Below, in pieces: positions 1 to 64,000 of a stretch of 64,000 nucleotides of DNA; position 1 is the stretch's first letter; each line of letters begins with the position of its first letter. The notes beneath the pieces are model-generated. The model did no database searches. It was given only the letters and a program-made list of their open reading frames with translations, and was not told the origin of the DNA. The translations under genes were made by a program, and so were the position numbers. Origin of the DNA: Erysipelotrichaceae bacterium (lineage in GTDB: Bacteria; Bacillota_I; Bacilli_A; Erysipelotrichales; Erysipelotrichaceae); contig JAFWGU010000035.1 in NCBI GenBank assembly GCA_017512285.1, positions 1 through 64,000 of the forward strand, given 5' to 3'.

Positions 1-58
1 CTTAAGCAACCATCCGACCGGAGATGTCGCCAAACATTGAGCCGAATGGCTGCTTAAG
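1..58. other. Inverted repeat at window edge, possible structured RNA
   Basis: CTTAAGCAACCAT at 1-13 pairs with ATGGCTGCTTAAG at 46-58 with one mismatch. Smaller complementary segments lie inside: CGAC 15-18 with GTCG 26-29, and GCC 41-43 with GGC 48-50. The fold could be a three-way junction or a long terminator stem belonging to something upstream of the window. It has no clear U-run on either side. Function unknown. Confidence 0.35.
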
Positions 59-257
59 TATTTCAATATTTGGCAATATCATTATATCATCAGTCAATTT
101 TATAAGGTATCTTATTACCAACAGAATTGTTTACTGTTAGATAACATTATATTTTCATTCATCTCAAAATGACAGTCATAAACAATACGGTATTTGAAAA
201 CTGTTGTTTTTGACTAAATTCTGCTAAACTGTTATGTGTATAACGGAGGGTTTAGTC

Positions 258-479
258 ATGGGTGTCAGAACCAAGTTCTTCAGCATGTATCTTACTTTGG
301 ACAGGATAGTACTTCTGTTACTGTCGATCCTCGCCATTTTCATGTTGTTTGGCTTTGTCGCAAATCTGGTCAGAAAGGGCATAAGAAACAGAGAAGCCAA
401 GTCATTCATCATCACGGGATTACAGTTGCTCTTCATGGTAGTGGCAATAATCCTGATGCTTAAGTACGTCTTCAGATAG
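258..479 (+). CDS. Small two-TM membrane protein, unknown function
   Basis: A 73-residue protein with a short basic N-terminus and two hydrophobic segments (about residues 17-38 and 50-68) joined by a basic loop, so a small integral membrane protein. The start at 258 is chosen because GGAGGG at 245-250 lies 7 nt upstream; an in-frame ATG at 234 precedes this ribosome binding site and is unlikely. It stands alone and is closed by its own terminator. No family is recognised. Small hairpin membrane proteins of this kind are often accessory or stress proteins, but nothing in the sequence says which. Confidence 0.65.
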   Translation: MGVRTKFFSMYLTLDRIVLLLLSILAIFMLFGFVANLVRKGIRNREAKSFIITGLQLLFMVVAIILMLKYVFR

Positions 480-502
480 AATTCTTCGGAATTCTTTTTT
501 TA
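478..502 (+). terminator. Intrinsic terminator with cUUCGg tetraloop
   Basis: AGAATTC (478-484) and GAATTCT (489-495) form a 7-bp stem around a TTCG loop, followed by a T-run. It starts at the stop codon of the small membrane protein gene. Confidence 0.85.
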
Positions 503-601
503 ACATTTTCCCTAAATTCAAGGGTTGTTCATCAAATGTTCAGAAAACAGGGGTATATTGTTACCATCAGCAGAAAATAACTGCTTGAAGGAGGTAATAA
601 C

Positions 602-1888
602 ATGAATAATATGAAGAAATACATTTCAGCTTTACTGGCAATCACCGTACTGTTAACGTTTGCCGGTTGTAGTAAATCTACTCAGACAGCAGAGTTTGAG
701 AACAATGAAACTCAGCAGACTGAAACGGAAACGCAGCAGACATCAACAGAAACGGCAACGGAAACAACCGTTACCGAGGAACCTGAAGTCGAAGTTAACA
801 TCGTTGCTTCCCAGTACAGCGTTCTGGACGTTACTGATTTATTCAGCAAGCGTGATGTAAAACAGACAGCCGATACCTCAGATGCAAAAAAGTATACGGT
901 AGCTGACGGCCAGACCATCACGATCACCGAAGAAGGCGTATATGTACTGACAGGTACCGCCAGTAATGCTCAGATTTTCGTAAATGCCGATGAGAATGCC
1001 AAGGTACAGCTGGTATTACAGGGACTTAACGTTACCAATGACAGCACTCCTGTAATCTACGTAAAGTCAGCAGACAAGGTATTCGTTACAACTTCAGCTG
1101 ACAGCACTTTAGCCGTAACCGGATCATTCACGGCAGATGGCGACACCAATACCGACGGAGTCATCTTCTCCAAGGAAGACCTGGTACTTAACGGCACGGC
1201 TACACTGACGATCAAGTCAAGTGAAAACGGCGTCGTCAGCAAGGATGATCTGAAGGTCACAGGCGGAACATATGTCATCACTGCCGGCAATCATGGTCTG
1301 CAGGGCAAGGATTCAATCCTGGTATATGACGGTAACTTTACCATCAAGGCTGGCAAGGATGGCCTGCATTCCGGTAATGACGACGATGACAAGAAAGGTT
1401 ACATCTACATCTACGACGGCAGCTTCAGCATCAATGCCTCAAGCGACGGCATCGAAGCCGGATCAGTTCTGCAGATCGATGGCGGCAAGCTTGACATCAA
1501 CGCAGCTGAAGGACTGGAAGCCACCTATGTACAGGTCAATGGCGGCGACATCACCATCAAGGCATCTGACGACGGCATTAACGCATCAGTAAACAGCTAT
1601 TCATATGACGTAGTGATTGAAATCAACGGCGGTAACATCACCATTAACATGGGACAGGGTGATACTGATGCCGTAGACTCTAACGGTAATCTGATCATCA
1701 GAGGCGGCAATATTGACATCACAGCACAGTTTGCCTTTGACTTCGATGGTTCAGTATCATTCACTGGCGGAACAGTATATGTAAACGGCCAGCAGGTCAC
1801 ATCAATCAGTAACTCGATGATGGGGCCTGGTGGCGGTCCCGGCGGTCAGGGAGGACCTGGCGGACAGGGTGGCCCCGGCAGATGGTAA
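602..1888 (+). CDS. Cthe_2159-type carbohydrate-binding lipoprotein
   Basis: A 428-residue exported lipoprotein. The signal peptide ends in a lipobox (TFAGC, lipidated Cys23) and is followed by a Thr/Glu/Gln-rich linker to about residue 63. The body consists of repeated GG-D/N-I-x-I turns typical of a parallel beta-helix of the DUF4353/Cthe_2159 family, whose characterised member binds acidic plant polysaccharide and cellulose. The C-terminal 20 residues are almost only Gly, Pro and Gln. A strong ribosome binding site (AAGGAGG) precedes the ATG. The gene is monocistronic and followed by a terminator. A surface polysaccharide-binding or scaffolding role is inferred from the family; no catalytic site is seen. 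Confidence 0.8.
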   Translation: MNNMKKYISALLAITVLLTFAGCSKSTQTAEFENNETQQTETETQQTSTETATETTVTEEPEVEVNIVASQYSVLDVTDLFSKRDVKQTADTSDAKKYTVADGQTITITEEGVYVLTGTASNAQIFVNADENAKVQLVLQGLNVTNDSTPVIYVKSADKVFVTTSADSTLAVTGSFTADGDTNTDGVIFSKEDLVLNGTATLTIKSSENGVVSKDDLKVTGGTYVITAGNHGLQGKDSILVYDGNFTIKAGKDGLHSGNDDDDKKGYIYIYDGSFSINASSDGIEAGSVLQIDGGKLDINAAEGLEATYVQVNGGDITIKASDDGINASVNSYSYDVVIEINGGNITINMGQGDTDAVDSNGNLIIRGGNIDITAQFAFDFDGSVSFTGGTVYVNGQQVTSISNSMMGPGGGPGGQGGPGGQGGPGRW

Positions 1889-1892
1889 AAGG

Positions 1893-1914
1893 ACAGTCTC
1901 AGGACTGTTTTTTT
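1893..1914 (+). terminator. Intrinsic terminator
   Basis: ACAGTC (1893-1898) pairs with GACTGT (1903-1908) around TCAG, followed by eight T. The core GTCTCAGGAC recurs in the terminator at 60,508. Confidence 0.85.
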
Positions 1915-2010
1915 ATCGCCTGGGAAAAAAGTTGTATAATAACTGTAACCATTGAGTTTCTTTTTCTGTGTATATGGGTGAAGGACATGATGGTCCGGGA
2001 GGTATAGAAT

Positions 2011-2787
2011 ATGAAGAACATGATTAGGAAGATAATCATTCTGCTTACGGCAGGATTACTGATAACAGGACTGGCAGCCTGCCAGAAGAAAGTTGAAACA
2101 CAGGGAAACCAGGAGGGCAGTGAAGTGATAGTTGGAGGATGGGAAAAGGTCGAAGACGGTACCATTACCGAAGAATTACAGGAAATCTTTGACAAGGCCA
2201 TTGATGGCCTGACAGGCGTTGGCTACAAGCCAATCAGGCTCGTTGAGAAGCAGATCGTATCCGGAACCAATTACAAGTTCCTCTGCGAAGCCACGACAGT
2301 TACGGCCAATCCGACGACAAGAGAAGCCTATGTGATCGTATACCAGGATCTGCAGGGCAACGTCAGCATTCTGGAGATCCAGGATGAGGGACTTGAAAAC
2401 ATGCCGCAGATTCCAAATCCGTTTGCCGGATATGAGACACTTGAAGAAGCTGAGGCAGCTGTTGGCTTTGAAATCGAACTGCCGGGCAAGAGTGACGGAT
2501 ATGTCATTCTCAATACATCAGTAATGAGCGGCAAGATGCTGCAGATCGACTTTGAAAACGGCACGATGGTACGCAAGATGGCCGGCAGCGAGGACATTTC
2601 AGGCGATTACAACCAGTATAAGACAATTGAAGAGGCAGCAGTTAACAATGTCCCTGTTACATTGAGAATCAATGACGGCAAGGTTTACAGCGCCATCTGG
2701 GAAGACGGCGGCTACTCATACGCCTTCTTCAATTCAGAGGGTATTTCCATGACGGACGCATTCATTCTGATCGCATCAGTAAAATAA
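2011..2787 (+). CDS. Lipoprotein with a domain shared with the downstream anti-sigma factor
   Basis: A 258-residue lipoprotein: signal peptide with lipobox LAAC (Cys24), then an extracytoplasmic part. Residues from about 148 on (VGFEIELP ... AGSEDISGDY at about 191-200 ... AIW-x-D-x-x-YS) match the extracytoplasmic part of the anti-sigma protein encoded two genes downstream (AGFPISVP ... GSEDISGDY ... AIWNDRQYS). This looks like a DUF4367-type module. GGAGGT precedes the ATG, and a TATAAT at 1935-1940 is a possible -10. It is the first gene of an operon with the ECF sigma and anti-sigma genes and is probably part of the same envelope-sensing system, for example as ligand decoy or co-sensor. 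Function inferred only. Confidence 0.7.
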   Translation: MKNMIRKIIILLTAGLLITGLAACQKKVETQGNQEGSEVIVGGWEKVEDGTITEELQEIFDKAIDGLTGVGYKPIRLVEKQIVSGTNYKFLCEATTVTANPTTREAYVIVYQDLQGNVSILEIQDEGLENMPQIPNPFAGYETLEEAEAAVGFEIELPGKSDGYVILNTSVMSGKMLQIDFENGTMVRKMAGSEDISGDYNQYKTIEEAAVNNVPVTLRINDGKVYSAIWEDGGYSYAFFNSEGISMTDAFILIASVK

Positions 2788-2796
2788 GTTATAAGC

Positions 2797-3357
2797 ATGG
2801 ACGACTTCGACATTGTTGAGATGTATTGGGACCGCAATGAAGATGCGATCTACCATACCGATAAGAAATATAACCGGTATTGCTCAGGCATAGCCTACAA
2901 TATTCTTTTCAATGCGGAGGATACAAAAGAATGCGTGAATGATACCTGGCTGAAGGCCTGGGAAACCATTCCGCCGCAGCGGCCGGAAAACCTGGCTGCC
3001 TATCTGGGAAAGATTACCAGAAACCTGGCAATCAATCTGCATGAAAAGCTGACTGCCCTGAAAAGGGGAGGCAGGCAGACTGATGTGATTCTGGATGAAC
3101 TGTCAGAAGTAATCGGCGAGGAATCGGACGTTGACAGATACATTGATGAAAAGATCCTTACCGAGTTAATAACCAGATTTTTGAAACAGCAGAATGAAAC
3201 GGCCAGAAAGGTATTCGTCAGAAGATACTGGTACATGTCCTCAACAAAGGAAATAGCCAGGTATTACGGACTGACTGAGTCCAATGTAAAAGTCATGTTA
3301 CTCAGAACAAGAGAGAAACTCAGAGAGTATCTCATCAAGGAGGGCTATGATTTATGA
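2797..3357 (+). CDS. RNA polymerase sigma factor, ECF subfamily
   Basis: A 186-residue sigma-70 family protein of ECF size. The N-terminal half carries the region 2 pattern (YCSGIAYNILFNAEDTKECVNDTWLKAWETIPP, shown here as a motif span of about residues 29-60, key residues AEDTKE and DTWLKAW). The C-terminal half carries the region 4 helix-turn-helix (EIARYYGLTESNVKVML). It would direct RNA polymerase to an envelope-stress regulon when released by the anti-sigma factor. The start follows the lipoprotein stop by 9 nt with no good ribosome binding site, so translational coupling is likely. The stop overlaps the next start (ATGA). Confidence 0.9.
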   Translation: MDDFDIVEMYWDRNEDAIYHTDKKYNRYCSGIAYNILFNAEDTKECVNDTWLKAWETIPPQRPENLAAYLGKITRNLAINLHEKLTALKRGGRQTDVILDELSEVIGEESDVDRYIDEKILTELITRFLKQQNETARKVFVRRYWYMSSTKEIARYYGLTESNVKVMLLRTREKLREYLIKEGYDL

Positions 3358-3944
3358 ACGAACCCCTGAAACTGCTCAAGGCAATAAATGACATAGATGA
3401 CGAGCTGATAATGGAAGCCAATGTTGAGGTGTTCCCGACGCAGAAAAAGCCGTTCTGGAACATCGGTCTGGCTCGTCTGGTACCGTTTATGGCGGTGATC
3501 GTACTGGCGGTATTCATAGCCGTTGGAAACCTTGACAGAAATCCGATAACCACAGGCGGAAATCCGGTAGTTACCGTAAACAGTCTCAGCGATGCTGAAA
3601 AAACGGCAGGTTTCCCGATCAGCGTTCCCCAGAAATACGGTGACGATGAGATATTCACCATAACCGTGGTAAATGAAAGCGTGATCTGCGTTCATTACGG
3701 CAGCGAAGAAGATGTGGACATGGTGATTTACAAGGGCACCGGCAGTGAGGACATCAGCGGTGACTATACCGTATATCCTGATGTTCAGGACATTGAATAT
3801 GACTTCCGCAGCATTCAGCTGAAGGGAAATGCCGGAAAGATCTATCTGGCTATCTGGAATGACAGACAGTACTCATTTGCCGTCAGGATTCCGGATGGTG
3901 CTGAACTGGAAGAAGTAAAGGCAGTAATAAGAGAAACACATTAA
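3354..3944 (+). CDS. Membrane-anchored anti-sigma factor
   Basis: A 196-residue protein with a short cytoplasmic N-terminus (about 1-37), one transmembrane helix (about 41-58, LVPFMAVIVLAVFIAVG) and an extracytoplasmic domain. The gene overlaps the sigma gene by 4 nt, the normal arrangement for a cognate anti-sigma factor. The outer domain holds AGFPISVP, GSEDISGDY and AIWNDRQYSFAV, which also occur in the lipoprotein at 2011-2787, so the two probably derive from a duplicated sensor module. The N-terminus has no visible zinc-binding HxxxCxxC motif, so it is not a classical ZAS anti-sigma. Role by topology and context. Confidence 0.8.
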   Translation: MNEPLKLLKAINDIDDELIMEANVEVFPTQKKPFWNIGLARLVPFMAVIVLAVFIAVGNLDRNPITTGGNPVVTVNSLSDAEKTAGFPISVPQKYGDDEIFTITVVNESVICVHYGSEEDVDMVIYKGTGSEDISGDYTVYPDVQDIEYDFRSIQLKGNAGKIYLAIWNDRQYSFAVRIPDGAELEEVKAVIRETH

Positions 3945-3965
3945 CCATCCATCTGGATGGTTTTG
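3943..3965 (+). terminator. Intrinsic terminator of the sigma operon
   Basis: AACCATCC (3943-3950) pairs with GGATGGTT (3955-3962) around ATCT, with a short T-run. It overlaps the anti-sigma stop codon. Confidence 0.8.
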
Positions 3966-3994
3966 TTGACTTTGATGAGGCTTTTGAGTAAGAT
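3966..3994 (+). promoter_or_regulatory. Promoter of the T-box/leuS unit
   Basis: TTGACT at 3966-3971, a 17-nt spacer and TAAGAT at 3989-3994. The predicted transcript starts at about 4001, just before the T-box stem I. Confidence 0.7.
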
Positions 3995-4002
3995 AGTTTT
4001 AG

Positions 4003-4196
4003 CGTTGAACGGAATAGTAGGGGAAACGGGACTTCATAGAAAGTCAGTGGCTGATGGAAACTGGCAGACTGTCAACTGAACTCACCCGGGAGCAGAACGT
4101 ATCAGCTGCGTTAAGGCTGAATTGAGGGCATGTTTATCATGAACTAAGGTGGTACCGCGCTTATGGCGTCCTTAGAGTAGCGCCTTTTATTTTTGG
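4003..4196 (+). promoter_or_regulatory. T-box leader for leuS
   Basis: A tRNA-sensing leader upstream of leucyl-tRNA synthetase. The conserved T-box core AAGGTGGTACCGCG is at 4146-4159; TGGT at 4150-4153 would pair with the acceptor end of uncharged tRNA with discriminator A. The likely specifier is the leucine codon CTC at 4081-4083 in the context GAA-CTC-ACC. A terminator hairpin (GGCG 4165-4168 with CGCC 4181-4184, then a T-rich run) follows. Uncharged tRNA-Leu should favour the antiterminator. Confidence 0.92.
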
Positions 4197-4217
4197 CGCA
4201 GAAAGGGATTTGAGTTT

Positions 4218-6620
4218 ATGAGTTACAATCATGAGGTAAACGAAAAGAAATGGCAGAAATACTGGCTCGATCACAAGACCTTCAAGACTGATGCCTGGGA
4301 TTTTTCCAAGCCGAAGTATTATGTTCTGGACATGTTTCCGTATCCGTCAGGAGCAGGCCTGCATGTAGGTCATCCTGAGGGCTACACGGCAACCGATGTC
4401 GTCAGCAGAAAGAAGAGAATGGAAGGGTACAACGTCCTTCACCCAATGGGATTTGACTCCTTTGGTCTGCCGGCAGAACAGTATGCCATCAATACCGGAA
4501 ATCATCCGGATACTTTCACTAAAAACAATATTGAATTCTTCACCAATCAGCTGAAGAACATCGGTTTCTCATATGACTGGGACAGGGAAGTTTCAACATG
4601 TGATCCTTCCTATTACAAGTGGACGCAGTACATCTTCAAGCTGCTCTTTGATGACGGACTGGCAAGATGCGTTGACATGCCGGTAAACTGGTGTGAGGAA
4701 TTAGGTACCGTACTGGCCAATGATGAAGTCATTGACGGTAAGAGCGAACGCGGCGGCTACCCGGTAATCAGAAAGAACATGAAGCAGTGGGTAATTGACA
4801 TCGTCAAGTACGCTGACAGACTGCTGGAAGGTCTTGATGAGATCGACTGGCCGGAAAGCACCAAGGAAATGCAGAGAAACTGGATCGGCCGTTCATACGG
4901 CGCCCATGTCAATTTCAAGGTTGACGGACACGATGAAAGCTTTACTGTTTTCACTACCCGCTGTGACACCCTGTTTGGCGCTACATACTGCGTACTGGCT
5001 CCTGAACACAAGCTCGTTGAAAAGATCACCACGGCTGATAAGAAGGCAGAAGTGGATGAATATGTCAGAATGTGCGCAACCAAGAGCGATCTGGAGCGCA
5101 CGGAACTGAACAAGGACAAGACAGGTGTATTTACAGGTGCCTATGCGATCAATCCGGTAAACGGCAAGAAGATCCCTATCTGGATCAGTGATTACGTACT
5201 GGCTACTTACGGTACCGGTGCCATCATGGCCGTTCCGGCACATGACACCCGTGACTATGAGTTTGCCAGAAAGTTCGGACTGGAAATCATACCGGTACTT
5301 GAAGGCGGAGATGTCAGCAAGGAAGCATATACTGATGACGGCATTCACATCAACAGTGACTTCATCAACGGAATGAACAAGGAAGATGCCATCGAAACCA
5401 TGATCAACTGGCTGACGGAGAGAGGCATCGGCGAAAAGAAGGTCAACTACAGGATCCGTGAATGGATCTTTGCCAGACAGCGTTACTGGGGCGAACCGAT
5501 TCCGGTAGTTCACATGGAAGACGGCGACATGATCTCACTGCCGCTTGATCAGCTGCCACTGGTATTGCCTGTACTTGATGATTACAAGCCATCAAAGTCA
5601 GGCGCATCACCGCTTGAAAAGGCTGAAGACTGGGTAAATGTCGAAATCGATGGCAGAAAGGGCAGAAGGGAAACGAGCACCATGCCTGGCAGTGCCGGCA
5701 GCAGCTGGTATTTCCTGCGCTACATCGATCCGCATAACGACAAGGAGATAGCAGATCCTGAATTACTGAAGCACTGGCTGCCTGTTGACCTGTACGTAGG
5801 CGGACCTGAACATGCCGTAGGACATCTGTTATACAGCAGAATGTGGAATAACTACCTTTACGACAAGGGCATCGTTCCGGTCAAGGAACCGTTCCACAAG
5901 CTGGTTCACCAGGGCATGATTCTGGGTGCCAACGGCATCAAGATGGGTAAGAGATATCCTGAATACATCGTTGATCCGAATGACATCGTCAGAGAATTCG
6001 GTGCAGATACGCTGAGATTATACGAAATGTTCATGGGACCTTTAGAAGCCAGCAAGCCATGGAGCGAGCAGGGCGTAGAGGGTGCCAGAAGGTGGATCGA
6101 AAGAGTATGGCGTCTTACGATGGAAACACCGGAGAAAATCACCGATGAACCGACACCTGAACTTGACTATGTCTATAACTTCACGGTAAAGAAGGTTTCT
6201 GAGGACATCGATACCCTGAACTTCAATACGGCAATCAGCCAGATGATGATCTTCATCAACGAGTGTTACCGCGTTGACAAGGTCAACCGTGATATGATCA
6301 TCAACTTCATCAAGCTGTTAAGCCCGATAGCTCCGCACATGTGTGAGGAAGTCTATCAGCACTATACCGGCAGGGAAACCATCGCCTACGAAAGCTGGCC
6401 GACATATGATCCGGGCAAGCTGGTACTCAATGACGTTACCGTTGTCGTTCAGGTAAACGGCAAGGTAAGAGGCAAGATCGAGACTGCCAAGGACAGCGAT
6501 GACGAGGCTGTAAAGGCCAAGGCTCTTGAACTTGATAACGTCAGGGCACAGCTGGAAGGCAAGACGGTCAGAAAGGTGATCGTAGTTAAGAATAAACTGA
6601 TAAATATCGTCGCAAATTAG
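4218..6620 (+). CDS. leuS: Leucyl-tRNA synthetase
   Basis: An 800-residue class I synthetase that charges tRNA-Leu in the cytoplasm. The HIGH signature is present as HVGH ([16 protein letters not shown], about residues 40-55), followed by the CP1 editing region with the Thr-rich stretch [12 protein letters not shown] and the class I core. In place of the usual KMSKS loop the protein has KMGKRYPE (about residues 575-582), so the Ser-Lys-Ser part is altered. The C-terminal domain ([10 protein letters not shown] ... [14 protein letters not shown]) is intact. A single gene under T-box control; the start follows AAAGGGA. Length is normal for the family. Confidence 0.97.
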
Positions 6621-6630
6621 TAATTATTTA

Positions 6631-6659
6631 TTGACACGAAGAGCGGATTTTGTTACTAT
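6631..6659 (+). promoter_or_regulatory. Promoter of the infC operon
   Basis: Consensus TTGACA at 6631-6636, a 17-nt spacer and TACTAT at 6654-6659. The transcript should start near 6666. Confidence 0.85.
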
Positions 6660-6669
6660 ACATAAGCAA

Positions 6670-6780
6670 AAGAAAATGTGGAAAGAAGAAGCACCCCTTC
6701 TCACCTGATGGCCGACGGTCATAGGTAAACGCTACAGTCGAATTGTGATTGTTTAGTGGGTGCAAGCCCGCTTTTTCGTT
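6670..6780 (+). promoter_or_regulatory. L20-type autoregulatory leader
   Basis: A 5' leader of the infC-rpmI-rplT operon. GCACCC (from 6691) can pair with GGGTGC (6758-6763). The mutually exclusive hairpin AGTGGG (6755-6760)/CCCGCT (6767-6772) is followed by TTTTCGTTT and works as a terminator. The conserved bits TCACCTG and GGTAAACGCTA are as in the L20 leader family. Binding of ribosomal protein L20 is expected to favour termination, giving feedback control. Confidence 0.85.
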
Positions 6781-6799
6781 TGTAAGGAGGTAATATAAC

Positions 6800-7324
6800 A
6801 TAGCTAAGAAAAATCAGAATGACGATTTAGTCAATGAAAGCATTCGTTTTAAGGAAGTTTTAGTTATCGATTTAAATGGAAACTCACTGGGAATCCTTTT
6901 AAGAAGAGAAGCTTTGGACAGGGCATATGATCAGGACAAGGATCTGGTCTGTGTCGCACCTCAGGCTGTTCCTCCAGTCTGCAAGATCATGGACTACGGA
7001 AAGTACCGTTTCGAGCAGCAGAAGAAGGCCAAGGAAGCAAAGCGTAATCAGAAAACTACTGAAATCAAGCCTTTGCGCTTATCACCTGTTATTGATACAC
7101 ATGACTTTGAAACCAAGGTTAAGCAGTCAAGAAAATGGCTGGAAGAAGGCAACAAGGTCAGGGTTGACATGCGCTTCAGAGGCAGAATGATGACCAGACA
7201 GGATGTCGGTAAGAAGGTCATGGAAAGTTTTATTGCGGAATTGTCAGATGTTGGTAATGTCGATAAGCAACCTGTTATGGAAGGCAATACCATGTCATGT
7301 GTTATATCACCTGTGAAGAAATAA
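6800..7324 (+). CDS. infC: Translation initiation factor IF-3, ATA start codon
   Basis: A 174-residue IF-3, which binds the 30S subunit and checks start-codon fidelity. The reading frame is open from ATA at 6800, which sits 9 nt after AAGGAGG (6784-6790). The N-terminal domain ([17 protein letters not shown]) lies upstream of any ATG, GTG or TTG; the first such in-frame codon is TTG 6914, which would delete about 38 conserved residues. Non-canonical start codons in infC are the known basis of IF-3 autoregulation (AUU in E. coli and B. subtilis); here the codon is AUA. The [15 protein letters not shown] linker and C-terminal domain are intact. First gene of infC-rpmI-rplT. Confidence 0.95.
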
Positions 7325-7343
7325 TAGTGGAGGAAGAAAAATT

Positions 7344-7538
7344 ATGCCAAAAATGAAGACCAAACGTGCCCTGGCTAAGCGCGTTAAGCAGACCGGAACT
7401 GGCAAGCTCAAGAGAGGACATGCCTACACATCACACTTAGCTCCTAGAAAGACTCACAAGCAGAAAGTTCATCTGAGAAAGCAGACATTAGTTTCTAAGA
7501 GCGACTACAAGCGCATTAAGCTGCTGCTGCATAACTAG
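7344..7538 (+). CDS. rpmI: 50S ribosomal protein L35
   Basis: A 64-residue, strongly basic protein beginning [20 protein letters not shown], the typical L35 N-terminus. It is a component of the large ribosomal subunit. It lies 19 nt after infC, preceded by GTGGAGGA, and 13 nt before rplT, the conserved IF3-L35-L20 order. Length is normal. Expression is expected to follow the L20 leader upstream of infC. Confidence 0.97.
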
Positions 7539-7551
7539 GAGGTAGATAGAA

Positions 7552-7920
7552 ATGCCAAGATCAGTAAACGGAACAGTTGCACGTAACCGTCGTAAAAAGG
7601 TTTTAAAGCTCGCTAAGGGTTATTTCGGTTCAAAGCACGCTCTTTACCGTACAGCTCATGAACAGGTAATGCATTCATTAAAGTATGCTTACCGTGACAG
7701 AAGACAGCTGAAGCGTGAAATGCGTAAGTTATGGATCGCCCGTATCAACGCAGCATGTCATCAGAATGACATCAACTATTCATTATTAATGCATGGCCTG
7801 AAGCTGGCTAACATCGACATCAACAGAAAGATGCTGTCAGAAATCGCCATCCATGATCCAAAGGGATTCACAACTATCGTTAACAAGGCTAAGAAAGCCC
7901 TGGAAAAGACAGCTGACTAA
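7552..7920 (+). CDS. rplT: 50S ribosomal protein L20
   Basis: A 122-residue basic protein ([29 protein letters not shown]...) that binds 23S rRNA early in large-subunit assembly. It probably also binds the leader upstream of infC to repress its own operon, as known for B. subtilis. AGGAGGT precedes the ATG. Last gene of the operon; a strong terminator follows. Confidence 0.97.
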
Positions 7921-7938
7921 TTAATCAATGAATCAGAG

Positions 7939-7968
7939 AGAAGTGACTATACAGTCACTTCTTTTTTT
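7939..7968 (+). terminator. Intrinsic terminator of infC-rpmI-rplT
   Basis: A perfect 10-bp stem AGAAGTGACT (7939-7948)/AGTCACTTCT (7953-7962) with loop ATAC and a following T-run. Confidence 0.9.
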
Positions 7969-7979
7969 ACATATAAAAT

Positions 7980-8012
7980 TGGTATACTATATCCTCGAAA
8001 AGTGGTATACTG
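7980..8012 (+). promoter_or_regulatory. Tandem GGTATACT operator candidates
   Basis: TGGTATACT occurs at 7980-7988 (as TTGGTATACT) and 8003-8011, spaced 23 bp, just upstream of the UTRA/GntR gene pair. TATACT within each may double as a -10. The same half-site forms a full inverted repeat at 9344-9362. This suggests autoregulation by the GntR protein encoded at 8549-9292. Confidence 0.5.
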
Positions 8013-8037
8013 TTATCGTTTTTTGAAGGAGGATGAA

Positions 8038-8556
8038 ATGAACAGAGAATTTTACCTGCTTAAGGATTATGACACAGTACCGTCCATCAGGGATAACATT
8101 GATCTGAACGAACATACATTTCAGAGAATAACTCTGGCTCAGAATGTCATTGAGGCAAACAACTACATTTCCAGACAGCTTGATCTGCCGCTTGCCAGTA
8201 AGCTTCTGTTCATCAACAGCCTGGTTGTAATCGATGAGGTGCCAAGATGCATTGAGAAGATATATGCGTCCCTGGCTGAAGTCAGAGGACTGGAAACATA
8301 TGACTACAGTGATATGTCATTTTATGCGATACTGAACAGGGAAAAGGGGATTTCCCGACTGTTCATCAGGGAAGAAGTCAAGATCGTTGAAGCAGATGAT
8401 CAGGAAAGAGAACTGCTGAAACTTGAAGATGATGACAGGGAGATCATGCTGATAAAGGGAACTGCCATCAGTGAAAATGAAAAGCCTCTTGCCTATTATG
8501 AAACAGTGTCCGATACGGGACTTTACAGATACAGGAGCGTGACCAGTTATGAATAG
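8038..8556 (+). CDS. UTRA-domain protein lacking a DNA-binding domain
   Basis: A 172-residue protein that resembles only the effector-binding UTRA domain (chorismate-lyase-like fold) of GntR/HutC regulators: LPLASKLLFINSLVVID, a middle segment SFYAILNREKGISRLFIREEVKIVEA and the end EKPLAYYETVSDTGLYRYR. No winged-helix N-terminus is present. The start at 8038 is set by AAGGAGG at 8026-8032; an upstream in-frame start at 8002 would precede that site. The gene overlaps the following complete GntR regulator by 8 nt. It could act as a heteromeric partner or effector sensor for that regulator. Alternative: a degenerate paralogue kept by coupling. Confidence 0.7.
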   Translation: MNREFYLLKDYDTVPSIRDNIDLNEHTFQRITLAQNVIEANNYISRQLDLPLASKLLFINSLVVIDEVPRCIEKIYASLAEVRGLETYDYSDMSFYAILNREKGISRLFIREEVKIVEADDQERELLKLEDDDREIMLIKGTAISENEKPLAYYETVSDTGLYRYRSVTSYE

Positions 8557-9292
8557 GGAAACTACGATATACGGTCAGCTCATGGAAAGCATCCGCAATA
8601 AGATCATCAGCGGTGATCTTAAGATCGGTGACAGACTTGAATCGGAGAGAACCATGTCGGAAAAGTACGGCATAAATCGCATGACTGTCCGCAAGGCACT
8701 GAAATATCTGGAAAACGAGGGTGTGCTGGAATCCAGAAGGGGCAGCGGAACCTATGTCAGCAAGATGCCGCTGGTCCAGGGCAAGCTAAGCATGGATGAC
8801 AGTAATCACACGCTGTCCCTGAGTGCGCTGATCAGACAGAGAGGAATGAAGTCGACCAGGGTGCTGCTTTCAATGTCGAGAGTGCTGCCGAAAGGGGACG
8901 TTGCCATGGTTTATCCTGAGGAAAGGAAGGTCTACGAGATCGTCAGGCTTTCACTGATAAATGACAGACCGTATGCCTTACAGAAGGTATACATACCATG
9001 CAGCCTGTTCAATGATGCCGAGAGATTTGACTTTGAGGAAGGCTCTCTGTATGAGTACATGCAGGACAAGGGACACAAGCCGGTAAGGTTCAGGACGGAT
9101 CTGAAAATCGAAAGACTTCCGGAAGAGTACTGTAAGATAATGCAGACGGATAGAAATAAGAAATACATGCTGTTTGAGTATTACGGATATGAAACAAACG
9201 GTCAGATACTGGAGTACACCGTATCCTATCACGATCCTGAATACACCAAATTCAGCTTCGAATCAATCGTCAGTCTGGACGGCCTCGGTTAG
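8549..9292 (+). CDS. GntR family (HutC type) transcriptional regulator
   Basis: A 247-residue repressor-type protein. Residues about 8-70 form the GntR winged helix (LMESIRNKIISGDLKIGDRL ... INRMTVRKALKYLENEGVL ... GSGTYV), and residues about 85-245 form a UTRA ligand-binding domain. The start overlaps the UTRA-only gene, so both are made from one transcript. The regulated genes are not obvious; TGGTATA-type operator candidates lie upstream of its own operon and of the membrane protein gene at 9383. The effector is unknown. Confidence 0.9.
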   Translation: MNRETTIYGQLMESIRNKIISGDLKIGDRLESERTMSEKYGINRMTVRKALKYLENEGVLESRRGSGTYVSKMPLVQGKLSMDDSNHTLSLSALIRQRGMKSTRVLLSMSRVLPKGDVAMVYPEERKVYEIVRLSLINDRPYALQKVYIPCSLFNDAERFDFEEGSLYEYMQDKGHKPVRFRTDLKIERLPEEYCKIMQTDRNKKYMLFEYYGYETNGQILEYTVSYHDPEYTKFSFESIVSLDGLG

Positions 9293-9315
9293 CCGTCCTT
9301 TTTTGTGCAACCGGG

Positions 9316-9344
9316 TTGAAACATGGCAGTCTGTCGTGTAAAAT
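9316..9344 (+). promoter_or_regulatory. Promoter of the 9383 gene
   Basis: TTGAAA at 9316-9321, a 17-nt spacer and TAAAAT at 9339-9344. The predicted start lies within the adjoining inverted repeat. Confidence 0.6.
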
Positions 9345-9362
9345 GGTATAGTATGTATACCA
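9344..9362. promoter_or_regulatory. Inverted-repeat operator candidate
   Basis: TGGTATA-GTATG-TATACCA, with 7-bp perfect arms, directly overlaps the predicted transcription start. Its arm matches the two GGTATAC sites at 7980-8011, so the GntR protein encoded just upstream is the likely binder. Confidence 0.6.
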
Positions 9363-9382
9363 CATTTATGTAAGGGGGAGAT

Positions 9383-10045
9383 ATGATGCTAACGAGCAGG
9401 ATATCCAGAAGATCACGGCTCGAAAAGAACAAGCGCAGGATCCGCAGGATGAAGGTCGATTATAACAAGTATGTTAAGGACTTCTATCTGGAGGATGGCC
9501 TGGCAATCATTTCATGTAATGTTAACGGATACAATGACATCATAGACAGATATTCAGTAGAAGGGTATGAGTGGCTTAATGACAGTTTTGCCCGCTTCCT
9601 TGAAAGCAACGCCTTCTACATTCCGGTTGAATATCCGATAGTGCTGGAGATCTGCGGTACTAAATTCAACAGGAAGCAGAGAGAGGTAATAACCGAGACC
9701 ATACATGATTATTATGAACTTAAACTCGGAGACAAGCAGATGGAACTGAATGACAATACCAGAAGGATCATTACCTTCATGGTAATTGCCGGGCTTTTCA
9801 CGTTGTTGTTCACGTTCGTTCAGGGCTGGCAACAGGATTCGTTCGTCGTTCAGTTTATTCTGATCATGCTCTGGTTCTTCATCTGGGGACTGTCTGACAT
9901 GGTGGTGACTGACCGCAGCGAACTGAAGGAAGACAAGATGGCCATTGCTCAGCTGGCCAGCACGGTCGTCCGCTTCAGGGAAGAATTCAGCGATGAGCCT
10001 TATGATGAATTTGAACAGGAAAAGATCTATCAGGAACTGAAATGA
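9383..10045 (+). CDS. Conserved-type membrane protein, unknown function
   Basis: A 220-residue protein with a very basic N-terminus (SRISRRSRLEKNKRRIRRMK), a soluble N-terminal part to about residue 130, two transmembrane helices (about 133-150 and 156-175) and a C-terminal acidic tail. No family was recognised. GGGGGAG precedes the start; a second ATG immediately follows the first, so the exact start is uncertain by one codon. The gene lies downstream of the GntR gene and carries that regulator's putative operator, so it may be its target. Confidence 0.65.
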   Translation: MMLTSRISRRSRLEKNKRRIRRMKVDYNKYVKDFYLEDGLAIISCNVNGYNDIIDRYSVEGYEWLNDSFARFLESNAFYIPVEYPIVLEICGTKFNRKQREVITETIHDYYELKLGDKQMELNDNTRRIITFMVIAGLFTLLFTFVQGWQQDSFVVQFILIMLWFFIWGLSDMVVTDRSELKEDKMAIAQLASTVVRFREEFSDEPYDEFEQEKIYQELK

Positions 10046-10047
10046 AA

Positions 10048-10075
10048 AAGATACTGCAGCGCAGTATCTTTTGTT
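10048..10075. terminator. Bidirectional terminator
   Basis: AAGATACTGC (10048-10057) pairs with GCAGTATCTT (10061-10070) around AGC. It is flanked by A-rich sequence on the left and T-rich sequence on the right, so it can serve both the membrane protein gene and convergent metK. Confidence 0.8.
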
Positions 10076-11095
10076 TTAGTGAAAGTGCCCGAATCTGGCC
10101 TGTTCCTCGTAGTTTATGTGCTTCATGTCGAGCTCTTCAATGATGTTGGCCGGTTCGCCTCTGACATACATCTGTTCCTCCGGCTCCAGGTTGCCCTTGT
10201 CCGAGTCAATGTAGATGGCCAGCGGTCTTCTCATGCCGATGGCGTAGCTCAACTGTACCTCACACCATTTCAGATGATGCTTTCTTATCAGTTCGCAGGC
10301 GAATTTCCTGGCCATGTAGGCTCCTGAAAGGTCGACCTTTGTCGGATCCTTGCCGTTCATGCAGCCGCCGCCGACATTGGCAAAAGACTGATATGAATCA
10401 ACGACGATCTTTCTTCCGGTAAGGCCGGCATCTCCCTCAAAACCGCCGATCAGGAATCTTCCTGTCGGATTGATCAGAAAGCGCTCTATCTCTATGCCGT
10501 AACCGGCACACAGGGAAGTGACGTAGTCGATCAGTACTGCATCAGTTCTCTCGCGGCATTTTTCCGAATTGTTGTAAGAGATGGTGAAGTCTCTGATCCT
10601 CACAAGATTGAAGTCATCATCATATACGCCGGTTATCTGTGCCTTGCCGTCAGGGTAGAAGTCCGGATCACTGTGTACAAGTTCATCGTATCTTCTGGCC
10701 AGCTTCTGCAGCATGACCATGGCCAGTGGGAGTAATTCCGGGGTATCGTTACTGCCGTAGCCGAACATCATTCCCTGATCCCCAGCCCCCTTGACTTCAT
10801 CGTTTGTGCCCAGGGCAATGTCTGATGACTGCCTGCCGATGTTGTCTATTATCTCATAATTATCAGGATAGCCGACGTCTCTCAATACCCGTCTGGCAAT
10901 GGCCTCTACGTTGAGTTCGGCCTTGCTGGTTACTTCACCCGTAATGAAAATCTTGCCCTTGCCGCCGGCTACTTCGATGCCGCAGCGGCTGTTTTCGTCC
11001 TGCCTGAGACACTCATCGAGCAGGGCTGCCGATATCTGATCGCATACCTTGTCCGGGTGTCCTCTGAAGACGATCTCGTTGCTGAATAGTTTCAT
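10076..11095 (-). CDS. metK: S-adenosylmethionine synthetase, short divergent form
   Basis: A 339-residue enzyme that makes SAM from methionine and ATP. Recognisable motifs: GHPDKVCDQIS near the N-terminus, the GAGDQGMMFGYG ATP motif, INPTGRFLIGG and GGGCMNGKDPTKVDLSGAYMARK near the end. It is about 50 residues shorter than usual MetK (about 380-400), with several loops trimmed and the normally conserved GGGAFSGKD changed to GGGCMNGKD. It therefore belongs to a divergent branch. A SAM-type riboswitch with terminator lies in its leader, which supports the assignment. Convergent with the 9383 gene. Confidence 0.92.
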   Translation of the reverse strand: MKLFSNEIVFRGHPDKVCDQISAALLDECLRQDENSRCGIEVAGGKGKIFITGEVTSKAELNVEAIARRVLRDVGYPDNYEIIDNIGRQSSDIALGTNDEVKGAGDQGMMFGYGSNDTPELLPLAMVMLQKLARRYDELVHSDPDFYPDGKAQITGVYDDDFNLVRIRDFTISYNNSEKCRERTDAVLIDYVTSLCAGYGIEIERFLINPTGRFLIGGFEGDAGLTGRKIVVDSYQSFANVGGGCMNGKDPTKVDLSGAYMARKFACELIRKHHLKWCEVQLSYAIGMRRPLAIYIDSDKGNLEPEEQMYVRGEPANIIEELDMKHINYEEQARFGHFH

Positions 11096-11109
11096 GTTCC
11101 TCTTTTCTA

Positions 11110-11248
11110 ACCTAAGAAAAATCCCGTCACATTCCTATGACGAGATCCTACTTTAACAATGTTACCCATCGTTCAAGCATTAGCACCTTGTTAATAACAG
11201 GTTGCTGCACAGTCATCGAGCTTGTCTCTCGTGTGCTCTTCATAGGTG
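11110..11248 (-). promoter_or_regulatory. SAM-I-clan riboswitch with terminator
   Basis: On the minus strand the leader holds the SAM-I core elements in order: AAGAG, a P2-like stem GCACA/TGTGC enclosing CGAG/CTCG, GATGA, GCAACC, a P3 hairpin and AAGGTGCTAA. A P4-like hairpin AACGATG/CATTGTT follows. An 11-bp terminator stem (arms at 11121-11131 and 11136-11146) then runs into T-rich sequence. CCTATGA at the transcript 5' end (plus 11240-11246) is complementary to TCATAGG within the terminator (plus 11134-11140). It could be a SAM-I or SAM-I/IV variant. Confidence 0.8.
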
Positions 11249-11253
11249 CTAAT

Positions 11254-11282
11254 AATATAGCACAGTACTCCTGATAATACAA
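11254..11282 (-). promoter_or_regulatory. metK promoter
   Basis: Minus-strand TTGTAT (plus 11277-11282), a 17-nt spacer and TATATT (plus 11254-11259). Transcription should begin at about 11247, right at the riboswitch P1. Confidence 0.7.
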
Positions 11283-11314
11283 CATGAAAAAAAAGTGATC
11301 CGAAGATCACTTTT
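11283..11314 (-). terminator. Intrinsic terminator of the GntR gene
   Basis: On the minus strand AAAAGTGATC-TTCG-GATCACTTTT forms a perfect 10-bp stem with a UUCG loop, followed by T. It directly follows the regulator's stop codon. Confidence 0.9.
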
Positions 11315-11316
11315 GC

Positions 11317-12030
11317 TTAGTCTGTAGTGTAGGTATAACGATCACCGTTGTAGTAGGTCTTGATGTATTCAAACGGCTTGACCTCATTCTCGAAGAGGGT
11401 ATAGGTCAGGTGAGTTGCACATAGCAGAGCAGTGTTGCTTATTTCCAGATGTTCCTTCTGGAAGTCATCAGGAATGCAGGCAGTGATCTCCATTTCCTTG
11501 GACAGACGCGGAATACCTATCTCGTCCAGATAGGCGTAGAAGGAACTGTTAAGACTGCTTATGTCAATGGCCGGTATGATCTTGGCGCTTATGTAGCCGT
11601 AACTGATGGCAAATGGAATGCCGTTACCGGTACGCAGTCTGATGATGTAATGAATCATGTCATTGTTGGTAAGCTGCAGTTTGTCTCTGATCTCAGGTAC
11701 TTCAGAAGCGCTGATGACATTGTATGATAACAGCTTCGATCCGGCCTTCATGCCGATCTTCTCCATGTCTTCAGTAAAACTGGCGATGCTGGCGCTGCTC
11801 TTGGCAACTGACGGGATCCTTACGAAGCTTCCCTTGCCCGGTGCTCTGGTAATGTAGCCACGCTGATTTAGATCGTTCATGGCCTTGTTTACCGTCATTC
11901 TCGAACAGCCGAATTCCTGACAAAGCTGTTCCTCCGTTTTGATCTGATCGCCATACTTAAGCGCACCGCTTTCAATCAGTTGGATGAAATGTTCCTCAAT
12001 TTGTTTATACTTTGCATCACTCATATACAT
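11317..12030 (-). CDS. GntR family (HutC type) regulator, probable regulator of the SIS/PTS island
   Basis: A 237-residue regulator: winged helix at about residues 8-70 (EEQLCQEFGCSRMTVNKAMNDLNQRGYI ... GKGSFVR), then a UTRA effector domain to the C-terminus. HutC-type GntR proteins commonly bind GT-x-TA-x-AC palindromes. GTATATAC elements are present at the PTS operon promoter (13603-13610) and between the divergent SIS genes (21689-21717). Together with the position next to the island, this suggests it responds to a phosphorylated Amadori sugar or related aldose phosphate, as does FrlR in B. subtilis. Two start codons (12030 and 12024) are both compatible with AGAGGG upstream. Confidence 0.88.
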   Translation of the reverse strand: MYMSDAKYKQIEEHFIQLIESGALKYGDQIKTEEQLCQEFGCSRMTVNKAMNDLNQRGYITRAPGKGSFVRIPSVAKSSASIASFTEDMEKIGMKAGSKLLSYNVISASEVPEIRDKLQLTNNDMIHYIIRLRTGNGIPFAISYGYISAKIIPAIDISSLNSSFYAYLDEIGIPRLSKEMEITACIPDDFQKEHLEISNTALLCATHLTYTLFENEVKPFEYIKTYYNGDRYTYTTD

Positions 12031-12061
12031 GCGTCCCTCTATAATTATATGTTATTTTCCT

Positions 12062-12108
12062 ATAATATGTTAACTAAAATGGCATATCAATATACCAATT
12101 TCTATGCC
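12062..12108 (-). promoter_or_regulatory. Promoter of the GntR gene with overlapping inverted repeat
   Basis: Minus-strand TTGATA (plus 12085-12090), 17-nt spacer and TATTAT (plus 12062-12067). GGCATA 12081-12086 and TATGCC 12103-12108 form an inverted repeat around the -35, and the enclosed segment includes GGTATATTGA on the minus strand, similar to half of a GTATATAC site. Autoregulation is possible. Confidence 0.55.
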
Positions 12109-12156
12109 GCAAAATACGCTGCCATGTCAGTTGCTATAAAATATCCACATATATGG

Positions 12157-13530
12157 CTATTCCAACTGACCGGCAGCCTTTGAACCGTGGTAGATCTCCT
12201 TGAGGAGATGCCATGAAAGAATGACCGCCAGTATGACTGTTATCCAGTCGGATAATGGCTGAGTGTAGTATATGCCGTTTTCCCGGAAGAATATCGGCAA
12301 TATCATGACCAGTGGAATGTATATCAGACCCTGTCGGCTTACGGAAAGGATCATTGATTCCTTTCCTTTTCCTGCTGCCTGCAGGGAGATGGTCAGAATA
12401 TAGTAGGCGGCGTATATCGGCAGCGAGAGGGTATAGGCAAGAATGTATCTTACTCCATATTCGATCGATGCTTCGTTTGCGGCAAACAGTCCGATGTACT
12501 CGTAGGCGAATTTCCAGATAACTGCATCGGTTATCAGGGAATATCCGGTAAGAACTGCCAGACTCCAAACGATCGACTTGTACAGCCTTTTGTAGTTTCC
12601 TGCGCCGTAGTTATAGGAGGCAAATGGCATGTAGCCGTTTGCGGCACCCTGAATGAAGAAATTCATGAAGTAGCTGGCGTTACGGCCAATGGAACAGCCG
12701 GCTACGAAGTCCGTTGAATAAACAAATACCTGCTTGTTGTAAATGGCTGAAGACAGTGCCGGCAGCATGTTTCTGACATAGCAGGACAATCCGACACGCA
12801 TGATCTCTCTGACGATTCCCTTATCCATGTGGAAGTCAAATGTCTTCCAGTAGATCGGAGTCTTGCGGGACTGCAGACGCTTCAGACACAGTACTGCCGT
12901 TATCATGCGGCAGATGGCCGTTGCCAGGGCCGCACCATAGATGCCTAACCCGAATCCCCAGTCGAACATCAGGATCGGATCCAGGATGATGTTCAGCAGA
13001 ACACTGGCACTGATGACATTTGTTGAGTATTTGATGTCACCGACAGCTCTCAGCATGTGTACGGTGGTCGTTCTGATTACAAAGAACAGCATCATGAATA
13101 TATCTATTACTCCATATACCATGGAATACGATATGACTTCAGCGTCTTTTGTCTGCCATAGCACGTATGGTTTCAGCATCAGGAAGCCTATGATCATGTG
13201 GAGAACCGTAAGGCTCAGACACAGAGTCATGGAAGTTCTGACAGTTTCATATATCTTTTCAGATGAGCTTCTGGCACCAAGGATCCTTCCCAGGTATGAG
13301 GCTCCGCCTATGCCGACGCAGATTCCGACTGATTCAATGAGAATGTCTATGGTCGTAACGGTGGATATGGCAGCGATCATGGCGCTGTTTTTCAGCATTC
13401 CCACGAAGTACTGATTTATCATGCTGTAGATCAGGTCCACGATCGAGACAAGAATCGACGGAACAGCCAGCTGAACCATTGCCCGGCTTATTTTTTCTTT
13501 CTCAAAAACATATGTACTGTCACCATTCAT
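12157..13530 (-). CDS. MATE family efflux transporter
   Basis: A 457-residue polytopic membrane protein with about 12 hydrophobic segments. MATE features include the N-terminal LAVPSILVSIVDLIYSMINQYFVG and the mid-protein repeat in which the second half (RVGLSCYVRNMLPALSSAIYN) mirrors the first. MATE proteins export cationic drugs or metabolites using Na+ or H+. The gene reads toward the GntR gene (127 nt between them) and is divergent from the PTS operon; a perfect palindrome lies between. Whether it belongs functionally to the sugar island is unclear. CGGAG precedes the ATG. Confidence 0.88.
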   Translation of the reverse strand: MNGDSTYVFEKEKISRAMVQLAVPSILVSIVDLIYSMINQYFVGMLKNSAMIAAISTVTTIDILIESVGICVGIGGASYLGRILGARSSSEKIYETVRTSMTLCLSLTVLHMIIGFLMLKPYVLWQTKDAEVISYSMVYGVIDIFMMLFFVIRTTTVHMLRAVGDIKYSTNVISASVLLNIILDPILMFDWGFGLGIYGAALATAICRMITAVLCLKRLQSRKTPIYWKTFDFHMDKGIVREIMRVGLSCYVRNMLPALSSAIYNKQVFVYSTDFVAGCSIGRNASYFMNFFIQGAANGYMPFASYNYGAGNYKRLYKSIVWSLAVLTGYSLITDAVIWKFAYEYIGLFAANEASIEYGVRYILAYTLSLPIYAAYYILTISLQAAGKGKESMILSVSRQGLIYIPLVMILPIFFRENGIYYTQPLSDWITVILAVILSWHLLKEIYHGSKAAGQLE

Positions 13531-13549
13531 GAAATAATCTCCGAAAGTA

Positions 13550-13567
13550 TTGACAAATATTTGTCAA
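13550..13567. promoter_or_regulatory. 18-bp perfect palindrome in divergent promoter region
   Basis: TTGACAAATATTTGTCAA is a perfect palindrome placed between the MATE gene and the PTS operon, 20 bp upstream of the MATE start. It is likely a dimeric regulator site. It contains TTGACA in both orientations and so could also include a -35 box. Confidence 0.5.
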
Positions 13568-13593
13568 AACATACTTATAGCATACACAAGTTC

Positions 13594-13622
13594 TTTACAA
13601 ATGTATATACAAAATCTATAAT
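13594..13622 (+). promoter_or_regulatory. PTS operon promoter with GTATATAC operator in the spacer
   Basis: TTTACA at 13594-13599, 17-nt spacer and TATAAT at 13617-13622. The spacer carries the palindrome TGTATATACA (13602-13611), which recurs at 21688-21697. A repressor bound there would block RNA polymerase. The GntR/HutC protein at 11317-12030 is the candidate. Confidence 0.75.
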
Positions 13623-13629
13623 TAGAGTA

Positions 13630-13764
13630 GACTTATCCGTACTGTCGGTGTAAAAAGGGAATAATGGGGAAATACACGGTACGGAGGATTTTATTACGGA
13701 TACATCAGCAGCTGAAGCCGTGCGGCTGCTGAGAACATAAAAACTTATACATAGGAGGAGAGTT
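13630..13764 (+). promoter_or_regulatory. Structured 5' leader of the PTS operon
   Basis: About 135 nt of untranslated leader with strong folding potential. TCCGTAC (13636-13642) pairs with GTACGGA (13679-13685), and its TCCGTA can also pair with a second TACGGA at 13695-13700, an alternative-pairing arrangement. A separate 8-bp hairpin TCAGCAGC (13705-13712)/GCTGCTGA (13725-13732) follows without a U-run, then the ribosome binding site AGGAGGAG. It matches no RNA family I recognise. Confidence 0.5.
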
Positions 13765-14547
13765 ATGAGTATTGTTCAAATGGTATTATTGGCATTAGCT
13801 TGTGCTTTCTGTCGAATGGAAGGTGGATGGTTCGGTGAATGTAAGTTCCGTCAGCCAATCGTCACAAGCTTTTTTGTCGGATTGATTTTAGGCGATGTTC
13901 CAAACGCTTTGAAAATCGGTGCTCAGTTTGAAATGATCTGGATGGGTGTTGCCGGTATCGGCCCTGTTGCCCACCTCGACGTTACAACTGGCGGTTTCTT
14001 AGGTACGGTTATTGCCTTACAGTCTGGACAGGGATTTGAAGCTGCAATGTTATTCGCACTGCCAGTTTCAATGCTCATGCAGTTCTTAGAGAGTTTCTCT
14101 AACTCAGCATTCGGTTACTTCGATGTCAAGATCGACAACGATGTAGAACATGGTGTATTTACAAAGATCAAGTCAACATTCCTGTTCGCAGCTGTATTGA
14201 GAGTTGTTCTGGAATTCACGGTAGTTCTGGTATTCTTACTGGCATCTAACGCAATTTCTCAGGCACTCAGCAATGGTTTCCCAGCATGGCTGGAAAACGG
14301 CTTAGGCGGCGCAGGAAAACTGCTGTCTGCTTATGGTTTCGCAATGCTGTTAGCTATCATGATGGACAAGGAACTGATTCCATTCTTCATCATTGGTTAC
14401 ACACTCGCAGCATTCACAGGCAGAGCATACAACATGATCGGCATTGGTGCAATCGGTCTCGCATTAGCATGGATCTACTTCTTAATCGCTGACAAGCTCG
14501 GCGGAGGTAAGGCAGTAGCTGCTGCAGACGATGGATGGGAGGATTAA
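13765..14547 (+). CDS. PTS mannose/fructose/sorbose family IIC component
   Basis: A 260-residue membrane protein, the substrate channel of a mannose-family phosphotransferase system. The EII-Sor signature is clear: LGDVPNALKIGAQFEMIWMGVAGIGPVAHLD near residues 51-82 (key residues GDV, GAQFE, GVAGIGP) and many hydrophobic helices. The ATG follows a strong AGGAGGAG. First gene of IIC-IID-IIB-SIS-IIA-SIS-SIS-kinase. Substrate is inferred from the SIS/kinase genes to be an Amadori sugar such as fructoselysine or glucoselysine. Confidence 0.92.
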   Translation: MSIVQMVLLALACAFCRMEGGWFGECKFRQPIVTSFFVGLILGDVPNALKIGAQFEMIWMGVAGIGPVAHLDVTTGGFLGTVIALQSGQGFEAAMLFALPVSMLMQFLESFSNSAFGYFDVKIDNDVEHGVFTKIKSTFLFAAVLRVVLEFTVVLVFLLASNAISQALSNGFPAWLENGLGGAGKLLSAYGFAMLLAIMMDKELIPFFIIGYTLAAFTGRAYNMIGIGAIGLALAWIYFLIADKLGGGKAVAAADDGWED

Positions 14548-14549
14548 TT

Positions 14550-15377
14550 ATGAGTGAATATATCAGCGAAAAGAATAATATCACTAAGAAAGATTTTATC
14601 AAGTGTTTCTGGTTAGGCTTCCTGATGCAGGCAAACTTCACCTATGCAAAGATGCAGGGTGTAGGCTTCTGTATAGCCATTCAGCATATTTTAAGAAAGA
14701 TCTGGACAAACGATGAAGATTACAAGCATGCTTTACAGAGACATCTGGCTCCGTTCAACATGACAGTTGCTCCATCACCACTCATCATGGGTATCTCAAT
14801 CGCCATGGAAGAGCAGGCTAAGGAAGATTATCCAGATTATGATTACGAAGCAATCAACGCCGTTAAGGTTTCTCTGATGGGACCTTTAAGCGGTGTCGGC
14901 GATGCCTTCTTCTGGGGCATCATCAAGTTACTGGCTTCAGGCTTGGCTTTAGGCTTTGCTCAGAACGGTAACCCAATCGCTCCATTCGTATTACTCGCAG
15001 TCTTCAACATTCCTAACTTCTTAACAAGATGGTATACATTGAAGATCGGTTACGAAAGAGGACAGTCATTCTTAGGTGAACTCGAACAGAGCGGCAAGCT
15101 GCAGTTACTGACATACTGTGCAGGTATCTTAGGCATGGTATCAGCTGGCTGTATGATCGCTATGTGGTGTTCAATCAACTGCCCGTTAACATTCACTGTT
15201 AACGATGCAGAATTCGTCATCCAGGATACATTAGATGAAATCTTCCCATGCCTGTTACCACTTGTATTCGTATTATTCGGCTACAATCTGATCAAGAAGG
15301 GCATGAGCTCAGGCAAGATCACTCTGATCTTAGCTTTAGTTGGTTTCGTCCTCGGCATGTTTAAGCTGGTTGGCTAG
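14550..15377 (+). CDS. PTS mannose/fructose/sorbose family IID component
   Basis: A 275-residue EIID, the second membrane subunit. Motifs: FWLGFLMQANFTYAKMQGVGF near the N-terminus (KMQG in place of the usual R-x-QG), MGPLSGVGDAFFWG in the middle and a hydrophobic C-terminus. The start at 14550 is chosen because GGGAGG at 14537-14542 lies 7 nt upstream. It overlaps nothing and follows the IIC stop by 2 nt, so expression is coupled. Confidence 0.92.
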   Translation: MSEYISEKNNITKKDFIKCFWLGFLMQANFTYAKMQGVGFCIAIQHILRKIWTNDEDYKHALQRHLAPFNMTVAPSPLIMGISIAMEEQAKEDYPDYDYEAINAVKVSLMGPLSGVGDAFFWGIIKLLASGLALGFAQNGNPIAPFVLLAVFNIPNFLTRWYTLKIGYERGQSFLGELEQSGKLQLLTYCAGILGMVSAGCMIAMWCSINCPLTFTVNDAEFVIQDTLDEIFPCLLPLVFVLFGYNLIKKGMSSGKITLILALVGFVLGMFKLVG

Positions 15378-15398
15378 TATTAGAGAAAGAGGGATAGT

Positions 15399-15881
15399 AT
15401 GATTCACCAGTACAAAGTAGACGACAGACTTATTCACGGCATGGTCTACATGACCTGGTTCCCAAAGTACAATATTAACAGAGCTGTTATCGTAGATGAT
15501 AATATTGTCAACAACGAAACCAGAAAGATGTCTTTGCGTTTAGGCATGCCACAGTCTGCAAAGCTGGTCATTTGGTCAGTCGAAAAGGCTGCCGAAAAGA
15601 TTCTTGCAGGTGTTGACAAGGGAAGCAATGTTATGGTCATTGTTAACTCACCTGTATGGCTGAAAGGTCTGCAGGACAGGGGTGTTGAAATCAAGGAAGT
15701 CTGCTGCGGAAACTGCTCAGATAACGGCAAGGATTCCGTACAGGTTTCTGGCACACTCTATGCCAGCAAGGCTGACCTGGAAGCTTACAAGGCAATGGTT
15801 GCAAAGGGAGTAAGATTCTACAGACAGACAACTCCTGAAGTTGCACCGGAAGAATTAAACGAAAAGCTTAAGAATATGTAG
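15399..15881 (+). CDS. PTS mannose/fructose/sorbose family IIB component
   Basis: A 160-residue soluble EIIB that passes phosphate to the incoming sugar. The phosphorylated histidine is His13 in VDDRLIHGMV. The domain continues with AVIVDDNIVNNETRKMSLRLGMP, typical of sorbose-family IIB. It lies 21 nt after IID. Complete in length. Confidence 0.93.
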   Translation: MIHQYKVDDRLIHGMVYMTWFPKYNINRAVIVDDNIVNNETRKMSLRLGMPQSAKLVIWSVEKAAEKILAGVDKGSNVMVIVNSPVWLKGLQDRGVEIKEVCCGNCSDNGKDSVQVSGTLYASKADLEAYKAMVAKGVRFYRQTTPEVAPEELNEKLKNM

Positions 15882-15896
15882 TTAAAGGAGAACATT

Positions 15897-17000
15897 ATGG
15901 GAAGCGAAAAACCGACAGTATTGGGCTATATGAGATCACAGCCTGAAGTTTTAAGAAAAACTTATCAGAACCGGGAAGTGTTCGTAAATCCGTTTATTGA
16001 TTATTACCTGAAACATGATATCAAGAAGGTAATATTCTTCGGTTCAGGAACTTCCTATAACGTTTCAAATTTAGCAGCTTATTATTTCAAGCACTTGGTT
16101 GAAGTAGATGCTGAAGCTCAGTATCCTACGGTATATCTGAACTATGAATGTGCCAACAGAAATCAGTACATCAGAAATGAACAGATACTATGCGTGGGAA
16201 TATCCCAGTCAGGGACATCTATTTCAACCGTTAAGATGATGGAGCATGCCAGAAAACAGGGCTTCTCCACCTTGGCGATCACCTCAGATCTGAACAGCGA
16301 GATCACAAAGCATGTTGATACTGTATGTGAACTGCTGGTAGGTCCGGAACTCACACCTCCTGAGACAAAGGGATATACGACATCTCTTATCAGTGTCTAT
16401 CTGTGGGCTCTGGAACTGGCCAGGAAGCTGAACAAGGTCTGTGCAGTGGATTATGCAAAGGCCTGTGAAGAACTGGAAGACATGCTTTCAGACTTCGAAA
16501 CTGTCATTACCGACAGTGAAAAATGGTACGAAAACGTTAAGACTACCATTCTAAACAGCAATCGCATCTACGTCTTAGGGTATGGCATAGACTTCGGTTC
16601 AATGCTGGAAGGAACCCTAAAGATCTCAGAGATGCTGCGTTATCCAACGGTGGGATGTGAACTCGAGGAGTTCATGCACGGCCTCACCACAACTTTAAAG
16701 GGTGACGTAACGATCCTGATGATCGGAAGCGATGAAGCTGAATTACCGAGAATGCTCGACATGCGCGAGGCATTTAAGCGCTACACGGAGAGAGTTCATG
16801 TCATTTCCTGTGGCGATCTGATTACCAACCCTGATGAAAGGGACATCATTTTCAAGAAGAAATACAACAAGTATATTGCTCCGCTTGCATATACCGTCCC
16901 AATGCAGTTCATAGCTGCCAAGGGAGCCAGAGACATTGGCATCGATACCAACATCTGGCCGTTCAACGATTTAAGCGGACATCTCAAGGAGGAAGAATAG
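15897..17000 (+). CDS. SIS-domain sugar isomerase/deglycase, paralogue 1
   Basis: A 367-residue protein with two SIS (sugar isomerase) domains, as in the isomerase half of GlmS and in fructoselysine-6-phosphate or glucoselysine-6-phosphate deglycases (FrlB, GfrE, GfrF). Visible: FGSGTSYN (about 48-55), the phosphosugar loop SQSGTSIS (about 103-110), and CELEEFMHG in the second domain. No glutaminase domain is present, so it is not full GlmS. It sits between the IIB and IIA genes, so it is likely a deglycase acting on the sugar phosphate delivered by this PTS. The exact substrate cannot be told from sequence. Confidence 0.8.
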   Translation: MGSEKPTVLGYMRSQPEVLRKTYQNREVFVNPFIDYYLKHDIKKVIFFGSGTSYNVSNLAAYYFKHLVEVDAEAQYPTVYLNYECANRNQYIRNEQILCVGISQSGTSISTVKMMEHARKQGFSTLAITSDLNSEITKHVDTVCELLVGPELTPPETKGYTTSLISVYLWALELARKLNKVCAVDYAKACEELEDMLSDFETVITDSEKWYENVKTTILNSNRIYVLGYGIDFGSMLEGTLKISEMLRYPTVGCELEEFMHGLTTTLKGDVTILMIGSDEAELPRMLDMREAFKRYTERVHVISCGDLITNPDERDIIFKKKYNKYIAPLAYTVPMQFIAAKGARDIGIDTNIWPFNDLSGHLKEEE

Positions 17001-17420
17001 ATGATAGGTTTTATTGTTACCGGACATGGTAACTTCGCAACGGGAATTACCTCTGCAGTTACTTTGGTTACAGGCATTACAGATGGTGTCATAGCATGTG
17101 ATTTTGATGACATGTCTTCATTTGATTCCATCAGAGTAAAACTCGAGAAGGCAGTTGAAGAACTGAAGGATTACGATGATATTGTTATATTCTGTGACTT
17201 ATTGAGCGGAACACCTTTTAATCAGGCTCTTGACATGAAGGTAAGCACCAACAATGAGAAAATCCATATTATCTATGGATCCAACCTGCCATTACTGATC
17301 GAAGCCATTCTTTCAGGTACAAACGGTGCTGACATGGAAAGAATCGAAGAAATCGTCGAAACTGCCAAGGGCAGCATCGGCATCGTTCAGGACAAAGCTG
17401 AAGATGAGGATGACTTCTAA
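17001..17420 (+). CDS. PTS mannose family IIA component
   Basis: A 139-residue EIIA. The phosphorylated residue is His9 in GFIVTGHGNFA, and FCDLLSGTPFNQAL is the conserved second motif. It takes phosphate from HPr and hands it to IIB. The ATG follows the upstream stop codon directly, and AAGGAGGA at the end of the upstream gene serves as ribosome binding site. A separate IIA gene placed after a SIS gene is unusual but all four PTS parts are present. Confidence 0.92.
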   Translation: MIGFIVTGHGNFATGITSAVTLVTGITDGVIACDFDDMSSFDSIRVKLEKAVEELKDYDDIVIFCDLLSGTPFNQALDMKVSTNNEKIHIIYGSNLPLLIEAILSGTNGADMERIEEIVETAKGSIGIVQDKAEDEDDF

Positions 17421-17435
17421 AAGGAGTATGACTTC

Positions 17436-18542
17436 ATGACAGAAAAGAAAGTTACAATGATCGACTACGTGCAGCAGACACCTGCACAGGTCAGATACAA
17501 TGTTGAAAGAAGCAAGGAACTGACAAAGTCACTTGTTGATGAATATACAGCAAGAGAATATAAGAGAATCATCATCGTTGCCTGCGGATCTTCTCATAAC
17601 GGCTCATTATGCGGACTGCCGTTCTTACAGAAGGTCACCGGCAAGGAAGTACTGCTTATTCCGCCGTTCACATTCGTTCATTTCAAGAACGATTTCAGCG
17701 ATGACGACTTCATCGTTGTCGTTTCTCAGAGCGGCAGAAGCACCAACGCCATCGAGGCTCTGGAACTGCTCAAGGCCAGAGGCCACAGAACCATCGGCAT
17801 CACCTCAGATGTCAACAGTGATTTCAAGGACATCTGCGATCTGACGATCGACTGGGGTGTAGGCGTTGAAACAGTAGGCTACGTTACAAAGGGTGTTGTT
17901 ACTCTGGCAGAATACTTCATGCTGTTTGGCATTGAAGCACAACTGGCAAAGGGCAAGATCACTGAAGAAGAAGCAGACTGCTACAAGAAGGAGATCCTGA
18001 AGTCAATGGAAGCTCACGAACAGCTGCAGGCGTCTACTCAGAAGTACATTGACACTCATGTCAAGGAACTCTACAACATGCAGGAACTGTATGTCATTTC
18101 AGCAGGAGCCAACCTGGGAACAGCTACTGAGGCTGCTCTGAAAATCTCTGAAACAGTCAAGATCCACGCAACCGTATATGAGTGCGAGGAATTCCTGCAC
18201 GGACCATTATATCCGATGACACCAAAGTACGCCGTACTGGCATACGATACCGGAAACAAGGCTGCCAACAGCAGAATCGAGGCCATTTATGAAGCCAGCA
18301 AGGGCATTTCAACAATGCCTATCCTGGTAACATGCGGCGAATGCGATGATCCGGATGTCATCAGCACCAACGTTGAACTGATGGATGAAGTCATGCCGCT
18401 GGCATATCTTGCCGTTGCACCGTTGATCGGTGACTTCGCTTCCAGAAGACTGGAGGCTCAGGAAAACCCATTGCTGGAAGAATTCCAGAAGAAATGTGCA
18501 ACCAAGAGCAAGAAGTATCCTAAGGAATTCGGACAGTGGTAA
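17436..18542 (+). CDS. SIS-domain sugar isomerase/deglycase, paralogue 2
   Basis: A 368-residue two-SIS protein without a glutaminase domain. ACGSSHNG (about 49-56), SQSGRSTNA (about 97-105) and YECEEFLHGP are the expected sugar-phosphate-binding and catalytic-region motifs. It differs clearly from paralogue 1, so substrate specificity may differ, as glucoselysine- and fructoselysine-phosphate deglycases do in Salmonella. AAAAGGAG precedes the ATG. Third soluble enzyme gene of the PTS operon. Confidence 0.8.
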   Translation: MTEKKVTMIDYVQQTPAQVRYNVERSKELTKSLVDEYTAREYKRIIIVACGSSHNGSLCGLPFLQKVTGKEVLLIPPFTFVHFKNDFSDDDFIVVVSQSGRSTNAIEALELLKARGHRTIGITSDVNSDFKDICDLTIDWGVGVETVGYVTKGVVTLAEYFMLFGIEAQLAKGKITEEEADCYKKEILKSMEAHEQLQASTQKYIDTHVKELYNMQELYVISAGANLGTATEAALKISETVKIHATVYECEEFLHGPLYPMTPKYAVLAYDTGNKAANSRIEAIYEASKGISTMPILVTCGECDDPDVISTNVELMDEVMPLAYLAVAPLIGDFASRRLEAQENPLLEEFQKKCATKSKKYPKEFGQW

Positions 18543-18572
18543 GATCCCGCAGAGGGAAATCAGAAGAATATG

Positions 18573-18604
18573 AATAGGATGCTTGAAAACATCCTATTTG
18601 TTTT
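18573..18604 (+). terminator. Intra-operon hairpin, possible partial terminator
   Basis: AATAGGATG (18573-18581) pairs with CATCCTATT (18590-18598), then TGTTTT. It lies between two SIS genes and may lower expression of the distal SIS and kinase genes or stabilise upstream mRNA. Confidence 0.65.
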
Positions 18605-18616
18605 AGGAGGTATTAT

Positions 18617-19615
18617 ATGATCAATTTCGATGAACAGACCATTATCAGAAACTATGCATACATCTATGATCGCAGAAGCGAGATCGAAGCCATCGCCGAT
18701 AAACTGTGCCTTGATGGATTTGATCTGCTGTTCTTCACGTCATCTGGCGGATCAATGGCGATGATGCAGCCGTTTGAACACTATGTAAACGTTTATTCAA
18801 AGATCCCGGTTGACAGCATGATCTCTGCAGATTATCTATTGACCGGCTGTAACCGTCTGACCAATAAGAGCGTTGCCTTCATGACTTCCAAGTCCGGAGA
18901 CACCAAGGAAACCATAGAATGCGCCAGAAAGCTCAGAGCTGAGGGCGTCAGGATCGTCTCAGTCTGCGGTGTGGAAAACAGCCTGCTGGCATCACTTTCC
19001 GACTATACCTTTGCCTACCTGGATGGACGTCCTCAGGAACTGGTATTCTATTTCATAATCGGCAAGATACTGTATAACAGAGGCTACTTCGCCGAGTATC
19101 CTGACTTTGCCGATAACCTGAAGAATCTGGGCAAGGCCCTTGCGAAGGTAAGAATCGCCTGCGATGAAAAGTGTCTGAAATACGCTCAGGATTACTGCCG
19201 TGAGCCATATAACATCTGGATCGGTTCAGGTGACTGCTGGCCAAATGCCTACTCATATTCAATGTGCGTTCTTGAAGAATCATTATGGGTAAGAACCAAG
19301 TCAGTTACTTCTGCAGACTTCTTCCACGGTACTTTGGAACTGGTTGAAAAGGATGTGCCTGTAACCCTGGTCATGGGTGAGGGTGTTACCAGAAGCCAGG
19401 ATGAGAGAGTCAGGAGATTCGTTGAAAACCTGACGGACAAGTTTACCTGCTTTGATACCAGGGATTACGAACTTGAAGGCATCAAGGATGAATACAGAAA
19501 GTATCTTTCACCGGTAGTCATGGCAGCCATCCTGCAGAGAATCGGCAAGAACATGGAAGTCATCACCAACCATTCTCTTGAAATCAGAAGATACTACAGA
19601 AAGAGTGAGTATTAG
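18617..19615 (+). CDS. SIS-domain protein, FrlB-like deglycase, paralogue 3
   Basis: A 332-residue two-SIS protein. Its length and the motifs FTSSGGSMA and MTSKSGDTKET (about 89-99) resemble fructoselysine-6-phosphate deglycase FrlB, which splits the phosphorylated Amadori product into glucose 6-phosphate and lysine. The next gene, 1 nt downstream, encodes a FrlD-like kinase, the classical FrlB partner. AGGAGG precedes the ATG. Of the five SIS proteins in the island this one has the best context for FrlB. Confidence 0.8.
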   Translation: MINFDEQTIIRNYAYIYDRRSEIEAIADKLCLDGFDLLFFTSSGGSMAMMQPFEHYVNVYSKIPVDSMISADYLLTGCNRLTNKSVAFMTSKSGDTKETIECARKLRAEGVRIVSVCGVENSLLASLSDYTFAYLDGRPQELVFYFIIGKILYNRGYFAEYPDFADNLKNLGKALAKVRIACDEKCLKYAQDYCREPYNIWIGSGDCWPNAYSYSMCVLEESLWVRTKSVTSADFFHGTLELVEKDVPVTLVMGEGVTRSQDERVRRFVENLTDKFTCFDTRDYELEGIKDEYRKYLSPVVMAAILQRIGKNMEVITNHSLEIRRYYRKSEY

Positions 19616-19616
19616 A

Positions 19617-20468
19617 ATGAAAAGCATCTGTGTCGGCGACAATGTCATTGACTACTATGTAAACAGCAGGGAAATGTATCCCGGCGGCAACAGTCTTAAC
19701 GTAGCCGTTCATCTGGCCAGACTTGGAGCTGATTCTGCCTATCTGGGCAATATCGGTGATGACGAGATGGCCGGTGTCATAGTCAGAGCGCTTAAGGCCA
19801 ACAACGTCAGTTTTGATCACTGCGTATACATTGAAAACGGAACGACAAAGCACTGCAATTATGAAGTCATCGACGGAGAGAGACACTTCATCAGCGTTGA
19901 ACTCGGAGATAACTGGTCAGGACCATGTGACCTTACGGAAGAACTGATTGAATATGTCAGCGGGTTTGACGTTGTCATTTCCAACTGCAATGCCAAGATG
20001 CAGGATGAAATGAAGAAGATAAGCTGTCTCGACAGCATCTATGTCTATGATTTCGGTGAAAAGGACAAGTACCACGTTGACGAGTACCTGGACCTTGTCT
20101 GCACCAACATGGATCTGGCAATGTTCTCTCTGCCTCATCAGGAAGAGGAGAACGTCATCAGATTCTGTGACAGGATCAGAAGCAAGGGTGTGACCAACGT
20201 GCTTGTTACGATGGGAAGATATGGACAGTATCTCTGCAATGAGAAAGGCTGCGTGCATGGCGAAGCCAGGTACGTGGAAGCCGTGGATACCATGGGAGCC
20301 GGAGATTCATTTCTGGCAGCCTTCGTAAACCAGCTGTGCAGCAGCGGCTGGAAAAAGGGTGAGGTGCTGAACAGGGAAAAGATTGAAGCCGCATTTGACG
20401 TAGCCAGTAACTATTCCCGTGACAACTGCCTGTCAAAGGGCGGATTCGGATTTGAGGTAAAACAGTAG
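19617..20468 (+). CDS. frlD: PfkB-family kinase, FrlD-like fructoselysine 6-kinase
   Basis: A 283-residue ribokinase-fold kinase. It starts MKSICVGDNVIDYYVN, with PGGNSLNVAVHLARLGA at about 20-36, YDFGEKDKYH in the middle and the catalytic DTMGAGDSFLAAF at about 224-236, all in FrlD-like context. FrlD phosphorylates fructoselysine on C6. The start at 19617 is preferred to an upstream in-frame ATG inside the SIS gene because homology begins there; the stop of the SIS gene is 1 nt upstream. Having both a PTS, which phosphorylates on entry, and a separate kinase suggests at least two uptake routes or an intracellularly formed substrate. Confidence 0.82.
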   Translation: MKSICVGDNVIDYYVNSREMYPGGNSLNVAVHLARLGADSAYLGNIGDDEMAGVIVRALKANNVSFDHCVYIENGTTKHCNYEVIDGERHFISVELGDNWSGPCDLTEELIEYVSGFDVVISNCNAKMQDEMKKISCLDSIYVYDFGEKDKYHVDEYLDLVCTNMDLAMFSLPHQEEENVIRFCDRIRSKGVTNVLVTMGRYGQYLCNEKGCVHGEARYVEAVDTMGAGDSFLAAFVNQLCSSGWKKGEVLNREKIEAAFDVASNYSRDNCLSKGGFGFEVKQ

Positions 20469-20494
20469 AAAGCAGGAGTGATCCTGCTTTTTTC
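20469..20494 (+). terminator. Terminator of the PTS/SIS/kinase operon
   Basis: AAAGCAGGA (20469-20477) pairs with TCCTGCTTT (20482-20490) around GTGA, followed by T. Confidence 0.88.
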
Positions 20495-20503
20495 ATGCAA
20501 AGG

Positions 20504-20530
20504 AAAACAGCCCTAGGAGAAGGGCTGCTT
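20504..20530 (-). terminator. Terminator of the minus-strand SIS gene
   Basis: CAGCCCT (20508-20514) and AGGGCTG (20521-20527) form the stem; on the minus strand it is followed by TTTTCC. It serves the gene ending at 20570. Confidence 0.75.
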
Positions 20531-20569
20531 TCTGGCTTTGGGATAGTATGAAATAACCCGATCTTAGTT

Positions 20570-21637
20570 TCAGATCCTGGTATCTACCAATTCTGTAAAG
20601 TCATTGTTGGCATCTCTGTTTGGATCCTGGTGATTGTACTCAGGAGCAAAGGCAGATATTACCTGGATGAAGGCGACGATCAGCATTACCGATTCAGTAA
20701 GAGGGCATTCGGTAACGCTGATGACGTTCTTCTCTTTGTTTTCCTGGCATGTCTCGATCATGATCACATTAGCCAGTTTGTTGAAATAATCATAGATGCT
20801 CTGGGCAAATGCGGCATTTCTGCCGGTTCTGATCACCAGCATCGTCGTATTTTCACTAATTGATCTGTGCGTTCCGTGTGAAAACTCTTCGCTGTCAACG
20901 GCGCATGTCGGAATGCACATCGTTTCCATCATCTTGATCTGAGCTTCAAGAGCCAGACCGTAGTTCATGTTGGATCCTACGATGTAGAAGTCCTTCATGC
21001 CATTGCCGATGCTGTTTTCTCTGGAGAACTGAATGGATCTGCTTACAAATTCATCAAGTTCATCGCACTGCAGCTGTAATTCCCTGTAAACAGCGGCTTT
21101 TTCATCTGGGATTATAGTTCCTCTAATGACGCCCATGCAGGCGGCAAGCATCAGTAATACCAGTATTGTTGAGCTCATGCCCTTGGTCTTGGCATTGCTG
21201 TCTTCTTCACCGCAGTTAAGAGTCAGGAAGTAATCGGTATACTTCTTAAGGGTTGCCGTGTCATCAGCAGATATTCCCAGAGTCTTAATGCCGTACTTTT
21301 CAGCCAGCTGGGCTGCCTGCAATGTTCCGCGGCTGTTGCCTGTCTGAGAGATCAGAACGACCAGCGTCTTCTTACTGTCAATCAGAGAGGCGAGGGCCTC
21401 CGAAGAAATGAAGTTACCCGCCGTGATGCAGTGGACATTAACACCGGCATTCTTCATGAAGAAAGGCATTACCGTCATGGATGAATTATATGAGCTGCCA
21501 TGTGAGACGAAGTAGATCGTGTCAAAACATGCAAGCTTTTCTGCCAGTTCCTCAATGTCAGTTCTTTTCAGATTATCTGTCAGTACCTGGTATTCCTGAC
21601 CAATGTACTTCCACATTATGCTTTCAAACAGTTCCAT
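20570..21637 (-). CDS. SIS-domain sugar isomerase/deglycase, paralogue 4
   Basis: A 355-residue two-SIS protein on the minus strand. Motifs: VSHGSSYNS (about 44-52), SQTGNSRGT (about 96-104) and DSEEFSHGTH in the second domain. No glutaminase domain. It converges on the kinase gene and is divergent from paralogue 5; GTATATAC sites lie in the shared promoter region. GAAGGT precedes the ATG. Probably another deglycase or an aldose/ketose isomerase for aminated sugar phosphates. Confidence 0.78.
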   Translation of the reverse strand: MELFESIMWKYIGQEYQVLTDNLKRTDIEELAEKLACFDTIYFVSHGSSYNSSMTVMPFFMKNAGVNVHCITAGNFISSEALASLIDSKKTLVVLISQTGNSRGTLQAAQLAEKYGIKTLGISADDTATLKKYTDYFLTLNCGEEDSNAKTKGMSSTILVLLMLAACMGVIRGTIIPDEKAAVYRELQLQCDELDEFVSRSIQFSRENSIGNGMKDFYIVGSNMNYGLALEAQIKMMETMCIPTCAVDSEEFSHGTHRSISENTTMLVIRTGRNAAFAQSIYDYFNKLANVIMIETCQENKEKNVISVTECPLTESVMLIVAFIQVISAFAPEYNHQDPNRDANNDFTELVDTRI

Positions 21638-21686
21638 AAGTACCTTCTTTCATGTTACAACTGTATTATAAACATTATTTATCATA

Positions 21687-21717
21687 ATGTATATACATCT
21701 GCACTTAAAGTATATAC
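21687..21717. promoter_or_regulatory. Tandem GTATATAC operator candidates
   Basis: ATGTATATACAT (21687-21698, perfect palindrome) and GTATATAC (21710-21717) lie 21 bp apart, two helical turns, between divergent SIS genes. The core matches the palindrome in the PTS promoter at 13602-13611, so one GntR/HutC regulator probably controls all three transcripts. Confidence 0.72.
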
Positions 21718-21750
21718 AATAATATTAGAATAAAAAAAGGAGTAAGTGAA

Positions 21751-22860
21751 ATGAGCAGAAAAGTTATGACAATGATTGAACACGTAAAGGACACTCCGCG
21801 TGTTCTCAAGAAAACATACGCAATAAGAAATGACTTCATGAAGGACTTTGTTGATGCCTTCATGAACCATGATTTCAAGAAGATCTTCTTCCTTGGATCA
21901 GGTACTTCGAACCACGTTTCCATCGTTATAAAGAACATCTTCGTCAGACTGCTGCACATTGAAGGTGTTGCCGTTCCGCCGACATATTTTACCAATCACG
22001 TTGACGTCAATCCGACGGGAATCTTTAAGAAGGATGAGATCTGCGTCATCTGCTTCTCACAGCACGGTGATTCAATTTCAACCTGTGAAGCAGCCAAGAA
22101 GGCCAGAGATGACGGCTATTATACCATCGGTGTTACCGAACAGCTGGACAGCGTTCTGGAAAAGCTTACAGACAGTTACTGTCATCTGGAATGTGAGGAA
22201 GAGCAAATCGGACCGGAAACAAGAGGGTATACCCAGACGATCTTCCAGTTCTATGTAATGGCAATTGAAGTTGCCAGAAGAAAGGGCCTCATCAGCGAAG
22301 AAGAATTCAGACAGCTTGACAGGGACTGTTATGAACTGGCTGAAAACTTTGATTCGATCGTAAATGAATCAATTGAGTGGTATGAAAGAAACAGAGAGAG
22401 ATTCCTCAAGATGGAACGCAGCAGCATTGCCGGCTGGGGCATCAACTGGGGTACAGCTCTGGAGGCCAGACTGAAATTCTTTGAAACATACGCCCGTCCA
22501 TGTACAGGCTATGAATTCGAAGAGCAGATGCATGGACCGTTCAGAGCATATCCTGACAAGGACGTATACTTCTTCATCATCGTTTCAGAGGGCGAGAAGG
22601 AAAAGAAGAGAGCTACTGAAGCCGTTCCTTATTACAAGGATGCCTTCAGTGACAACGTATTCGTGGTAACAGCTGAAAAGGACTTCCCGACAGGCGAACT
22701 TGATCTGAAGTTCAGCTACCATACGACCGACATTCTTTCACCGATGCAGTACATCGTACCATTCCAGGTATTATCCGCACTCATCTGCGAAGATGTAGGC
22801 ATTGATACTACGGTATCACCGGTCAAGAAGAGATATTTCTCATCACACTATCAGGCATAA
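21751..22860 (+). CDS. SIS-domain protein, paralogue 5, with altered phosphosugar loop
   Basis: A 369-residue two-SIS protein closest to paralogue 1 in layout (TMIEHVKDTPRVLKKTY; FLGSGTSNH at about 48-56; YEFEEQMHGP). The usual S-x-S-G-x-S/T loop reads SQHGDSIST (about 103-111): the second Ser, which normally contacts the sugar phosphate, is His. It may bind a different substrate or be a regulatory paralogue. AAAAGGAG precedes the ATG. Monocistronic, divergent from paralogue 4 and under the same GTATATAC sites. Confidence 0.78.
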   Translation: MSRKVMTMIEHVKDTPRVLKKTYAIRNDFMKDFVDAFMNHDFKKIFFLGSGTSNHVSIVIKNIFVRLLHIEGVAVPPTYFTNHVDVNPTGIFKKDEICVICFSQHGDSISTCEAAKKARDDGYYTIGVTEQLDSVLEKLTDSYCHLECEEEQIGPETRGYTQTIFQFYVMAIEVARRKGLISEEEFRQLDRDCYELAENFDSIVNESIEWYERNRERFLKMERSSIAGWGINWGTALEARLKFFETYARPCTGYEFEEQMHGPFRAYPDKDVYFFIIVSEGEKEKKRATEAVPYYKDAFSDNVFVVTAEKDFPTGELDLKFSYHTTDILSPMQYIVPFQVLSALICEDVGIDTTVSPVKKRYFSSHYQA

Positions 22861-22864
22861 AAAG

Positions 22865-22892
22865 AAGGAAGGAACGTGAGTTCCTTCCTTTA
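22865..22892 (+). terminator. Intrinsic terminator of SIS paralogue 5
   Basis: An 11-bp stem AAGGAAGGAAC (22865-22875)/GTTCCTTCCTT (22880-22890) around GTGA. T-run is short on the plus strand; A-rich flank on the left lets it serve the convergent gene too. Confidence 0.75.
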
Positions 22893-23294
22893 TGCTTCCA
22901 GAGATTCTTCTTCAGACTGTAGCTCAGTTTCCTGAGGTTCTTCTGTATCTTCCGGCTTTTTGCCTTCAGGTTTATGACTGTGAGAACCGTCAGGTCTGCC
23001 GTGACCGTGATGTCCATGGGGTGGTGGACAGGGGTTTCCGTTTTCGTCGGTTGGTGGTTCAGGCAGACCTTCAGGTCTTTCACCATCTTCTCCTTCCGGT
23101 TCTCTGCCTTCTGGTCTGGGTCCATGAGGACGATGGTGACCATGGTGGCCGTGTGGAGGAGGGCATGGTTTACCCTCTTGGTCAACTGGAGGTTCAGGAA
23201 TGTCTTCCGGCTTTTCCTCTTCAGTGAATTCTGTTTCTTTTTCTTCCTCTTCTTCAGGCTTCTCTATTATGATTTCCTTTGTTTCAACTGGCAT
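22890..23294 (-). CDS. Low-complexity Pro/Glu/His protein with two Cys-His repeats
   Basis: A 134-residue protein without signal peptide. The N-terminus (about 1-32) is Glu-rich. Two repeats follow (about 33-63 and 79-108), each PEPP-x-D-x-G-x-PCPPPHGHHGH and then His/Gly/Pro-rich sequence; each holds one Cys (Cys44, Cys89) and five or more His. The C-terminus is again acidic. The Cys-His clusters look able to bind Ni, Zn, Cu or Co ions, but no family is known to me. GGAG lies 7 nt before the ATG. An antisense or shifted reading of this repetitive stretch is possible but less likely, because this frame has the ribosome binding site and a regular repeat. Confidence 0.65.
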   Translation of the reverse strand: MPVETKEIIIEKPEEEEEKETEFTEEEKPEDIPEPPVDQEGKPCPPPHGHHGHHRPHGPRPEGREPEGEDGERPEGLPEPPTDENGNPCPPPHGHHGHGRPDGSHSHKPEGKKPEDTEEPQETELQSEEESLEA

Positions 23295-23377
23295 GTCATG
23301 TCTCCTTTTTCTTTGTAAAAAGGATAGTTTAGAATTGTGAATGTCGAGTGAACATCAAAAGAATATTTGCCGAAAAA

Positions 23378-23398
23378 AAAGCTGATCTGCTCAGCTTT
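23378..23398 (-). terminator. Terminator of the sulfoxide reductase gene
   Basis: On the minus strand AAAGCTGA-gcaga-TCAGCTTT is followed by five or more T. The 5' arm overlaps the end of the coding region. Confidence 0.8.
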
Positions 23399-23858
23399 GA
23401 ATGTCCTTTATGGCTGCGGTAATGACTCCTGCCGCTATTTCCAGATACTTCTGGTCAGTCTCGTCAAATCTGGCAATGAGCGGCGAATCAATGTCGAGTA
23501 CGCCCCAGACTGCATCATTTATGATGATTGGAACGACGATTTCAGAATTGCTGGCGCTGTCGCAGGCAATATGTCCGGCAAACTCATGAACGTTTCTGAC
23601 CAGAATGGTTTCCCGTCTTTCCACGGACGTTCCGCAGACTCCCTTGCCAACTTCTATCACTTCACAGGCCACAAGGCCCTGGAACGGCCCAAGAATGAGC
23701 TTTCCGTCCTGCATGAGATAATAACCGACCCAGTTGGTATCCTGCAGAGACTGCTTTAAAAGAGCGCTGGTATTGGATAATAAAGTGCACATGTATTTCT
23801 GTCCTTCACACATGGCCTTAAGCTGTTCAATGAGTATTTCGTAATCCTGCTGTTTCAT
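23391..23858 (-). CDS. msrC: GAF-domain free methionine-R-sulfoxide reductase
   Basis: A 155-residue single GAF domain protein that reduces free methionine-R-sulfoxide. NWVGYYL, LGPFQG, GKGVCGTS and GHIACDSAS-SEIVVPI are diagnostic. The three cysteines Cys65, Cys75 and Cys99 have the same spacing (10 and 24 residues) as the catalytic and resolving cysteines of the E. coli enzyme, so it should be active. The stem of its terminator overlaps the stop codon. Monocistronic. Confidence 0.92.
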   Translation of the reverse strand: MKQQDYEILIEQLKAMCEGQKYMCTLLSNTSALLKQSLQDTNWVGYYLMQDGKLILGPFQGLVACEVIEVGKGVCGTSVERRETILVRNVHEFAGHIACDSASNSEIVVPIIINDAVWGVLDIDSPLIARFDETDQKYLEIAAGVITAAIKDIQS

Positions 23859-23928
23859 GTTGGTCCTCCGATAGTAAAAGTATATAACTAATCTTCGGGG
23901 ATTTAAAACATAATGCAGTTTATTTTGC

Positions 23929-23956
23929 TGGACAGTAATGTGTACTGGTATATAAT
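23929..23956 (+). promoter_or_regulatory. Promoter of the thiT unit
   Basis: TGGACA at 23929-23934, 16-nt spacer and consensus TATAAT at 23951-23956. Transcription should begin just ahead of the TPP aptamer. Confidence 0.65.
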
Positions 23957-23965
23957 TATCTATGG

Positions 23966-24056
23966 ACAGGGGTGCATTTTTGCTGAGAATTACCCTTAGT
24001 ACCTGATCTAGGTCATTCTAGCGTAGGGAGTCCGCCTGCGCCTGTTTGGAGGTGTT
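23966..24056 (+). promoter_or_regulatory. TPP riboswitch upstream of thiT
   Basis: THI-element conserved parts appear in order: GGGGTGC, TGCTGAGA, ACCCTTAGTACCTGATCTAGG, and GCGTAGGGA (the middle item spans 23992-24012, key parts ACCCTT and ACCTGATC). Downstream, CGCCT (24039-24043) can pair with AGGTG (24050-24054), hiding the GGAGGTG ribosome binding site; T7 follows, so the stem could also terminate. Thiamine pyrophosphate should shut off thiT. Confidence 0.93.
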
Positions 24057-24061
24057 TTTTT

Positions 24062-24562
24062 ATGAATAACAAGACAAGAGACTTAGTTTACATGGCATTA
24101 TATGCCGCATTGTTCATCGCGCTTGACCAGATAACACTGTTCAGAATGCCTCAGGGAGGATCGATCAACCTGAGCAGCGTTGCTCTGCTACTGGCCTCAT
24201 ACCATTTCGGCTGGAAGAAGGGGGCTATGGTTGCCCTGGTAGCCAACGGCTTACTGTATGTTACGGGTTCAATGAACTTCTACGGCAGTGTCATCAGTCT
24301 GTTCTTTGACTATATCTTTGCCTATACGGCATACGGCTTTGCCTCACTGTTCCCGAATGTTTCTCATTTCTATACCGGCATCGTCATCACCAGCCTGATC
24401 AGACTGGCCTGCTCAACATTCAGCGGATGTGTTGCCTGGGAAACACCATTCTGGGCATCACTGGCATATAATGCCGAATACATACTGCCTGTGGCAGCCA
24501 TTGACGTGATTCTGGTTCCAATCATCTTTGAGAAGCTGAAGCCGGTCCTGAGGAAGGATTAA
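24062..24562 (+). CDS. thiT: Energy-coupled thiamine transporter S component
   Basis: A 166-residue membrane protein with about six hydrophobic helices, the substrate-binding subunit of an ECF-type importer for thiamine. The N-terminal LVYMALYAALFIALDQI, the Q-GGS-INLSSVALLLASYHFGWKKG segment and the CVAWETPFWASLAYNAEY loop are ThiT-like. TPP riboswitch control confirms the substrate class. The energising EcfAA'T module is not in this window. The gene is followed after 1 nt by a DUF402 gene. Confidence 0.92.
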   Translation: MNNKTRDLVYMALYAALFIALDQITLFRMPQGGSINLSSVALLLASYHFGWKKGAMVALVANGLLYVTGSMNFYGSVISLFFDYIFAYTAYGFASLFPNVSHFYTGIVITSLIRLACSTFSGCVAWETPFWASLAYNAEYILPVAAIDVILVPIIFEKLKPVLRKD

Positions 24563-24563
24563 G

Positions 24564-25106
24564 ATGCATCCGGAGTCAGGTACTTACGTCAGCATATACA
24601 GTTTCAAGCATGACGGTCATGTCAGACGCAGCTGGGACCAGGGTTTTGTCCTGGAAAGCGACGACCGTCATTTTGTCATTGTGACAAACAAGACCTGGGT
24701 CGTTGATGACGACGGTCATCACTGGTACACCAGGGAGCCTGCGATCTGCTATTTCTATGGTGACAGATGGTTCAACGTCATTGCCATGATGCGGGAGACA
24801 GGCATTTACTATTACTGCAATCTGGCTTCTCCAGCCATATATGACGGGGAAGCTGTCAAGTACATAGACTATGATCTCGATTACAAGATCTTTCCGGACG
24901 GTTCAATCATCCTTCTTGATGAAGATGAGTATGAACAGCACAGAAAGAGCATGAACTATCCAGAGGAAATCGACGGGATCCTCAGAAAATACATGAAGAT
25001 GATCAGGGAACTCTATGAAAACGGAGAGGCTCCGTTTAACCGCGAATACAATGAGAGGCAGTTTCAGCAGTATCTTGATAAATTATCAAAACAGCAGGTT
25101 TTGTGA
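24564..25106 (+). CDS. DUF402 protein, probable nucleoside tri/diphosphatase
   Basis: A 180-residue DUF402 protein. YVSIYSFKHDGHVRRSW at the N-terminus, TWVVDDDGHHWYTREPAICYFYG, YIDYDLDYKIFPDGSIILLDEDEYEQH are the hallmark acidic/metal-binding elements of the Ntdp-type phosphatases (B. subtilis YgaC, S. aureus Ntdp), which hydrolyse NTPs and NDPs. Length matches. It starts 1 nt after the thiT stop, so it shares the TPP-controlled transcript. A second role in RNA or nucleotide turnover cannot be excluded. Confidence 0.8.
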   Translation: MHPESGTYVSIYSFKHDGHVRRSWDQGFVLESDDRHFVIVTNKTWVVDDDGHHWYTREPAICYFYGDRWFNVIAMMRETGIYYYCNLASPAIYDGEAVKYIDYDLDYKIFPDGSIILLDEDEYEQHRKSMNYPEEIDGILRKYMKMIRELYENGEAPFNREYNERQFQQYLDKLSKQQVL

Positions 25107-25139
25107 TAGAATGAAGGCAGAACAGGTGGATATGATAAT

Positions 25140-25802
25140 ATGAAGAAAGTTATAGCTATTGTTGATGACGAGAAGGACCTGAACGAACTGATGAAGAGCT
25201 ATCTGGAAAAGGAAGGCTATGAAGTACGTTCTTATTATACCTACGAGGATGCCGAAGCCCACATCTACGATGATGATGTTCATCTGTGGATGCTTGACAT
25301 AATGCTTGATGAAAAGAGCGGATTTGATCTGTTTGAACTGATCAAGAATCAGGGCAGGGAGATACCGGTCGTTTTCATCAGCGCCAGAGACAAGGAATTT
25401 GACCGCATCATCGGCCTGGAAAAGGGCAGTGATGATTACATAACAAAGCCATTTAACATGAAGGAAGTAGTTCTGAGAGTCAACAACATCATCAGACGTT
25501 CATACCGTGACGATCTGCAGCTGGAAGTTGACGGTTATCTTATCGATGAAAAGCAGCGCAAGGTATCTTCACCTAACCTGGCCAATGACATCGACCTGAC
25601 GACCAAGGAATTTGAACTGCTCATACTGTTCGTACATAACAAGGGAACTGCCTTCTCCAGAGAAGACATTCTCAACAAGATATGGGGTACTGATTATTTC
25701 GGCAGCGACAGAGTTGTCGATGATACCCTCAGAAGGCTGAGAAAGAAAATGCCGGATCTTAACATTCATACCCTGTATGGATTCGGATACAGGTTGGATT
25801 AA
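25140..25802 (+). CDS. cssR: CssR-like response regulator, OmpR family
   Basis: A 220-residue response regulator: receiver domain (about 1-120) with acidic pocket Asp9/Asp10, phospho-acceptor Asp53 in LWMLDIML and TKPF near 103-106, then an OmpR/PhoB winged helix (TTKEFELLILFVHNKGTAFSREDILNKIWG and DDTLRRLRKKM as separate motifs). The wording HLWMLDIML, VVFISARD, FGSDRVVDD and YGFGYR follows B. subtilis CssR closely. CssR controls quality-control proteases in secretion stress. One-base overlap with the kinase gene. Confidence 0.85.
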   Translation: MKKVIAIVDDEKDLNELMKSYLEKEGYEVRSYYTYEDAEAHIYDDDVHLWMLDIMLDEKSGFDLFELIKNQGREIPVVFISARDKEFDRIIGLEKGSDDYITKPFNMKEVVLRVNNIIRRSYRDDLQLEVDGYLIDEKQRKVSSPNLANDIDLTTKEFELLILFVHNKGTAFSREDILNKIWGTDYFGSDRVVDDTLRRLRKKMPDLNIHTLYGFGYRLD

Positions 25803-27187
25803 TGCGAAAGTTTTTCCGTTGGATAGCTGAGCTGTCACTGATACAGCAGCTGACATTCATAATGGTAATGGTAGCCTTTGTCATCTTAGGCTTTTTCAAC
25901 GTGTACATGAAGGGAAATGTCACTGATTTCGTCAACAGCCAGGTCATGGACATTCTGAGAACTTCACAGAATACCATAGTTTCCAGAGTGGAATCCTCCA
26001 GCATGGGTACCAGTGAGATCGGCGCCGATGCTCAGGTATCTCATTTCGTGTATACCAGGGACACCCTGAGCCTGCAGGTCAGTAACAATACCTATTCCTC
26101 TTCATTCCAGGATGAGGTAAATAACCTGTCCCAGCAGCTTGAGGAGAGCTGGAGTGAGGGCATTACCGAGATCAATGATACCAGATACTATTACCGTTCA
26201 TACCGCATTGACAATAACAGGGTAATAGTCTCCATAATTGACTATGCCTATGGCCAGAACATTGAGAATACCCTGATCAGACGACTGTCAGATACCACGT
26301 CAATAGTGGTTACCGTACTGTTTGTTCTCATCTTCTTCTGGACACTGTCGATCATCACGCCGCTTCAGCAGATCCGTACCTACATTGACAAGATGAGGAA
26401 GGGTGAGGAGGCAACGCTGAACGTTGACAGAAAAGATGAGATTGGCGATCTGGCCAGAGAGCTTGTCTCGCTTCAGGAGGAACTGAAGAGACAGGAGGAG
26501 ACCAAGGAGGAAATGGTTCATAACATTTCCCATGACCTCAAGACTCCTATCGCCACTATCAAGTCCTATGCTGAAAGCATCAAGGACGGCATATATCCGT
26601 ATGATACGCTGGAAAAGAGCGTTGACGTCATCATAGAAAACTCAGAACGTCTGGAACAGAAGGTATACAGTCTGCTGTTTTTGAACCGTCTGGATTACAT
26701 GATGGATCAGGCAAGGGAGACTGAAAAGACCACCGGCATGAAGGAAACCATCGAGAAGGTACTGCTTTCACTTAAGATGATCAGACCGGAAGTTACAATT
26801 GAGTGCGATCTGCAGGAAGGTGAATTCAGAGGCGATGAGGAATCATGGCGAATAGTCGTTGAAAACCTGCTTGACAATGCCTTAAGGTATGCCGAAAGCA
26901 GAATAGACATCACATTCAGACCGGGAGCCCTGGCCATCAGCAATGACGGTCCAAGCATCTCTGAAGAAAGAATGCAGAAGCTGTTCAGGCCGTTTGAAAA
27001 GGGAACCAAGGGCAAGTTCGGACTTGGCCTTAGCATCTGCAGCAAGGTGGCTCATGCCTATGGCTATAGCATTGAGGCTGAGAACCTGGAAAAGGGGGTT
27101 GTCTTCAGGATAACTGACAGGGAAAAGCCGAAGAAGGAATCAAGGAAGAAGAGCAAGGCTGCAAAGGAAACGGAGGCAGTCAAATAG
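25802..27187 (+). CDS. cssS: CssS-like sensor histidine kinase
   Basis: A 461-residue membrane kinase: TM helix at about 13-34, extracellular sensor of about 125 residues, TM helix at about 160-182, HAMP linker (about 183-235), HisKA with phospho-His near 244 (HNISHDLKTPIATIKSY) and HATPase with N box DNALRYAE and G box KGKFGLGLS. The C-terminus carries an extra Lys-rich tail of about 25 residues. It starts on the last base of the CssR stop (TAATG). The pair senses envelope or secretion stress by analogy; no HtrA gene is adjacent. Confidence 0.88.
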   Translation: MRKFFRWIAELSLIQQLTFIMVMVAFVILGFFNVYMKGNVTDFVNSQVMDILRTSQNTIVSRVESSSMGTSEIGADAQVSHFVYTRDTLSLQVSNNTYSSSFQDEVNNLSQQLEESWSEGITEINDTRYYYRSYRIDNNRVIVSIIDYAYGQNIENTLIRRLSDTTSIVVTVLFVLIFFWTLSIITPLQQIRTYIDKMRKGEEATLNVDRKDEIGDLARELVSLQEELKRQEETKEEMVHNISHDLKTPIATIKSYAESIKDGIYPYDTLEKSVDVIIENSERLEQKVYSLLFLNRLDYMMDQARETEKTTGMKETIEKVLLSLKMIRPEVTIECDLQEGEFRGDEESWRIVVENLLDNALRYAESRIDITFRPGALAISNDGPSISEERMQKLFRPFEKGTKGKFGLGLSICSKVAHAYGYSIEAENLEKGVVFRITDREKPKKESRKKSKAAKETEAVK

Positions 27188-27289
27188 CCTGGATGGAATT
27201 GAAAGAACTGTCGTTTTATGATAGTTTAATAGTAGAGATTATAAAATCAGAATAATAGACTGAAAGCATAAGAAAGGGAGGATTTTATA

Positions 27290-28000
27290 ATGAGTACACC
27301 TCATAACAGTGCAAAAAAGGGCGACATCGCAAAAATCGTTTTGATGCCGGGAGATCCGCTTAGAGCCAAGTTCGTTGCCGAGACATTCCTGGATGATCCG
27401 GTTGAATTCAACCATGTCAGAGGAATGCTGGGATATACAGGCACCTATAAGGGACATAAGGTATCGGTAATGGGTTCAGGCATGGGCATGCCAAGCATCG
27501 GTATTTATTCATATGAACTGTTCAAATTCTATGACGTAGACGCCATCATCCGTATCGGTACGACAGGGGCCATGGTTCCTGAAGTTCACATCTATGACAT
27601 CGTCCTGGCCAAGAATGCTTACAGCAAGTCAACATATGCTCAGGTTCAGAATGGGGACATGGAAGAGATCCAGTGGCCTGATGAAGCACTGAATGAAGAG
27701 ATCAGAAAGTCCGCAGCCAAGTTAGGTTATCCAATGGTTGAGGGAACCATCAGCTCAAGTGACGTATTCTACATTGACACACCTGAGTTTGACCCAAATT
27801 ATGCCAAGTACGGCTGTGTATGCGCTGAAATGGAATCATTTGCCTTATTCCACAATGCCAAGGCATTGGGCAAGAAGGCAGCATGTCTGTTAACAGTATC
27901 TGACTCCATCGTAACCGGTGAGGAAACAACGGCTGAGGAAAGACAGCTGGCCTTCACCAAGATGATGGAAATTGCCCTGGAAACGGCACTTAAATATTAA
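27290..28000 (+). CDS. deoD: Purine-nucleoside phosphorylase DeoD type
   Basis: A 236-residue hexameric-type nucleoside phosphorylase that splits purine (deoxy)nucleosides with phosphate for salvage. MPGDPLRAKFVAE at the N-terminus, the GSGMGMPSIGIYSYELF phosphate/ribose motif, RIGTTGAM and EMESFALF are all present; the catalytic Asp is in TVSDSIVTGEE. GGGAGG precedes the ATG. Monocistronic with its own terminator. No deoB or pdp gene adjoins it. Confidence 0.96.
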   Translation: MSTPHNSAKKGDIAKIVLMPGDPLRAKFVAETFLDDPVEFNHVRGMLGYTGTYKGHKVSVMGSGMGMPSIGIYSYELFKFYDVDAIIRIGTTGAMVPEVHIYDIVLAKNAYSKSTYAQVQNGDMEEIQWPDEALNEEIRKSAAKLGYPMVEGTISSSDVFYIDTPEFDPNYAKYGCVCAEMESFALFHNAKALGKKAACLLTVSDSIVTGEETTAEERQLAFTKMMEIALETALKY

Positions 28001-28010
28001 GAGTTTGGGA

Positions 28011-28037
28011 AAAGACCGGTTCGCCGGTCTTTTTTTA
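28011..28037 (+). terminator. Intrinsic terminator of deoD
   Basis: AAAGACCGG (28011-28019), loop TTCG, CCGGTCTTT (28024-28032) and further T. Confidence 0.9.
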
Positions 28038-28117
28038 TGGGAAATTCCGTACGGGTTTGAAATGACATGGTAAATAATATATAATCTAATGGATTTATAT
28101 CAAGGGTGCGTTTTATT

Positions 28118-29527
28118 ATGGCAAAAAAGAAGAAAGAGAAGAATAAGATCAAGATCGGATTTCCCCAGAGAACATTCCAGGTCTTAAATACATTGTTGAT
28201 ACTGCTGATACTGGGCTTTTACCTGTACAGGGCGATCGACTTCAGAAATCAGTTCATCGCTTTATACAGTGAGGTAACCTCAGAAGAGCATCCTGTATAT
28301 CTTTCAGAAGCACTGATATCAAAGGTCATCGGCGATAACGACGGTGTATGGAAAGATGAGAACGAAAACTACCATTACCGCGGCAATCCGAAATACAACT
28401 ACGTGTCATATTCCGGAAGGATCTTCAGAGTTCTGGACATCAATACTGACGGTGAAGTCAGAATGGTTGAACAGGACAATACCGGCAGCTTCATACTGGA
28501 TGACAGCGCCACATATTCCGATTCACTGATCAGACTGTGGCTGAACACTGACCGTGACGATCAGTTCTCAGGCATCTACCAGAAATCATTAAAGGACTTT
28601 GATACCACGATGATCAGAACGGAATACTGCACTGACGTGATCGACGGCGCCGACAGCATCGGCTGCAAGTACACCAAGAACGATAACTATGTGACCATGC
28701 TGTCACTTAACGACTATAAGATGACGGGTGGGGCGGATGGCTTCCTCAATAACGGTGAAAGCTTCATGCTGATTTCCATGAACAGTGACAATGAAAACTG
28801 GTTCGTAAATGAGGACGGAAGTCTTTCCACCGGTTCCAATCCGACGCAGTTTGTCGGTATCAGAGCTGTTGTTACAACCAGATACGACCTGGCAGTACAG
28901 GGAGGTACCGGAAGAGAGAGCGATCCTTTTATCATCAGAAGATCTGATGTCATGGAAGCCAAGAACATGAACATATCCAGTTTTGTGAGTTACAGCGGCA
29001 GGTTGTGGCGTGTCGTCAGAAAGACAAATGAACTTAACATTGAGCTCATGCTTGACGGCTATCTGAATGATGAAAACGGCGAGCCGATTACCAGAAGCTT
29101 CGGCAGCAACAATCACTATTCTCCAGACAGGGGTCTTGGCTACTACCTGAACAGTGAATACATGGAATCTCTCGAGAATCATGAAAACGTGCTTGTTTCC
29201 AATGACTGGTATTACGGATCATTATCAGGTGATAACCTGTATGATTACCATGATAACTTTGCCAATACTCTCAACTGCTACGTAGCGTTGCCGAATACGG
29301 CAGTGCAGTATGTTGATGAGTATCCTGGCATCTTCATCATGGCTAACATTGATACCAATGATGATCTGGTCTACACCATAGATGATGACGGACACCTGTT
29401 TGCAGGTTTCCTGAGTTCAGAAAACAAGGTCAGACCGATGATTTGCATTAATGGATCTCTGGCAATCGAATCTGGCAGTGGAACCAGAGACAACCCTTAC
29501 ATACTTGCAGAAAGGAGTGGCGAATGA
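28118..29527 (+). CDS. Membrane-anchored protein with two VSYSGR-type modules
   Basis: A 469-residue protein with a Lys-rich cytoplasmic N-terminus, one TM helix (about 22-40) and a large extracytoplasmic part. Two similar modules begin YVSYSGRIFRVLDIN (about 95) and FVSYSGRLWRVVRKT (about 287), each followed by sequences on Leu-Asn-x-x-Y/D and acidic turns. Similar modules occur in surface proteins of Firmicutes, but I cannot name a function. The start at 28118 is preferred to GTG 28106, which overlaps the AAGGG ribosome binding site. The gene overlaps the glycosidase gene by 4 nt, suggesting a joint cell-surface role. Confidence 0.7.
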   Translation: MAKKKKEKNKIKIGFPQRTFQVLNTLLILLILGFYLYRAIDFRNQFIALYSEVTSEEHPVYLSEALISKVIGDNDGVWKDENENYHYRGNPKYNYVSYSGRIFRVLDINTDGEVRMVEQDNTGSFILDDSATYSDSLIRLWLNTDRDDQFSGIYQKSLKDFDTTMIRTEYCTDVIDGADSIGCKYTKNDNYVTMLSLNDYKMTGGADGFLNNGESFMLISMNSDNENWFVNEDGSLSTGSNPTQFVGIRAVVTTRYDLAVQGGTGRESDPFIIRRSDVMEAKNMNISSFVSYSGRLWRVVRKTNELNIELMLDGYLNDENGEPITRSFGSNNHYSPDRGLGYYLNSEYMESLENHENVLVSNDWYYGSLSGDNLYDYHDNFANTLNCYVALPNTAVQYVDEYPGIFIMANIDTNDDLVYTIDDDGHLFAGFLSSENKVRPMICINGSLAIESGSGTRDNPYILAERSGE

Positions 29528-30687
29528 TGGATAACAACAGAAAATTCGATCCTGAAGAATTCAAGACTTCTGCAGGCAGTACAGGGAGTGACCTTGACAA
29601 GACTATAAGGATCGACAGTACTGAGTCTGTACGCAGAACCGCAGTAAAGCCAGCTGAGGGCAAGGTTAGAAAAGTCAAGACGAAAAAGCAGAAAACCTGG
29701 AGGCTGGGTTTCTATACGAAATTCCTGCTGTTTGTTGACCTGTGTGCAATCATCTGCTTCTATCTGGTATACGGTTCATATGACAAGATAAGAGACTGGT
29801 ACATTACCACTGCTCTTACAACCGGTACCCATAAGTATCTGGCATACATCTTCTACGATGACGATGCCATTGCCGAAGTACTGGAAAAGAACAAGACCAT
29901 CGTATCCGGAGAATCAACAGACCTGTCTCAGATCAAGATCGTTGACAATCCTGATACAGGATATTACGCAACCGAATATGACCGTCAGATACTTCAGAGG
30001 GACGATCCCAATCAGGCATACAAGGTTCTGGAAATCAACGAAAATGGCTACAGAGGCTGGATAACGGTCATTTACCAACCGCAGAGACTGGAATTGGTAA
30101 CTTCCAGATCGAGATACGGCAGCACCATTACGATGTTTGCCGCTGACAACGACGCCATTGTTGCCATTAACGGAGGCGGATATAACCTGTTTGGTGACAA
30201 CAGTATTTCCAGCCTTGGATCGGTCATTAAGGAAGGTGTCATAATTGACAATACTTACAAAAGAGAAGAACTGGTCTGCATGGACTGGGAAGGAAAGCTG
30301 TTCCTGAAATACGGCACAGCTGATGAAGCTCTTGCCGATGGAGCCAGATGGGCACTGACCTTCGGACCATTCCTTATCGTTAATGGTGAAAAGAGCACCT
30401 TCATGGGTAATGGAGGCTATGGCGTTCAGCCAAGAACGGCGATTGGTCAGCGTAAGGATGGAGTAGTTCTGATGGTAACGATCGACGGACGTGGCTCCGG
30501 TGGTTCTGACGGTGCCAACATGGCAGAGCTTGCTGACCTGTTTGAAAGATACGGAGCATACAATGCCTCAAATCTGGATGGCGGTGGCAGCTCAATGCTG
30601 GCGATCAACGGCGAACTGGTCAATCACCCGGCAGGCTGGAACTATACCGGTGAAAGATACGTATACGATGCAATAATCTTCAGGTAG
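29524..30687 (+). CDS. Membrane-anchored phosphodiester glycosidase (NAGPA family)
   Basis: A 387-residue protein: cytoplasmic basic/acidic N-terminus, TM helix at about 62-82, then a phosphodiester glycosidase (PF09992) domain. Motifs: AIVAINGGGYN, FGPFLIVNG, GVQPRTAIGQRKDGVVLMV and the C-terminal NLDGGGSSMLAING, the most typical segment. The family includes the human uncovering enzyme and many exopolysaccharide-associated bacterial proteins. It probably trims phosphodiester-linked sugars on teichoic acid or capsule. AAGGAGTGG precedes the start; an alternative ATG lies one codon on. Confidence 0.85.
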   Translation: MMDNNRKFDPEEFKTSAGSTGSDLDKTIRIDSTESVRRTAVKPAEGKVRKVKTKKQKTWRLGFYTKFLLFVDLCAIICFYLVYGSYDKIRDWYITTALTTGTHKYLAYIFYDDDAIAEVLEKNKTIVSGESTDLSQIKIVDNPDTGYYATEYDRQILQRDDPNQAYKVLEINENGYRGWITVIYQPQRLELVTSRSRYGSTITMFAADNDAIVAINGGGYNLFGDNSISSLGSVIKEGVIIDNTYKREELVCMDWEGKLFLKYGTADEALADGARWALTFGPFLIVNGEKSTFMGNGGYGVQPRTAIGQRKDGVVLMVTIDGRGSGGSDGANMAELADLFERYGAYNASNLDGGGSSMLAINGELVNHPAGWNYTGERYVYDAIIFR

Positions 30688-30692
30688 GGAAT

Positions 30693-31418
30693 ATGGATAA
30701 GATAAAGAGACTGCAGGAAATATTTGATGACAGCAACAGAATAGTTTTCTTCACGGGTGCCGGTGTTTCCACGGAAAGCGGCATACCTGACTTCAGAAGC
30801 CAGGACGGTCTGTACAATACCAAGTACAAGTACCCGCCGGAAGAGATCATATCCCATTCATTCTTCATGAACAATCCTGAGGAATTCTACAGATTCTACA
30901 GGGACAAGATGATCTTCCTGGATGCCAAGCCAAACGCAGCTCATCTCAAGATGGCTGAACTGGAGAAGGCAGGAAAGAGTCTCGGCGTGGTAACCCAGAA
31001 CATTGACGGCCTACATGAGATGGCCGGCAGTAAGACCGTGTATGAACTTCATGGCACGATCCACCGCAACTACTGCATGAGATGCGGCAGGGAATACTCA
31101 TTACAGCACATCGTTGACAGTGATGGCATCCCGAGATGTGAATGCGGCGGCATGATCAAGCCGGATGTCGTGCTGTATGAGGAAGGGCTCGACAGCTCAG
31201 TAATGAACGGTGCCGTCAGGATGATCAATAAGGCAGACTGTCTGGTCATAACCGGGACCTCACTGGTCGTCTATCCGGCAGCTGGACTGGTATCATACTT
31301 TGAAGGCAGGTATCTTGTCGTCATTAACAAGACGCCAACGCCTAGAGACGGCATGGCTGATCTCTGCATCTACGATTCCGTAGGCAAGGTATTATCACAG
31401 ATAGAAGTAAGAGTCTGA
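30693..31418 (+). CDS. cobB: NAD-dependent protein deacylase, Sir2 family
   Basis: A 241-residue sirtuin. GAGVSTESGIPDFRS (about 22-36) binds NAD, TQNIDGLH (101-108) lies in the active site, and His120 (ELHGT) is the catalytic base. Cys128, Cys131, Cys149 and Cys151 form the zinc site. It removes acyl groups from lysines, coupling protein acylation to NAD. The start lies 5 nt after the glycosidase stop; a terminator follows directly. Confidence 0.95.
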   Translation: MDKIKRLQEIFDDSNRIVFFTGAGVSTESGIPDFRSQDGLYNTKYKYPPEEIISHSFFMNNPEEFYRFYRDKMIFLDAKPNAAHLKMAELEKAGKSLGVVTQNIDGLHEMAGSKTVYELHGTIHRNYCMRCGREYSLQHIVDSDGIPRCECGGMIKPDVVLYEEGLDSSVMNGAVRMINKADCLVITGTSLVVYPAAGLVSYFEGRYLVVINKTPTPRDGMADLCIYDSVGKVLSQIEVRV

Positions 31419-31435
31419 TTTTCAGACTCTTTTTT
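31410..31435 (+). terminator. Intrinsic terminator of cobB
   Basis: AGAGTCTGA (31410-31418) pairs with TCAGACTCT (31422-31430), then T6. It overlaps the cobB stop codon. Confidence 0.85.
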
Positions 31436-31495
31436 CGGTCAATGTACCATGATGAAGAAGAAAGATATGCCATACTTTAGAAAAGAGGTATCCAC

Positions 31496-32089
31496 ATGAA
31501 TGCATATGAAACGATAATAACCCGCCGCAGTACCAGAAAGTTCCGTAACAGAGAAGTTGATGAAAAACTGACTGATCTCATAATAGAAGCCGGCCGTCAC
31601 GCCCCTAGCGGCGGCAACAGCCAGAGCTCTCACTTCTTCGTCATCACAAACCGTGAACTGCTGGAGAAACTTGCGCTCATGGTCTCGGAAGCCTTCAGAA
31701 AGATGGAGGTTCACGAGGGAATGTACAGATCTCTTGTAACGTCAATAACCAGGTCAAAACAGGGAAACTACATCTTCCATTACGGCTGCCCAATGCTTAT
31801 TGTCGTTGCCAATAAGAAGGATTACGGCAATAACATTGCCGATTGTGCCTGTGCCCTGGAAAACATGATGATCGCGGCCAATTCACTTGATCTGGGAACC
31901 TGCTGGATCAATCAGCTGAAATGGCTTAATAAAGATGAAGGACTGCTTGAACTGTTCAAAAACCTTGGACTTGGTGAGGAAGAGAGAATATATGGAGCCC
32001 TGGCAGTTGGGTATCCTGATACAGAGGATGGACTGCCGGTAAGAACACCGCTGCCAAGAACCGGCAATAAAGTAGAATACATAAAGTAA
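31496..32089 (+). CDS. Nitroreductase family protein
   Basis: A 197-residue FMN-dependent nitroreductase-fold protein. The N-terminal RRSTRKFRNREVDEK and APSGGNSQSSHFFVI bind FMN phosphate, and ALENMMIAANSLDLGTCWINQ and ALAVGYPD complete the fold. Members reduce nitroaromatics, quinones or flavins with NAD(P)H; the natural substrate is not evident. AGAGGT lies upstream. Monocistronic. Confidence 0.9.
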   Translation: MNAYETIITRRSTRKFRNREVDEKLTDLIIEAGRHAPSGGNSQSSHFFVITNRELLEKLALMVSEAFRKMEVHEGMYRSLVTSITRSKQGNYIFHYGCPMLIVVANKKDYGNNIADCACALENMMIAANSLDLGTCWINQLKWLNKDEGLLELFKNLGLGEEERIYGALAVGYPDTEDGLPVRTPLPRTGNKVEYIK

Positions 32090-32116
32090 AAGAGCAGTTA
32101 CCTGCTCTTTTTTCCT
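32088..32116. terminator. Bidirectional terminator
   Basis: AAAAGAGCAG (32088-32097) and CTGCTCTTTT (32102-32111) form the stem between the nitroreductase gene and the convergent 32098 gene. A- and T-rich flanks allow function in both directions. It overlaps the end of the minus-strand gene. Confidence 0.8.
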
Positions 32117-32703
32117 GTATTGAGTATTGCGACCAGATCAGGATCAACGTATCCGATGTGATCCGCCGGATCAAATCTGTTTTCAAACGGGTGAATGCCG
32201 TAGTCTCTGATGAGCTTTCTGGCAATGTTGATGTTCTTGATGACCGGAGCGATCATTAACAGATCCTGATCAAGAATGTATTCATAGCTGTCTCTGTTCA
32301 GGAACCATACCGTGAACTTGTTTTCAGAAGGATAAAGCTTTATCTCGCTGGCCAGCCTGATCTCACCGTCATCGTCGTAGTCAAATACCGGGATGTCGAT
32401 CTGAGAAAGCTGCTGCCAGATCTCCAGGTTTTCCTCATCTTCCTCGGTCTCCGGATCAAATTCATAATGGATGGTCAGATTAAGAGCCTTCAGAAGGGGG
32501 TCGGAGTTTTCAACCTTCATGAAGTCCGGAAGAAGTTCCTTCTTGTAATCTATCTGTTCAAATTTCTTAATGAACTGGTAGACATTGGTTTCATGGCTGT
32601 AGACCAGGGCACCGTATTTCTGGATCTCACGGTCAAATTCCCTGATGAATTCGCAGTCAGGATCGGAAATGTCCACAATGTTGTTAAGGTATACGTTTCT
32701 CAT
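32098..32703 (-). CDS. Acidic cytosolic protein, unknown function
   Basis: A 201-residue acidic protein without signal peptide or TM segment. It has an acidic middle part (PETEEDEENLEIW) and a C-terminal stretch FENRFDPADHIGYVDPDLVAILNTGKKSR (last residues, basic tail). I do not recognise a family. The start ATG at 32703 has GGTGATTTA upstream, a weak ribosome binding site. Single gene, convergent with the nitroreductase. Confidence 0.6.
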   Translation of the reverse strand: MRNVYLNNIVDISDPDCEFIREFDREIQKYGALVYSHETNVYQFIKKFEQIDYKKELLPDFMKVENSDPLLKALNLTIHYEFDPETEEDEENLEIWQQLSQIDIPVFDYDDDGEIRLASEIKLYPSENKFTVWFLNRDSYEYILDQDLLMIAPVIKNINIARKLIRDYGIHPFENRFDPADHIGYVDPDLVAILNTGKKSR

Positions 32704-32721
32704 TAAATCACCGAAACTATT

Positions 32722-32751
32722 TTAACACAAACGTGAATAAACTGTTATAAT
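32722..32751 (+). promoter_or_regulatory. tRNA-Arg promoter
   Basis: TTAACA at 32722-32727, 18-nt spacer and TATAAT at 32746-32751, 10 nt ahead of the tRNA. Confidence 0.7.
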
Positions 32752-32760
32752 ATTAGTGCT

Positions 32761-32837
32761 GTCTCCGTAGCTCAGCTGGATAGAGCGTCCGCCTCCTAAG
32801 CGGAAGGTCAGCGGTTCGAATCCGCTCGGGGACGCCA
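32761..32837 (+). tRNA. tRNA-Arg (anticodon CCT)
   Basis: A complete cloverleaf with encoded CCA. The acceptor stem is GTCTCCG/CGGGGAC, the anticodon stem TCCGC/GCGGA encloses the loop CTCCTAA with anticodon CCT (reads AGG), and the T arm contains GGTTCGAATCC. Confidence 0.96.
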
Positions 32838-32857
32838 TTTTTGTATAATCATGCAGT

Positions 32858-32880
32858 GAGACGACAGGTTCGTCTCTTTG
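32858..32880 (+). terminator. Hairpin after tRNA-Arg
   Basis: GAGACGA (32858-32864) pairs with TCGTCTC (32870-32876), then TTTGTGTT. A weak terminator or leader hairpin; TATAAT at 32844-32849 may start a separate transcript for the MFS gene. Confidence 0.5.
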
Positions 32881-32898
32881 TGTTGAAAGGAAACTGAC

Positions 32899-34080
32899 AT
32901 GGAAAAGAAACTTAATCTTGATCACATCATGTTACAGGCAGTCTACTATGTTACCATAGCGGCTGTTCTTGGCTTTGGCACCTTTACCATGTTAAGCAGG
33001 GGGTACACTTCCTTCCAGGTAGGTTTGTTAATCGCAGTTGCCAACCTTCTGAGCATGCTGATGAACTTCGGCATTTCCAGCCTTCTGGACAGAAGCGGCA
33101 GGATAAACGTATTCCAGATGTCACTGTTGCTGTCGGTGGTATTGCTGGCGGGATATCTGATCAATCATCTTTCCGAAGAACCTTCAATTCTGCTGAGTAT
33201 GGCCTATGTGATGGATTTTGCTCTGATAGCTGCGATGACACCGCTGTTTGATCAGATGAGCACTACCTTCATCAAGAATGGCTTCAACATCAACTTCGGT
33301 ACGGCCAGAGCCTTCGGTTCGCTGTCGTATGCCATATCATGTCTGATCTTCGGCAACCTTACCGAGAAGTATTCATATAGAGGCGTTACCACTGTGAGCA
33401 TAGGATTTCAGATAATACTGATCCTTATTCTGTATCTAACAGCGCGGCATTTTGGAAAAACTTCCGGAAGTTCAGATGATGTGTCCTCACAGGAAAAGGC
33501 AGATTACCTGAGCTTTGTTACCTCACATCCGTCATATGTACTGGCCTGCTTTGGTTATGCAGGATTAATGGGTTCATTTGCCCTGTTAATGGAAAACTTC
33601 CTGCTGCCGATAGTTACGGCAGTCGGGGGAAGCACGGTTGATACCGGCAACATCCAGGCACTTAAGGGATTCGTGGAGATACCGGTAATGTTCGGATTTG
33701 TCTGGCTGGAGAGAAAGATGAAACTCAATGACATTTTCCTGGTAACGGTGATCAGCTTCATCATCAAGAATCTCATCATGACAATGACCCGTTCCGTAGC
33801 GCCGATATATTACTCGCAGATCCTGCAGTGTACGACATTTGCCCTGATCGTACCTGCCTTCATTTCCTACGTCAATAAGACGGTAAGGAAGAATGAGATC
33901 GCAAGAGCCTTTGCCTTACAGGCCATGGTATCAACAGCTGTTCAGATGCTGATGAATGCACTTGGCGGACACATCATTGATTCACTGGGCATAAGGGCGC
34001 TGTGCATCATGGCGACGGCAGTTTCCGTGATCTGCGGCATTCTGCTCATGGTCTCTGTAAACAGGTCAGAAACCGAATGA
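32899..34080 (+). CDS. MFS transporter
   Basis: A 393-residue membrane protein with about 12 TM helices of the LacY/nucleoside-H+ symporter-like MFS_1 type. DRSGRINVFQMS in the helix 2-3 loop is the MFS motif A equivalent, and INFGTARAFGSLSYAI resembles the fifth-helix motif of phenylpropionate/sugar transporter relatives. Substrate is not predictable. GAAAGG precedes the ATG. It follows tRNA-Arg closely and has no obvious operon partner. Confidence 0.85.
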   Translation: MEKKLNLDHIMLQAVYYVTIAAVLGFGTFTMLSRGYTSFQVGLLIAVANLLSMLMNFGISSLLDRSGRINVFQMSLLLSVVLLAGYLINHLSEEPSILLSMAYVMDFALIAAMTPLFDQMSTTFIKNGFNINFGTARAFGSLSYAISCLIFGNLTEKYSYRGVTTVSIGFQIILILILYLTARHFGKTSGSSDDVSSQEKADYLSFVTSHPSYVLACFGYAGLMGSFALLMENFLLPIVTAVGGSTVDTGNIQALKGFVEIPVMFGFVWLERKMKLNDIFLVTVISFIIKNLIMTMTRSVAPIYYSQILQCTTFALIVPAFISYVNKTVRKNEIARAFALQAMVSTAVQMLMNALGGHIIDSLGIRALCIMATAVSVICGILLMVSVNRSETE

Positions 34081-34130
34081 TTCCAATTTGTTTAAAAAAA
34101 AGACAAATGGTATCAAAAAAGAAGACACAC

Positions 34131-34159
34131 TTGATAAAATAGTGTAAAATAAGTATAGA
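34131..34159 (+). promoter_or_regulatory. Promoter of the YegP-like gene
   Basis: TTGATA at 34131-34136, 17-nt spacer and TATAGA at 34154-34159, followed by AGAAGGAGA as ribosome binding site. Confidence 0.5.
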
Positions 34160-34186
34160 TATTCTGATAATAGAAGGAGACATAAT

Positions 34187-34561
34187 ATGGGAAAGTTCGT
34201 TGTTAAGGAAGTCAAGACAGGTGTTAGATTTAACTTAGTTGCCGGTAATGGTGAAGTTATTGGTGTTTCAGAAGTTTATACAACAGCAGCAGCATGCAAT
34301 AACGGCATCGAAAGCGTTAAGAAGAACGCTCCAATCGCACCGGTAGAAGACCAGACAGTAGAAGGATTCGAGCCAGAGAAGTGCCCGAAGTTCGAAATCT
34401 ACACAGACAAGGCTGGTGAATTCAGATTCAGACTGAAAGCAAGAAACGGTGAAATCATACTCGCCAGCGAAGGATATTCTTCAAAGCCAGGTGTTAAGAA
34501 CGGTGTTGAAAGCGTTAAGAGAAATGCACCTGAAGCTGAAGTAGTAAAGGCAGAAGAATAA
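34187..34561 (+). CDS. YegP/DUF1508 family protein
   Basis: A 124-residue cytosolic protein made of two DUF1508 repeats: residues about 1-50 (FNLVAGNGEVIGVSEVY ... NGIESVKKNAP) and about 66-118 (FRFRLKARNGEIILASEGY ... NGVESVKRNAP). DUF1508 proteins are small, abundant and of unknown biochemical function. Codon use is A/T-richer than neighbours and the ribosome binding site (AGAAGGAGA) is good, which fits strong expression. Confidence 0.88.
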   Translation: MGKFVVKEVKTGVRFNLVAGNGEVIGVSEVYTTAAACNNGIESVKKNAPIAPVEDQTVEGFEPEKCPKFEIYTDKAGEFRFRLKARNGEIILASEGYSSKPGVKNGVESVKRNAPEAEVVKAEE

Positions 34562-34573
34562 TTAAGGAACAGG

Positions 34574-34600
34574 GGAGATCGCATGATCTCCTTTTTCTTT
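34574..34600 (+). terminator. Terminator of the YegP-like gene
   Basis: GGAGATC (34574-34580), loop GCAT, GATCTCC (34585-34591) and T5. Confidence 0.88.
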
Positions 34601-34630
34601 GAAAAAAAGCTCTCCGGATTGGAGAGCTTT
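34601..34630 (-). terminator. Terminator of the arc operon
   Basis: On the minus strand AAAGCTCTCC-aatcc-GGAGAGCTTT is followed by T. It lies just after the arcC stop. Confidence 0.88.
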
Positions 34631-34634
34631 CAGT

Positions 34635-35570
34635 TTATCTGTGAATTATTGTGCCGGTTTCGCCTCTAAGGGCTTCCTTGGCTCTGTGCAGGGAAGTGAT
34701 CAGGGCTTTGCCGTTTTCTTCATGCTCTACATATTCGATGCATGACTCTACCTTTGGCAGCATGCTGCCGGGAGCGAACTGGTTCTCGGCAATGTACCTT
34801 CTGGCTTCCTCAACTGACATTTCCGGAAGGTCCTGCTGGTTTTCCTTTCTGTAGTTGATGGATACGCGGTCAACGGCTGTCAGGATGATGAGCATGTCAG
34901 CGTGCAGGTCCAGAGCCAGTCTTGCGCTTGCTCTGTCCTTGTCGATGACAGCCGCTACGCCTTCATAGTAGTCGTCAGCCTTTACGACGGGGATGCCGCC
35001 TCCGCCGACGGTGATCACAATGGCGCCGCTGTTGACCAGCTTTTCAACTACATCAAGTTCAACGATTGAGATCGGGATAGGGGAAGGTACTACTCTTCTG
35101 TATCCTCTTCTGGCATCTTCAACAAAGGTATAACCGGTCTCGGCAATTATCTTTTCAGCCTGTTCCTTTGTATAGAAGGAACCGATTGGCTTTGTCGGAT
35201 TCTGGAACGCCTTGTCATTCCTTGAAACCTCAACCTGCGTAACTACGGTTACTACTGGCTTGTTGATGCCTCTTTTCTTAAGCTCTCTGCCAATTGCCTG
35301 CTGCAGGTGATAACCGATGTATCCCTGAGTCATTGCTCCGCATTCCGGGAAAGGCATCTCAGGAGTGCCGGCATTGTTGTTTGCGGCAAACTCAAAGGCC
35401 AGATTTATCATTCCAACTTGTGGGCCGTTGCCGTGTCCGACAATGACGTCATGTCCTTCTTCGACCAGATCGACAATTGTGCTTGCCGTCTGCTTTACCA
35501 GTTCAAGCTGCTGGGCAGGGGTACTTCCCAGGGCATTGCCGCCCAATGCTATTACTAATCTGCTGCCCAT
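34635..35570 (-). CDS. arcC: Carbamate kinase
   Basis: A 311-residue enzyme that makes ATP, CO2 and ammonia from carbamoyl phosphate, the energy-yielding last step of the arginine deiminase pathway. ALGGNALG at the N-terminus, GHGNGPQVG, PMxxCGAMTQGYIGY-type middle segment (here PFPECGAMTQGYIGY), GGGGIPV and the C-terminal TSLHRAKEALRGETGT are typical. It starts 1 nt after the arcB stop, so translation is coupled. Confidence 0.96.
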   Translation of the reverse strand: MGSRLVIALGGNALGSTPAQQLELVKQTASTIVDLVEEGHDVIVGHGNGPQVGMINLAFEFAANNNAGTPEMPFPECGAMTQGYIGYHLQQAIGRELKKRGINKPVVTVVTQVEVSRNDKAFQNPTKPIGSFYTKEQAEKIIAETGYTFVEDARRGYRRVVPSPIPISIVELDVVEKLVNSGAIVITVGGGGIPVVKADDYYEGVAAVIDKDRASARLALDLHADMLIILTAVDRVSINYRKENQQDLPEMSVEEARRYIAENQFAPGSMLPKVESCIEYVEHEENGKALITSLHRAKEALRGETGTIIHR

Positions 35571-35571
35571 G

Positions 35572-36564
35572 TTACTTCAATGTGGCATACATTACGGCCT
35601 TTATCGTATGCATGCGGTTTTCGGCCTCATCAAATACCTTTGACTGAGCTGATTCAAATACTTCGTTGGTTACTTCCATTTCCGGCAGGCCGAATTCCTC
35701 ATAGATCTGTCTTCCGGTTGAGGTATTAAGATCATGGAATGACGGCAGGCAGTGCAGGAAGATGCAGTCAGGATCAGCATTCTTCATGACATCGCTGTTG
35801 ACCTGATATGGAGATAACAGCTTGATCCTCTCTGCCCATAATTCCTTAGGTTCACCCATTGACAGCCAGATGTCGGTATAAATGACGTTGGCTCCCTTTG
35901 AAGCTTTCTTTACGTCGTCTGTCAGGGTAATGGTGCAGTGATTCTGCTTGGCCAAGGCCCTGCATGTCTTTACGAGTTTTTCATCAGGCATGTTTTCCTT
36001 TGGCCCGCAGGCTACGAAGTTAATGCCGAGCTTGGAACAAACGACCATCAGAGAATTGGCAACGTTGTTTCTGGCATCACCGAAGAAGACCCATTTCAGT
36101 CCCTTGTAGTAACCGAAATACTCATAGGCTGTAAGGACGTCAGCCAGCATCTGCGTCGGATGGAAGTCCGTTGTCAGACCGTTCCATACCGGTACACCTG
36201 AATATCTGGCCAGATCCTCAACGATCTGCTGGTCAAAGCCGCGGTATTCAATGCCATCGAACATTCTGCCCAGTACTCTGGCGGTATCAGCCAGGCTTTC
36301 CTTATGGCCCATCTGTGATGAACCCGGGTCAAGGTATGTAACACCCATGCCCAGATCATGACCGGCTACTTCGAAGGCACATCTGGTTCTTGTTGAGGTC
36401 TTCTCAAACAGCAGAACAATGTTCTTGCCGGCAAGATACTTGTGCGGTGTGTTTGTAAGTTTCAGCTGTTTGAACTGCATTGACAGTTCTAGTAGGTACT
36501 GGATCTCCTCTGTTGTAAAGTCCAGTAACTTTAGGAAACTGCGTCCTGATAAACTTCTTGGCAT
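35572..36564 (-). CDS. arcB: Ornithine carbamoyltransferase
   Basis: A 330-residue transcarbamylase. STRTRCAFEVA binds carbamoyl phosphate, FHPTQMLAD and the ornithine-binding HCLPSFHD are present. Located between carbamate kinase and arginine deiminase genes, it should act in the catabolic direction, turning citrulline into ornithine and carbamoyl phosphate. AAGGAG lies 9 nt before the ATG. The arcA stop is 20 nt upstream. Confidence 0.96.
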   Translation of the reverse strand: MPRSLSGRSFLKLLDFTTEEIQYLLELSMQFKQLKLTNTPHKYLAGKNIVLLFEKTSTRTRCAFEVAGHDLGMGVTYLDPGSSQMGHKESLADTARVLGRMFDGIEYRGFDQQIVEDLARYSGVPVWNGLTTDFHPTQMLADVLTAYEYFGYYKGLKWVFFGDARNNVANSLMVVCSKLGINFVACGPKENMPDEKLVKTCRALAKQNHCTITLTDDVKKASKGANVIYTDIWLSMGEPKELWAERIKLLSPYQVNSDVMKNADPDCIFLHCLPSFHDLNTSTGRQIYEEFGLPEMEVTNEVFESAQSKVFDEAENRMHTIKAVMYATLK

Positions 36565-36584
36565 ATAATAAACTCCTTCATAAT

Positions 36585-37838
36585 TTAATCTTCACGCCAT
36601 AATGGCATGCTCATGCATCTGGGGCCTCCTCTGCCTCTGGAGAGTTCGGCACTAGGCATGGTAATTACCTTTAATCCCTTTTCACGCAGGATAGCGTTTG
36701 TGATGTCGTTGCGTTCATAACAGATTATGACGCCGGGGGCGATACACAGGGTGTTGGAACCATCGCTCCACTGTTCTCTGGCAGCTGCGATCAGATCGTT
36801 GCCGCCGCAGTAGATGAGTTCAACCTTTTCAACACCGGTATATTTTTCCAGAATGTGTTCCAGAGTATCCTTAAGCTTTCTGACATGCAGATCATCAGGA
36901 AGTCTGTCTTCTCCATCAGGAGGTGTTATTTCATAAACTTCCAGCGGTCCGATGATGGCTGGATGTACCGTATACTTGTCAACGTCGATCCTTGTAAATA
37001 CCGTATCCAGATGCATGAATGCCCTTGATTCAGGTATCTTGAACGCCAGGACCGTACGTATCAGGCAGTCCGGATCATTGAAGAGATTACGCGCAGCCGC
37101 TTCAATGGCGTCAGGCGAGGTCCTCTCGGATATGCCGATGGCCAGTACGGTATCGGTAAGATTGAATACATCTCCGCCCTCAATGGTTGCGTGGTAATCT
37201 CGGTCGTAATATCTCTTTACGTTGCCGGCAAAGTCCGGATGATACCTGAAGATGTAGTCAGCATAGATCGTTTCGCGTGTACGCGCCGGGAAATGCATCC
37301 TGTTAACGAATGCACCGGTGCCGACTGATGCGAACGGGTCTCTCTGGAAGTACAGGTTAGGCATTGGATCAACTATCAGGTCATCGCTTGGCGCGATTCT
37401 GTCCTGCAGCGAGTAGGCCTTGATGGCTTCACCCAGCTGTTCCTGCATTTCCTTGAGGGTTATTCCCTCCATGGTTTTGAGAACCAGGTCCTTGCCCTTG
37501 AAGTGAGTAACGAGATATCTGTACAGGATGTCCTGCCATCTCCTGGTTTTAATGTTTCATTCGGAAAGCCACTGATAAATGAATGGCTCAACAAGTTTTG
37601 GATTCAAGTCAAGTACTTCCGTCATCAGATCTTCAAGATAGACGACTTCGACACCATTCTCCCTGAGGATCTCAGCGAATGCATCATGCTCCTTCTGAGC
37701 TACCTTAAGGAAGGGAATGTCGTCAAACAGAAGTTCCTGCAGCTTATCGGGAGTGATGTTAAGCAGCTCTCTTCCCGGCCTGTGAAGCAAGACCTTTTTC
37801 AGAGGCTTGATTTCACTGGTTACATGAATTCCTTTCAT
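36585..37838 (-). pseudogene. arcA: Arginine deiminase interrupted by one in-frame TGA
   Basis: Full-length deiminase-like frame of 418 codons. The N-terminal part ([25 protein letters not shown] to [12 protein letters not shown]) ends at TGA (plus 37557-37559). Translation continues in the same frame without shift: NIKTRRWQDILYRYLVTHF and on to the C-terminus. The substrate and catalytic parts are intact: DPMPNLYFQRDPF, EGGDV, HLDTVFT and the nucleophile Cys in GGPRCMSMPL. Apart from the TGA nothing is damaged. It is either a recent nonsense mutation, a sequencing/assembly error, or read through. First gene of arcA-arcB-arcC; GAAAGGA precedes the ATG. TATAAT at 37890-37895 (minus) is a likely -10. 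Confidence 0.88.
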
Positions 37839-38008
37839 AATTATTCCTTTCTTCTGTTGCCCCGAAAAGGGGACCGTCTGCCAACTTCTATTATAGTTTG
37901 AAAACAGAAAGAATGTTAGGCCTTATTTCCATAAATTCAGTAAAAGAGAAAACATCTGCGGATGACTGATGTGAAGCGTCTTTTGTACCTTTGAAAAAAC
38001 GCCATTTA

Positions 38009-38017
38009 TGATATAAT
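38009..38017 (+). promoter_or_regulatory. Extended -10 promoter of argS
   Basis: TGATATAAT at 38009-38017 is a perfect extended -10. TTTGAA at 37990-37995 is a weak -35 with 16-nt spacing. Confidence 0.65.
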
Positions 38018-38042
38018 CATATGAGCAAGGGGGATTTGCGAT

Positions 38043-39689
38043 ATGAGTACAGTAGAAAACAGATTAGTTGATGCCTTGAAGGAAGTACTTAAGGAAAGAT
38101 ATGACCTGGTACCTGAGGAAGGCTTTGTCATGGTCGAAGTGCCAAAGGACAGCAGCAAGGGCAATTATGCCACGAATCTGGCCATGAGACTTACCAAGAT
38201 ATTGAGACGCAACCCCAGAGAGATCGGTCAGGAAATAAAGGATGCCATGCTGGAAAAGATGCCTGAGATCGAAGGAATCGAAGTAGCCGGCCCCGGCTTC
38301 ATCAATTTCCAGATCAGAAAGGATGTTCTTGCCAACGTTATCAACGAAGTATTGGCACAGGGCGATGACTACGGGAAGAATGAGGCAGGAAAGGGCGTCA
38401 ACATTCTGGTTGAATACGTTTCCGCCAACCCTACCGGACCTTTGCATCTAGGTCATGCAAGAGGAGCAGTATGGGGAGACAGCCTGTGCCGACTGTTACT
38501 GGCATCAGGATATAACTGCCTGCGTGAATATTACATAAATGACGCTGGCAATCAGATAGACAATCTCGGCATTTCATTAATGGAAAGATACCGCGAGCTG
38601 TTCGGCGAGACACCGAATCTGCCGGATGACGGCTACCACGGTCCGGATGTCATTGAGATCGCCAAGGAGATTAAGGAAGAATATGGTGACAGGTGGATGC
38701 ATGTTCCTGCCGATGAGGCCTACCGCTTCTTCCGTGAAGACGGCAAGAGAAGAGAACTGGAGCGCATCAGAAGGGACCTGAAATACTATCGCTGTGATTT
38801 TGATTCCTGGATCAGTGAACAGGAAATCAGGAATTCAGGACTCATTGAAAGATCCGTTGAAAGAATGCAGGAAATGGGTCTGGTATATGAGGCAGAAGGT
38901 GCTTTATGGCTAAAGACCACTGAATATGGAGATGACAAGGACAGAGTTCTGCGCAAGTCAGACGGTTCATATACCTACTTCACACCGGACATTGCCAATC
39001 ACATCGGCAAGGTCGAACGCGGATATGAAAAACTGGTCAACCTGTGGGGAGCAGACCATCATGGCTACATAGCAAGAATGCAGGCTGCTCTTACGGCTCT
39101 TGGCTATCCGAAGGGAACTCTGCTGGTCGACATCATCCAGATGGTACGTCTGGTAGAAAACGGCAGGGAAGTCAAGATGAGCAAGCGTACGGGTAATGCC
39201 GTTACGATCAGGGAACTGTGCGACGACATCGGTGTCGACAGTGCCCGTTACTTCTTCCTGGCTAAGGCTCTGGATACCCATCTGGACTTTGATCTGGGCA
39301 TTGCCAGAAAGCGTACCAATGAGAACCCGGTGTTCTATGCTCAGTACGCTCATGCCCGCAGCAGCAAGGTCCTGAAGTCAGCAGGAGAAGTAACACCGCT
39401 TGATGTTTATGATCAGCTTACAACTGAACAGGAAGTCGATCTGCTCAAACTGATCACCGATTTCCCGGCAACGGTAGCTGATGCCGCCGTTACCAGAGCT
39501 CCAAACAAGATCTGCAACTACGTTCAGAAGCTTGCTCAGTACATCCACGCCTTCTATGCATCATGCAAGATCCTGTCTGCTGAGACAGAAGAGCTTAAGA
39601 AGCAGAGACTGGCATTGCTGAAGGCAGCAGCCATTACCATGAAGAACGCATTATTCCTGCTTGGTGTTGAAGCGCCGGAGGAAATGTAA
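38043..39689 (+). CDS. argS: Arginyl-tRNA synthetase
   Basis: A 548-residue class I synthetase. An N-terminal Add-1 domain precedes the HIGH motif in SANPTGPLHLGHARGAVWG (HLGH, about residues 131-134). KMSK is in EVKMSKRTGNAVTIREL, and the C-terminal anticodon-binding domain starts near residue 430 and ends in ALFLLGVEAPEEM. AAGGGGG precedes the ATG. It lies divergent from the arginine catabolic operon, so charging and degradation genes for arginine sit back to back. No T-box was seen. Confidence 0.97.
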   Translation: MSTVENRLVDALKEVLKERYDLVPEEGFVMVEVPKDSSKGNYATNLAMRLTKILRRNPREIGQEIKDAMLEKMPEIEGIEVAGPGFINFQIRKDVLANVINEVLAQGDDYGKNEAGKGVNILVEYVSANPTGPLHLGHARGAVWGDSLCRLLLASGYNCLREYYINDAGNQIDNLGISLMERYRELFGETPNLPDDGYHGPDVIEIAKEIKEEYGDRWMHVPADEAYRFFREDGKRRELERIRRDLKYYRCDFDSWISEQEIRNSGLIERSVERMQEMGLVYEAEGALWLKTTEYGDDKDRVLRKSDGSYTYFTPDIANHIGKVERGYEKLVNLWGADHHGYIARMQAALTALGYPKGTLLVDIIQMVRLVENGREVKMSKRTGNAVTIRELCDDIGVDSARYFFLAKALDTHLDFDLGIARKRTNENPVFYAQYAHARSSKVLKSAGEVTPLDVYDQLTTEQEVDLLKLITDFPATVADAAVTRAPNKICNYVQKLAQYIHAFYASCKILSAETEELKKQRLALLKAAAITMKNALFLLGVEAPEEM

Positions 39690-39704
39690 TCAGAATATCA
39701 TTAA

Positions 39705-39775
39705 CCATGCAGTCATGACAGGAAGATGTGACGGCAGAAAAGCCGCTGATCCGGCAGGCTGCATGGCTTTATTTT
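39705..39775 (+). terminator. Branched terminator of argS
   Basis: CCATGCAG (39705-39712) pairs with CTGCATGG (39759-39766), enclosing a CGGC/GCCG hairpin, then TTTATTTT. Confidence 0.7.
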
Positions 39776-39798
39776 AGAAGTAGCAGTGAGGAAAGAAA

Positions 39799-41187
39799 AT
39801 GACAGATAACCTGAGTATTGAGGCAGCCGAACAGTATCAGTATGCAAGGAAACTCGGCAAGAGGGAGTCTTTCAGCCGCAGACTGCGCGGCCTGAGAGCA
39901 ACTTTGCCGGCTCTGGATGAACTGGTAAATGAGGCGTCATGTTCCATAGAAGATCTTGGAAACATTGAGGTTCCGGCAAATCTGATCATCGGTACCAGGA
40001 CAACGATGCGGCAGTATTCATTTTCCTACAGCTTCATGCCGCTGATGGAAGAAAGAAGTGAGTTTGCGGCCAAGTGGAAGAAGGTCTGCGAATATCATCT
40101 TTCTGACACCGGCATCAGCGAGTCGCCGGACGCCTATGAATACATGGGCAAATTCTATGTCGGTGAAGGAAACAAGAGAGTCAGCGTGCTCAAGTCATAC
40201 GGTGCAGTTTTCATCAGCATGAACGTCAAGAGACTTGTTCCGCCAAAATCCAGCAAAAAAGAAGTGAAACTGTATTATGAGTTCATGGAATTCTACCAGC
40301 TGTCCAAACTGTATTCACTGCAGTTCTCTCATCTTGACTATTACAGGAAGCTGATGAAGTATCTTGGAATGGAGAAGGATCATGTCTGGACCAGGCAGGA
40401 AAGGATCTCCCTGGTCGGCTTCTACGGCCGACTGTGCAATGAACTCAGAAAGCAGAAGATCGAAGGCAATTACGCTGACTGTCTGGTAGCGCTGCTTGAA
40501 ATGTATACCTATGACTTCCTGACGCAGATGGATGACAGGCTGATGGATAAGATCATAAGCGAAAACAGAGTAAGGTTGATGCACGGCAGGGGATTCTATT
40601 CGATCGAATGCATCTCTGACCAGGAAGATTCAGTACTCTATTCGCCGATGGCAAAGGACTTCCTCAAGAATACCGACTTCATCATTTCGGCAGGGGATCT
40701 GCATCCGGAGTATCTGGAGTTCATCGTTACGATAAGCAACAAGCCGCTGTTCTATGTTCATGGCAATCATGATGACATCTACGAGACAAAGCCGCCGGGA
40801 GGCTGTACCTGCATTGATGACGATCTGGTCGTATATCAGGGCATCAGGATCCTGGGATTGGGCGGTTCCTTCCGCTACAGTGAGGCGAAGAACCAGTATA
40901 CTGAACTGCAGATGGAGAGAAGAATAAAGAAACTGAGAAGGAAGATACGCAAGGCAGGCGGGGTCGACATCGTAGTTACCCATGCTCCTATAAAAGGATA
41001 CGGCGATCTGCCCGATTATGCCCATCAGGGCTTTGAATGTTTCCGGAAACTGCTTGATGATCTGAAGCCGCGCTTCTGGTTCTACGGGCATGTCCACATG
41101 AACTACATGTACAACATGCCGAGGGTATATACCCACAAGAATACGATGATCATAAATGTCTCGGGCAGATATGAGATAAAATACTAA
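39799..41187 (+). CDS. ParB-like domain fused to a calcineurin-type phosphoesterase
   Basis: A 462-residue two-part protein. The N-terminal half (about 1-220) contains YVGEGNKRVSVLKSYG (about 118-133), the signature of ParB/Srx-like nucleotide-binding domains. The C-terminal half (about 270-462) is a calcineurin-like metallophosphoesterase: SAGDLHPEY (about 297), VHGNHDD (about 319), VVTHAPIKG and YGHVHMN (about 429). The first metal motif, usually D-x-H, reads ISDQED, so one ligand may differ. The combination suggests a phosphodiesterase steered by a ParB-like CTP or DNA-binding module. Single gene; its function is unknown. Confidence 0.75.
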   Translation: MTDNLSIEAAEQYQYARKLGKRESFSRRLRGLRATLPALDELVNEASCSIEDLGNIEVPANLIIGTRTTMRQYSFSYSFMPLMEERSEFAAKWKKVCEYHLSDTGISESPDAYEYMGKFYVGEGNKRVSVLKSYGAVFISMNVKRLVPPKSSKKEVKLYYEFMEFYQLSKLYSLQFSHLDYYRKLMKYLGMEKDHVWTRQERISLVGFYGRLCNELRKQKIEGNYADCLVALLEMYTYDFLTQMDDRLMDKIISENRVRLMHGRGFYSIECISDQEDSVLYSPMAKDFLKNTDFIISAGDLHPEYLEFIVTISNKPLFYVHGNHDDIYETKPPGGCTCIDDDLVVYQGIRILGLGGSFRYSEAKNQYTELQMERRIKKLRRKIRKAGGVDIVVTHAPIKGYGDLPDYAHQGFECFRKLLDDLKPRFWFYGHVHMNYMYNMPRVYTHKNTMIINVSGRYEIKY

Positions 41188-41212
41188 GGGCTCTCAAGAG
41201 CCTTTTCTTTTC
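41186..41212 (+). terminator. Intrinsic terminator
   Basis: AAGGGCTC (41186-41193), loop TCAA, GAGCCTTT (41198-41205) and a T-rich tail. It overlaps the phosphoesterase stop codon. Confidence 0.8.
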
Positions 41213-41269
41213 ATAAAGAATGCAGGTAAGTGTATAATATAACTTGACTTGAGAAATGGAGGACAAACC

Positions 41270-42964
41270 ATGAAATTCAGTGAGATGAAATATGAAAGAC
41301 CTGACTATCAGCAGTATTCTGTCCGCATGAATGAACTGCTGGACAGACTTGAAAAGGCTGAAGACAGCAAGACCTTTCTGAAGATATTCAGAGAAATAGA
41401 AACAATGCGTTCAAGGCTGGCAACGATGTCAACATTATGCTCCATCCGCCACAGCATTGACACCAGAGACGAGTTTTATGATAAGGAGAACGATTACTGG
41501 GATGAATACAATCCGCTCTATACGGTCGCAGAAACGCGCCTGAGCAAGATCTGCGTTGCCTGCCCGTTCAGGAACGAACTGTATGACGTAATACCGGAAA
41601 CGTTCTTTCAGACTGCTCAGTGCCAGATCAATTCATTTGATGAGAAAATCGTGCCCTTACTGCAGCAGGAAAACAGATTAAGCAGTGAATACGGCAAGCT
41701 GAAGGCCGGCGCCCAGATCCCTTTTGAAGGGAAGATATACAACCTTTCGAGCATTTCCCCGCTGATGGTTTCCAATGACCGGGAACTGCGCAGAAGGGCC
41801 AGTGCAGCTTTCGTAGGATTCTACCAGGATAATGAAGCTGAATTTGACCGCATCTACGATGAACTGGTAAAGGTGAGAACAAAGATAGCTCACGAGCTTG
41901 GTTATCCGACGTTCGTAGAGCTGGCCTATCAGAGAATGATGCGTCTGGACTACAATGCTGAGATGGTAGCCAACTACCGCCGTCAGATCCTGGATGATCT
42001 GGTACCGGCAGCTACCAGACTTTATGAGAGACAGGCCGCAAGACTTGGCCTGGACAAACTGGCTTACTATGATGAGAGCATGGAATTCCTTTCAGGCAAT
42101 CCGACACCGAAGGGAACCTACGAGCAGCTGATCGAAAAGGCCAGAAAGATGTATCACGAAATGAGCAGGGAAACTGCCGAGTTCATAGATACGATGATCG
42201 AAGGCGACTTATGGGATCTGAAATCCCGTGACGGCAAGGAAATGGGCGGTTACTGCACATCGATACCTGACTACAAGGTTCCGTTCATCTTTGCCAACTT
42301 CAACGGTACCAGCGGAGACGTTGACGTACTGACACACGAGGCAGGCCATGCCTTCCAGTACTACATGTCCAGAAACATTCCGGTCTCTGATGTCCAGTGG
42401 CCGACCATGGAATCAGCTGAAATACACTCAATGTCCATGGAATTCAATGCCTGGCCATGGATGGGCCTGTTCTTTGAGGAAGATGAGGCCAAGTACAAGT
42501 TCCACCATCTGGGCAGTGCCATCAAGTTTCTGCCTTATGGCGTCTGCGTAGACCACTTCCAGCACGAAGTCTATGCTAATCCGGACTGGACGCCGGATGA
42601 AAGAAAGGCCTGCTGGAGAAGACTGGAGAAGATGTATATGCCGCATAAGGATTATTCCGAGGCACCTTTGCTGGAAAAGGGCTGCTGGTGGTACAGGCAG
42701 GGGCACATATTCGCTTCCCCATTCTATTACATCGATTACACCCTGGCTCAGGTATGCGCCTTACAGTTCTGGGTAAGGAATCATAACAATGATCATGAGG
42801 CCTGGAACGACTATGTCAGACTGTGTTCATTGGGTGGAACAAAGAGCTTCACCGGCCTGGTAAGGGCAGCCGGACTCAAGGTTCCGTTTGAAGACGGATG
42901 CGTTAAGTCAATAGTCAGGGACATCGAGGATTACCTCGAGTCCGTCGATGACACCAAACTATGA
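41270..42964 (+). CDS. pepF: M3 family oligoendopeptidase
   Basis: A 564-residue zinc peptidase that cleaves cytosolic oligopeptides. The zinc site is HEAGH (about 355-359) in VLTHEAGHAFQYYMSRN, with the third ligand Glu in ESAEIHSMSMEF. The family-typical YCTSIPDYKVPFIFANFNGT precedes it. The start at 41270 is set by GGAGG at 41257-41262; an upstream TTG overlaps this site and is unlikely. Complete and monocistronic. Confidence 0.92.
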   Translation: MKFSEMKYERPDYQQYSVRMNELLDRLEKAEDSKTFLKIFREIETMRSRLATMSTLCSIRHSIDTRDEFYDKENDYWDEYNPLYTVAETRLSKICVACPFRNELYDVIPETFFQTAQCQINSFDEKIVPLLQQENRLSSEYGKLKAGAQIPFEGKIYNLSSISPLMVSNDRELRRRASAAFVGFYQDNEAEFDRIYDELVKVRTKIAHELGYPTFVELAYQRMMRLDYNAEMVANYRRQILDDLVPAATRLYERQAARLGLDKLAYYDESMEFLSGNPTPKGTYEQLIEKARKMYHEMSRETAEFIDTMIEGDLWDLKSRDGKEMGGYCTSIPDYKVPFIFANFNGTSGDVDVLTHEAGHAFQYYMSRNIPVSDVQWPTMESAEIHSMSMEFNAWPWMGLFFEEDEAKYKFHHLGSAIKFLPYGVCVDHFQHEVYANPDWTPDERKACWRRLEKMYMPHKDYSEAPLLEKGCWWYRQGHIFASPFYYIDYTLAQVCALQFWVRNHNNDHEAWNDYVRLCSLGGTKSFTGLVRAAGLKVPFEDGCVKSIVRDIEDYLESVDDTKL

Positions 42965-43003
42965 ATAAACCTTTGTTTACGGCATTTTTCGTCAATTTTC
43001 TCA

Positions 43004-43032
43004 TTGACAAAGATGGGGTGAACTAATAGAAT
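43004..43032 (+). promoter_or_regulatory. rplM-rpsI promoter
   Basis: TTGACA at 43004-43009, 17-nt spacer and TAGAAT at 43027-43032. Confidence 0.8.
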
Positions 43033-43038
43033 ATTAGT

Positions 43039-43080
43039 TGGCACTTTCAATGTAGCCCCGGAAACTACATTTGTAAGGAG
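43039..43080 (+). promoter_or_regulatory. L13-type leader
   Basis: A short leader with hairpin AATGTAG (43049-43055)/CTACATT (43065-43071) just before AAGGAGG. It matches the place and size of the L13 autoregulatory leader of Firmicutes, in which the ribosomal protein limits its own synthesis. Confidence 0.55.
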
Positions 43081-43090
43081 GACTATTATT

Positions 43091-43528
43091 ATGCGTCAAA
43101 CAACGATGCTTAAACCAGCAGAAGTACAGCGTACATGGTATGTTGTCGACGGTACAGGACTGACACTCGGACGCTTATCAACCGTAGTAGCAGCAGTACT
43201 GAGAGGCAAGAACAAGCCAACGTACACACCGAATGTTGATTGTGGAGACTTTGTCATCGTAATCAATGCCGACAAGATCGTCGTGACAGGAAACAAGTTA
43301 GATACAAAGAAGTACTATCATCATTCACAGTTCCCAGGTGGAATGCGTATCAGAACAATGCGCACCATGAAGGACAAGTATACTGTTGAATGGGTTGAGA
43401 AGTCAATCCAGGGTATGTTACCACACACAAAGTTAGGTGACGTACAGCGTAAACATTTATTTGTTTATAAGGGCAGTGAACATCCACATGCAGCTCAGAA
43501 ACCAGTTGAGCTGAAGATTGAAGACTAG
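43091..43528 (+). CDS. rplM: 50S ribosomal protein L13
   Basis: A 145-residue protein with typical L13 segments: [44 protein letters not shown] and [16 protein letters not shown] lies upstream. Cotranscribed with rpsI, 11 nt downstream. A/T-rich codon choice fits high expression. Confidence 0.97.
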
Positions 43529-43539
43529 GAGGACAGGTT

Positions 43540-43947
43540 ATGCCAGCTAAGAAAAAAGAAGTTATAACATATCAGGGCACCGGTCGTCGTAAGAGTTCAG
43601 TCGCCAGAGTATACATTACTCCAGGTAAGGGTGTTATCACAGTTAATGACAAGAGCTTAGACGAGTATCTGCCATTGGAAACTCTGAGAATGGTTGTCAG
43701 AGCTCCGTTTGAAGTAACAGAGACTGTTGGACAGTACGATGTTAAGATCAACGTATACGGTGGCGGACATGCAGGACAGGCAGGCGCTATGAGACACGGT
43801 ATCGCAAGAGCTTTATGTGAAGTTGTTGAAGATTTCCGTCCAAAGCTGAAGGCTGCAGGATTCCTGACAAGAGACTCTCGTGCTAAGGAACGTAAGAAGT
43901 ACGGTTTGAAGGCTGCTAGAAGAGCTCCACAGTTCAGCAAGCGTTAA
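43540..43947 (+). CDS. rpsI: 30S ribosomal protein S9
   Basis: A 135-residue protein ending in the invariant [17 protein letters not shown] tail, which contacts tRNA in the P site. [19 protein letters not shown] near the N-terminus is typical. AGGAGGA precedes the ATG. Second gene of rplM-rpsI. Confidence 0.97.
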
Positions 43948-43965
43948 TCATTATCATTACGTTAT

Positions 43966-43996
43966 AAACGTCTGTCAATTTGGCAGACGTTTTATT
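43966..43996 (+). terminator. Terminator of rplM-rpsI
   Basis: AAACGTCTG (43966-43974) pairs with CAGACGTTT (43984-43992), then TTATTT. Confidence 0.85.
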
Positions 43997-44049
43997 TATG
44001 CTCAATGTAAAATGTGCTATGATTTTAATGGAGTAGGAGATCAATAATC

Positions 44050-45012
44050 ATGAAATTCTTGACAAAGTTAGTTTTAGGCGCCATCGCTGCAGCTGCAGGC
44101 GGTGTAGCCGTTAATAAGGTCGTCAGTAATAAGGAATCAGAAATGATCGAAGGACTGTATGGCCGTTATGTTGAAGTATTCGGCAAGAGGATCTGCGTTG
44201 AAGTAAGAGGAGAGGGAAGCGAGACCATCGTTCTTTATCCTGGATTCGGGGATGTTTCTCCGGTACTCAACTTCCGTCCGCTGGCCAGCTTTCTGTCACA
44301 TTATTACAGAGTAGTTACCGTTGAACCGTTTGGTTACGGCATCAGTGACAGTACCAGCAGGGAAAGATCAGTTGAAAACATCGCAGAGGAACTGCACGAA
44401 ACCATGAAGGCGCTGGAAATAGATAACTATGTTCTGGCTGCTCATTCGTTTGGCGGTGTCTATGCCCTGGAATTAATGAACAGCTACCCTGGTGAAGTAA
44501 AGGCCTTCATAGGCATTGATACGACCGTTCCTGAGGCAATGAAGTATCTTGATGATTCACTGGTCGAATACGCATTGGGAAGCGGCACGAGGTTCCTGAA
44601 TGAATCAGGCATCAACCGTCTGTTACTGGCATTCAATGAAGAGAGATTCCTGCCGGAGAATGAATATTATCAGTACACCAATGCTGAAAAGAAGATGTTC
44701 AACATCCTGACTCTCAACAGGTCATTCACGGACAACATGAAGGATGAAATGTTACTGGCAAAGGAGAATCTTGACAAGATCCTGACAAAGGCGATCCCTG
44801 ATGATGTACCGGTATATCAGTTCGTATCACTGCACAATGACCGTCTGCTGGAATCTCTGGGAGCTCCTGAAGATACCTGGACTCATTACCATGAGATCCT
44901 GACCAACAATCCAAAGAGCAAACTGGAAAGACATGCAGCGCCGCATGAACTGCATCAGAAGATAACCAAGGAAATGGCCATCAACATTGATGAATGGCTG
45001 AGATCGCTATAG
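44050..45012 (+). CDS. Alpha/beta hydrolase with N-terminal anchor
   Basis: A 320-residue alpha/beta-hydrolase. The N-terminus (about 1-20, LTKLVLGAIAAAAGGVAV) is a signal anchor, so the enzyme is probably membrane-attached. The oxyanion region is VLYPGFGDVSP; the nucleophile elbow is AAHSFGGVYAL with Ser near 133 (Ala replaces the first Gly of GxSxG); the last His is in AAPHELHQK. Substrate unknown. TAGGAG precedes the ATG. Confidence 0.82.
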   Translation: MKFLTKLVLGAIAAAAGGVAVNKVVSNKESEMIEGLYGRYVEVFGKRICVEVRGEGSETIVLYPGFGDVSPVLNFRPLASFLSHYYRVVTVEPFGYGISDSTSRERSVENIAEELHETMKALEIDNYVLAAHSFGGVYALELMNSYPGEVKAFIGIDTTVPEAMKYLDDSLVEYALGSGTRFLNESGINRLLLAFNEERFLPENEYYQYTNAEKKMFNILTLNRSFTDNMKDEMLLAKENLDKILTKAIPDDVPVYQFVSLHNDRLLESLGAPEDTWTHYHEILTNNPKSKLERHAAPHELHQKITKEMAINIDEWLRSL

Positions 45013-45022
45013 CAGAAGAGAC

Positions 45023-45058
45023 AAGGGCAGACAGTTACGACCGTCTGCCTTTTCTTTT
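45023..45058 (+). terminator. Intrinsic terminator
   Basis: GGCAGAC (45026-45032) pairs with GTCTGCC (45043-45049), extended by wobble and A-T pairs, then TTTTCTTTT. Confidence 0.82.
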
Positions 45059-45091
45059 ATGAAATAATTGTCATATCAGCTAAAAATATGC

Positions 45092-45121
45092 TTGACAGTA
45101 TAAATAATGGATTGATATAAT
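45092..45121 (+). promoter_or_regulatory. tRNA-Glu promoter
   Basis: TTGACA at 45092-45097, 18-nt spacer and an extended -10 (TGATATAAT, 45113-45121). Confidence 0.82.
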
Positions 45122-45133
45122 AATCAAGCTGAT

Positions 45134-45210
45134 GGTCCGTTGGAGAAGTGGTTTAACTCACATGCCTTTCACGCATGCACTCACGGGTTCGAATCCCGTA
45201 CGGGCTACCA
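45134..45210 (+). tRNA. tRNA-Glu (anticodon TTC)
   Basis: Complete cloverleaf with encoded CCA. The anticodon stem CATGC/GCATG encloses CTTTCAC with anticodon TTC, and the T arm is ACGGG-TTCGAAT-CCCGT. The acceptor GGTCCGT/ACGGGCT includes G-U pairs at the first and third positions, unusual but still stable. Confidence 0.93.
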
Positions 45211-45221
45211 TTTGAAAAAAC

Positions 45222-45245
45222 ACCCGGTTAGTGCCGGGTTTTTTT
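45222..45245 (+). terminator. Terminator of tRNA-Glu
   Basis: ACCCGG (45222-45227) pairs with CCGGGT (45234-45239), then T6. Confidence 0.85.
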
Positions 45246-45269
45246 GTGCCTGCATGATCAATGAACAAA

Positions 45270-45295
45270 GAAAAAAGCTTCCTTGCGGAAGCTTT
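45270..45295 (-). terminator. Terminator of tRNA-Lys
   Basis: On the minus strand AAAGCTTCC-gcaa-GGAAGCTTT then T. Arms at 45274-45282 and 45287-45295. Confidence 0.85.
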
Positions 45296-45303
45296 ATCTT
45301 CAA

Positions 45304-45379
45304 TGGTGCTCCGATAGGGACTCGAACCCTAGACCCACTGATTAAGAGTCAGTTGCTCTACCATCTGAGCTATCAAAGC
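45304..45379 (-). tRNA. tRNA-Lys (anticodon CTT)
   Basis: Minus-strand tRNA with encoded CCA. The loop CTCTTAA gives anticodon CTT (reads AAG); the T arm contains GGTTCGAGTCC. The acceptor GCTTTGA/TCGGAGC has two internal G-U pairs. It converges on tRNA-Glu. Confidence 0.95.
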
Positions 45380-45388
45380 AGCTAATAT

Positions 45389-45417
45389 ATTGTAGCATTA
45401 ACATTTTTAAGATGCAA
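45389..45417 (-). promoter_or_regulatory. tRNA-Lys promoter
   Basis: Minus-strand TTGCAT (plus 45412-45417), 17-nt spacer, TACAAT (plus 45389-45394). Confidence 0.72.
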
Positions 45418-45442
45418 CCCCGATTTTCAAAACTTTTCAAGC

Positions 45443-45480
45443 AAAAAGAGCTGCAAATATTATGGGGAACAGCTCTTTCT
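45443..45480 (-). terminator. Probable terminator downstream of the PfkB kinase gene
   Basis: AAAGAGCTG (45445-45453) pairs with CAGCTCTTT (45470-45478) around a 16-nt loop; on the minus strand T5 follows. It lies about 100 nt past the kinase stop. Confidence 0.65.
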
Positions 45481-45582
45481 GCATAACCTGGTTATAAGAA
45501 GGTCGAATAATGAAAAAAATATTTAACGTATGTGATGATAATATAGCATGAATTGGTGAAATAATTGTGAAATGAAATCACA

Positions 45583-46527
45583 TTATTCATTGTTCATCAG
45601 ATAATCCGGCAGAACCAGTTCAAACTCTTCCGGTCTGAAGCGCGGGCAGACGTTTTCCTTGGTAGATATTACGGAAGAGGCGAGTCTTGTTCCGATTACG
45701 CAGGCTTCTCTTAACGTCTTGCCATATGTTAATCCGATGGCTACTCCGGCAAAGAAACTGTCACCGGCACCGGTGGTGTCTATTACGTCAACCTTCTGTG
45801 GTGGGATGTAGCCCGCTTCGCCATGTTCCTCGGCATATACGGCTCCACCTTCACCCATGGTAACGACCATCTTTCTGATCTGGGCGTTGTCTATTCTGGT
45901 TTCCAGAAGGGAATACATTTCCTCATTCGTCAGATTTTCATATTCTTCTGAGAACAATAATCCGGCTTCCTGCTGGTTGCAGACAAGGCAGTCAACCTTT
46001 GTTATGAGGTCTCTTCTCATCATGGCTATGGACATGTTGCTGACGACGGCGTAAATCTTCTTACCGTACTTTTCAGCAAGCCGGAAGATCTCCTTGAGCA
46101 GTTCAACTTCCATGTCTATCTCTACGACGATGCTGTCACAGGCTGAGATGATTTCGTCGCCGTGTTCTTCCAGAACGTTCTTTATCATTGAAAGGTCAGG
46201 TCTCTTTGATATGGAGGCAATTACGTCTCCGTTATTGTCAAAGATAGCCAGCCAGCTGCCTAAGCCGTCTTCGGTCCTGACGATGTAGTCGGTGTTAACA
46301 TGATGCTTTTTAAGCTTTTCTATTACGTCGGTACTGGTGCCGCTTTGATCAAGCACGGTTACAAATGTCGGTCTGAGTTCAATGTTGGCAATGTCTTCAA
46401 CGACGTTTCTGCTGACGCCGCCATGAACCTGAACAACTCTGCCGACGTTTCTTCCGGCAGGAATGTACTGAGCAAGAGGATAACCCTTGATGTCTACGAA
46501 TGTAGCACCGAAAACAACAATACCCAT
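45583..46527 (-). CDS. PfkB family kinase, PsuK-like
   Basis: A 314-residue ribokinase-fold kinase. GAGRNVGRVVQVHGGVSRNVVEDIANI-type substrate region (here AGRNVGRVVQVHGGVSRNVV) resembles pseudouridine kinase PsuK, and DTTGAGDSFFAGVAIGL holds the catalytic Asp. The start at 46527 is chosen because GGAGGTG lies 5 nt upstream. No pseudouridine glycosidase gene adjoins, so the substrate (pseudouridine, ribose or another sugar) stays open. Monocistronic. Confidence 0.82.
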   Translation of the reverse strand: MGIVVFGATFVDIKGYPLAQYIPAGRNVGRVVQVHGGVSRNVVEDIANIELRPTFVTVLDQSGTSTDVIEKLKKHHVNTDYIVRTEDGLGSWLAIFDNNGDVIASISKRPDLSMIKNVLEEHGDEIISACDSIVVEIDMEVELLKEIFRLAEKYGKKIYAVVSNMSIAMMRRDLITKVDCLVCNQQEAGLLFSEEYENLTNEEMYSLLETRIDNAQIRKMVVTMGEGGAVYAEEHGEAGYIPPQKVDVIDTTGAGDSFFAGVAIGLTYGKTLREACVIGTRLASSVISTKENVCPRFRPEEFELVLPDYLMNNE

Positions 46528-46661
46528 AAGCACCTCCGTATGAATACTATAATTGTCTTCTTTTTTTCTCTTTTCAGCAAGACAAATCATCCATTTGATG
46601 TTGCATTTGCATGTAGGGTGGGGTGTTATGCTAAAATATAAAGAAGATAGAGGGTGTTAAC

Positions 46662-47267
46662 ATGCAGGATCTCGTAAAATGGACAATCATAATATTCGCA
46701 ATAACCATAGCGCTGGAAGTAGGTTTCTATTTCCTGAAACGCTACTATGTCAATAAGCTGGCTAATGTGCTGGTAAACGGCAACTCACAGGAATTTGAAA
46801 GACTTGTTCAGAACAGGTTTGTCAGATATATCGTTCCGCCTTTCAACAGAGAATACATGGAACTTAACAACTACATTGCCACCGGCAATGACAAGAAGAC
46901 CAGGGAAATGTTTGAAACGTTCAGAACGAGAACGCTTAACAACGCCCAGAAGAAGGCTGTTGACGTTCAGGGGTTCAACTTCTACCTGACCAGCAAGGAC
47001 GCTTCCAATACCAGGTATTATCTTGATGAACTTGGAAAACTTGACATGGACGAAAAGAACATGACGACGATGAAGAGACTCTACTCAATAATCATAGAAA
47101 ATGACAGAAAGATGCTGGACAGGATCGTTGAGGAGACCGAGCGCATGACAGGCGAGGAAAAACTCGATAATCAGCTACTGCTGGCTCAGGTCTATGCAAA
47201 TCTTGAAGACAGGGAAAATGCTGAGAAGTATCTGTTACTGGTAAAAGAAGGTACAGCGAATAAGTAA
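46662..47267 (+). CDS. Membrane-anchored helical (TPR-like) protein, unknown function
   Basis: A 201-residue protein: one TM helix at about 6-24 (WTIIIFAITIALEVGFYFL), then an all-helical charged region with two repeat-like units; the last, LLLAQVYANLEDRENAEKYLLL, has TPR character. Extended -10 TGCTAAAAT at 46629-46637 and GAGGGTG upstream of the ATG. It begins a run of three unknown genes (stop to start 1 nt, then 1-base overlap), so the products probably act together at the membrane. Confidence 0.65.
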   Translation: MQDLVKWTIIIFAITIALEVGFYFLKRYYVNKLANVLVNGNSQEFERLVQNRFVRYIVPPFNREYMELNNYIATGNDKKTREMFETFRTRTLNNAQKKAVDVQGFNFYLTSKDASNTRYYLDELGKLDMDEKNMTTMKRLYSIIIENDRKMLDRIVEETERMTGEEKLDNQLLLAQVYANLEDRENAEKYLLLVKEGTANK

Positions 47268-47268
47268 G

Positions 47269-48099
47269 ATGAGAAAAGTACGTGTATTACTGGCTGTATT
47301 AGCCATGATAATGACATGTGCCTGCAGCAAGACCGTGACCCTGATGAATGAGAATGCTGAGATAACGGAGTTTCCCGACAGCGCGGTAAGCTATGCTGAA
47401 AGCCTGGTGGCTGATGCGTCAGATGCGGAGATCGGGTCAGGAGTTTACGTTAACAGAATCACGTCTGCCGGAGGCATAGAAAAAACGGAAACGATGCTGT
47501 TTCCTGTTTACTGTGAAGGCAAGCTTGACTGCATGATCCTGCTTGAAGGCGATGAGGAGGAAGTCATTTCCGAAGAGGATCTGATGAAAAAACTGAATGA
47601 TAATATTGACAGATGGGAATTCATGCTGGATGTCAGCGGCAGGAAGCTGCTGGGAGTAAACAATATTGAAACCATTGTTCTGAGTGGTGATGATGAACTG
47701 GATGAACTGGAGAAGGAAACTATAGTGAAACTGCAGAAACTTAGCATAAAGAACAGCCGGATCGGCTTGATGAGACAGAAACTGAAGACCACCACGGGCA
47801 ATGTCGTAATTGGCCCTGACGGTCAGATTTACAGTGCGGACAGGATCGTTGTCAGGTTTACCGAAGGAGAAGGCAATGAGAAAAAGAAGATGTTTGAGAA
47901 ATTCTGTCAGGGCAGCTTCAGAAGGAGCATCAAGAGCCAGAGCACATATGTGTTCCAGGTAAAGCCACAGAGTTATTCAAAGCTCATGGAAATCGTCTGT
48001 GAAGCTGAAAAGCTTGATTATGTCGTTTCAGCCTGGCTGGACAAGGCAAACCAGCCTCATGAAAGCTCCTCTAATGTTGATGGAAAGGCTGACAGGTAA
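47269..48099 (+). CDS. Exported protein with a C-terminal I9/propeptide-like domain
   Basis: A 276-residue protein with an N-terminal export signal (KVRVLLAVLAMIMTCACSK); the Cys could be lipidated although TCAC is a poor lipobox. Residues about 195-260 (ADRIVVRFTEGEG ... YVFQVKPQSYSKLMEIVCEAEKLDYVVSAWLD, shown as two spans) look like the beta-alpha-beta fold of subtilisin propeptides and I9 inhibitors. No protease is encoded beside it. It may be a protease inhibitor or a sensor. Assignment of the domain is by eye and tentative. Translationally linked to both neighbours. Confidence 0.55.
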   Translation: MRKVRVLLAVLAMIMTCACSKTVTLMNENAEITEFPDSAVSYAESLVADASDAEIGSGVYVNRITSAGGIEKTETMLFPVYCEGKLDCMILLEGDEEEVISEEDLMKKLNDNIDRWEFMLDVSGRKLLGVNNIETIVLSGDDELDELEKETIVKLQKLSIKNSRIGLMRQKLKTTTGNVVIGPDGQIYSADRIVVRFTEGEGNEKKKMFEKFCQGSFRRSIKSQSTYVFQVKPQSYSKLMEIVCEAEKLDYVVSAWLDKANQPHESSSNVDGKADR

Positions 48100-48461
48100 T
48101 GAACGAATATCTGATTTTCTGCAATTTTGAGAAGAACAGTCTTGAAATGACCCTTAAGGGATACCTTGAGGAAGGATTTAAGACCGTGCTTGATACGAAG
48201 AAGTACTGCGCTATCAGCAGGGAAGAGGAACCTGCTGATGAAAAGACGCTCAAGGCTCTGCTTAAGATCGTTTGCAGGGAACTTGAAAAGCACTCTGACG
48301 GAAAGGCAGTCTGTTATGATGCAGGTCCGATCATCAACAAGCACGTACCCAGGCTGACGGAAAACGAAATGAAGAGTCTGAAGTTTCATGATCCGTTTCT
48401 TGACGACGTAAAGGTCTTGGTAAGCAGGATCATTCTGGAAAGGGATAAGGAGAGGGGATGA
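48099..48461 (+). CDS. Small cytosolic protein, unknown function
   Basis: A 120-residue protein without signal or TM segment, with mixed charged helices (ADEKTLKALLKIVCRELEKH) and a conserved-looking end HDPFLDDVKVLVSRIILERDKE. No family recognised. The ATG overlaps the previous stop by one base (TAATG). A terminator hairpin overlaps its own stop codon. Confidence 0.6.
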   Translation: MNEYLIFCNFEKNSLEMTLKGYLEEGFKTVLDTKKYCAISREEEPADEKTLKALLKIVCRELEKHSDGKAVCYDAGPIINKHVPRLTENEMKSLKFHDPFLDDVKVLVSRIILERDKERG

Positions 48462-48477
48462 CAATCCCCTTGTTTTT
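48453..48477 (+). terminator. Intrinsic terminator
   Basis: AGGGGAT (48453-48459) pairs with ATCCCCT (48464-48470), then TGTTTTT. It ends only 4 nt before the HAD gene start, so that gene relies on readthrough or an internal promoter. Confidence 0.75.
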
Positions 48478-48480
48478 GCC

Positions 48481-49185
48481 ATGAGATACGATAACTATGT
48501 TTTTGACCTGTACGGTACACTTATAGACATCTGCACTGATGAGGAACAGGATGAACTATGGAATAAGTCTGCGATCTGGCTTGAGAAAAAGGGTGTTTTA
48601 TTTGAGCCGGAAACGATTAGAGCCATGTATCATGAGATCATTGAAAGGAAGAGAGCCGGCAGAAAGGATGTCAGATATCCGGAAGTAAGCGTCAAGGGAG
48701 TATTTGACGAGATATGCGCTGGAAAGCTTGATGAAAAGGAACTGAATGAATTTGCCTGGTATTTCCGTCAGGAGTCAACACTGAAGCTGCAGCTTTATAA
48801 CGGCGTCATTGAACTGCTTGAATACATCAGAAACAAAGGCGGCAAAACCATACTGCTTTCAAATGCTCAGGCATGCTTTACAATGCCTGAACTTATGAAG
48901 CTTGATCTGCTGAAATATCTTGATCATGTCTTCATCAGTTCCGATTACGGAGTATGCAAACCTGATGAGAAATTCTGGCAGATAATGATTGAGAATACGG
49001 GAATTGATCCCCACAGGACCGTGATGATAGGCAATGATTACTTCAGTGACATCAGCGGAGCAAGGGCTTTTGGAGTGAAGGGGATATACATTCACCAGGA
49101 CATTTCTCCGCAGAATGAGCCGGAGTTCACCTGTGAAGCAAAAATAATGGATGGAAATGTAAGAAAAATAGCAGAATACTTGTAA
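48481..49185 (+). CDS. HAD superfamily hydrolase
   Basis: A 234-residue HAD-IA hydrolase. Motif I is FDLYGTLID with nucleophile Asp9; the second Asp of phosphatase-type DxD is Tyr11, as in haloacid dehalogenase-like members. Motif II is LLSNAQ (Ser), motif III Lys in YGVCKPDEKFW, motif IV GNDYFSDISGA. Likely a phosphatase or dehalogenase of small molecules; the substrate is unknown. The start codon lies right behind a terminator and lacks a clear ribosome binding site. Confidence 0.85.
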   Translation: MRYDNYVFDLYGTLIDICTDEEQDELWNKSAIWLEKKGVLFEPETIRAMYHEIIERKRAGRKDVRYPEVSVKGVFDEICAGKLDEKELNEFAWYFRQESTLKLQLYNGVIELLEYIRNKGGKTILLSNAQACFTMPELMKLDLLKYLDHVFISSDYGVCKPDEKFWQIMIENTGIDPHRTVMIGNDYFSDISGARAFGVKGIYIHQDISPQNEPEFTCEAKIMDGNVRKIAEYL

Positions 49186-49221
49186 ATATCTACATATTAT
49201 TCTATAATGAAAACGATTTCA
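49180..49221 (+). promoter_or_regulatory. malQ promoter with CRE/LacI-type operator
   Basis: TTGTAA at 49180-49185, 17-nt spacer, TATAAT at 49203-49208. TGAAAACGATTTCA at 49208-49221 fits the catabolite-responsive element consensus fully and covers the transcription start. It could bind CcpA, the LacI protein of this operon, or both. Confidence 0.8.
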
Positions 49222-49243
49222 TAAGGTTAAACAGGCGAATAAT

Positions 49244-50665
49244 ATGAGAAAAGCAGGAATATTGATGCCGGTAGCTTCCTTGCCGTCTCCATACCTTGTC
49301 GGAGACTTCGGTGAGGCAGCCTACAGGTTTGCGGACATGATCAAAGAGGCCGGATTCTCCATCTGGCAGGTTTTGCCGTTGAATCCGCTGGGATATGGCA
49401 ATTCACCTTATCAGTGCTATTCTTCAAAGGCTCTGGATGAGTGCTACATCTCTCTGGAAGCCCTTAAGAAGGAGGGACTGATCGCTGAACTGCCTCAGAA
49501 GGCTCCAACGGACAGGATCGATTATCAGAAGGCTAAGGCACTGAAGAGGATGTATCTCAGAGAGGCATACGGAAACTTCAAGGCCAACGCTTCCTACAGA
49601 AGATTCATCCAACAGGACTGGGTAAGAAAGTACGGCGTTTTCATTACGTTCAAGGAATACAATGATAACCGCTGCTGGACTGACTGGCCTGCTGAATACA
49701 AGGATTATCCGGCAAAGAAGAATGAAGAACTTGCAAGAAGACATGAGGACGAGATCTCATTCCACATGTTTGTTCAGTATAAGCTGTATCAGCAGTTCCA
49801 CGAACTGAAGAGCTATCTGAAGAAACTCAGAATAGAGATCATGGGGGACATGCCGTTTTACGTCGGCATCGACTCTGATGACGTCTATTACAACCGTGAA
49901 TACTTCCTGTTATATGATGACGGCAGACCTGAATGGATTGCCGGTGTACCGCCTGATTATTTCTCAGAAACGGGTCAGAGATGGGGAAATCCTCTCTATG
50001 ACTGGGATCTGCTGAGAAAGAGAAACTATGATTTCTGGTTTGACCGCATTCATTACAGCGAAAATCTGTATGACATGTTACGAATTGACCATTTCAGAGC
50101 ATTTGATACCTACTGGAAGATATCTGAAAAGGAGGAGACGGCCATTCACGGTGAATGGATCGTCAATTCAGGCGATGATTTCTTCGCCAAGTACTTCAGG
50201 AAGTATCCTGGAAGCAGGATCGTTGCCGAAGATCTGGGTGACCTGCGCCCGGAAGTTCTGGAACTGCGTGACAAGTATCATCTCATGGGCATGAGAGTCG
50301 TGGAATTCAACTTCTATGAGGAAAGCAACGAACATGAGATAGCTTACGTCGGAACCCACGACAATGAGTCCCTGCGCAACTGGTATCGCGATCTGACAAG
50401 GGTTGAAAGGAAGCAGGTCAGGGAATTCATAGGCAGAAGATATCCTGAAATGAAGGTGCTTGACGGCATCATTCAGTATACTCTGGACATGAAGAGTTCA
50501 TATGCGATCTTATCAATAACCGAGATACTTCTGGCTGACCGCCGTATCAACCTTCCGGGAACCATCGGTTCTCCGAACTGGGAATACAAGGTCAGAGATT
50601 TCAGAGGTCTATCCCGCAGACTTAAGTTGATCAGTAAAATGATCAGGAAGGCAAGAAGAAAGTGA
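49244..50665 (+). CDS. malQ: 4-alpha-glucanotransferase
   Basis: A 473-residue GH77 amylomaltase that transfers alpha-1,4-glucan chains and releases glucose from maltodextrins in the cytosol. Motifs: PLNPLGYGNSPYQCYSS, the nucleophile Asp in LRIDHFRAFD, acid/base Glu in VAEDLGDL and the late VGTHDNESLRNW. Length is normal. Weak ribosome binding site. The LacI-family gene overlaps its stop (GTGA). Starts the glucan operon. Confidence 0.95.
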   Translation: MRKAGILMPVASLPSPYLVGDFGEAAYRFADMIKEAGFSIWQVLPLNPLGYGNSPYQCYSSKALDECYISLEALKKEGLIAELPQKAPTDRIDYQKAKALKRMYLREAYGNFKANASYRRFIQQDWVRKYGVFITFKEYNDNRCWTDWPAEYKDYPAKKNEELARRHEDEISFHMFVQYKLYQQFHELKSYLKKLRIEIMGDMPFYVGIDSDDVYYNREYFLLYDDGRPEWIAGVPPDYFSETGQRWGNPLYDWDLLRKRNYDFWFDRIHYSENLYDMLRIDHFRAFDTYWKISEKEETAIHGEWIVNSGDDFFAKYFRKYPGSRIVAEDLGDLRPEVLELRDKYHLMGMRVVEFNFYEESNEHEIAYVGTHDNESLRNWYRDLTRVERKQVREFIGRRYPEMKVLDGIIQYTLDMKSSYAILSITEILLADRRINLPGTIGSPNWEYKVRDFRGLSRRLKLISKMIRKARRK

Positions 50666-51639
50666 ATCATGTAGGAATCAAGGATGTGGCCAGACTGTCC
50701 GGTGTTTCCGAAAGCACGGTATCAAAGGTTCTCAAGAACTATCCCAACATTTCGGAAAAGACCAGAGAGAAGGTCATGCAGGTCGTAAAGGAAACAGGCT
50801 ACATGCCGAATGCCGTAGCCAGCAACCTTTCCTCCAAGGCAAAGAACAGAATAGCTCTGTACGTTTACATCAACGACAAGTTTCAGCAGATCGACGAGAT
50901 AAACATGCTCTATCTGCTGGGTGCTTTCAATGTAGCCAAGAAACTTAATCTGGAGCTTATCACTGTCTTCCACGACGCAATAGAAAATCTGAGTCAGGAA
51001 GAATACGCAACTTATTTCCTGTCACGCTCAGTTGACGTGATCGTAGTATTCGGCCTCAACAGGGATGATGCCAAGATGATCAGTCTTCTCGATGACAAGA
51101 GATTCAAGTTCGTTGTCATTGACGCACCTCTGGACAGCGACAATGTGGCAAGTCTGTACATTGACCATACCGAGGGACAGTATGACGTTGCCAGTCAGAT
51201 CGTCAGGGAAAATGACAGAGTCCTGTATCTGTCAGGCAAGGAAAACGGATACGTAACCGACATGCGTTTAAAGGGCATAAAGAAACTTGCTGAAGAAAGG
51301 CACTGCAGTCTGACGATAAGAAACGGAGAGTTCTCCGAAAACAGAGCATACGAGATTGCCAGGGAAGAGGCTGAAGAATATGACGACATAGTCTGTGCCT
51401 CAGACCTGATGGCAATAGGTGTCAGAAAGGCTCTTGGATCTGACAGCAGGGTAAGGGTATCTGGATTTGACGGCATCAGGCTCATGGGGTATGTGGCCGA
51501 TGATGTAATAACCTGCCGTCAGGATTTCTATTCAATAGGCAAGCATGCTCTTTATGAGGCTTTTGAACTGAAGAGGGGCAAGGAGCCTGAACACATCACG
51601 GTACCTTATGAGATAACGAAAATAGAGCATGAAGGTTGA
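50662..51639 (+). CDS. LacI family regulator of the glucan operon
   Basis: A 325-residue LacI-type repressor: helix-turn-helix IKDVARLSGVSESTVSKVLKN (about 5-25, hinge ASNLSSKAKNRIALY near 53-67), then a periplasmic-binding-like effector domain. Start codon is GTG, overlapping the malQ stop by 4 nt. Operator candidates with an A-AACGATTTC core flank the gene on both sides (49208-49221 and 51655-51668). Effector is probably a maltodextrin or galactan-derived oligosaccharide. MalR-like by context. Confidence 0.9.
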   Translation: MNHVGIKDVARLSGVSESTVSKVLKNYPNISEKTREKVMQVVKETGYMPNAVASNLSSKAKNRIALYVYINDKFQQIDEINMLYLLGAFNVAKKLNLELITVFHDAIENLSQEEYATYFLSRSVDVIVVFGLNRDDAKMISLLDDKRFKFVVIDAPLDSDNVASLYIDHTEGQYDVASQIVRENDRVLYLSGKENGYVTDMRLKGIKKLAEERHCSLTIRNGEFSENRAYEIAREEAEEYDDIVCASDLMAIGVRKALGSDSRVRVSGFDGIRLMGYVADDVITCRQDFYSIGKHALYEAFELKRGKEPEHITVPYEITKIEHEG

Positions 51640-51654
51640 TTGAGTAAAATTTTA

Positions 51655-51705
51655 GGAAATCGTTTTCACTTTTCTATTGCAAACGCTTACACCTGGTGCT
51701 AATAT
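51655..51705 (+). promoter_or_regulatory. Promoter of the ABC-importer gene with two tandem operators
   Basis: Operator 1, GGAAATCGTTTTCA (51655-51668), is the reverse of the malQ site with one mismatch. Operator 2, TGCAAACGCTTACA (51678-51691), lies 23 bp on. TTGCAA (51677-51682), 17-nt spacer and TAATAT (51700-51705) form the promoter, so operator 2 covers the -35. Confidence 0.75.
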
Positions 51706-51748
51706 TTAAGTGTGGTATAAACTTTTTTCACAAAAAAGAGGAGGAAAT

Positions 51749-53314
51749 ATGAAAAAGTTATTAACAGTCATGTTATGCCTGGCAATGCTGATCTCAATGG
51801 CAGCATGCGGAGGCGGAAAGCAGGGTGGAGATACCCCGAGCGGCGGAGATACCCTCGACGGTACTTATGATCTGACAATTTGGGTATCTGAATCTGATGG
51901 TGTTAAGGAATTAACACAGAAGCAGATTGAGGCATTCATGAAGGCCAATCCTGGCATCAAGATCAATGCTACAATCGAAGGTGTTACAGAAGCTGACTCA
52001 GCTACACTGATGATCACAGACGTTGAATCAGGTGCTGATATCTACTGTTTTGCTCAGGACCAGCTGGCCAGATTGGTAATGGCCAACGCACTGAACGCCT
52101 TAGGCGAAAAGGCCAGCGCTACAGTTAAGGAACTGAACGATGAAATTTCAGTTGGTGCTGCTACAGTTAACGGACAGCTGTACTGCTACCCAATGACAAG
52201 TGACAATGGCTACTACATGTACTATGACAAGAGCGTAGTCAAGGAAGAACATCTTGATTCATTAGAAGACATCATTGCAGACTGCGAAGCTGCCAACAAG
52301 TTATTCTCAATGGAATTAGAGACAAGCGCATGGTACAATGCTGCATTCTTCTTCGCTACAGGCTGTAAGTCAGAATGGACAACAGACAGCAACGCTAACT
52401 TCACTGGCGTTAACGATACATTCGATTCACCAGAAGGCCTCATCGCTCTGAAGGGCATGCAGAAGTTATTAAAGTCTCCTGCATACAACAGTTCATCAGG
52501 AGCTTCAGACTTCGGTAAGGGTTCTGCAGTAGTAGTATCAGGCCCATGGGCATCAGCTGATGTACAGGCAATCTTAGGCGCTAACTATGGTGCTACAGAT
52601 TTACCATCATTCACAGTTGACGGCAAGTCATATCACTTAGGCTCATTCTCAGGCAACAAGTTAATGGGTGTTAAGCCTCAGACAGATGCCAAGAAGGGTG
52701 CTGTTTGCCAGCAGTTAGCATTATACCTGACAAATGAAGAATGCCAGTTACAGAGATTCGAATTAAAGGGCTGGGGTCCATCAAACAAGAAGGCTCAGGA
52801 AAACGAAGCTGTTAAGAACGACGTAGCTCTGAACGCTTTAGCTGCTCAGAACGAATACGCAGTTCCACAGGGTCAGATCCATGGTTCATGGTGGGGCATC
52901 GCTACCAACTATGCTGCAGCTGCCAAGACAGCTACAACAGATGCTGAATTAGAGGAAGCTCTGCATGCTTACAAGGCTGCCATCGACGGTTTATTCTCAT
53001 TAGAAGGATACATCTTCGTTGGTGCTTGGAACGGCTGGGATAACGCTGATACAGGCATGAGCATGGAAAAGAACAATGAATCATACACAATCACTGTTGA
53101 CGTTCCACAGTCAGATTACATGGGCGGCCGTATCGTTGCTGCCGGTGCATGGGACACAGATAAGGGCTGTCAGCAGGTTACTGAAGGCGCTGATCTGATT
53201 CAGCCATATGATGCAGCTTCAAATGCTGATAACAACATCATCTTCCTGAATCCAGGCAAGTACACAGTTACATACAACGCTTCAAGCGGCGACATCACAA
53301 TCGTTGCACAGTAA
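51749..53314 (+). CDS. malE: Maltodextrin-type ABC transporter binding lipoprotein with extra C-terminal domain
   Basis: A 521-residue lipoprotein: signal peptide with lipobox SMAAC, Gly/Pro-rich linker, then a family 1 solute-binding domain (about 40-405; LTIWVSESDGVKELTQKQIEAFMK, AQDQLARL). The last 110 residues (from about 412, GYIFVGAWNGWDNAD ...) form an extra beta-rich domain like SusE/SusF or CBM starch-binding modules with Trp-containing turns. This may add surface affinity for long glucans. The start is set by GAGGAGG upstream of 51749; a longer upstream reading is excluded. Codon use is more A/T-rich than neighbours, in line with strong expression. Confidence 0.88.
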   Translation: MKKLLTVMLCLAMLISMAACGGGKQGGDTPSGGDTLDGTYDLTIWVSESDGVKELTQKQIEAFMKANPGIKINATIEGVTEADSATLMITDVESGADIYCFAQDQLARLVMANALNALGEKASATVKELNDEISVGAATVNGQLYCYPMTSDNGYYMYYDKSVVKEEHLDSLEDIIADCEAANKLFSMELETSAWYNAAFFFATGCKSEWTTDSNANFTGVNDTFDSPEGLIALKGMQKLLKSPAYNSSSGASDFGKGSAVVVSGPWASADVQAILGANYGATDLPSFTVDGKSYHLGSFSGNKLMGVKPQTDAKKGAVCQQLALYLTNEECQLQRFELKGWGPSNKKAQENEAVKNDVALNALAAQNEYAVPQGQIHGSWWGIATNYAAAAKTATTDAELEEALHAYKAAIDGLFSLEGYIFVGAWNGWDNADTGMSMEKNNESYTITVDVPQSDYMGGRIVAAGAWDTDKGCQQVTEGADLIQPYDAASNADNNIIFLNPGKYTVTYNASSGDITIVAQ

Positions 53315-53342
53315 TCAACAATAATAATTCATATTGATTGAA

Positions 53343-53376
53343 ACAGGTAGGTTGGGTGTATTCTCAACCTACCTGT
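53343..53376 (+). terminator. Strong hairpin between malE and malF
   Basis: Twelve consecutive base pairs (53343-53354 with 53365-53376, CAGGTAGGTTG/CAACCTACCTG core) with only a short T-poor tail. It may protect the binding-protein mRNA and lower downstream expression. Confidence 0.7.
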
Positions 53377-53403
53377 CTATTTAACTTAAGGGAGAAAAAA
53401 AGT

Positions 53404-54972
53404 ATGAGTGAATTGAAAGGACAGAAGATTGACCTTTCTCAGGACCTTAGTGACCTGGAATACCTCAAACTTACCAAGCTGCAGGGAATCGTGTATGATG
53501 TCATACACTTCTTCAAGGCTGTTCCTGCCGGAATCGGCAAGTTCTTTGTCGGAATAGTTAATCTGATCAAGAACTTCTTCGGTAAGATCGCCGGTGAGTT
53601 CAAGGATATCTTCGTAACCTTCAAGGAAGGTGATTTCAAGACCAGACTGTCATTTTTGATCATGGGATTTGGCTCAATAACCCGTGGACAGATCTTAAGG
53701 GGAATTCTTTTCCTTGTGTTTGAGATCGTGTTCATAGTTTACATGGCTGTTGCCGGCTTCTACTGGCTGGGTAAATTCAGAACTCTTGGCGATGCCGGAG
53801 GAACAATGGAATATGATCCGATTCTGGATACCTACGTAAGAGTAGCCGGTGATGATTCCTTCAAGATCCTGTTATATGGACTGCTTACCATAATATTCAT
53901 CATCAGTTTCATATACACATGGCGTCTTAACGTCAAGCAGAACAAGATTGCCCAGGACATTCTGAAAACCGGCAAGAAGCTAAAGAGCGGCAAGGAAGAC
54001 CTGCAGTCACTGGTTGACGATGAATTCCATAAGACTCTTCTGGCACTGCCGCTTACCGGCATTGCCGTATTTACCGTATTCCCGATCATATTCATGATCT
54101 TCGTTGCCTTCACCAACTATGATGGCGCACACGATGGATATGCCAATCTGTTTACCTGGGTTGGAATGAACAACTTCAATGAACTGTTCAGCATCAATAC
54201 CGGTACCGATAATCTGTCAGTAGCCTTTGGTGAGATCCTGTCATGGACACTCATGTGGGCATTCTTTGCCACATTCACCAACTACTTCCTGGGCATGTTC
54301 GTTGCCATCATGATCAACAAGAAGGGCATCAAACTGAAGAAGATGTGGAGAGGCATCCTCGTACTGACAAGCGCTGTTCCGCAGTTCGTTTCACTGCTGT
54401 ACATCTCCAAGATGTTCGCAACAAACGGCTTGTTGAACGGAATGCTGCTGGACTGGGGAATCTTTGATAACATCTCTCAGTACATCCGTTTCTGGGAAGA
54501 AAAGAATCTGGCCAGGATCATGGTAATCATCATCAATATCTGGATCGGTATCCCATATCTGATGCTGATCGCTACAGGTATCCTGATGAACATTCCGGCT
54601 GACTTATATGAATCAGCAGCCATTGACGGTGCCAATACGTTCCAGCAGTACACCAAGATCACCTTGCCGTACATGCTGTTCGTTACCGGACCATATCTGC
54701 TGACAAGCTTCATTGGTAATATCAATAACTTTAACGTAATATTCCTGCTGACCGGTGGCGGACCGAAGAATCCGGCTCTGCTCACAAGTGCCGGTGCAGC
54801 GGGCGATACCGACTTGCTGATCACCTGGCTGTTCAACATCACGACCGGTGCCGAAAGCAAGTACTACATGGCATCTGTCATTGGTATCATGATCTTCGTT
54901 GTAGTATCAACATTATCTCTGATCTCATATAACCTGATGCCTTCAACAAGAAATGAGGAGGACTTCTCATAA
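53404..54972 (+). CDS. malF: Maltodextrin-type ABC transporter permease MalF
   Basis: A 522-residue permease, longer than usual. The N-terminal 200 residues hold a soluble/amphipathic stretch and two to three TM helices; the core permease with about six helices follows (LLALPLTGIAVFTVFPIIFMIFVAFTNY as start). The EAA loop reads YESAAIDGANTFQQYTKITLPY, which docks the ATPase. The N-terminal extension is typical of MalF/GanP-type permeases. AAGGGAG precedes the ATG. Overlaps malG by 1 nt. Confidence 0.92.
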   Translation: MSELKGQKIDLSQDLSDLEYLKLTKLQGIVYDVIHFFKAVPAGIGKFFVGIVNLIKNFFGKIAGEFKDIFVTFKEGDFKTRLSFLIMGFGSITRGQILRGILFLVFEIVFIVYMAVAGFYWLGKFRTLGDAGGTMEYDPILDTYVRVAGDDSFKILLYGLLTIIFIISFIYTWRLNVKQNKIAQDILKTGKKLKSGKEDLQSLVDDEFHKTLLALPLTGIAVFTVFPIIFMIFVAFTNYDGAHDGYANLFTWVGMNNFNELFSINTGTDNLSVAFGEILSWTLMWAFFATFTNYFLGMFVAIMINKKGIKLKKMWRGILVLTSAVPQFVSLLYISKMFATNGLLNGMLLDWGIFDNISQYIRFWEEKNLARIMVIIINIWIGIPYLMLIATGILMNIPADLYESAAIDGANTFQQYTKITLPYMLFVTGPYLLTSFIGNINNFNVIFLLTGGGPKNPALLTSAGAAGDTDLLITWLFNITTGAESKYYMASVIGIMIFVVVSTLSLISYNLMPSTRNEEDFS

Positions 54973-55838
54973 TGTCAGAAAAGAAACACATGGGCATGAA
55001 AGCCAAGACAAGGCTTTCCAATACAGTCATTTACGTCATACTGACGATCATGTCAATCGTATGGTTGTTCCCGTTCTTCTGCATTGTCTGTGAATCCTTC
55101 CGTGTTGAATCAACATATCAGGTAGGATACGTAATTCCGAAGCAGTGGGGATTGGACAACTACATTAACCTGTTCACCAAGACGGACTTCCCGATCTGGT
55201 TCAGGAACACATTCATCATTGCACTGTTCGTTGCCGTATTTCAGACGATCATCGTACTGTGCATGAGCTACACATTATCACGTCTGCGTTTCAAGATGCG
55301 TAAGGGCTTGATGAACGTCATGCTGATCCTGGGCATGTTCCCTGGATTCCTGTCAATGATCGTTCTCTACAAGGTCCTCAACGGCATGGGACTGACAGGA
55401 CCTAACTCAATTCCGGGTCTTATCCTTGTCTATGTTGGCGGCAGCGGCATGGGATACTATGTATCAAAGGGTTACTTTGACACCATCCCGAGATCACTTG
55501 ACGAAGCTGCCAGAGTTGATGGCGCAACAAGACTGCAGGTATTGACAAAAGTAATGCTTCCGTTATGTAAGCCTATCGTAATCTATACGATACTGACGGC
55601 ATTCATGGGTCCTTGGGGAGACTTCATGTTCGCCAAGTACATTGCTCACGCATCAAGCGTCGGCATGACCGTAGCAGTAGGCTTGCAGAGCATGATCGGT
55701 ACTCCTTCATCACTGGCTGCCAACTACACGATGTTCTGTGCTGGCGGCGTTGTTGTAGCCGTACCAATCACGATTCTGTTCATGAGCTTGCAGAAGTATT
55801 ATGTTGAAGGTGTTACAGGAGGAGCCGTTAAGGGTTAG
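54972..55838 (+). CDS. malG: Maltodextrin-type ABC transporter permease MalG
   Basis: A 288-residue permease with six TM helices and the EAA loop SLDEAARVDGATRLQVLTKV near residues 175-195. Partner of the MalF-like permease; together they form the channel for oligosaccharides. Starts on the last base of the malF stop (TAATG). Confidence 0.93.
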   Translation: MSEKKHMGMKAKTRLSNTVIYVILTIMSIVWLFPFFCIVCESFRVESTYQVGYVIPKQWGLDNYINLFTKTDFPIWFRNTFIIALFVAVFQTIIVLCMSYTLSRLRFKMRKGLMNVMLILGMFPGFLSMIVLYKVLNGMGLTGPNSIPGLILVYVGGSGMGYYVSKGYFDTIPRSLDEAARVDGATRLQVLTKVMLPLCKPIVIYTILTAFMGPWGDFMFAKYIAHASSVGMTVAVGLQSMIGTPSSLAANYTMFCAGGVVVAVPITILFMSLQKYYVEGVTGGAVKG

Positions 55839-55847
55839 GAGACTATT

Positions 55848-56969
55848 ATGGCAAGAGTTAAATTAACTAATGTAAAAAAGATATATGATAAAAACGTAGT
55901 GGCAGTACATGACTTCAATCTTGATATTGCCGACAAGGAATTTGTAGTATTCGTAGGACCTTCAGGCTGTGGTAAGTCAACGACTCTGCGTATGATCGCC
56001 GGCCTGGAAGAGATTTCTGACGGTACTGTTGAAATTGACGGTGTAGTTGTCAATGACTTACAGCCAAAGGACCGTAACATAGCAATGGTCTTCCAGAACT
56101 ATGCTCTGTATCCGCACCTGTCAGTATTTGAAAACATGGCATTCCCGTTAAGACTGCAGAAAATGCCTCAGGAAGAGATCTACAAGAGAGTTACCGAGGC
56201 TGCTGAAGTACTGGGCATTACAGAATATCTGAACCGTAAGCCAAGAGCCCTGTCAGGTGGCCAGAGACAGAGAGTTGCCATCGGACGTGCCATGGTAAGA
56301 GATTCCAAGGTATTCTTAATGGACGAGCCGTTAAGTAACCTGGACGCCAAGCTGCGTAACCAGATGCGTGCTGAGATAATCTTATTACGTAAGAAGATCG
56401 ACACGACATTCGTCTACGTAACCCATGACCAGACCGAAGCCATGACACTTGGTGACAGGATCGTCATCATGAAGGACGGCTATATCCAGCAGGTAGGCAC
56501 ACCAGATGAAGTGTTTGACATGCCTGCAAACCTGTTCGTAGCTGAATTCATCGGCGCACCGAAGATGAATACATTCAGCACCAGACTCGTCAAGGAAAAC
56601 GGTGAGTACTATGTTGAACCGTTCGGTTCAAAGATCAAGGTTACCGGATTAAAGGGTAAGGAACTGGCAGAAAAGAAGATTGAAACAAGAGACATTATCC
56701 TTGGTGTCAGACCTGAACACATCGTTCTGGCTGACAAGAAGGGTGAGGATTCAATCGCATGCACGATTCAGGTCAACGAAATGATGGGCTCTGAGCTGCA
56801 TCTGCACGTACTGACAGAAGACGGCACACCGATCATCGTCCGCGTTCCGACTGTCAACCTGACACACGAACAGCGTGAACAGATGGTCAACGGGCATAAG
56901 ATCTTCATTACATTCGAAGGAAAGGTAATGCATTTCTTTGATCCTGAGACAACTGAAAATCTTCTTTAA
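55848..56969 (+). CDS. Sugar ABC transporter ATP-binding protein, MsmX/MalK type
   Basis: A 373-residue ATPase. Walker A GPSGCGKSTT, Q-loop FQNYALYPH, signature LSGGQRQRVAIGRAM, Walker B VFLMDEPLSNLDAKLR and switch His in VTHDQTEA are all intact. The C-terminal TOBE-type domain (about 240-373) is typical of multi-sugar ATPases. Being in the operon it probably serves this importer, though such ATPases often serve several. AGGAGACT precedes the ATG. Confidence 0.95.
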   Translation: MARVKLTNVKKIYDKNVVAVHDFNLDIADKEFVVFVGPSGCGKSTTLRMIAGLEEISDGTVEIDGVVVNDLQPKDRNIAMVFQNYALYPHLSVFENMAFPLRLQKMPQEEIYKRVTEAAEVLGITEYLNRKPRALSGGQRQRVAIGRAMVRDSKVFLMDEPLSNLDAKLRNQMRAEIILLRKKIDTTFVYVTHDQTEAMTLGDRIVIMKDGYIQQVGTPDEVFDMPANLFVAEFIGAPKMNTFSTRLVKENGEYYVEPFGSKIKVTGLKGKELAEKKIETRDIILGVRPEHIVLADKKGEDSIACTIQVNEMMGSELHLHVLTEDGTPIIVRVPTVNLTHEQREQMVNGHKIFITFEGKVMHFFDPETTENLL

Positions 56970-56990
56970 TTGAATCTTTAATTCTAAGGA

Positions 56991-57026
56991 AAGCGCAAAA
57001 TGTCGTAAGGTGTTTTGCGCTTATTT
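56991..57026 (+). terminator. Hairpin after the ATPase gene, partial terminator
   Basis: AAGCGCAAAA (56991-57000) pairs with TTTTGCGCTT (57013-57022), followed by ATTT. The weak T-tail suggests partial readthrough into the glycosidase genes. Confidence 0.65.
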
Positions 57027-57042
57027 GCATGAGGACACTATT

Positions 57043-58563
57043 ATGAAAAAGATACTGTTAACATGGATGGTATTGCTGATGTTGTTACCGTTATCAGCCT
57101 GCGGCAAGAAGCAGGAGAAAATTGAAATAGTAGATGACAACTACCGTAACGTGTATGAGATATTCGTTGCTTCATTCAACGATTCGGATGGCGATAAGGT
57201 AGGAGATCTCAACGGCGTAACCAGGAAGCTTGATTATCTGCAGGAAATGGGATATACGGGCATCTGGATGATGCCGATCCACCGTTCTCCCTCATATCAC
57301 AAATACGACGTCATTGACTATTACTCAATTGACCCTGCTTACGGGACTCTGGAAGACTTTGAAAAGCTGACTGAGGAAGCGCACAAGAGGGACATCAACA
57401 TCATCATTGACCTGGTAGTAAACCATACTTCTCATCTCAACCCCTGGTTCATTCAGGCTGAGGATGCCTACGCCAAGGGGAACTTTTCACCGTATCTGAA
57501 CTGGTACAACTTTTCTCATGAACCGCAGTATGGCTACGCTGAAAAGGACGGCATCTACTATGAAGCCAGATTCGTTGATTCAATGCCTGACCTGAACCTT
57601 GACGCCAAGGAAGTAAGGGATGAAATAATCAACATCATGAAGTTCTGGGTAGAGAAGGGGGTTGACGGTTTCCGCCTGGACGCCGTTACAAGTTACTATA
57701 CCAATGACATTCAGAAGAATGTTGAATTCATGACCTGGCTAAACAAGGCTGCCAAGGCCATCAAGCCTGACTGCTATATTGTCGGTGAGGCCTGGACGAG
57801 CGATGTTGAGATCAGACAATACTACAAGACCGGAATAGATTCCTTCTTCCTGTTCTCCTTATCTCAGGGAGAGGGTGTACTGGCACAGTGTGTAAAAGTT
57901 GACAAGCCGATCCCGCAGTACAAGAACGCTCTGAGAAACGCCGTCAGCATTGCCGGAGACTACATCCCGGCCATCTTCCTTGACAACCATGACACCAACA
58001 GGATCACTGGTGCCATCGGCAGAACAAAGACAAATGAGACGAAGTTTGCCTATGGTCTGGCAGGCATGCTCAACGGTACATTGTTTACCTACTATGGAAC
58101 GGAGATTGGCATGGTTGGCAGCCGTAAGGATGAAAACAAGCGAATTGCCATGCTTTGGGATTCCAACAAGATGGATGAACTCTGCAAGAATCCGCCTGAT
58201 ACCACCCAGACTGAATACGCCTATCCCGGTGTCAAGCAGCAGCAGAAGGACCAGAATTCCATCCTGAACTATCACAAGCAGGTTAACTACCTGAGAAACA
58301 AATACCCGGAAATTGCCAGAGGCACTGTGGCATTCAACAGCGATCTATCCAGCGGAACAGTCCTGGTATTTGAAAAGACATACGGGGAATCAACCGTATG
58401 CATCGTCATCAGCTTTGACAAGGAAGCCGACCAGACAGTTGAGGGAATTGAATACACCAACTGTGAATTTGTCAGTGCATCCGGAGGCAAGGCAGAACTG
58501 AAGAACGGAGCGCTGACCATTTCTCCGCAGACCATCGCCGTTCTTTCGGGTAAGGGTGAATGA
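57043..58563 (+). CDS. Lipoprotein alpha-amylase, GH13
   Basis: A 506-residue cell-surface glycosidase with lipobox LSAC. GH13 motifs: DLVVNHTS, GFRLDAVTSYY (nucleophile Asp near 212), GEAWTSD (acid/base Glu near 249) and FLDNHDTNR (Asp near 316). It should split starch or maltodextrin outside the membrane and feed the importer. The start at 57043 follows GAGGA; an earlier in-frame start lies inside the hairpin. The stop overlaps the galactanase start (ATGA). Confidence 0.92.
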   Translation: MKKILLTWMVLLMLLPLSACGKKQEKIEIVDDNYRNVYEIFVASFNDSDGDKVGDLNGVTRKLDYLQEMGYTGIWMMPIHRSPSYHKYDVIDYYSIDPAYGTLEDFEKLTEEAHKRDINIIIDLVVNHTSHLNPWFIQAEDAYAKGNFSPYLNWYNFSHEPQYGYAEKDGIYYEARFVDSMPDLNLDAKEVRDEIINIMKFWVEKGVDGFRLDAVTSYYTNDIQKNVEFMTWLNKAAKAIKPDCYIVGEAWTSDVEIRQYYKTGIDSFFLFSLSQGEGVLAQCVKVDKPIPQYKNALRNAVSIAGDYIPAIFLDNHDTNRITGAIGRTKTNETKFAYGLAGMLNGTLFTYYGTEIGMVGSRKDENKRIAMLWDSNKMDELCKNPPDTTQTEYAYPGVKQQQKDQNSILNYHKQVNYLRNKYPEIARGTVAFNSDLSSGTVLVFEKTYGESTVCIVISFDKEADQTVEGIEYTNCEFVSASGGKAELKNGALTISPQTIAVLSGKGE

Positions 58564-60509
58564 AAAGAATACTAATATGCGTGCTGATCATCTGTATGAT
58601 GGTCAGCTTTGCTGCATGCAGCAACAAGACAAAGATCGATCCGGCCGTACAGAGCTCAAAAACGCTCTACGTGCGTAAGGTAGAGCTGCCTGAGGATTTT
58701 ATCATGGGAGCTGATATCAGCTCTGTAATCGCCCTGGAGAACGCCGGGGTGAAGTTCTACGGCTGGGATGGAAATGAACAGGACATTTTCAAGACTCTGG
58801 CGGAAAGCGGTGTAAACTATATACGCGTAAGAGTATGGAATGATCCGTTTGATGAGAACGGCAACGGTTTCGGCGGCGGCAACAATGACGTTGAGACTGC
58901 TGTACTGATTGCTCAGAGAGCAAAGAAGTACGGACTTAAACTGCTGGTCGACTTCCATTATTCTGATTTCTGGGCAGACCCAGGCAAACAGATGGTTCCA
59001 AGAGCCTGGAAGGACATGGATGTCGATACCAAGGCCGAAGCCTTATATCAGTACACTAAGGATTCGCTCCAGAAGATCAAGAAGACCGGTGTTACTATAG
59101 GCATGGTACAGATTGGCAATGAAACCAATGCCAGGATGTGCGGCGAGACCATCTGGTCCAACATTCTGAAGTTAATGAAGGCCGGCAGCAAGGCTGTTCG
59201 CGAGGTTATTCCAAAGGCCAGAATAGCAGTTCACTTTGCCAATCCGGAAAGCGGATCATATGAGACCTACGCCTCCAAGCTGAAATACTACGATCTGGAT
59301 TATGACGTATTTGCTTCGTCATACTATCCTTACTGGCACGGTACCCTTGATGCTCTGAAGCATGAACTGGACAACATTACCGACAATTACGAAAAGGAGG
59401 TAATGGTAGTTGAAACGTCATACGCCTATACTCCAGATGATACAGACTTCTTCGGCAACACCATATCCGATGCCAGCGCAGTTACCAAGAACTATCCGTA
59501 CACCGTTCAGGGCCAGGCAAACTCACTTGTTGACGTTATCGATACGGTTAGTCAGATGAAGAAGGGTATAGGTGTATGTTACTGGGAACCGGCCTGGATA
59601 ACCGTTGGCCACAATAACTATGAGGAAAACAAGGTATTGTGGGAGAAATACGGTGCCGGATGGGCAAGCAGCTATGCGGCAGTTTACGACAAGGCAGATG
59701 CCGGCAGATACCATGGCGGCAGTGCCGTAGACAATCAGGCGCTGTTTGATGAAAACGGACATCCGCTGGAATCACTGAAGACGTTCGCTCTGGTAAGGAC
59801 CGGCAACATCATTCCTCTCAAGGCGGTGGCCATCAAGGACGTTGCCATTAGCTGCGATCTTAATGAGGAGATCGTATTGCCTGAAACCGTAAGTGCCATC
59901 ATGTCTGATAATTCTCATCAGCAGGTTCCTGTAAAATGGGAAGAATATGACAGCAAGATGATGCATGAAAACGGCGTAAGACAGTATGTTATCCATGGCG
60001 AAGCGGAAGGCATGCAGGCAACCTGTTATCTGTCCATGATCAAGTTCAACTTCCTGAAGAATTATTCATTTGAAGACGGTGAGCTGGGAAGCTGGAAGGT
60101 AACGGATAACGGTAAGACCGAACAGGCCTACATAGAAAAAAAGGCAACTGACTCACTGAGCGGGGAATATCATTTCCACTTCTGGAGTGCAGCAGCCAAC
60201 AGCATCAACTTTGATCTTGAACAGGATCTGAATGATCTGAAAGAGGGAACATACCGTTATCAGATCTCCATCATGGGAGGAGATGGCGGCAATACCAGCA
60301 TCTATGCCTATGTCAAGATCAACGGGGAGATCGTCAAGACGGAACCATCCAGGATCACATCCTATAATGAGTGGCATACGGCCGTGATAAGCGGCATAAG
60401 CGTCTCTTCAGGAGATAAGGTAACAGCAGGCATTCACGTTGAATGTGCCGGCGCCGGAAACGGTGCCTGGGGCAAGATCGACGATGCACTGTTCAATTAC
60501 GATGATTAG
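58560..60509 (+). CDS. Lipoprotein arabinogalactan endo-beta-1,4-galactanase, GH53
   Basis: A 649-residue surface enzyme with lipobox FAAC. The GH53 catalytic domain (about 45-400) shows GADISSVIALE, YIRVRVWNDP, LLVDFHYSDFWADPGKQ, acid/base Glu in QIGNETN and nucleophile Glu in VMVVETSYAYT. A bacterial Ig-like domain (about 405-500) and a C-terminal carbohydrate-binding-like domain (about 505-649) follow. GH53 cleaves beta-1,4-galactan of pectin. Its place in an operon with malQ and a GH13 amylase is unusual and suggests combined glucan/galactan use. Four-base overlap with the amylase gene. Confidence 0.9.
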   Translation: MKRILICVLIICMMVSFAACSNKTKIDPAVQSSKTLYVRKVELPEDFIMGADISSVIALENAGVKFYGWDGNEQDIFKTLAESGVNYIRVRVWNDPFDENGNGFGGGNNDVETAVLIAQRAKKYGLKLLVDFHYSDFWADPGKQMVPRAWKDMDVDTKAEALYQYTKDSLQKIKKTGVTIGMVQIGNETNARMCGETIWSNILKLMKAGSKAVREVIPKARIAVHFANPESGSYETYASKLKYYDLDYDVFASSYYPYWHGTLDALKHELDNITDNYEKEVMVVETSYAYTPDDTDFFGNTISDASAVTKNYPYTVQGQANSLVDVIDTVSQMKKGIGVCYWEPAWITVGHNNYEENKVLWEKYGAGWASSYAAVYDKADAGRYHGGSAVDNQALFDENGHPLESLKTFALVRTGNIIPLKAVAIKDVAISCDLNEEIVLPETVSAIMSDNSHQQVPVKWEEYDSKMMHENGVRQYVIHGEAEGMQATCYLSMIKFNFLKNYSFEDGELGSWKVTDNGKTEQAYIEKKATDSLSGEYHFHFWSAAANSINFDLEQDLNDLKEGTYRYQISIMGGDGGNTSIYAYVKINGEIVKTEPSRITSYNEWHTAVISGISVSSGDKVTAGIHVECAGAGNGAWGKIDDALFNYDD

Positions 60510-60532
60510 CAGTCTCAGGACTGCTTTTCTTG
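60508..60532 (+). terminator. Terminator of the glucan/galactan operon
   Basis: AGCAGTC (60508-60514), loop TCAG, GACTGCT (60519-60525) and TTTCTT. Confidence 0.85.
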
Positions 60533-60590
60533 TGCAAATTGATTAAAGCGGCAAAAGCAACTGATTATAATTATTTCAGGAGGACTGATT

Positions 60591-61130
60591 ATGAAACTGA
60601 CTGAAGGAATGACTTTTCCGAATTTTACCGTAAATACCAGTAGAGAAGACAATGTGGATCTCTACAGCCGCATTGACAGAAAGACAGTATTCTGGGTGAT
60701 CCGCTACATAGGATGTACCGTATGCCGCTATGACGTGCATGTACTGGCTGAAAACTATGAAAGGATCAGAGAAAAGGGCTGCCAGTTGTTTGTGGTAATG
60801 CAGTCGGACACTGATCATGTCAGAAGGGAACTTAAGGATGCGAATATCCCGTTTGAGATAATCTGCGATAATGAGTTCAGAATCTACAATGAACTGGAAA
60901 TAAACCCGGCTGCCAGTCCTGAAGAGCTCAGAGGAGAAAACGTTGAGGCTCTGAAGGAAAAGGGCGGCAAGGCCAGAGCCCTGGGCTTCTCACATGGCGA
61001 CTATGAGGGCAATGAACTTCAGCTGCCGGCATTATTCATCGTCGATGAGAAGTGCAATGTTTTGAAAGCACATTACGGTAAGAACATTCTGGACATGCCG
61101 AGTGTTGATGAACTGGTTGAAATGATATAA
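60591..61130 (+). CDS. Peroxiredoxin-like protein
   Basis: A 179-residue thioredoxin-fold protein of the AhpC/TSA-like group. The active-site region is RYIGCTVCRYD with Cys42 and Cys45 as a CxxC pair; most peroxiredoxins have a single Cys here. The end has LPALFIVDEKCNVLKAHYG, the cis-Pro and strand of the fold. It probably reduces peroxides or works as a thiol-disulfide reductase in the cytosol. AGGAGGAC precedes the ATG. Monocistronic. Confidence 0.85.
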   Translation: MKLTEGMTFPNFTVNTSREDNVDLYSRIDRKTVFWVIRYIGCTVCRYDVHVLAENYERIREKGCQLFVVMQSDTDHVRRELKDANIPFEIICDNEFRIYNELEINPAASPEELRGENVEALKEKGGKARALGFSHGDYEGNELQLPALFIVDEKCNVLKAHYGKNILDMPSVDELVEMI

Positions 61131-61132
61131 AG

Positions 61133-61158
61133 AAAAAAGAGGAGCGATCCTCTTTTTT
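61133..61158. terminator. Bidirectional terminator
   Basis: AAAAGAGGA (61135-61143), loop GCGA, TCCTCTTTT (61148-61156), with A-rich and T-rich flanks. Lies between the peroxiredoxin gene and the convergent ATP-grasp gene. Confidence 0.85.
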
Positions 61159-62344
61159 AGTGGTTTTCAAATACTTCCTGTACGAAGCGGTTGGTTTCCT
61201 CTTCGGTATCAAATGTTGCGATGTACATGTAGTTGCCCATCGTATTTGACAGTGCTTCAGCAACCGGGCCTTCCATTCTGATGTGCTCACCGTACTTGCG
61301 GTAGATGTCGTCATGGCTCATGACGAAGTTCTTGCCGTTTCTTCTGCCGGCGAATACGCAGAACTGAGAGTTCTTATTGATTCTGTCGGTCTTGTCATAG
61401 GCGATCATGTCAGCCCAGATCTCATAGACATCAGTTCCGTTTGCGTAGTTCATCATGGTAGGTGAGATGCCGCCGCTTGGTCTCATGTTGACCTCAAGGG
61501 CAACGATGTCACCTTCCTTGCCTAAGTACTGATCCTTTGTCAGTAAGAAGAATTCAAAGTGGGTGAATCTGCTCTTTACGCCAAAGGCCTTTAAGGTCTT
61601 TCTGCCGATCTCGGCCAGCTTTTCCGGAACCTTGTTACGGATGTAGAATACGCAGTTGTCGCCGTCATTGACGATGTCCATCAGGCTGTTAGGCGTAACG
61701 TTTCCGGTTTCAAAGATCGTATCTCCCTTGGAATTGGTTATGGAGTCAAAGGTGATTACCTGTCCGGTAATGAACTCTTCCATGATGTATGGCTCATCGA
61801 TCCTTGTTTCCAGGAAGTTCTTCAGGTCTTCATCGCTCTTCAGTTTATAGGTATGAGCAGCTCCAACCCCGTTGTCAGGCTTTACGATTACCGGATAGCC
61901 AACTTCATCAATGAATTTGCGGCAGTTTTCAAAGTCGTCAACCATGTGGAATCTGGCAACCGGAACACCAGCCTTGATGTAGTTTTCCTTCATTCTGGAC
62001 TTGTACTTGACCTGAGGCATGTCCTCAACGTGGAAACCTGAATTGATGTTGAAGTCAGTACGAAGTCTGGCATCTCTTTCCAGCCAGTATTCATTGTTTG
62101 ATTCCAGCCAGTCGATGCGGCCGTACTTGAAGATAAAGAAAGCAACGGCCTTATATACTTCGTCGTAGTTTTCCAGTGATGAGACCTTGTAGTACTCATT
62201 CATTGAGTTCTTGAGGTCATCAGTCAGATTATCATATGGACAGTCGCCAATTCCTAAGACGTTGAGTCCGTTCTGTTTCAGATGATAACAGAAATTCCAG
62301 TAGTTTTCCGGAAAGTTCGGTGAAATGAAAATAAAGTTCTTCAT
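61157..62344 (-). CDS. ATP-grasp ligase, unknown product
   Basis: A 395-residue ATP-grasp enzyme. An N-terminal pre-ATP-grasp part (MKNFIFISPNFPENYWNF) precedes the ATP-binding core: YPVIVKPDNGVGAAHTYKLKS with the ATP-binding Lys, EPYIMEEFITG, and the metal site FFLLTKDQYLG ... VALEVNMRPSGG. It should join a carboxylate to an amine or thiol through an acyl phosphate. The start at 62344 is preferred because GAAAGGA lies just upstream; homology also starts there. Last gene of an operon with two esterases, 14 nt after the second. Confidence 0.85.
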   Translation of the reverse strand: MKNFIFISPNFPENYWNFCYHLKQNGLNVLGIGDCPYDNLTDDLKNSMNEYYKVSSLENYDEVYKAVAFFIFKYGRIDWLESNNEYWLERDARLRTDFNINSGFHVEDMPQVKYKSRMKENYIKAGVPVARFHMVDDFENCRKFIDEVGYPVIVKPDNGVGAAHTYKLKSDEDLKNFLETRIDEPYIMEEFITGQVITFDSITNSKGDTIFETGNVTPNSLMDIVNDGDNCVFYIRNKVPEKLAEIGRKTLKAFGVKSRFTHFEFFLLTKDQYLGKEGDIVALEVNMRPSGGISPTMMNYANGTDVYEIWADMIAYDKTDRINKNSQFCVFAGRRNGKNFVMSHDDIYRKYGEHIRMEGPVAEALSNTMGNYMYIATFDTEEETNRFVQEVFENH

Positions 62345-62358
62345 AGTGTGGTTCCTTT

Positions 62359-63114
62359 CTAATCTTCCATCAGATATGGCATGAAGTACGGTATCTGCTT
62401 GTACCACCATGGCCAGTCATGATTAACGTCGTATCCCCAGTAGTCAAACCAGATCTTAATGCCGAGCCTTGCGCAGCTGGCATCAACGCTTCTGGTACTG
62501 TCAGGCAATTCCCAGGCTCCCTGACCTACACATACTACAGCCTTATGCTGATTGTACTTTTCAATGAAGGGGTGACCTTCAGGCATGTGAGCCATGTAAT
62601 CGGTAACGGAATTTTTGTAACATATTTCATCCATGTAGTCTCCCATGAAGAATGAGGCATGGTATGCACCGCTTAAGGCCAGGCATCTGTCAAACAGATC
62701 CGGGAAGCGGAAATATAGATTGAGAGCATGGGTAGCTCCCATTGAACAGCCAAAGGTCATTATGCCCGGGTAGCCTGTCCAGCCGTTTTTCATGTTGACG
62801 TATTCCCTGATGAACGGTACGGCTTCTCTGGTAATGTAGTCGATCCACTCCTCATGACGTCTCATGCGCCAGTACGGATCGCCGTTCTTGTCGCTCCAGG
62901 TCTCACGGTCGATTGAATCAATTGCGAAGACCATGCACTGGCCGCTTTCGATCCAGGGACCGAATGAATCGGTCAGATTGAAGTTTTCAAAATCAAAGAA
63001 GCGTCCGTCCTGACATGGCAGGAACAGAATCGGTCTGCCGTGGTGACCATATACTTTCATTGGCATGGTACGGTGCAGAATGTTGCTGTAGTAATCAATG
63101 TAGTTAGTTTCCAT
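62359..63114 (-). CDS. Esterase-family alpha/beta hydrolase A
   Basis: A 251-residue putative esterase (PF00756, esterase D/antigen 85-like). The nucleophile elbow is GCSMGATHAL; a late His is in DVNHDWPWW. N-terminal Gly-rich PILFLPCQDGRFFDFENF lies in the oxyanion region. No signal peptide, so cytosolic. It lies 10 nt after esterase B and 14 nt before the ATP-grasp gene. Could hydrolyse or transfer an acyl group on the product of the ligase. Confidence 0.85.
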   Translation of the reverse strand: METNYIDYYSNILHRTMPMKVYGHHGRPILFLPCQDGRFFDFENFNLTDSFGPWIESGQCMVFAIDSIDRETWSDKNGDPYWRMRRHEEWIDYITREAVPFIREYVNMKNGWTGYPGIMTFGCSMGATHALNLYFRFPDLFDRCLALSGAYHASFFMGDYMDEICYKNSVTDYMAHMPEGHPFIEKYNQHKAVVCVGQGAWELPDSTRSVDASCARLGIKIWFDYWGYDVNHDWPWWYKQIPYFMPYLMED

Positions 63115-63124
63115 AATGATATCC

Positions 63125-63889
63125 TCAATCTTCCAGTAAGATGTTCATGAAATGCGGTATTTCCTTTTCCCAGGACTCCTCTGAGTGAGTTCCACCGGGA
63201 AGGATGCGGGTATTGAGCATTACTTTCTTGCGATGCAGCAGCTTTATGACTTCCCCGAAGTCCTTGCGGATGACGGGGTGCTTTATTTCCTGCTCTCCGA
63301 AATCGGCAAACAGAATGGTATTCTTTCCTATTCTGGCAGACCTGATCATCTGCTTGACCTCGTTAAATGAAAAGCCGATGGCAGGTGAGATGGCTGCTCC
63401 CTTGGAGAAGACATCGTTGTAGCAGCATAATGCATACAGTGTCATTAATCCGCCCATTGAGCTTCCGCCGATCCAGGTGAATTCCCTGTCAGGAAGAGTA
63501 GGGTAGTTATCGTCGACATAGGGCTTGAATTCCTCGACAAACCAGTCCATGGTGATCTTGCCGCGGCCGATGACATCTCCCCAGTGAGGACTGTAGAAGT
63601 CAAACGGACTGTATTCTGAAAGCCTGCCTCCGCATTCATCAGTTTCCGGGTGATGGTTGCACTCAACTGCCGCTATGATGACCGGAATGTCATTGCTTTC
63701 AAAGTAATCTAGCATTCTCCAGCTTCTGCCGAATGAGGCGTCTTCATCGTGGAAGAGATTCTGGCCATCAAACATGTAGAGAACCGGGAATCTGGCATCT
63801 TCGTCATATCCTTCCGGCACGTATACATAAACGTTTCTCTCTTCATCCCCGGTAAGCTGGGGAATGGTAATTGGCCAGGTATCCAACAT
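63125..63889 (-). CDS. Esterase-family alpha/beta hydrolase B
   Basis: A 254-residue putative esterase of the same family. Motifs: VLYMFDGQNLFHDEDA, the nucleophile elbow IGGSSMGGLMTLYA, Asp in LFADFGEQE and final His in PGGTHSEESW. No signal peptide. Clearly diverged from esterase A, so the two are probably not redundant. GAGGT lies before the ATG. First gene of the three-gene operon. Confidence 0.88.
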   Translation of the reverse strand: MLDTWPITIPQLTGDEERNVYVYVPEGYDEDARFPVLYMFDGQNLFHDEDASFGRSWRMLDYFESNDIPVIIAAVECNHHPETDECGGRLSEYSPFDFYSPHWGDVIGRGKITMDWFVEEFKPYVDDNYPTLPDREFTWIGGSSMGGLMTLYALCCYNDVFSKGAAISPAIGFSFNEVKQMIRSARIGKNTILFADFGEQEIKHPVIRKDFGEVIKLLHRKKVMLNTRILPGGTHSEESWEKEIPHFMNILLED

Positions 63890-63922
63890 AATTTACCTCA
63901 CTGATATCAATCTGTTTTATAT

Positions 63923-63951
63923 ATTTTACACGATTTTCACAAGATGTAAAA
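63923..63951 (-). promoter_or_regulatory. Promoter of the esterase/ATP-grasp operon with inverted repeat
   Basis: Minus-strand TTTACA (plus 63945-63950), 16-nt spacer and TAAAAT (plus 63923-63928). TTTTACA (63924-63930) and TGTAAAA (63945-63951) form an inverted repeat that covers both promoter boxes, a possible operator. Confidence 0.6.
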
Positions 63952-64000
63952 ACCATTTTCAGGATGTAAGCGGATTCACGAAAAAATAATATTATTTGTG

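Follow-up and report, generated by a model that had tools for sequence, protein, structure and literature searches.

Three neighbouring genes on the minus strand, here called EA, EB and AG, very likely share one metabolic job, since they form a compact group that is kept together in many gut bacteria. They were analysed in a window of 64,000 nucleotides from an Erysipelotrichaceae bacterium. Our leading explanation, which we hold tentatively and with a little less than even confidence, is that the trio is one transcription unit and acts as a cytosolic module, in which AG would form an amide or dipeptide bond and EA and EB would hydrolyse an ester carried by the precursor or by the product.

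The first gene, EA (63125..63889, minus strand), encodes a PF00756 serine hydrolase of 254 aa (Pfam E 3.2e-15, 57 bits); the middle gene, EB (62359..63114, minus strand), a 251 aa protein of a second PF00756 subfamily (E 8.5e-11, 42.5 bits); and the third, AG (61157..62344, minus strand), a 395 aa ATP-grasp ligase with a predicted L-amino acid ligase fold. The EA stop and the EB start are separated by 10 nt, and the EB stop and the AG ATG by 14 nt. The original prediction of a tandem minus-strand pair of PF00756 proteins with an ATP-grasp protein is borne out by these gaps and by Pfam scores that exceed the cut-offs (22 bits for PF00756). The AG start was set at the ATG at 62344, which is preceded by AGAAAGGAACC and matches the starts of the relatives; the start at 62410 given by a mechanical list of open reading frames was rejected, because this position falls within EB. 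The neighbours on either side lie on the opposite strand, indicating that the trio is an isolated three-gene unit. Purifying selection acts on all three genes, with a dN/dS of about 0.05-0.14 in congeneric pairs with unsaturated synonymous sites.

Upstream of EA there is a sigma-70-like promoter-like site (TTTACA-16-TAAAAT; 63923..63950, minus strand) that agrees with 10 of the 12 consensus positions, a quality reached equally often by sites in shuffled sequence; the TGTAAAAT -10 region is kept in the congeners L040, L041 and L043. A strong intrinsic terminator-like hairpin (61133..61158, minus strand; 11 pairs and a T-run) lies 3' of AG. Control of expression through an inverted repeat in the promoter had also been proposed, and this proposal is not upheld: the 7+7 repeat (TTTTACA/TGTAAAA; 63924..63951, no strand) fortuitously overlaps, and amounts to, the -35 and -10 hexamers, a repeat of this kind arises in 24% of shuffles, 98 of the 423 stretches of equal length across the window (about 23%) hold one, and three congeners have not kept the left arm. 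An inverted-repeat operator was therefore rejected, given its chance-level frequency and its lack of conservation in close relatives.

A profile search with AG in the GTDB species genomes returned at least 442 relatives, and the loci of the best 80 were scored by six-frame profile scanning. Among these best 80 of at least 442, which over-represent AGs close to that of the window, 61 carry EA-EB-AG on the same strand and in the same order; the others have a split EA (one locus), EB-AG (seven), EA-AG (five) or AG alone (six), and some of the incomplete loci are cut off by contig ends (L082, L084, L086). Median gaps in the trios of the relatives are 22 and 45 nt, with starts estimated. In one locus EA is broken into two open reading frames in an otherwise whole operon (L089:4255-5044), probably by a frameshift or an assembly error. 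A trio not conserved together had been named as a result that would refute the original pathway idea. The idea survived this test: the order of the trio is kept across many gut Bacillota, and chance does not account for the grouping.

Other gene orders occur in the Erysipelotrichales (AG-EB, AG-EB-EA, AG-EA, AG-EB-AG), and AG is linked to EB in Peptoclostridium and in two Rhizobiaceae (replicons of Pararhizobium and Sinorhizobium). In the Erysipelotrichales loci L047, L048, L049 and L057, paralogous ATP-grasp genes stand on both sides of EB; the two AG copies of these AG-EB-AG loci form separate clades. Across 295 genomes of the phylum, AG was found in 69 and EB in 32; AG is present in 31 of the 32 genomes bearing EB, compared with 38 of the 263 without it. 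EA matched strongly, at more than 240 bits, in 22 genomes, and 20 of them carry AG. Because these co-occurrence counts do not factor in shared ancestry, the case for joint function leans more on the fact that the genes were relinked repeatedly and in different orders. Distant EB homologues of Rhizobium and Thiodictyon (27-33% identity) have no AG within 6 kb on either side, and they thus give no functional lead.

In a tree of 128 AG proteins computed by a quick method, all EA-EB-AG carriers fall within one clade of 88 rows (SH-aLRT 100), which mixes Erysipelotrichaceae with Lachnospiraceae, Oscillospiraceae, Faecalibacterium and others. The AG of the window is 58-66% identical to the AGs from the Clostridia side, and less so, about 38-53%, to those from other families in its own class. 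In the genus of the window and its nearest kin the trio occupies no fewer than four different neighbourhoods (L039/L040, L041-L043, L044, L045), so that the flanks change among congeners and the trio stays whole. The mixed-family clade, the higher identity across classes and the changing flanks indicate that EA-EB-AG behaves as a self-contained, horizontally spread accessory cassette exchanged among gut bacteria. Most of the sources are metagenome-assembled genomes (MAGs), in which single placements (e.g. Mailhella-labelled bins) could be binning errors; the trio was found in ruminant MAGs and also in two isolates, Faecalibacterium prausnitzii APC923/51-1 and Faecalicatena contorta ET52.

All three enzymes belong to known superfamilies. 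EA and EB exceed the PF00756 gathering score and have Ser-acid-His triads: in EA the nucleophile S144 (GGSSMGG), H235 and either D196 or E201 as the acid, all four invariant in 33 relatives; in EB S124, E202 and H232, invariant in 38 relatives. EB also has a C-terminal DVxHDWPWW motif. The two hydrolases are divergent, as had been predicted: they belong to distinct subfamilies, which align with a profile-profile probability of 72% and only in the C-terminal half. The nearest solved relatives of EA by sequence are CE1 feruloyl esterases, with a weak match to IroE/BES-type esterases (2QM0, 3GFF); no siderophore genes are linked to the trio. The EB model (pLDDT 95.4) has its best fold matches in the Bacteroides feruloyl esterases BT_4077 and Bacint_04212, followed by formylglutathione hydrolases and antigen 85. 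EA and EB share the fold and the triad of the CE1/PF00756 feruloyl esterases (BT_4077, 7XRT; Bacint_04212, 5VOL; XynZ, 1JJF), to which EB is about 14-15% identical by fold; unlike those enzymes, they have no evident secretion signal and no carbohydrate-binding module and are partnered with a ligase. No signal peptide was evident in either sequence when read by eye, and both proteins are cytosolic-looking.

AG matches PF13535, PF07478, PF02655 and CPSase_L_D2 above the Pfam cut-offs, and its top solved relative by profile is RizA (4wd3, E 5.8e-20). In a PDB search with its AlphaFold2 model (pLDDT 92.4, pTM 0.89), ranks 1-5 are all L-amino acid ligases (Lal, EC 6.3.2.28 type: RizA, 4WD3; BacD/YwfE, 3VMM/3WNZ; BL00235, 3VOT), with E down to 5.4e-25 and TM 0.68-0.73, followed by PurK and biotin carboxylase. 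The overall fold is thus closest to the L-amino acid ligases; against a reading of AG as an enzyme of this type, identity to these five is 12-19%, and PurK, biotin carboxylase and GAR synthetase also reach TM-scores of about 0.7. Assignment as carbamoyl-phosphate synthase, PurK, PurD or Ddl was rejected: AG shares the ATP-grasp core with PurK, PurD, biotin carboxylase and CPSase, and all NCBIfam matches are far under the equivalog cut-offs (e.g. CPSase 34 against 1027 bits; purK 25 against 318). A grouping of the ligase with a known pathway enzyme had been named as a result that would count against the original prediction; in fold AG does group with the L-amino acid ligases, and it stands outside any known pathway, its partners being two esterases and not an antibiotic cluster.

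The ATP/Mg and acyl-phosphate residues that AG has in common with the L-amino acid ligases (K115, K155, E264, E284, N286, R288) are invariant in 35 relatives. In the profile alignment, N84-E85-Y86-W87 of AG pair with T81-E82-K83-S84 of RizA, and V160/A162 with S156/A158. The glutamate (RizA E82, AG E85) may hold the substrate amino group, as the corresponding residue does in Lal structures. The specificity positions differ (T81/K83/S84/S156 in RizA, N84/Y86/W87/V160 in AG). Mutation of T81, K83, S84, S156 or A158 in RizA alters the dipeptide output (PMC9321006). N84, E85, W87, V160 and A162 are invariant across the AG clade; the AG family therefore appears to have a single conserved substrate pocket, differing from that of RizA.

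In the module that we tentatively favour, AG would use ATP to activate an amino-acid-like substrate at its carboxylate and couple it to an amine, giving a dipeptide or another amide, and EB and EA, with their intact triads, would cleave the ester. EB would be the closest working partner of AG, and EA the more dispensable one. Against this module, AG stands with neither esterase gene adjacent in several lineages, which means that AG either can act without them or has a different role there; a further point against it is that transporters, regulators and carriers show no consistent linkage to the trio. The original prediction of an unknown small-molecule pathway stands, and its more specific part, that a peptide-like or ester-linked compound is assembled and then released, is plausible and unproven. 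The trio is present in cultured gut bacteria and ruminant MAGs, yet the literature searched, which covered few subscription journals, held no function for it and no description of it as a unit. It is possible, though doubtful, that EA-EB-AG is an undescribed, horizontally spread gut cassette whose enzymes produce or modify amino-acid amides or esters of a new metabolite class in the intestine of animals. If its product is an amino acid conjugate, the gain would be one more gut-microbial metabolite whose genetic basis is known; the module is three genes long, self-contained, movable and small enough to be expressed whole in E. coli, so that the product can be sought directly.

A Christensenellaceae-like lineage has a wider gene run, GH3 - GDSL - PanE-like - S33 - (EA-EB-)AG, with spoIVA downstream (L111, L132, L137, L139, L147, L153, L158); three of its members lack EA and EB and retain AG. 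The GH3, GDSL, ketopantoate-reductase-like and S33 genes are an independent tie of AG to ester hydrolases, and they leave room for a salvage or detoxification of plant acyl conjugates, in which EA and EB would hydrolyse an imported ester to give an acid, phenolic or of another kind, that AG would then conjugate or recycle; in the one lineage, the GDSL and S33 hydrolases and the GH3 glycosidase would add to the acid release. We consider this rather unlikely. The feruloyl esterases nearest to EA and EB by sequence and fold, and the herbivore gut sites named for many of the MAGs, point towards it, as does this neighbourhood, but the CE1/PF00756 likeness is broad, with formylglutathione hydrolases and antigen 85 almost as near, and the extended neighbourhood is limited to one lineage. 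To our knowledge, L-amino acid ligases use amino acids, not free aryl acids. The same limitation of the GH3-GDSL-PanE-S33 and SpoIVA arrangement to one lineage led us to reject a conserved wider cluster.

A pathway dedicated to making a bioactive dipeptide or depsipeptide for secretion, comparable to the bacilysin or rhizocticin clusters, would suit the BacD/RizA fold of AG and the accessory nature of the cassette (AG in four of 245 sampled genomes of Faecalibacterium's class, at the cut-off used). We regard it as improbable, as no modifying enzyme, exporter or immunity gene is linked to the trio with any consistency across the 120 neighbourhoods, and none of the partners typical of bacilysin or rhizocticin clusters was seen beside it. 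The previously noted lack of a carrier protein or known biosynthetic partner near the trio was confirmed, and beyond EA and EB no conserved partner was found in the 120 neighbourhoods. Lineages with AG only would fit unrelated genes held together by drift, but this is very improbable, since the order is kept across class boundaries although the flanks changed, the genes were relinked independently in several orders, and AG is present in 31 of the 32 genomes with EB. An anti-phage defence system was rejected, with no match to a PADLOC model at E 0.01.

Around the trio of the window, an AhpC/TSA-like gene (60591-61130, opposite strand) adjoins the AG end and, past the window edge on the EA side, there is a metallo-beta-lactamase-flavodoxin-rubredoxin fusion (L039:4044-6047). 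Both neighbours are oxygen-stress genes; the fusion recurs only in the nearest congener, so this flanking is probably incidental. Beside the trio (55848-60509) lies one run in which an ABC transporter ATPase comes first and two lipoprotein-like glycoside hydrolases come after it; judged by eye, one is alpha-amylase-like and the other GH53-like. The F-type ATP synthase-like genes, SpoIVA and the GGGtGRT proteins met in other neighbourhoods look incidental; in family f8 (L072, L074, L075, L077) a stand-alone AG is just downstream of apparent F-type ATP synthase genes, judged by size and order only. Two loci have a large gene between EB and AG, encoding a DUF6273 protein (L121:3754-5922) and a histidine kinase with receiver domains (L125:3128-5977), which are taken as mutually unrelated insertions. 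On a plasmid of Massilia litorea (L162:5875-9176), a distant AG homologue (32% identity) follows a class III aminotransferase and a methyltransferase, which suggests an amino-acid-derived substrate for this branch.
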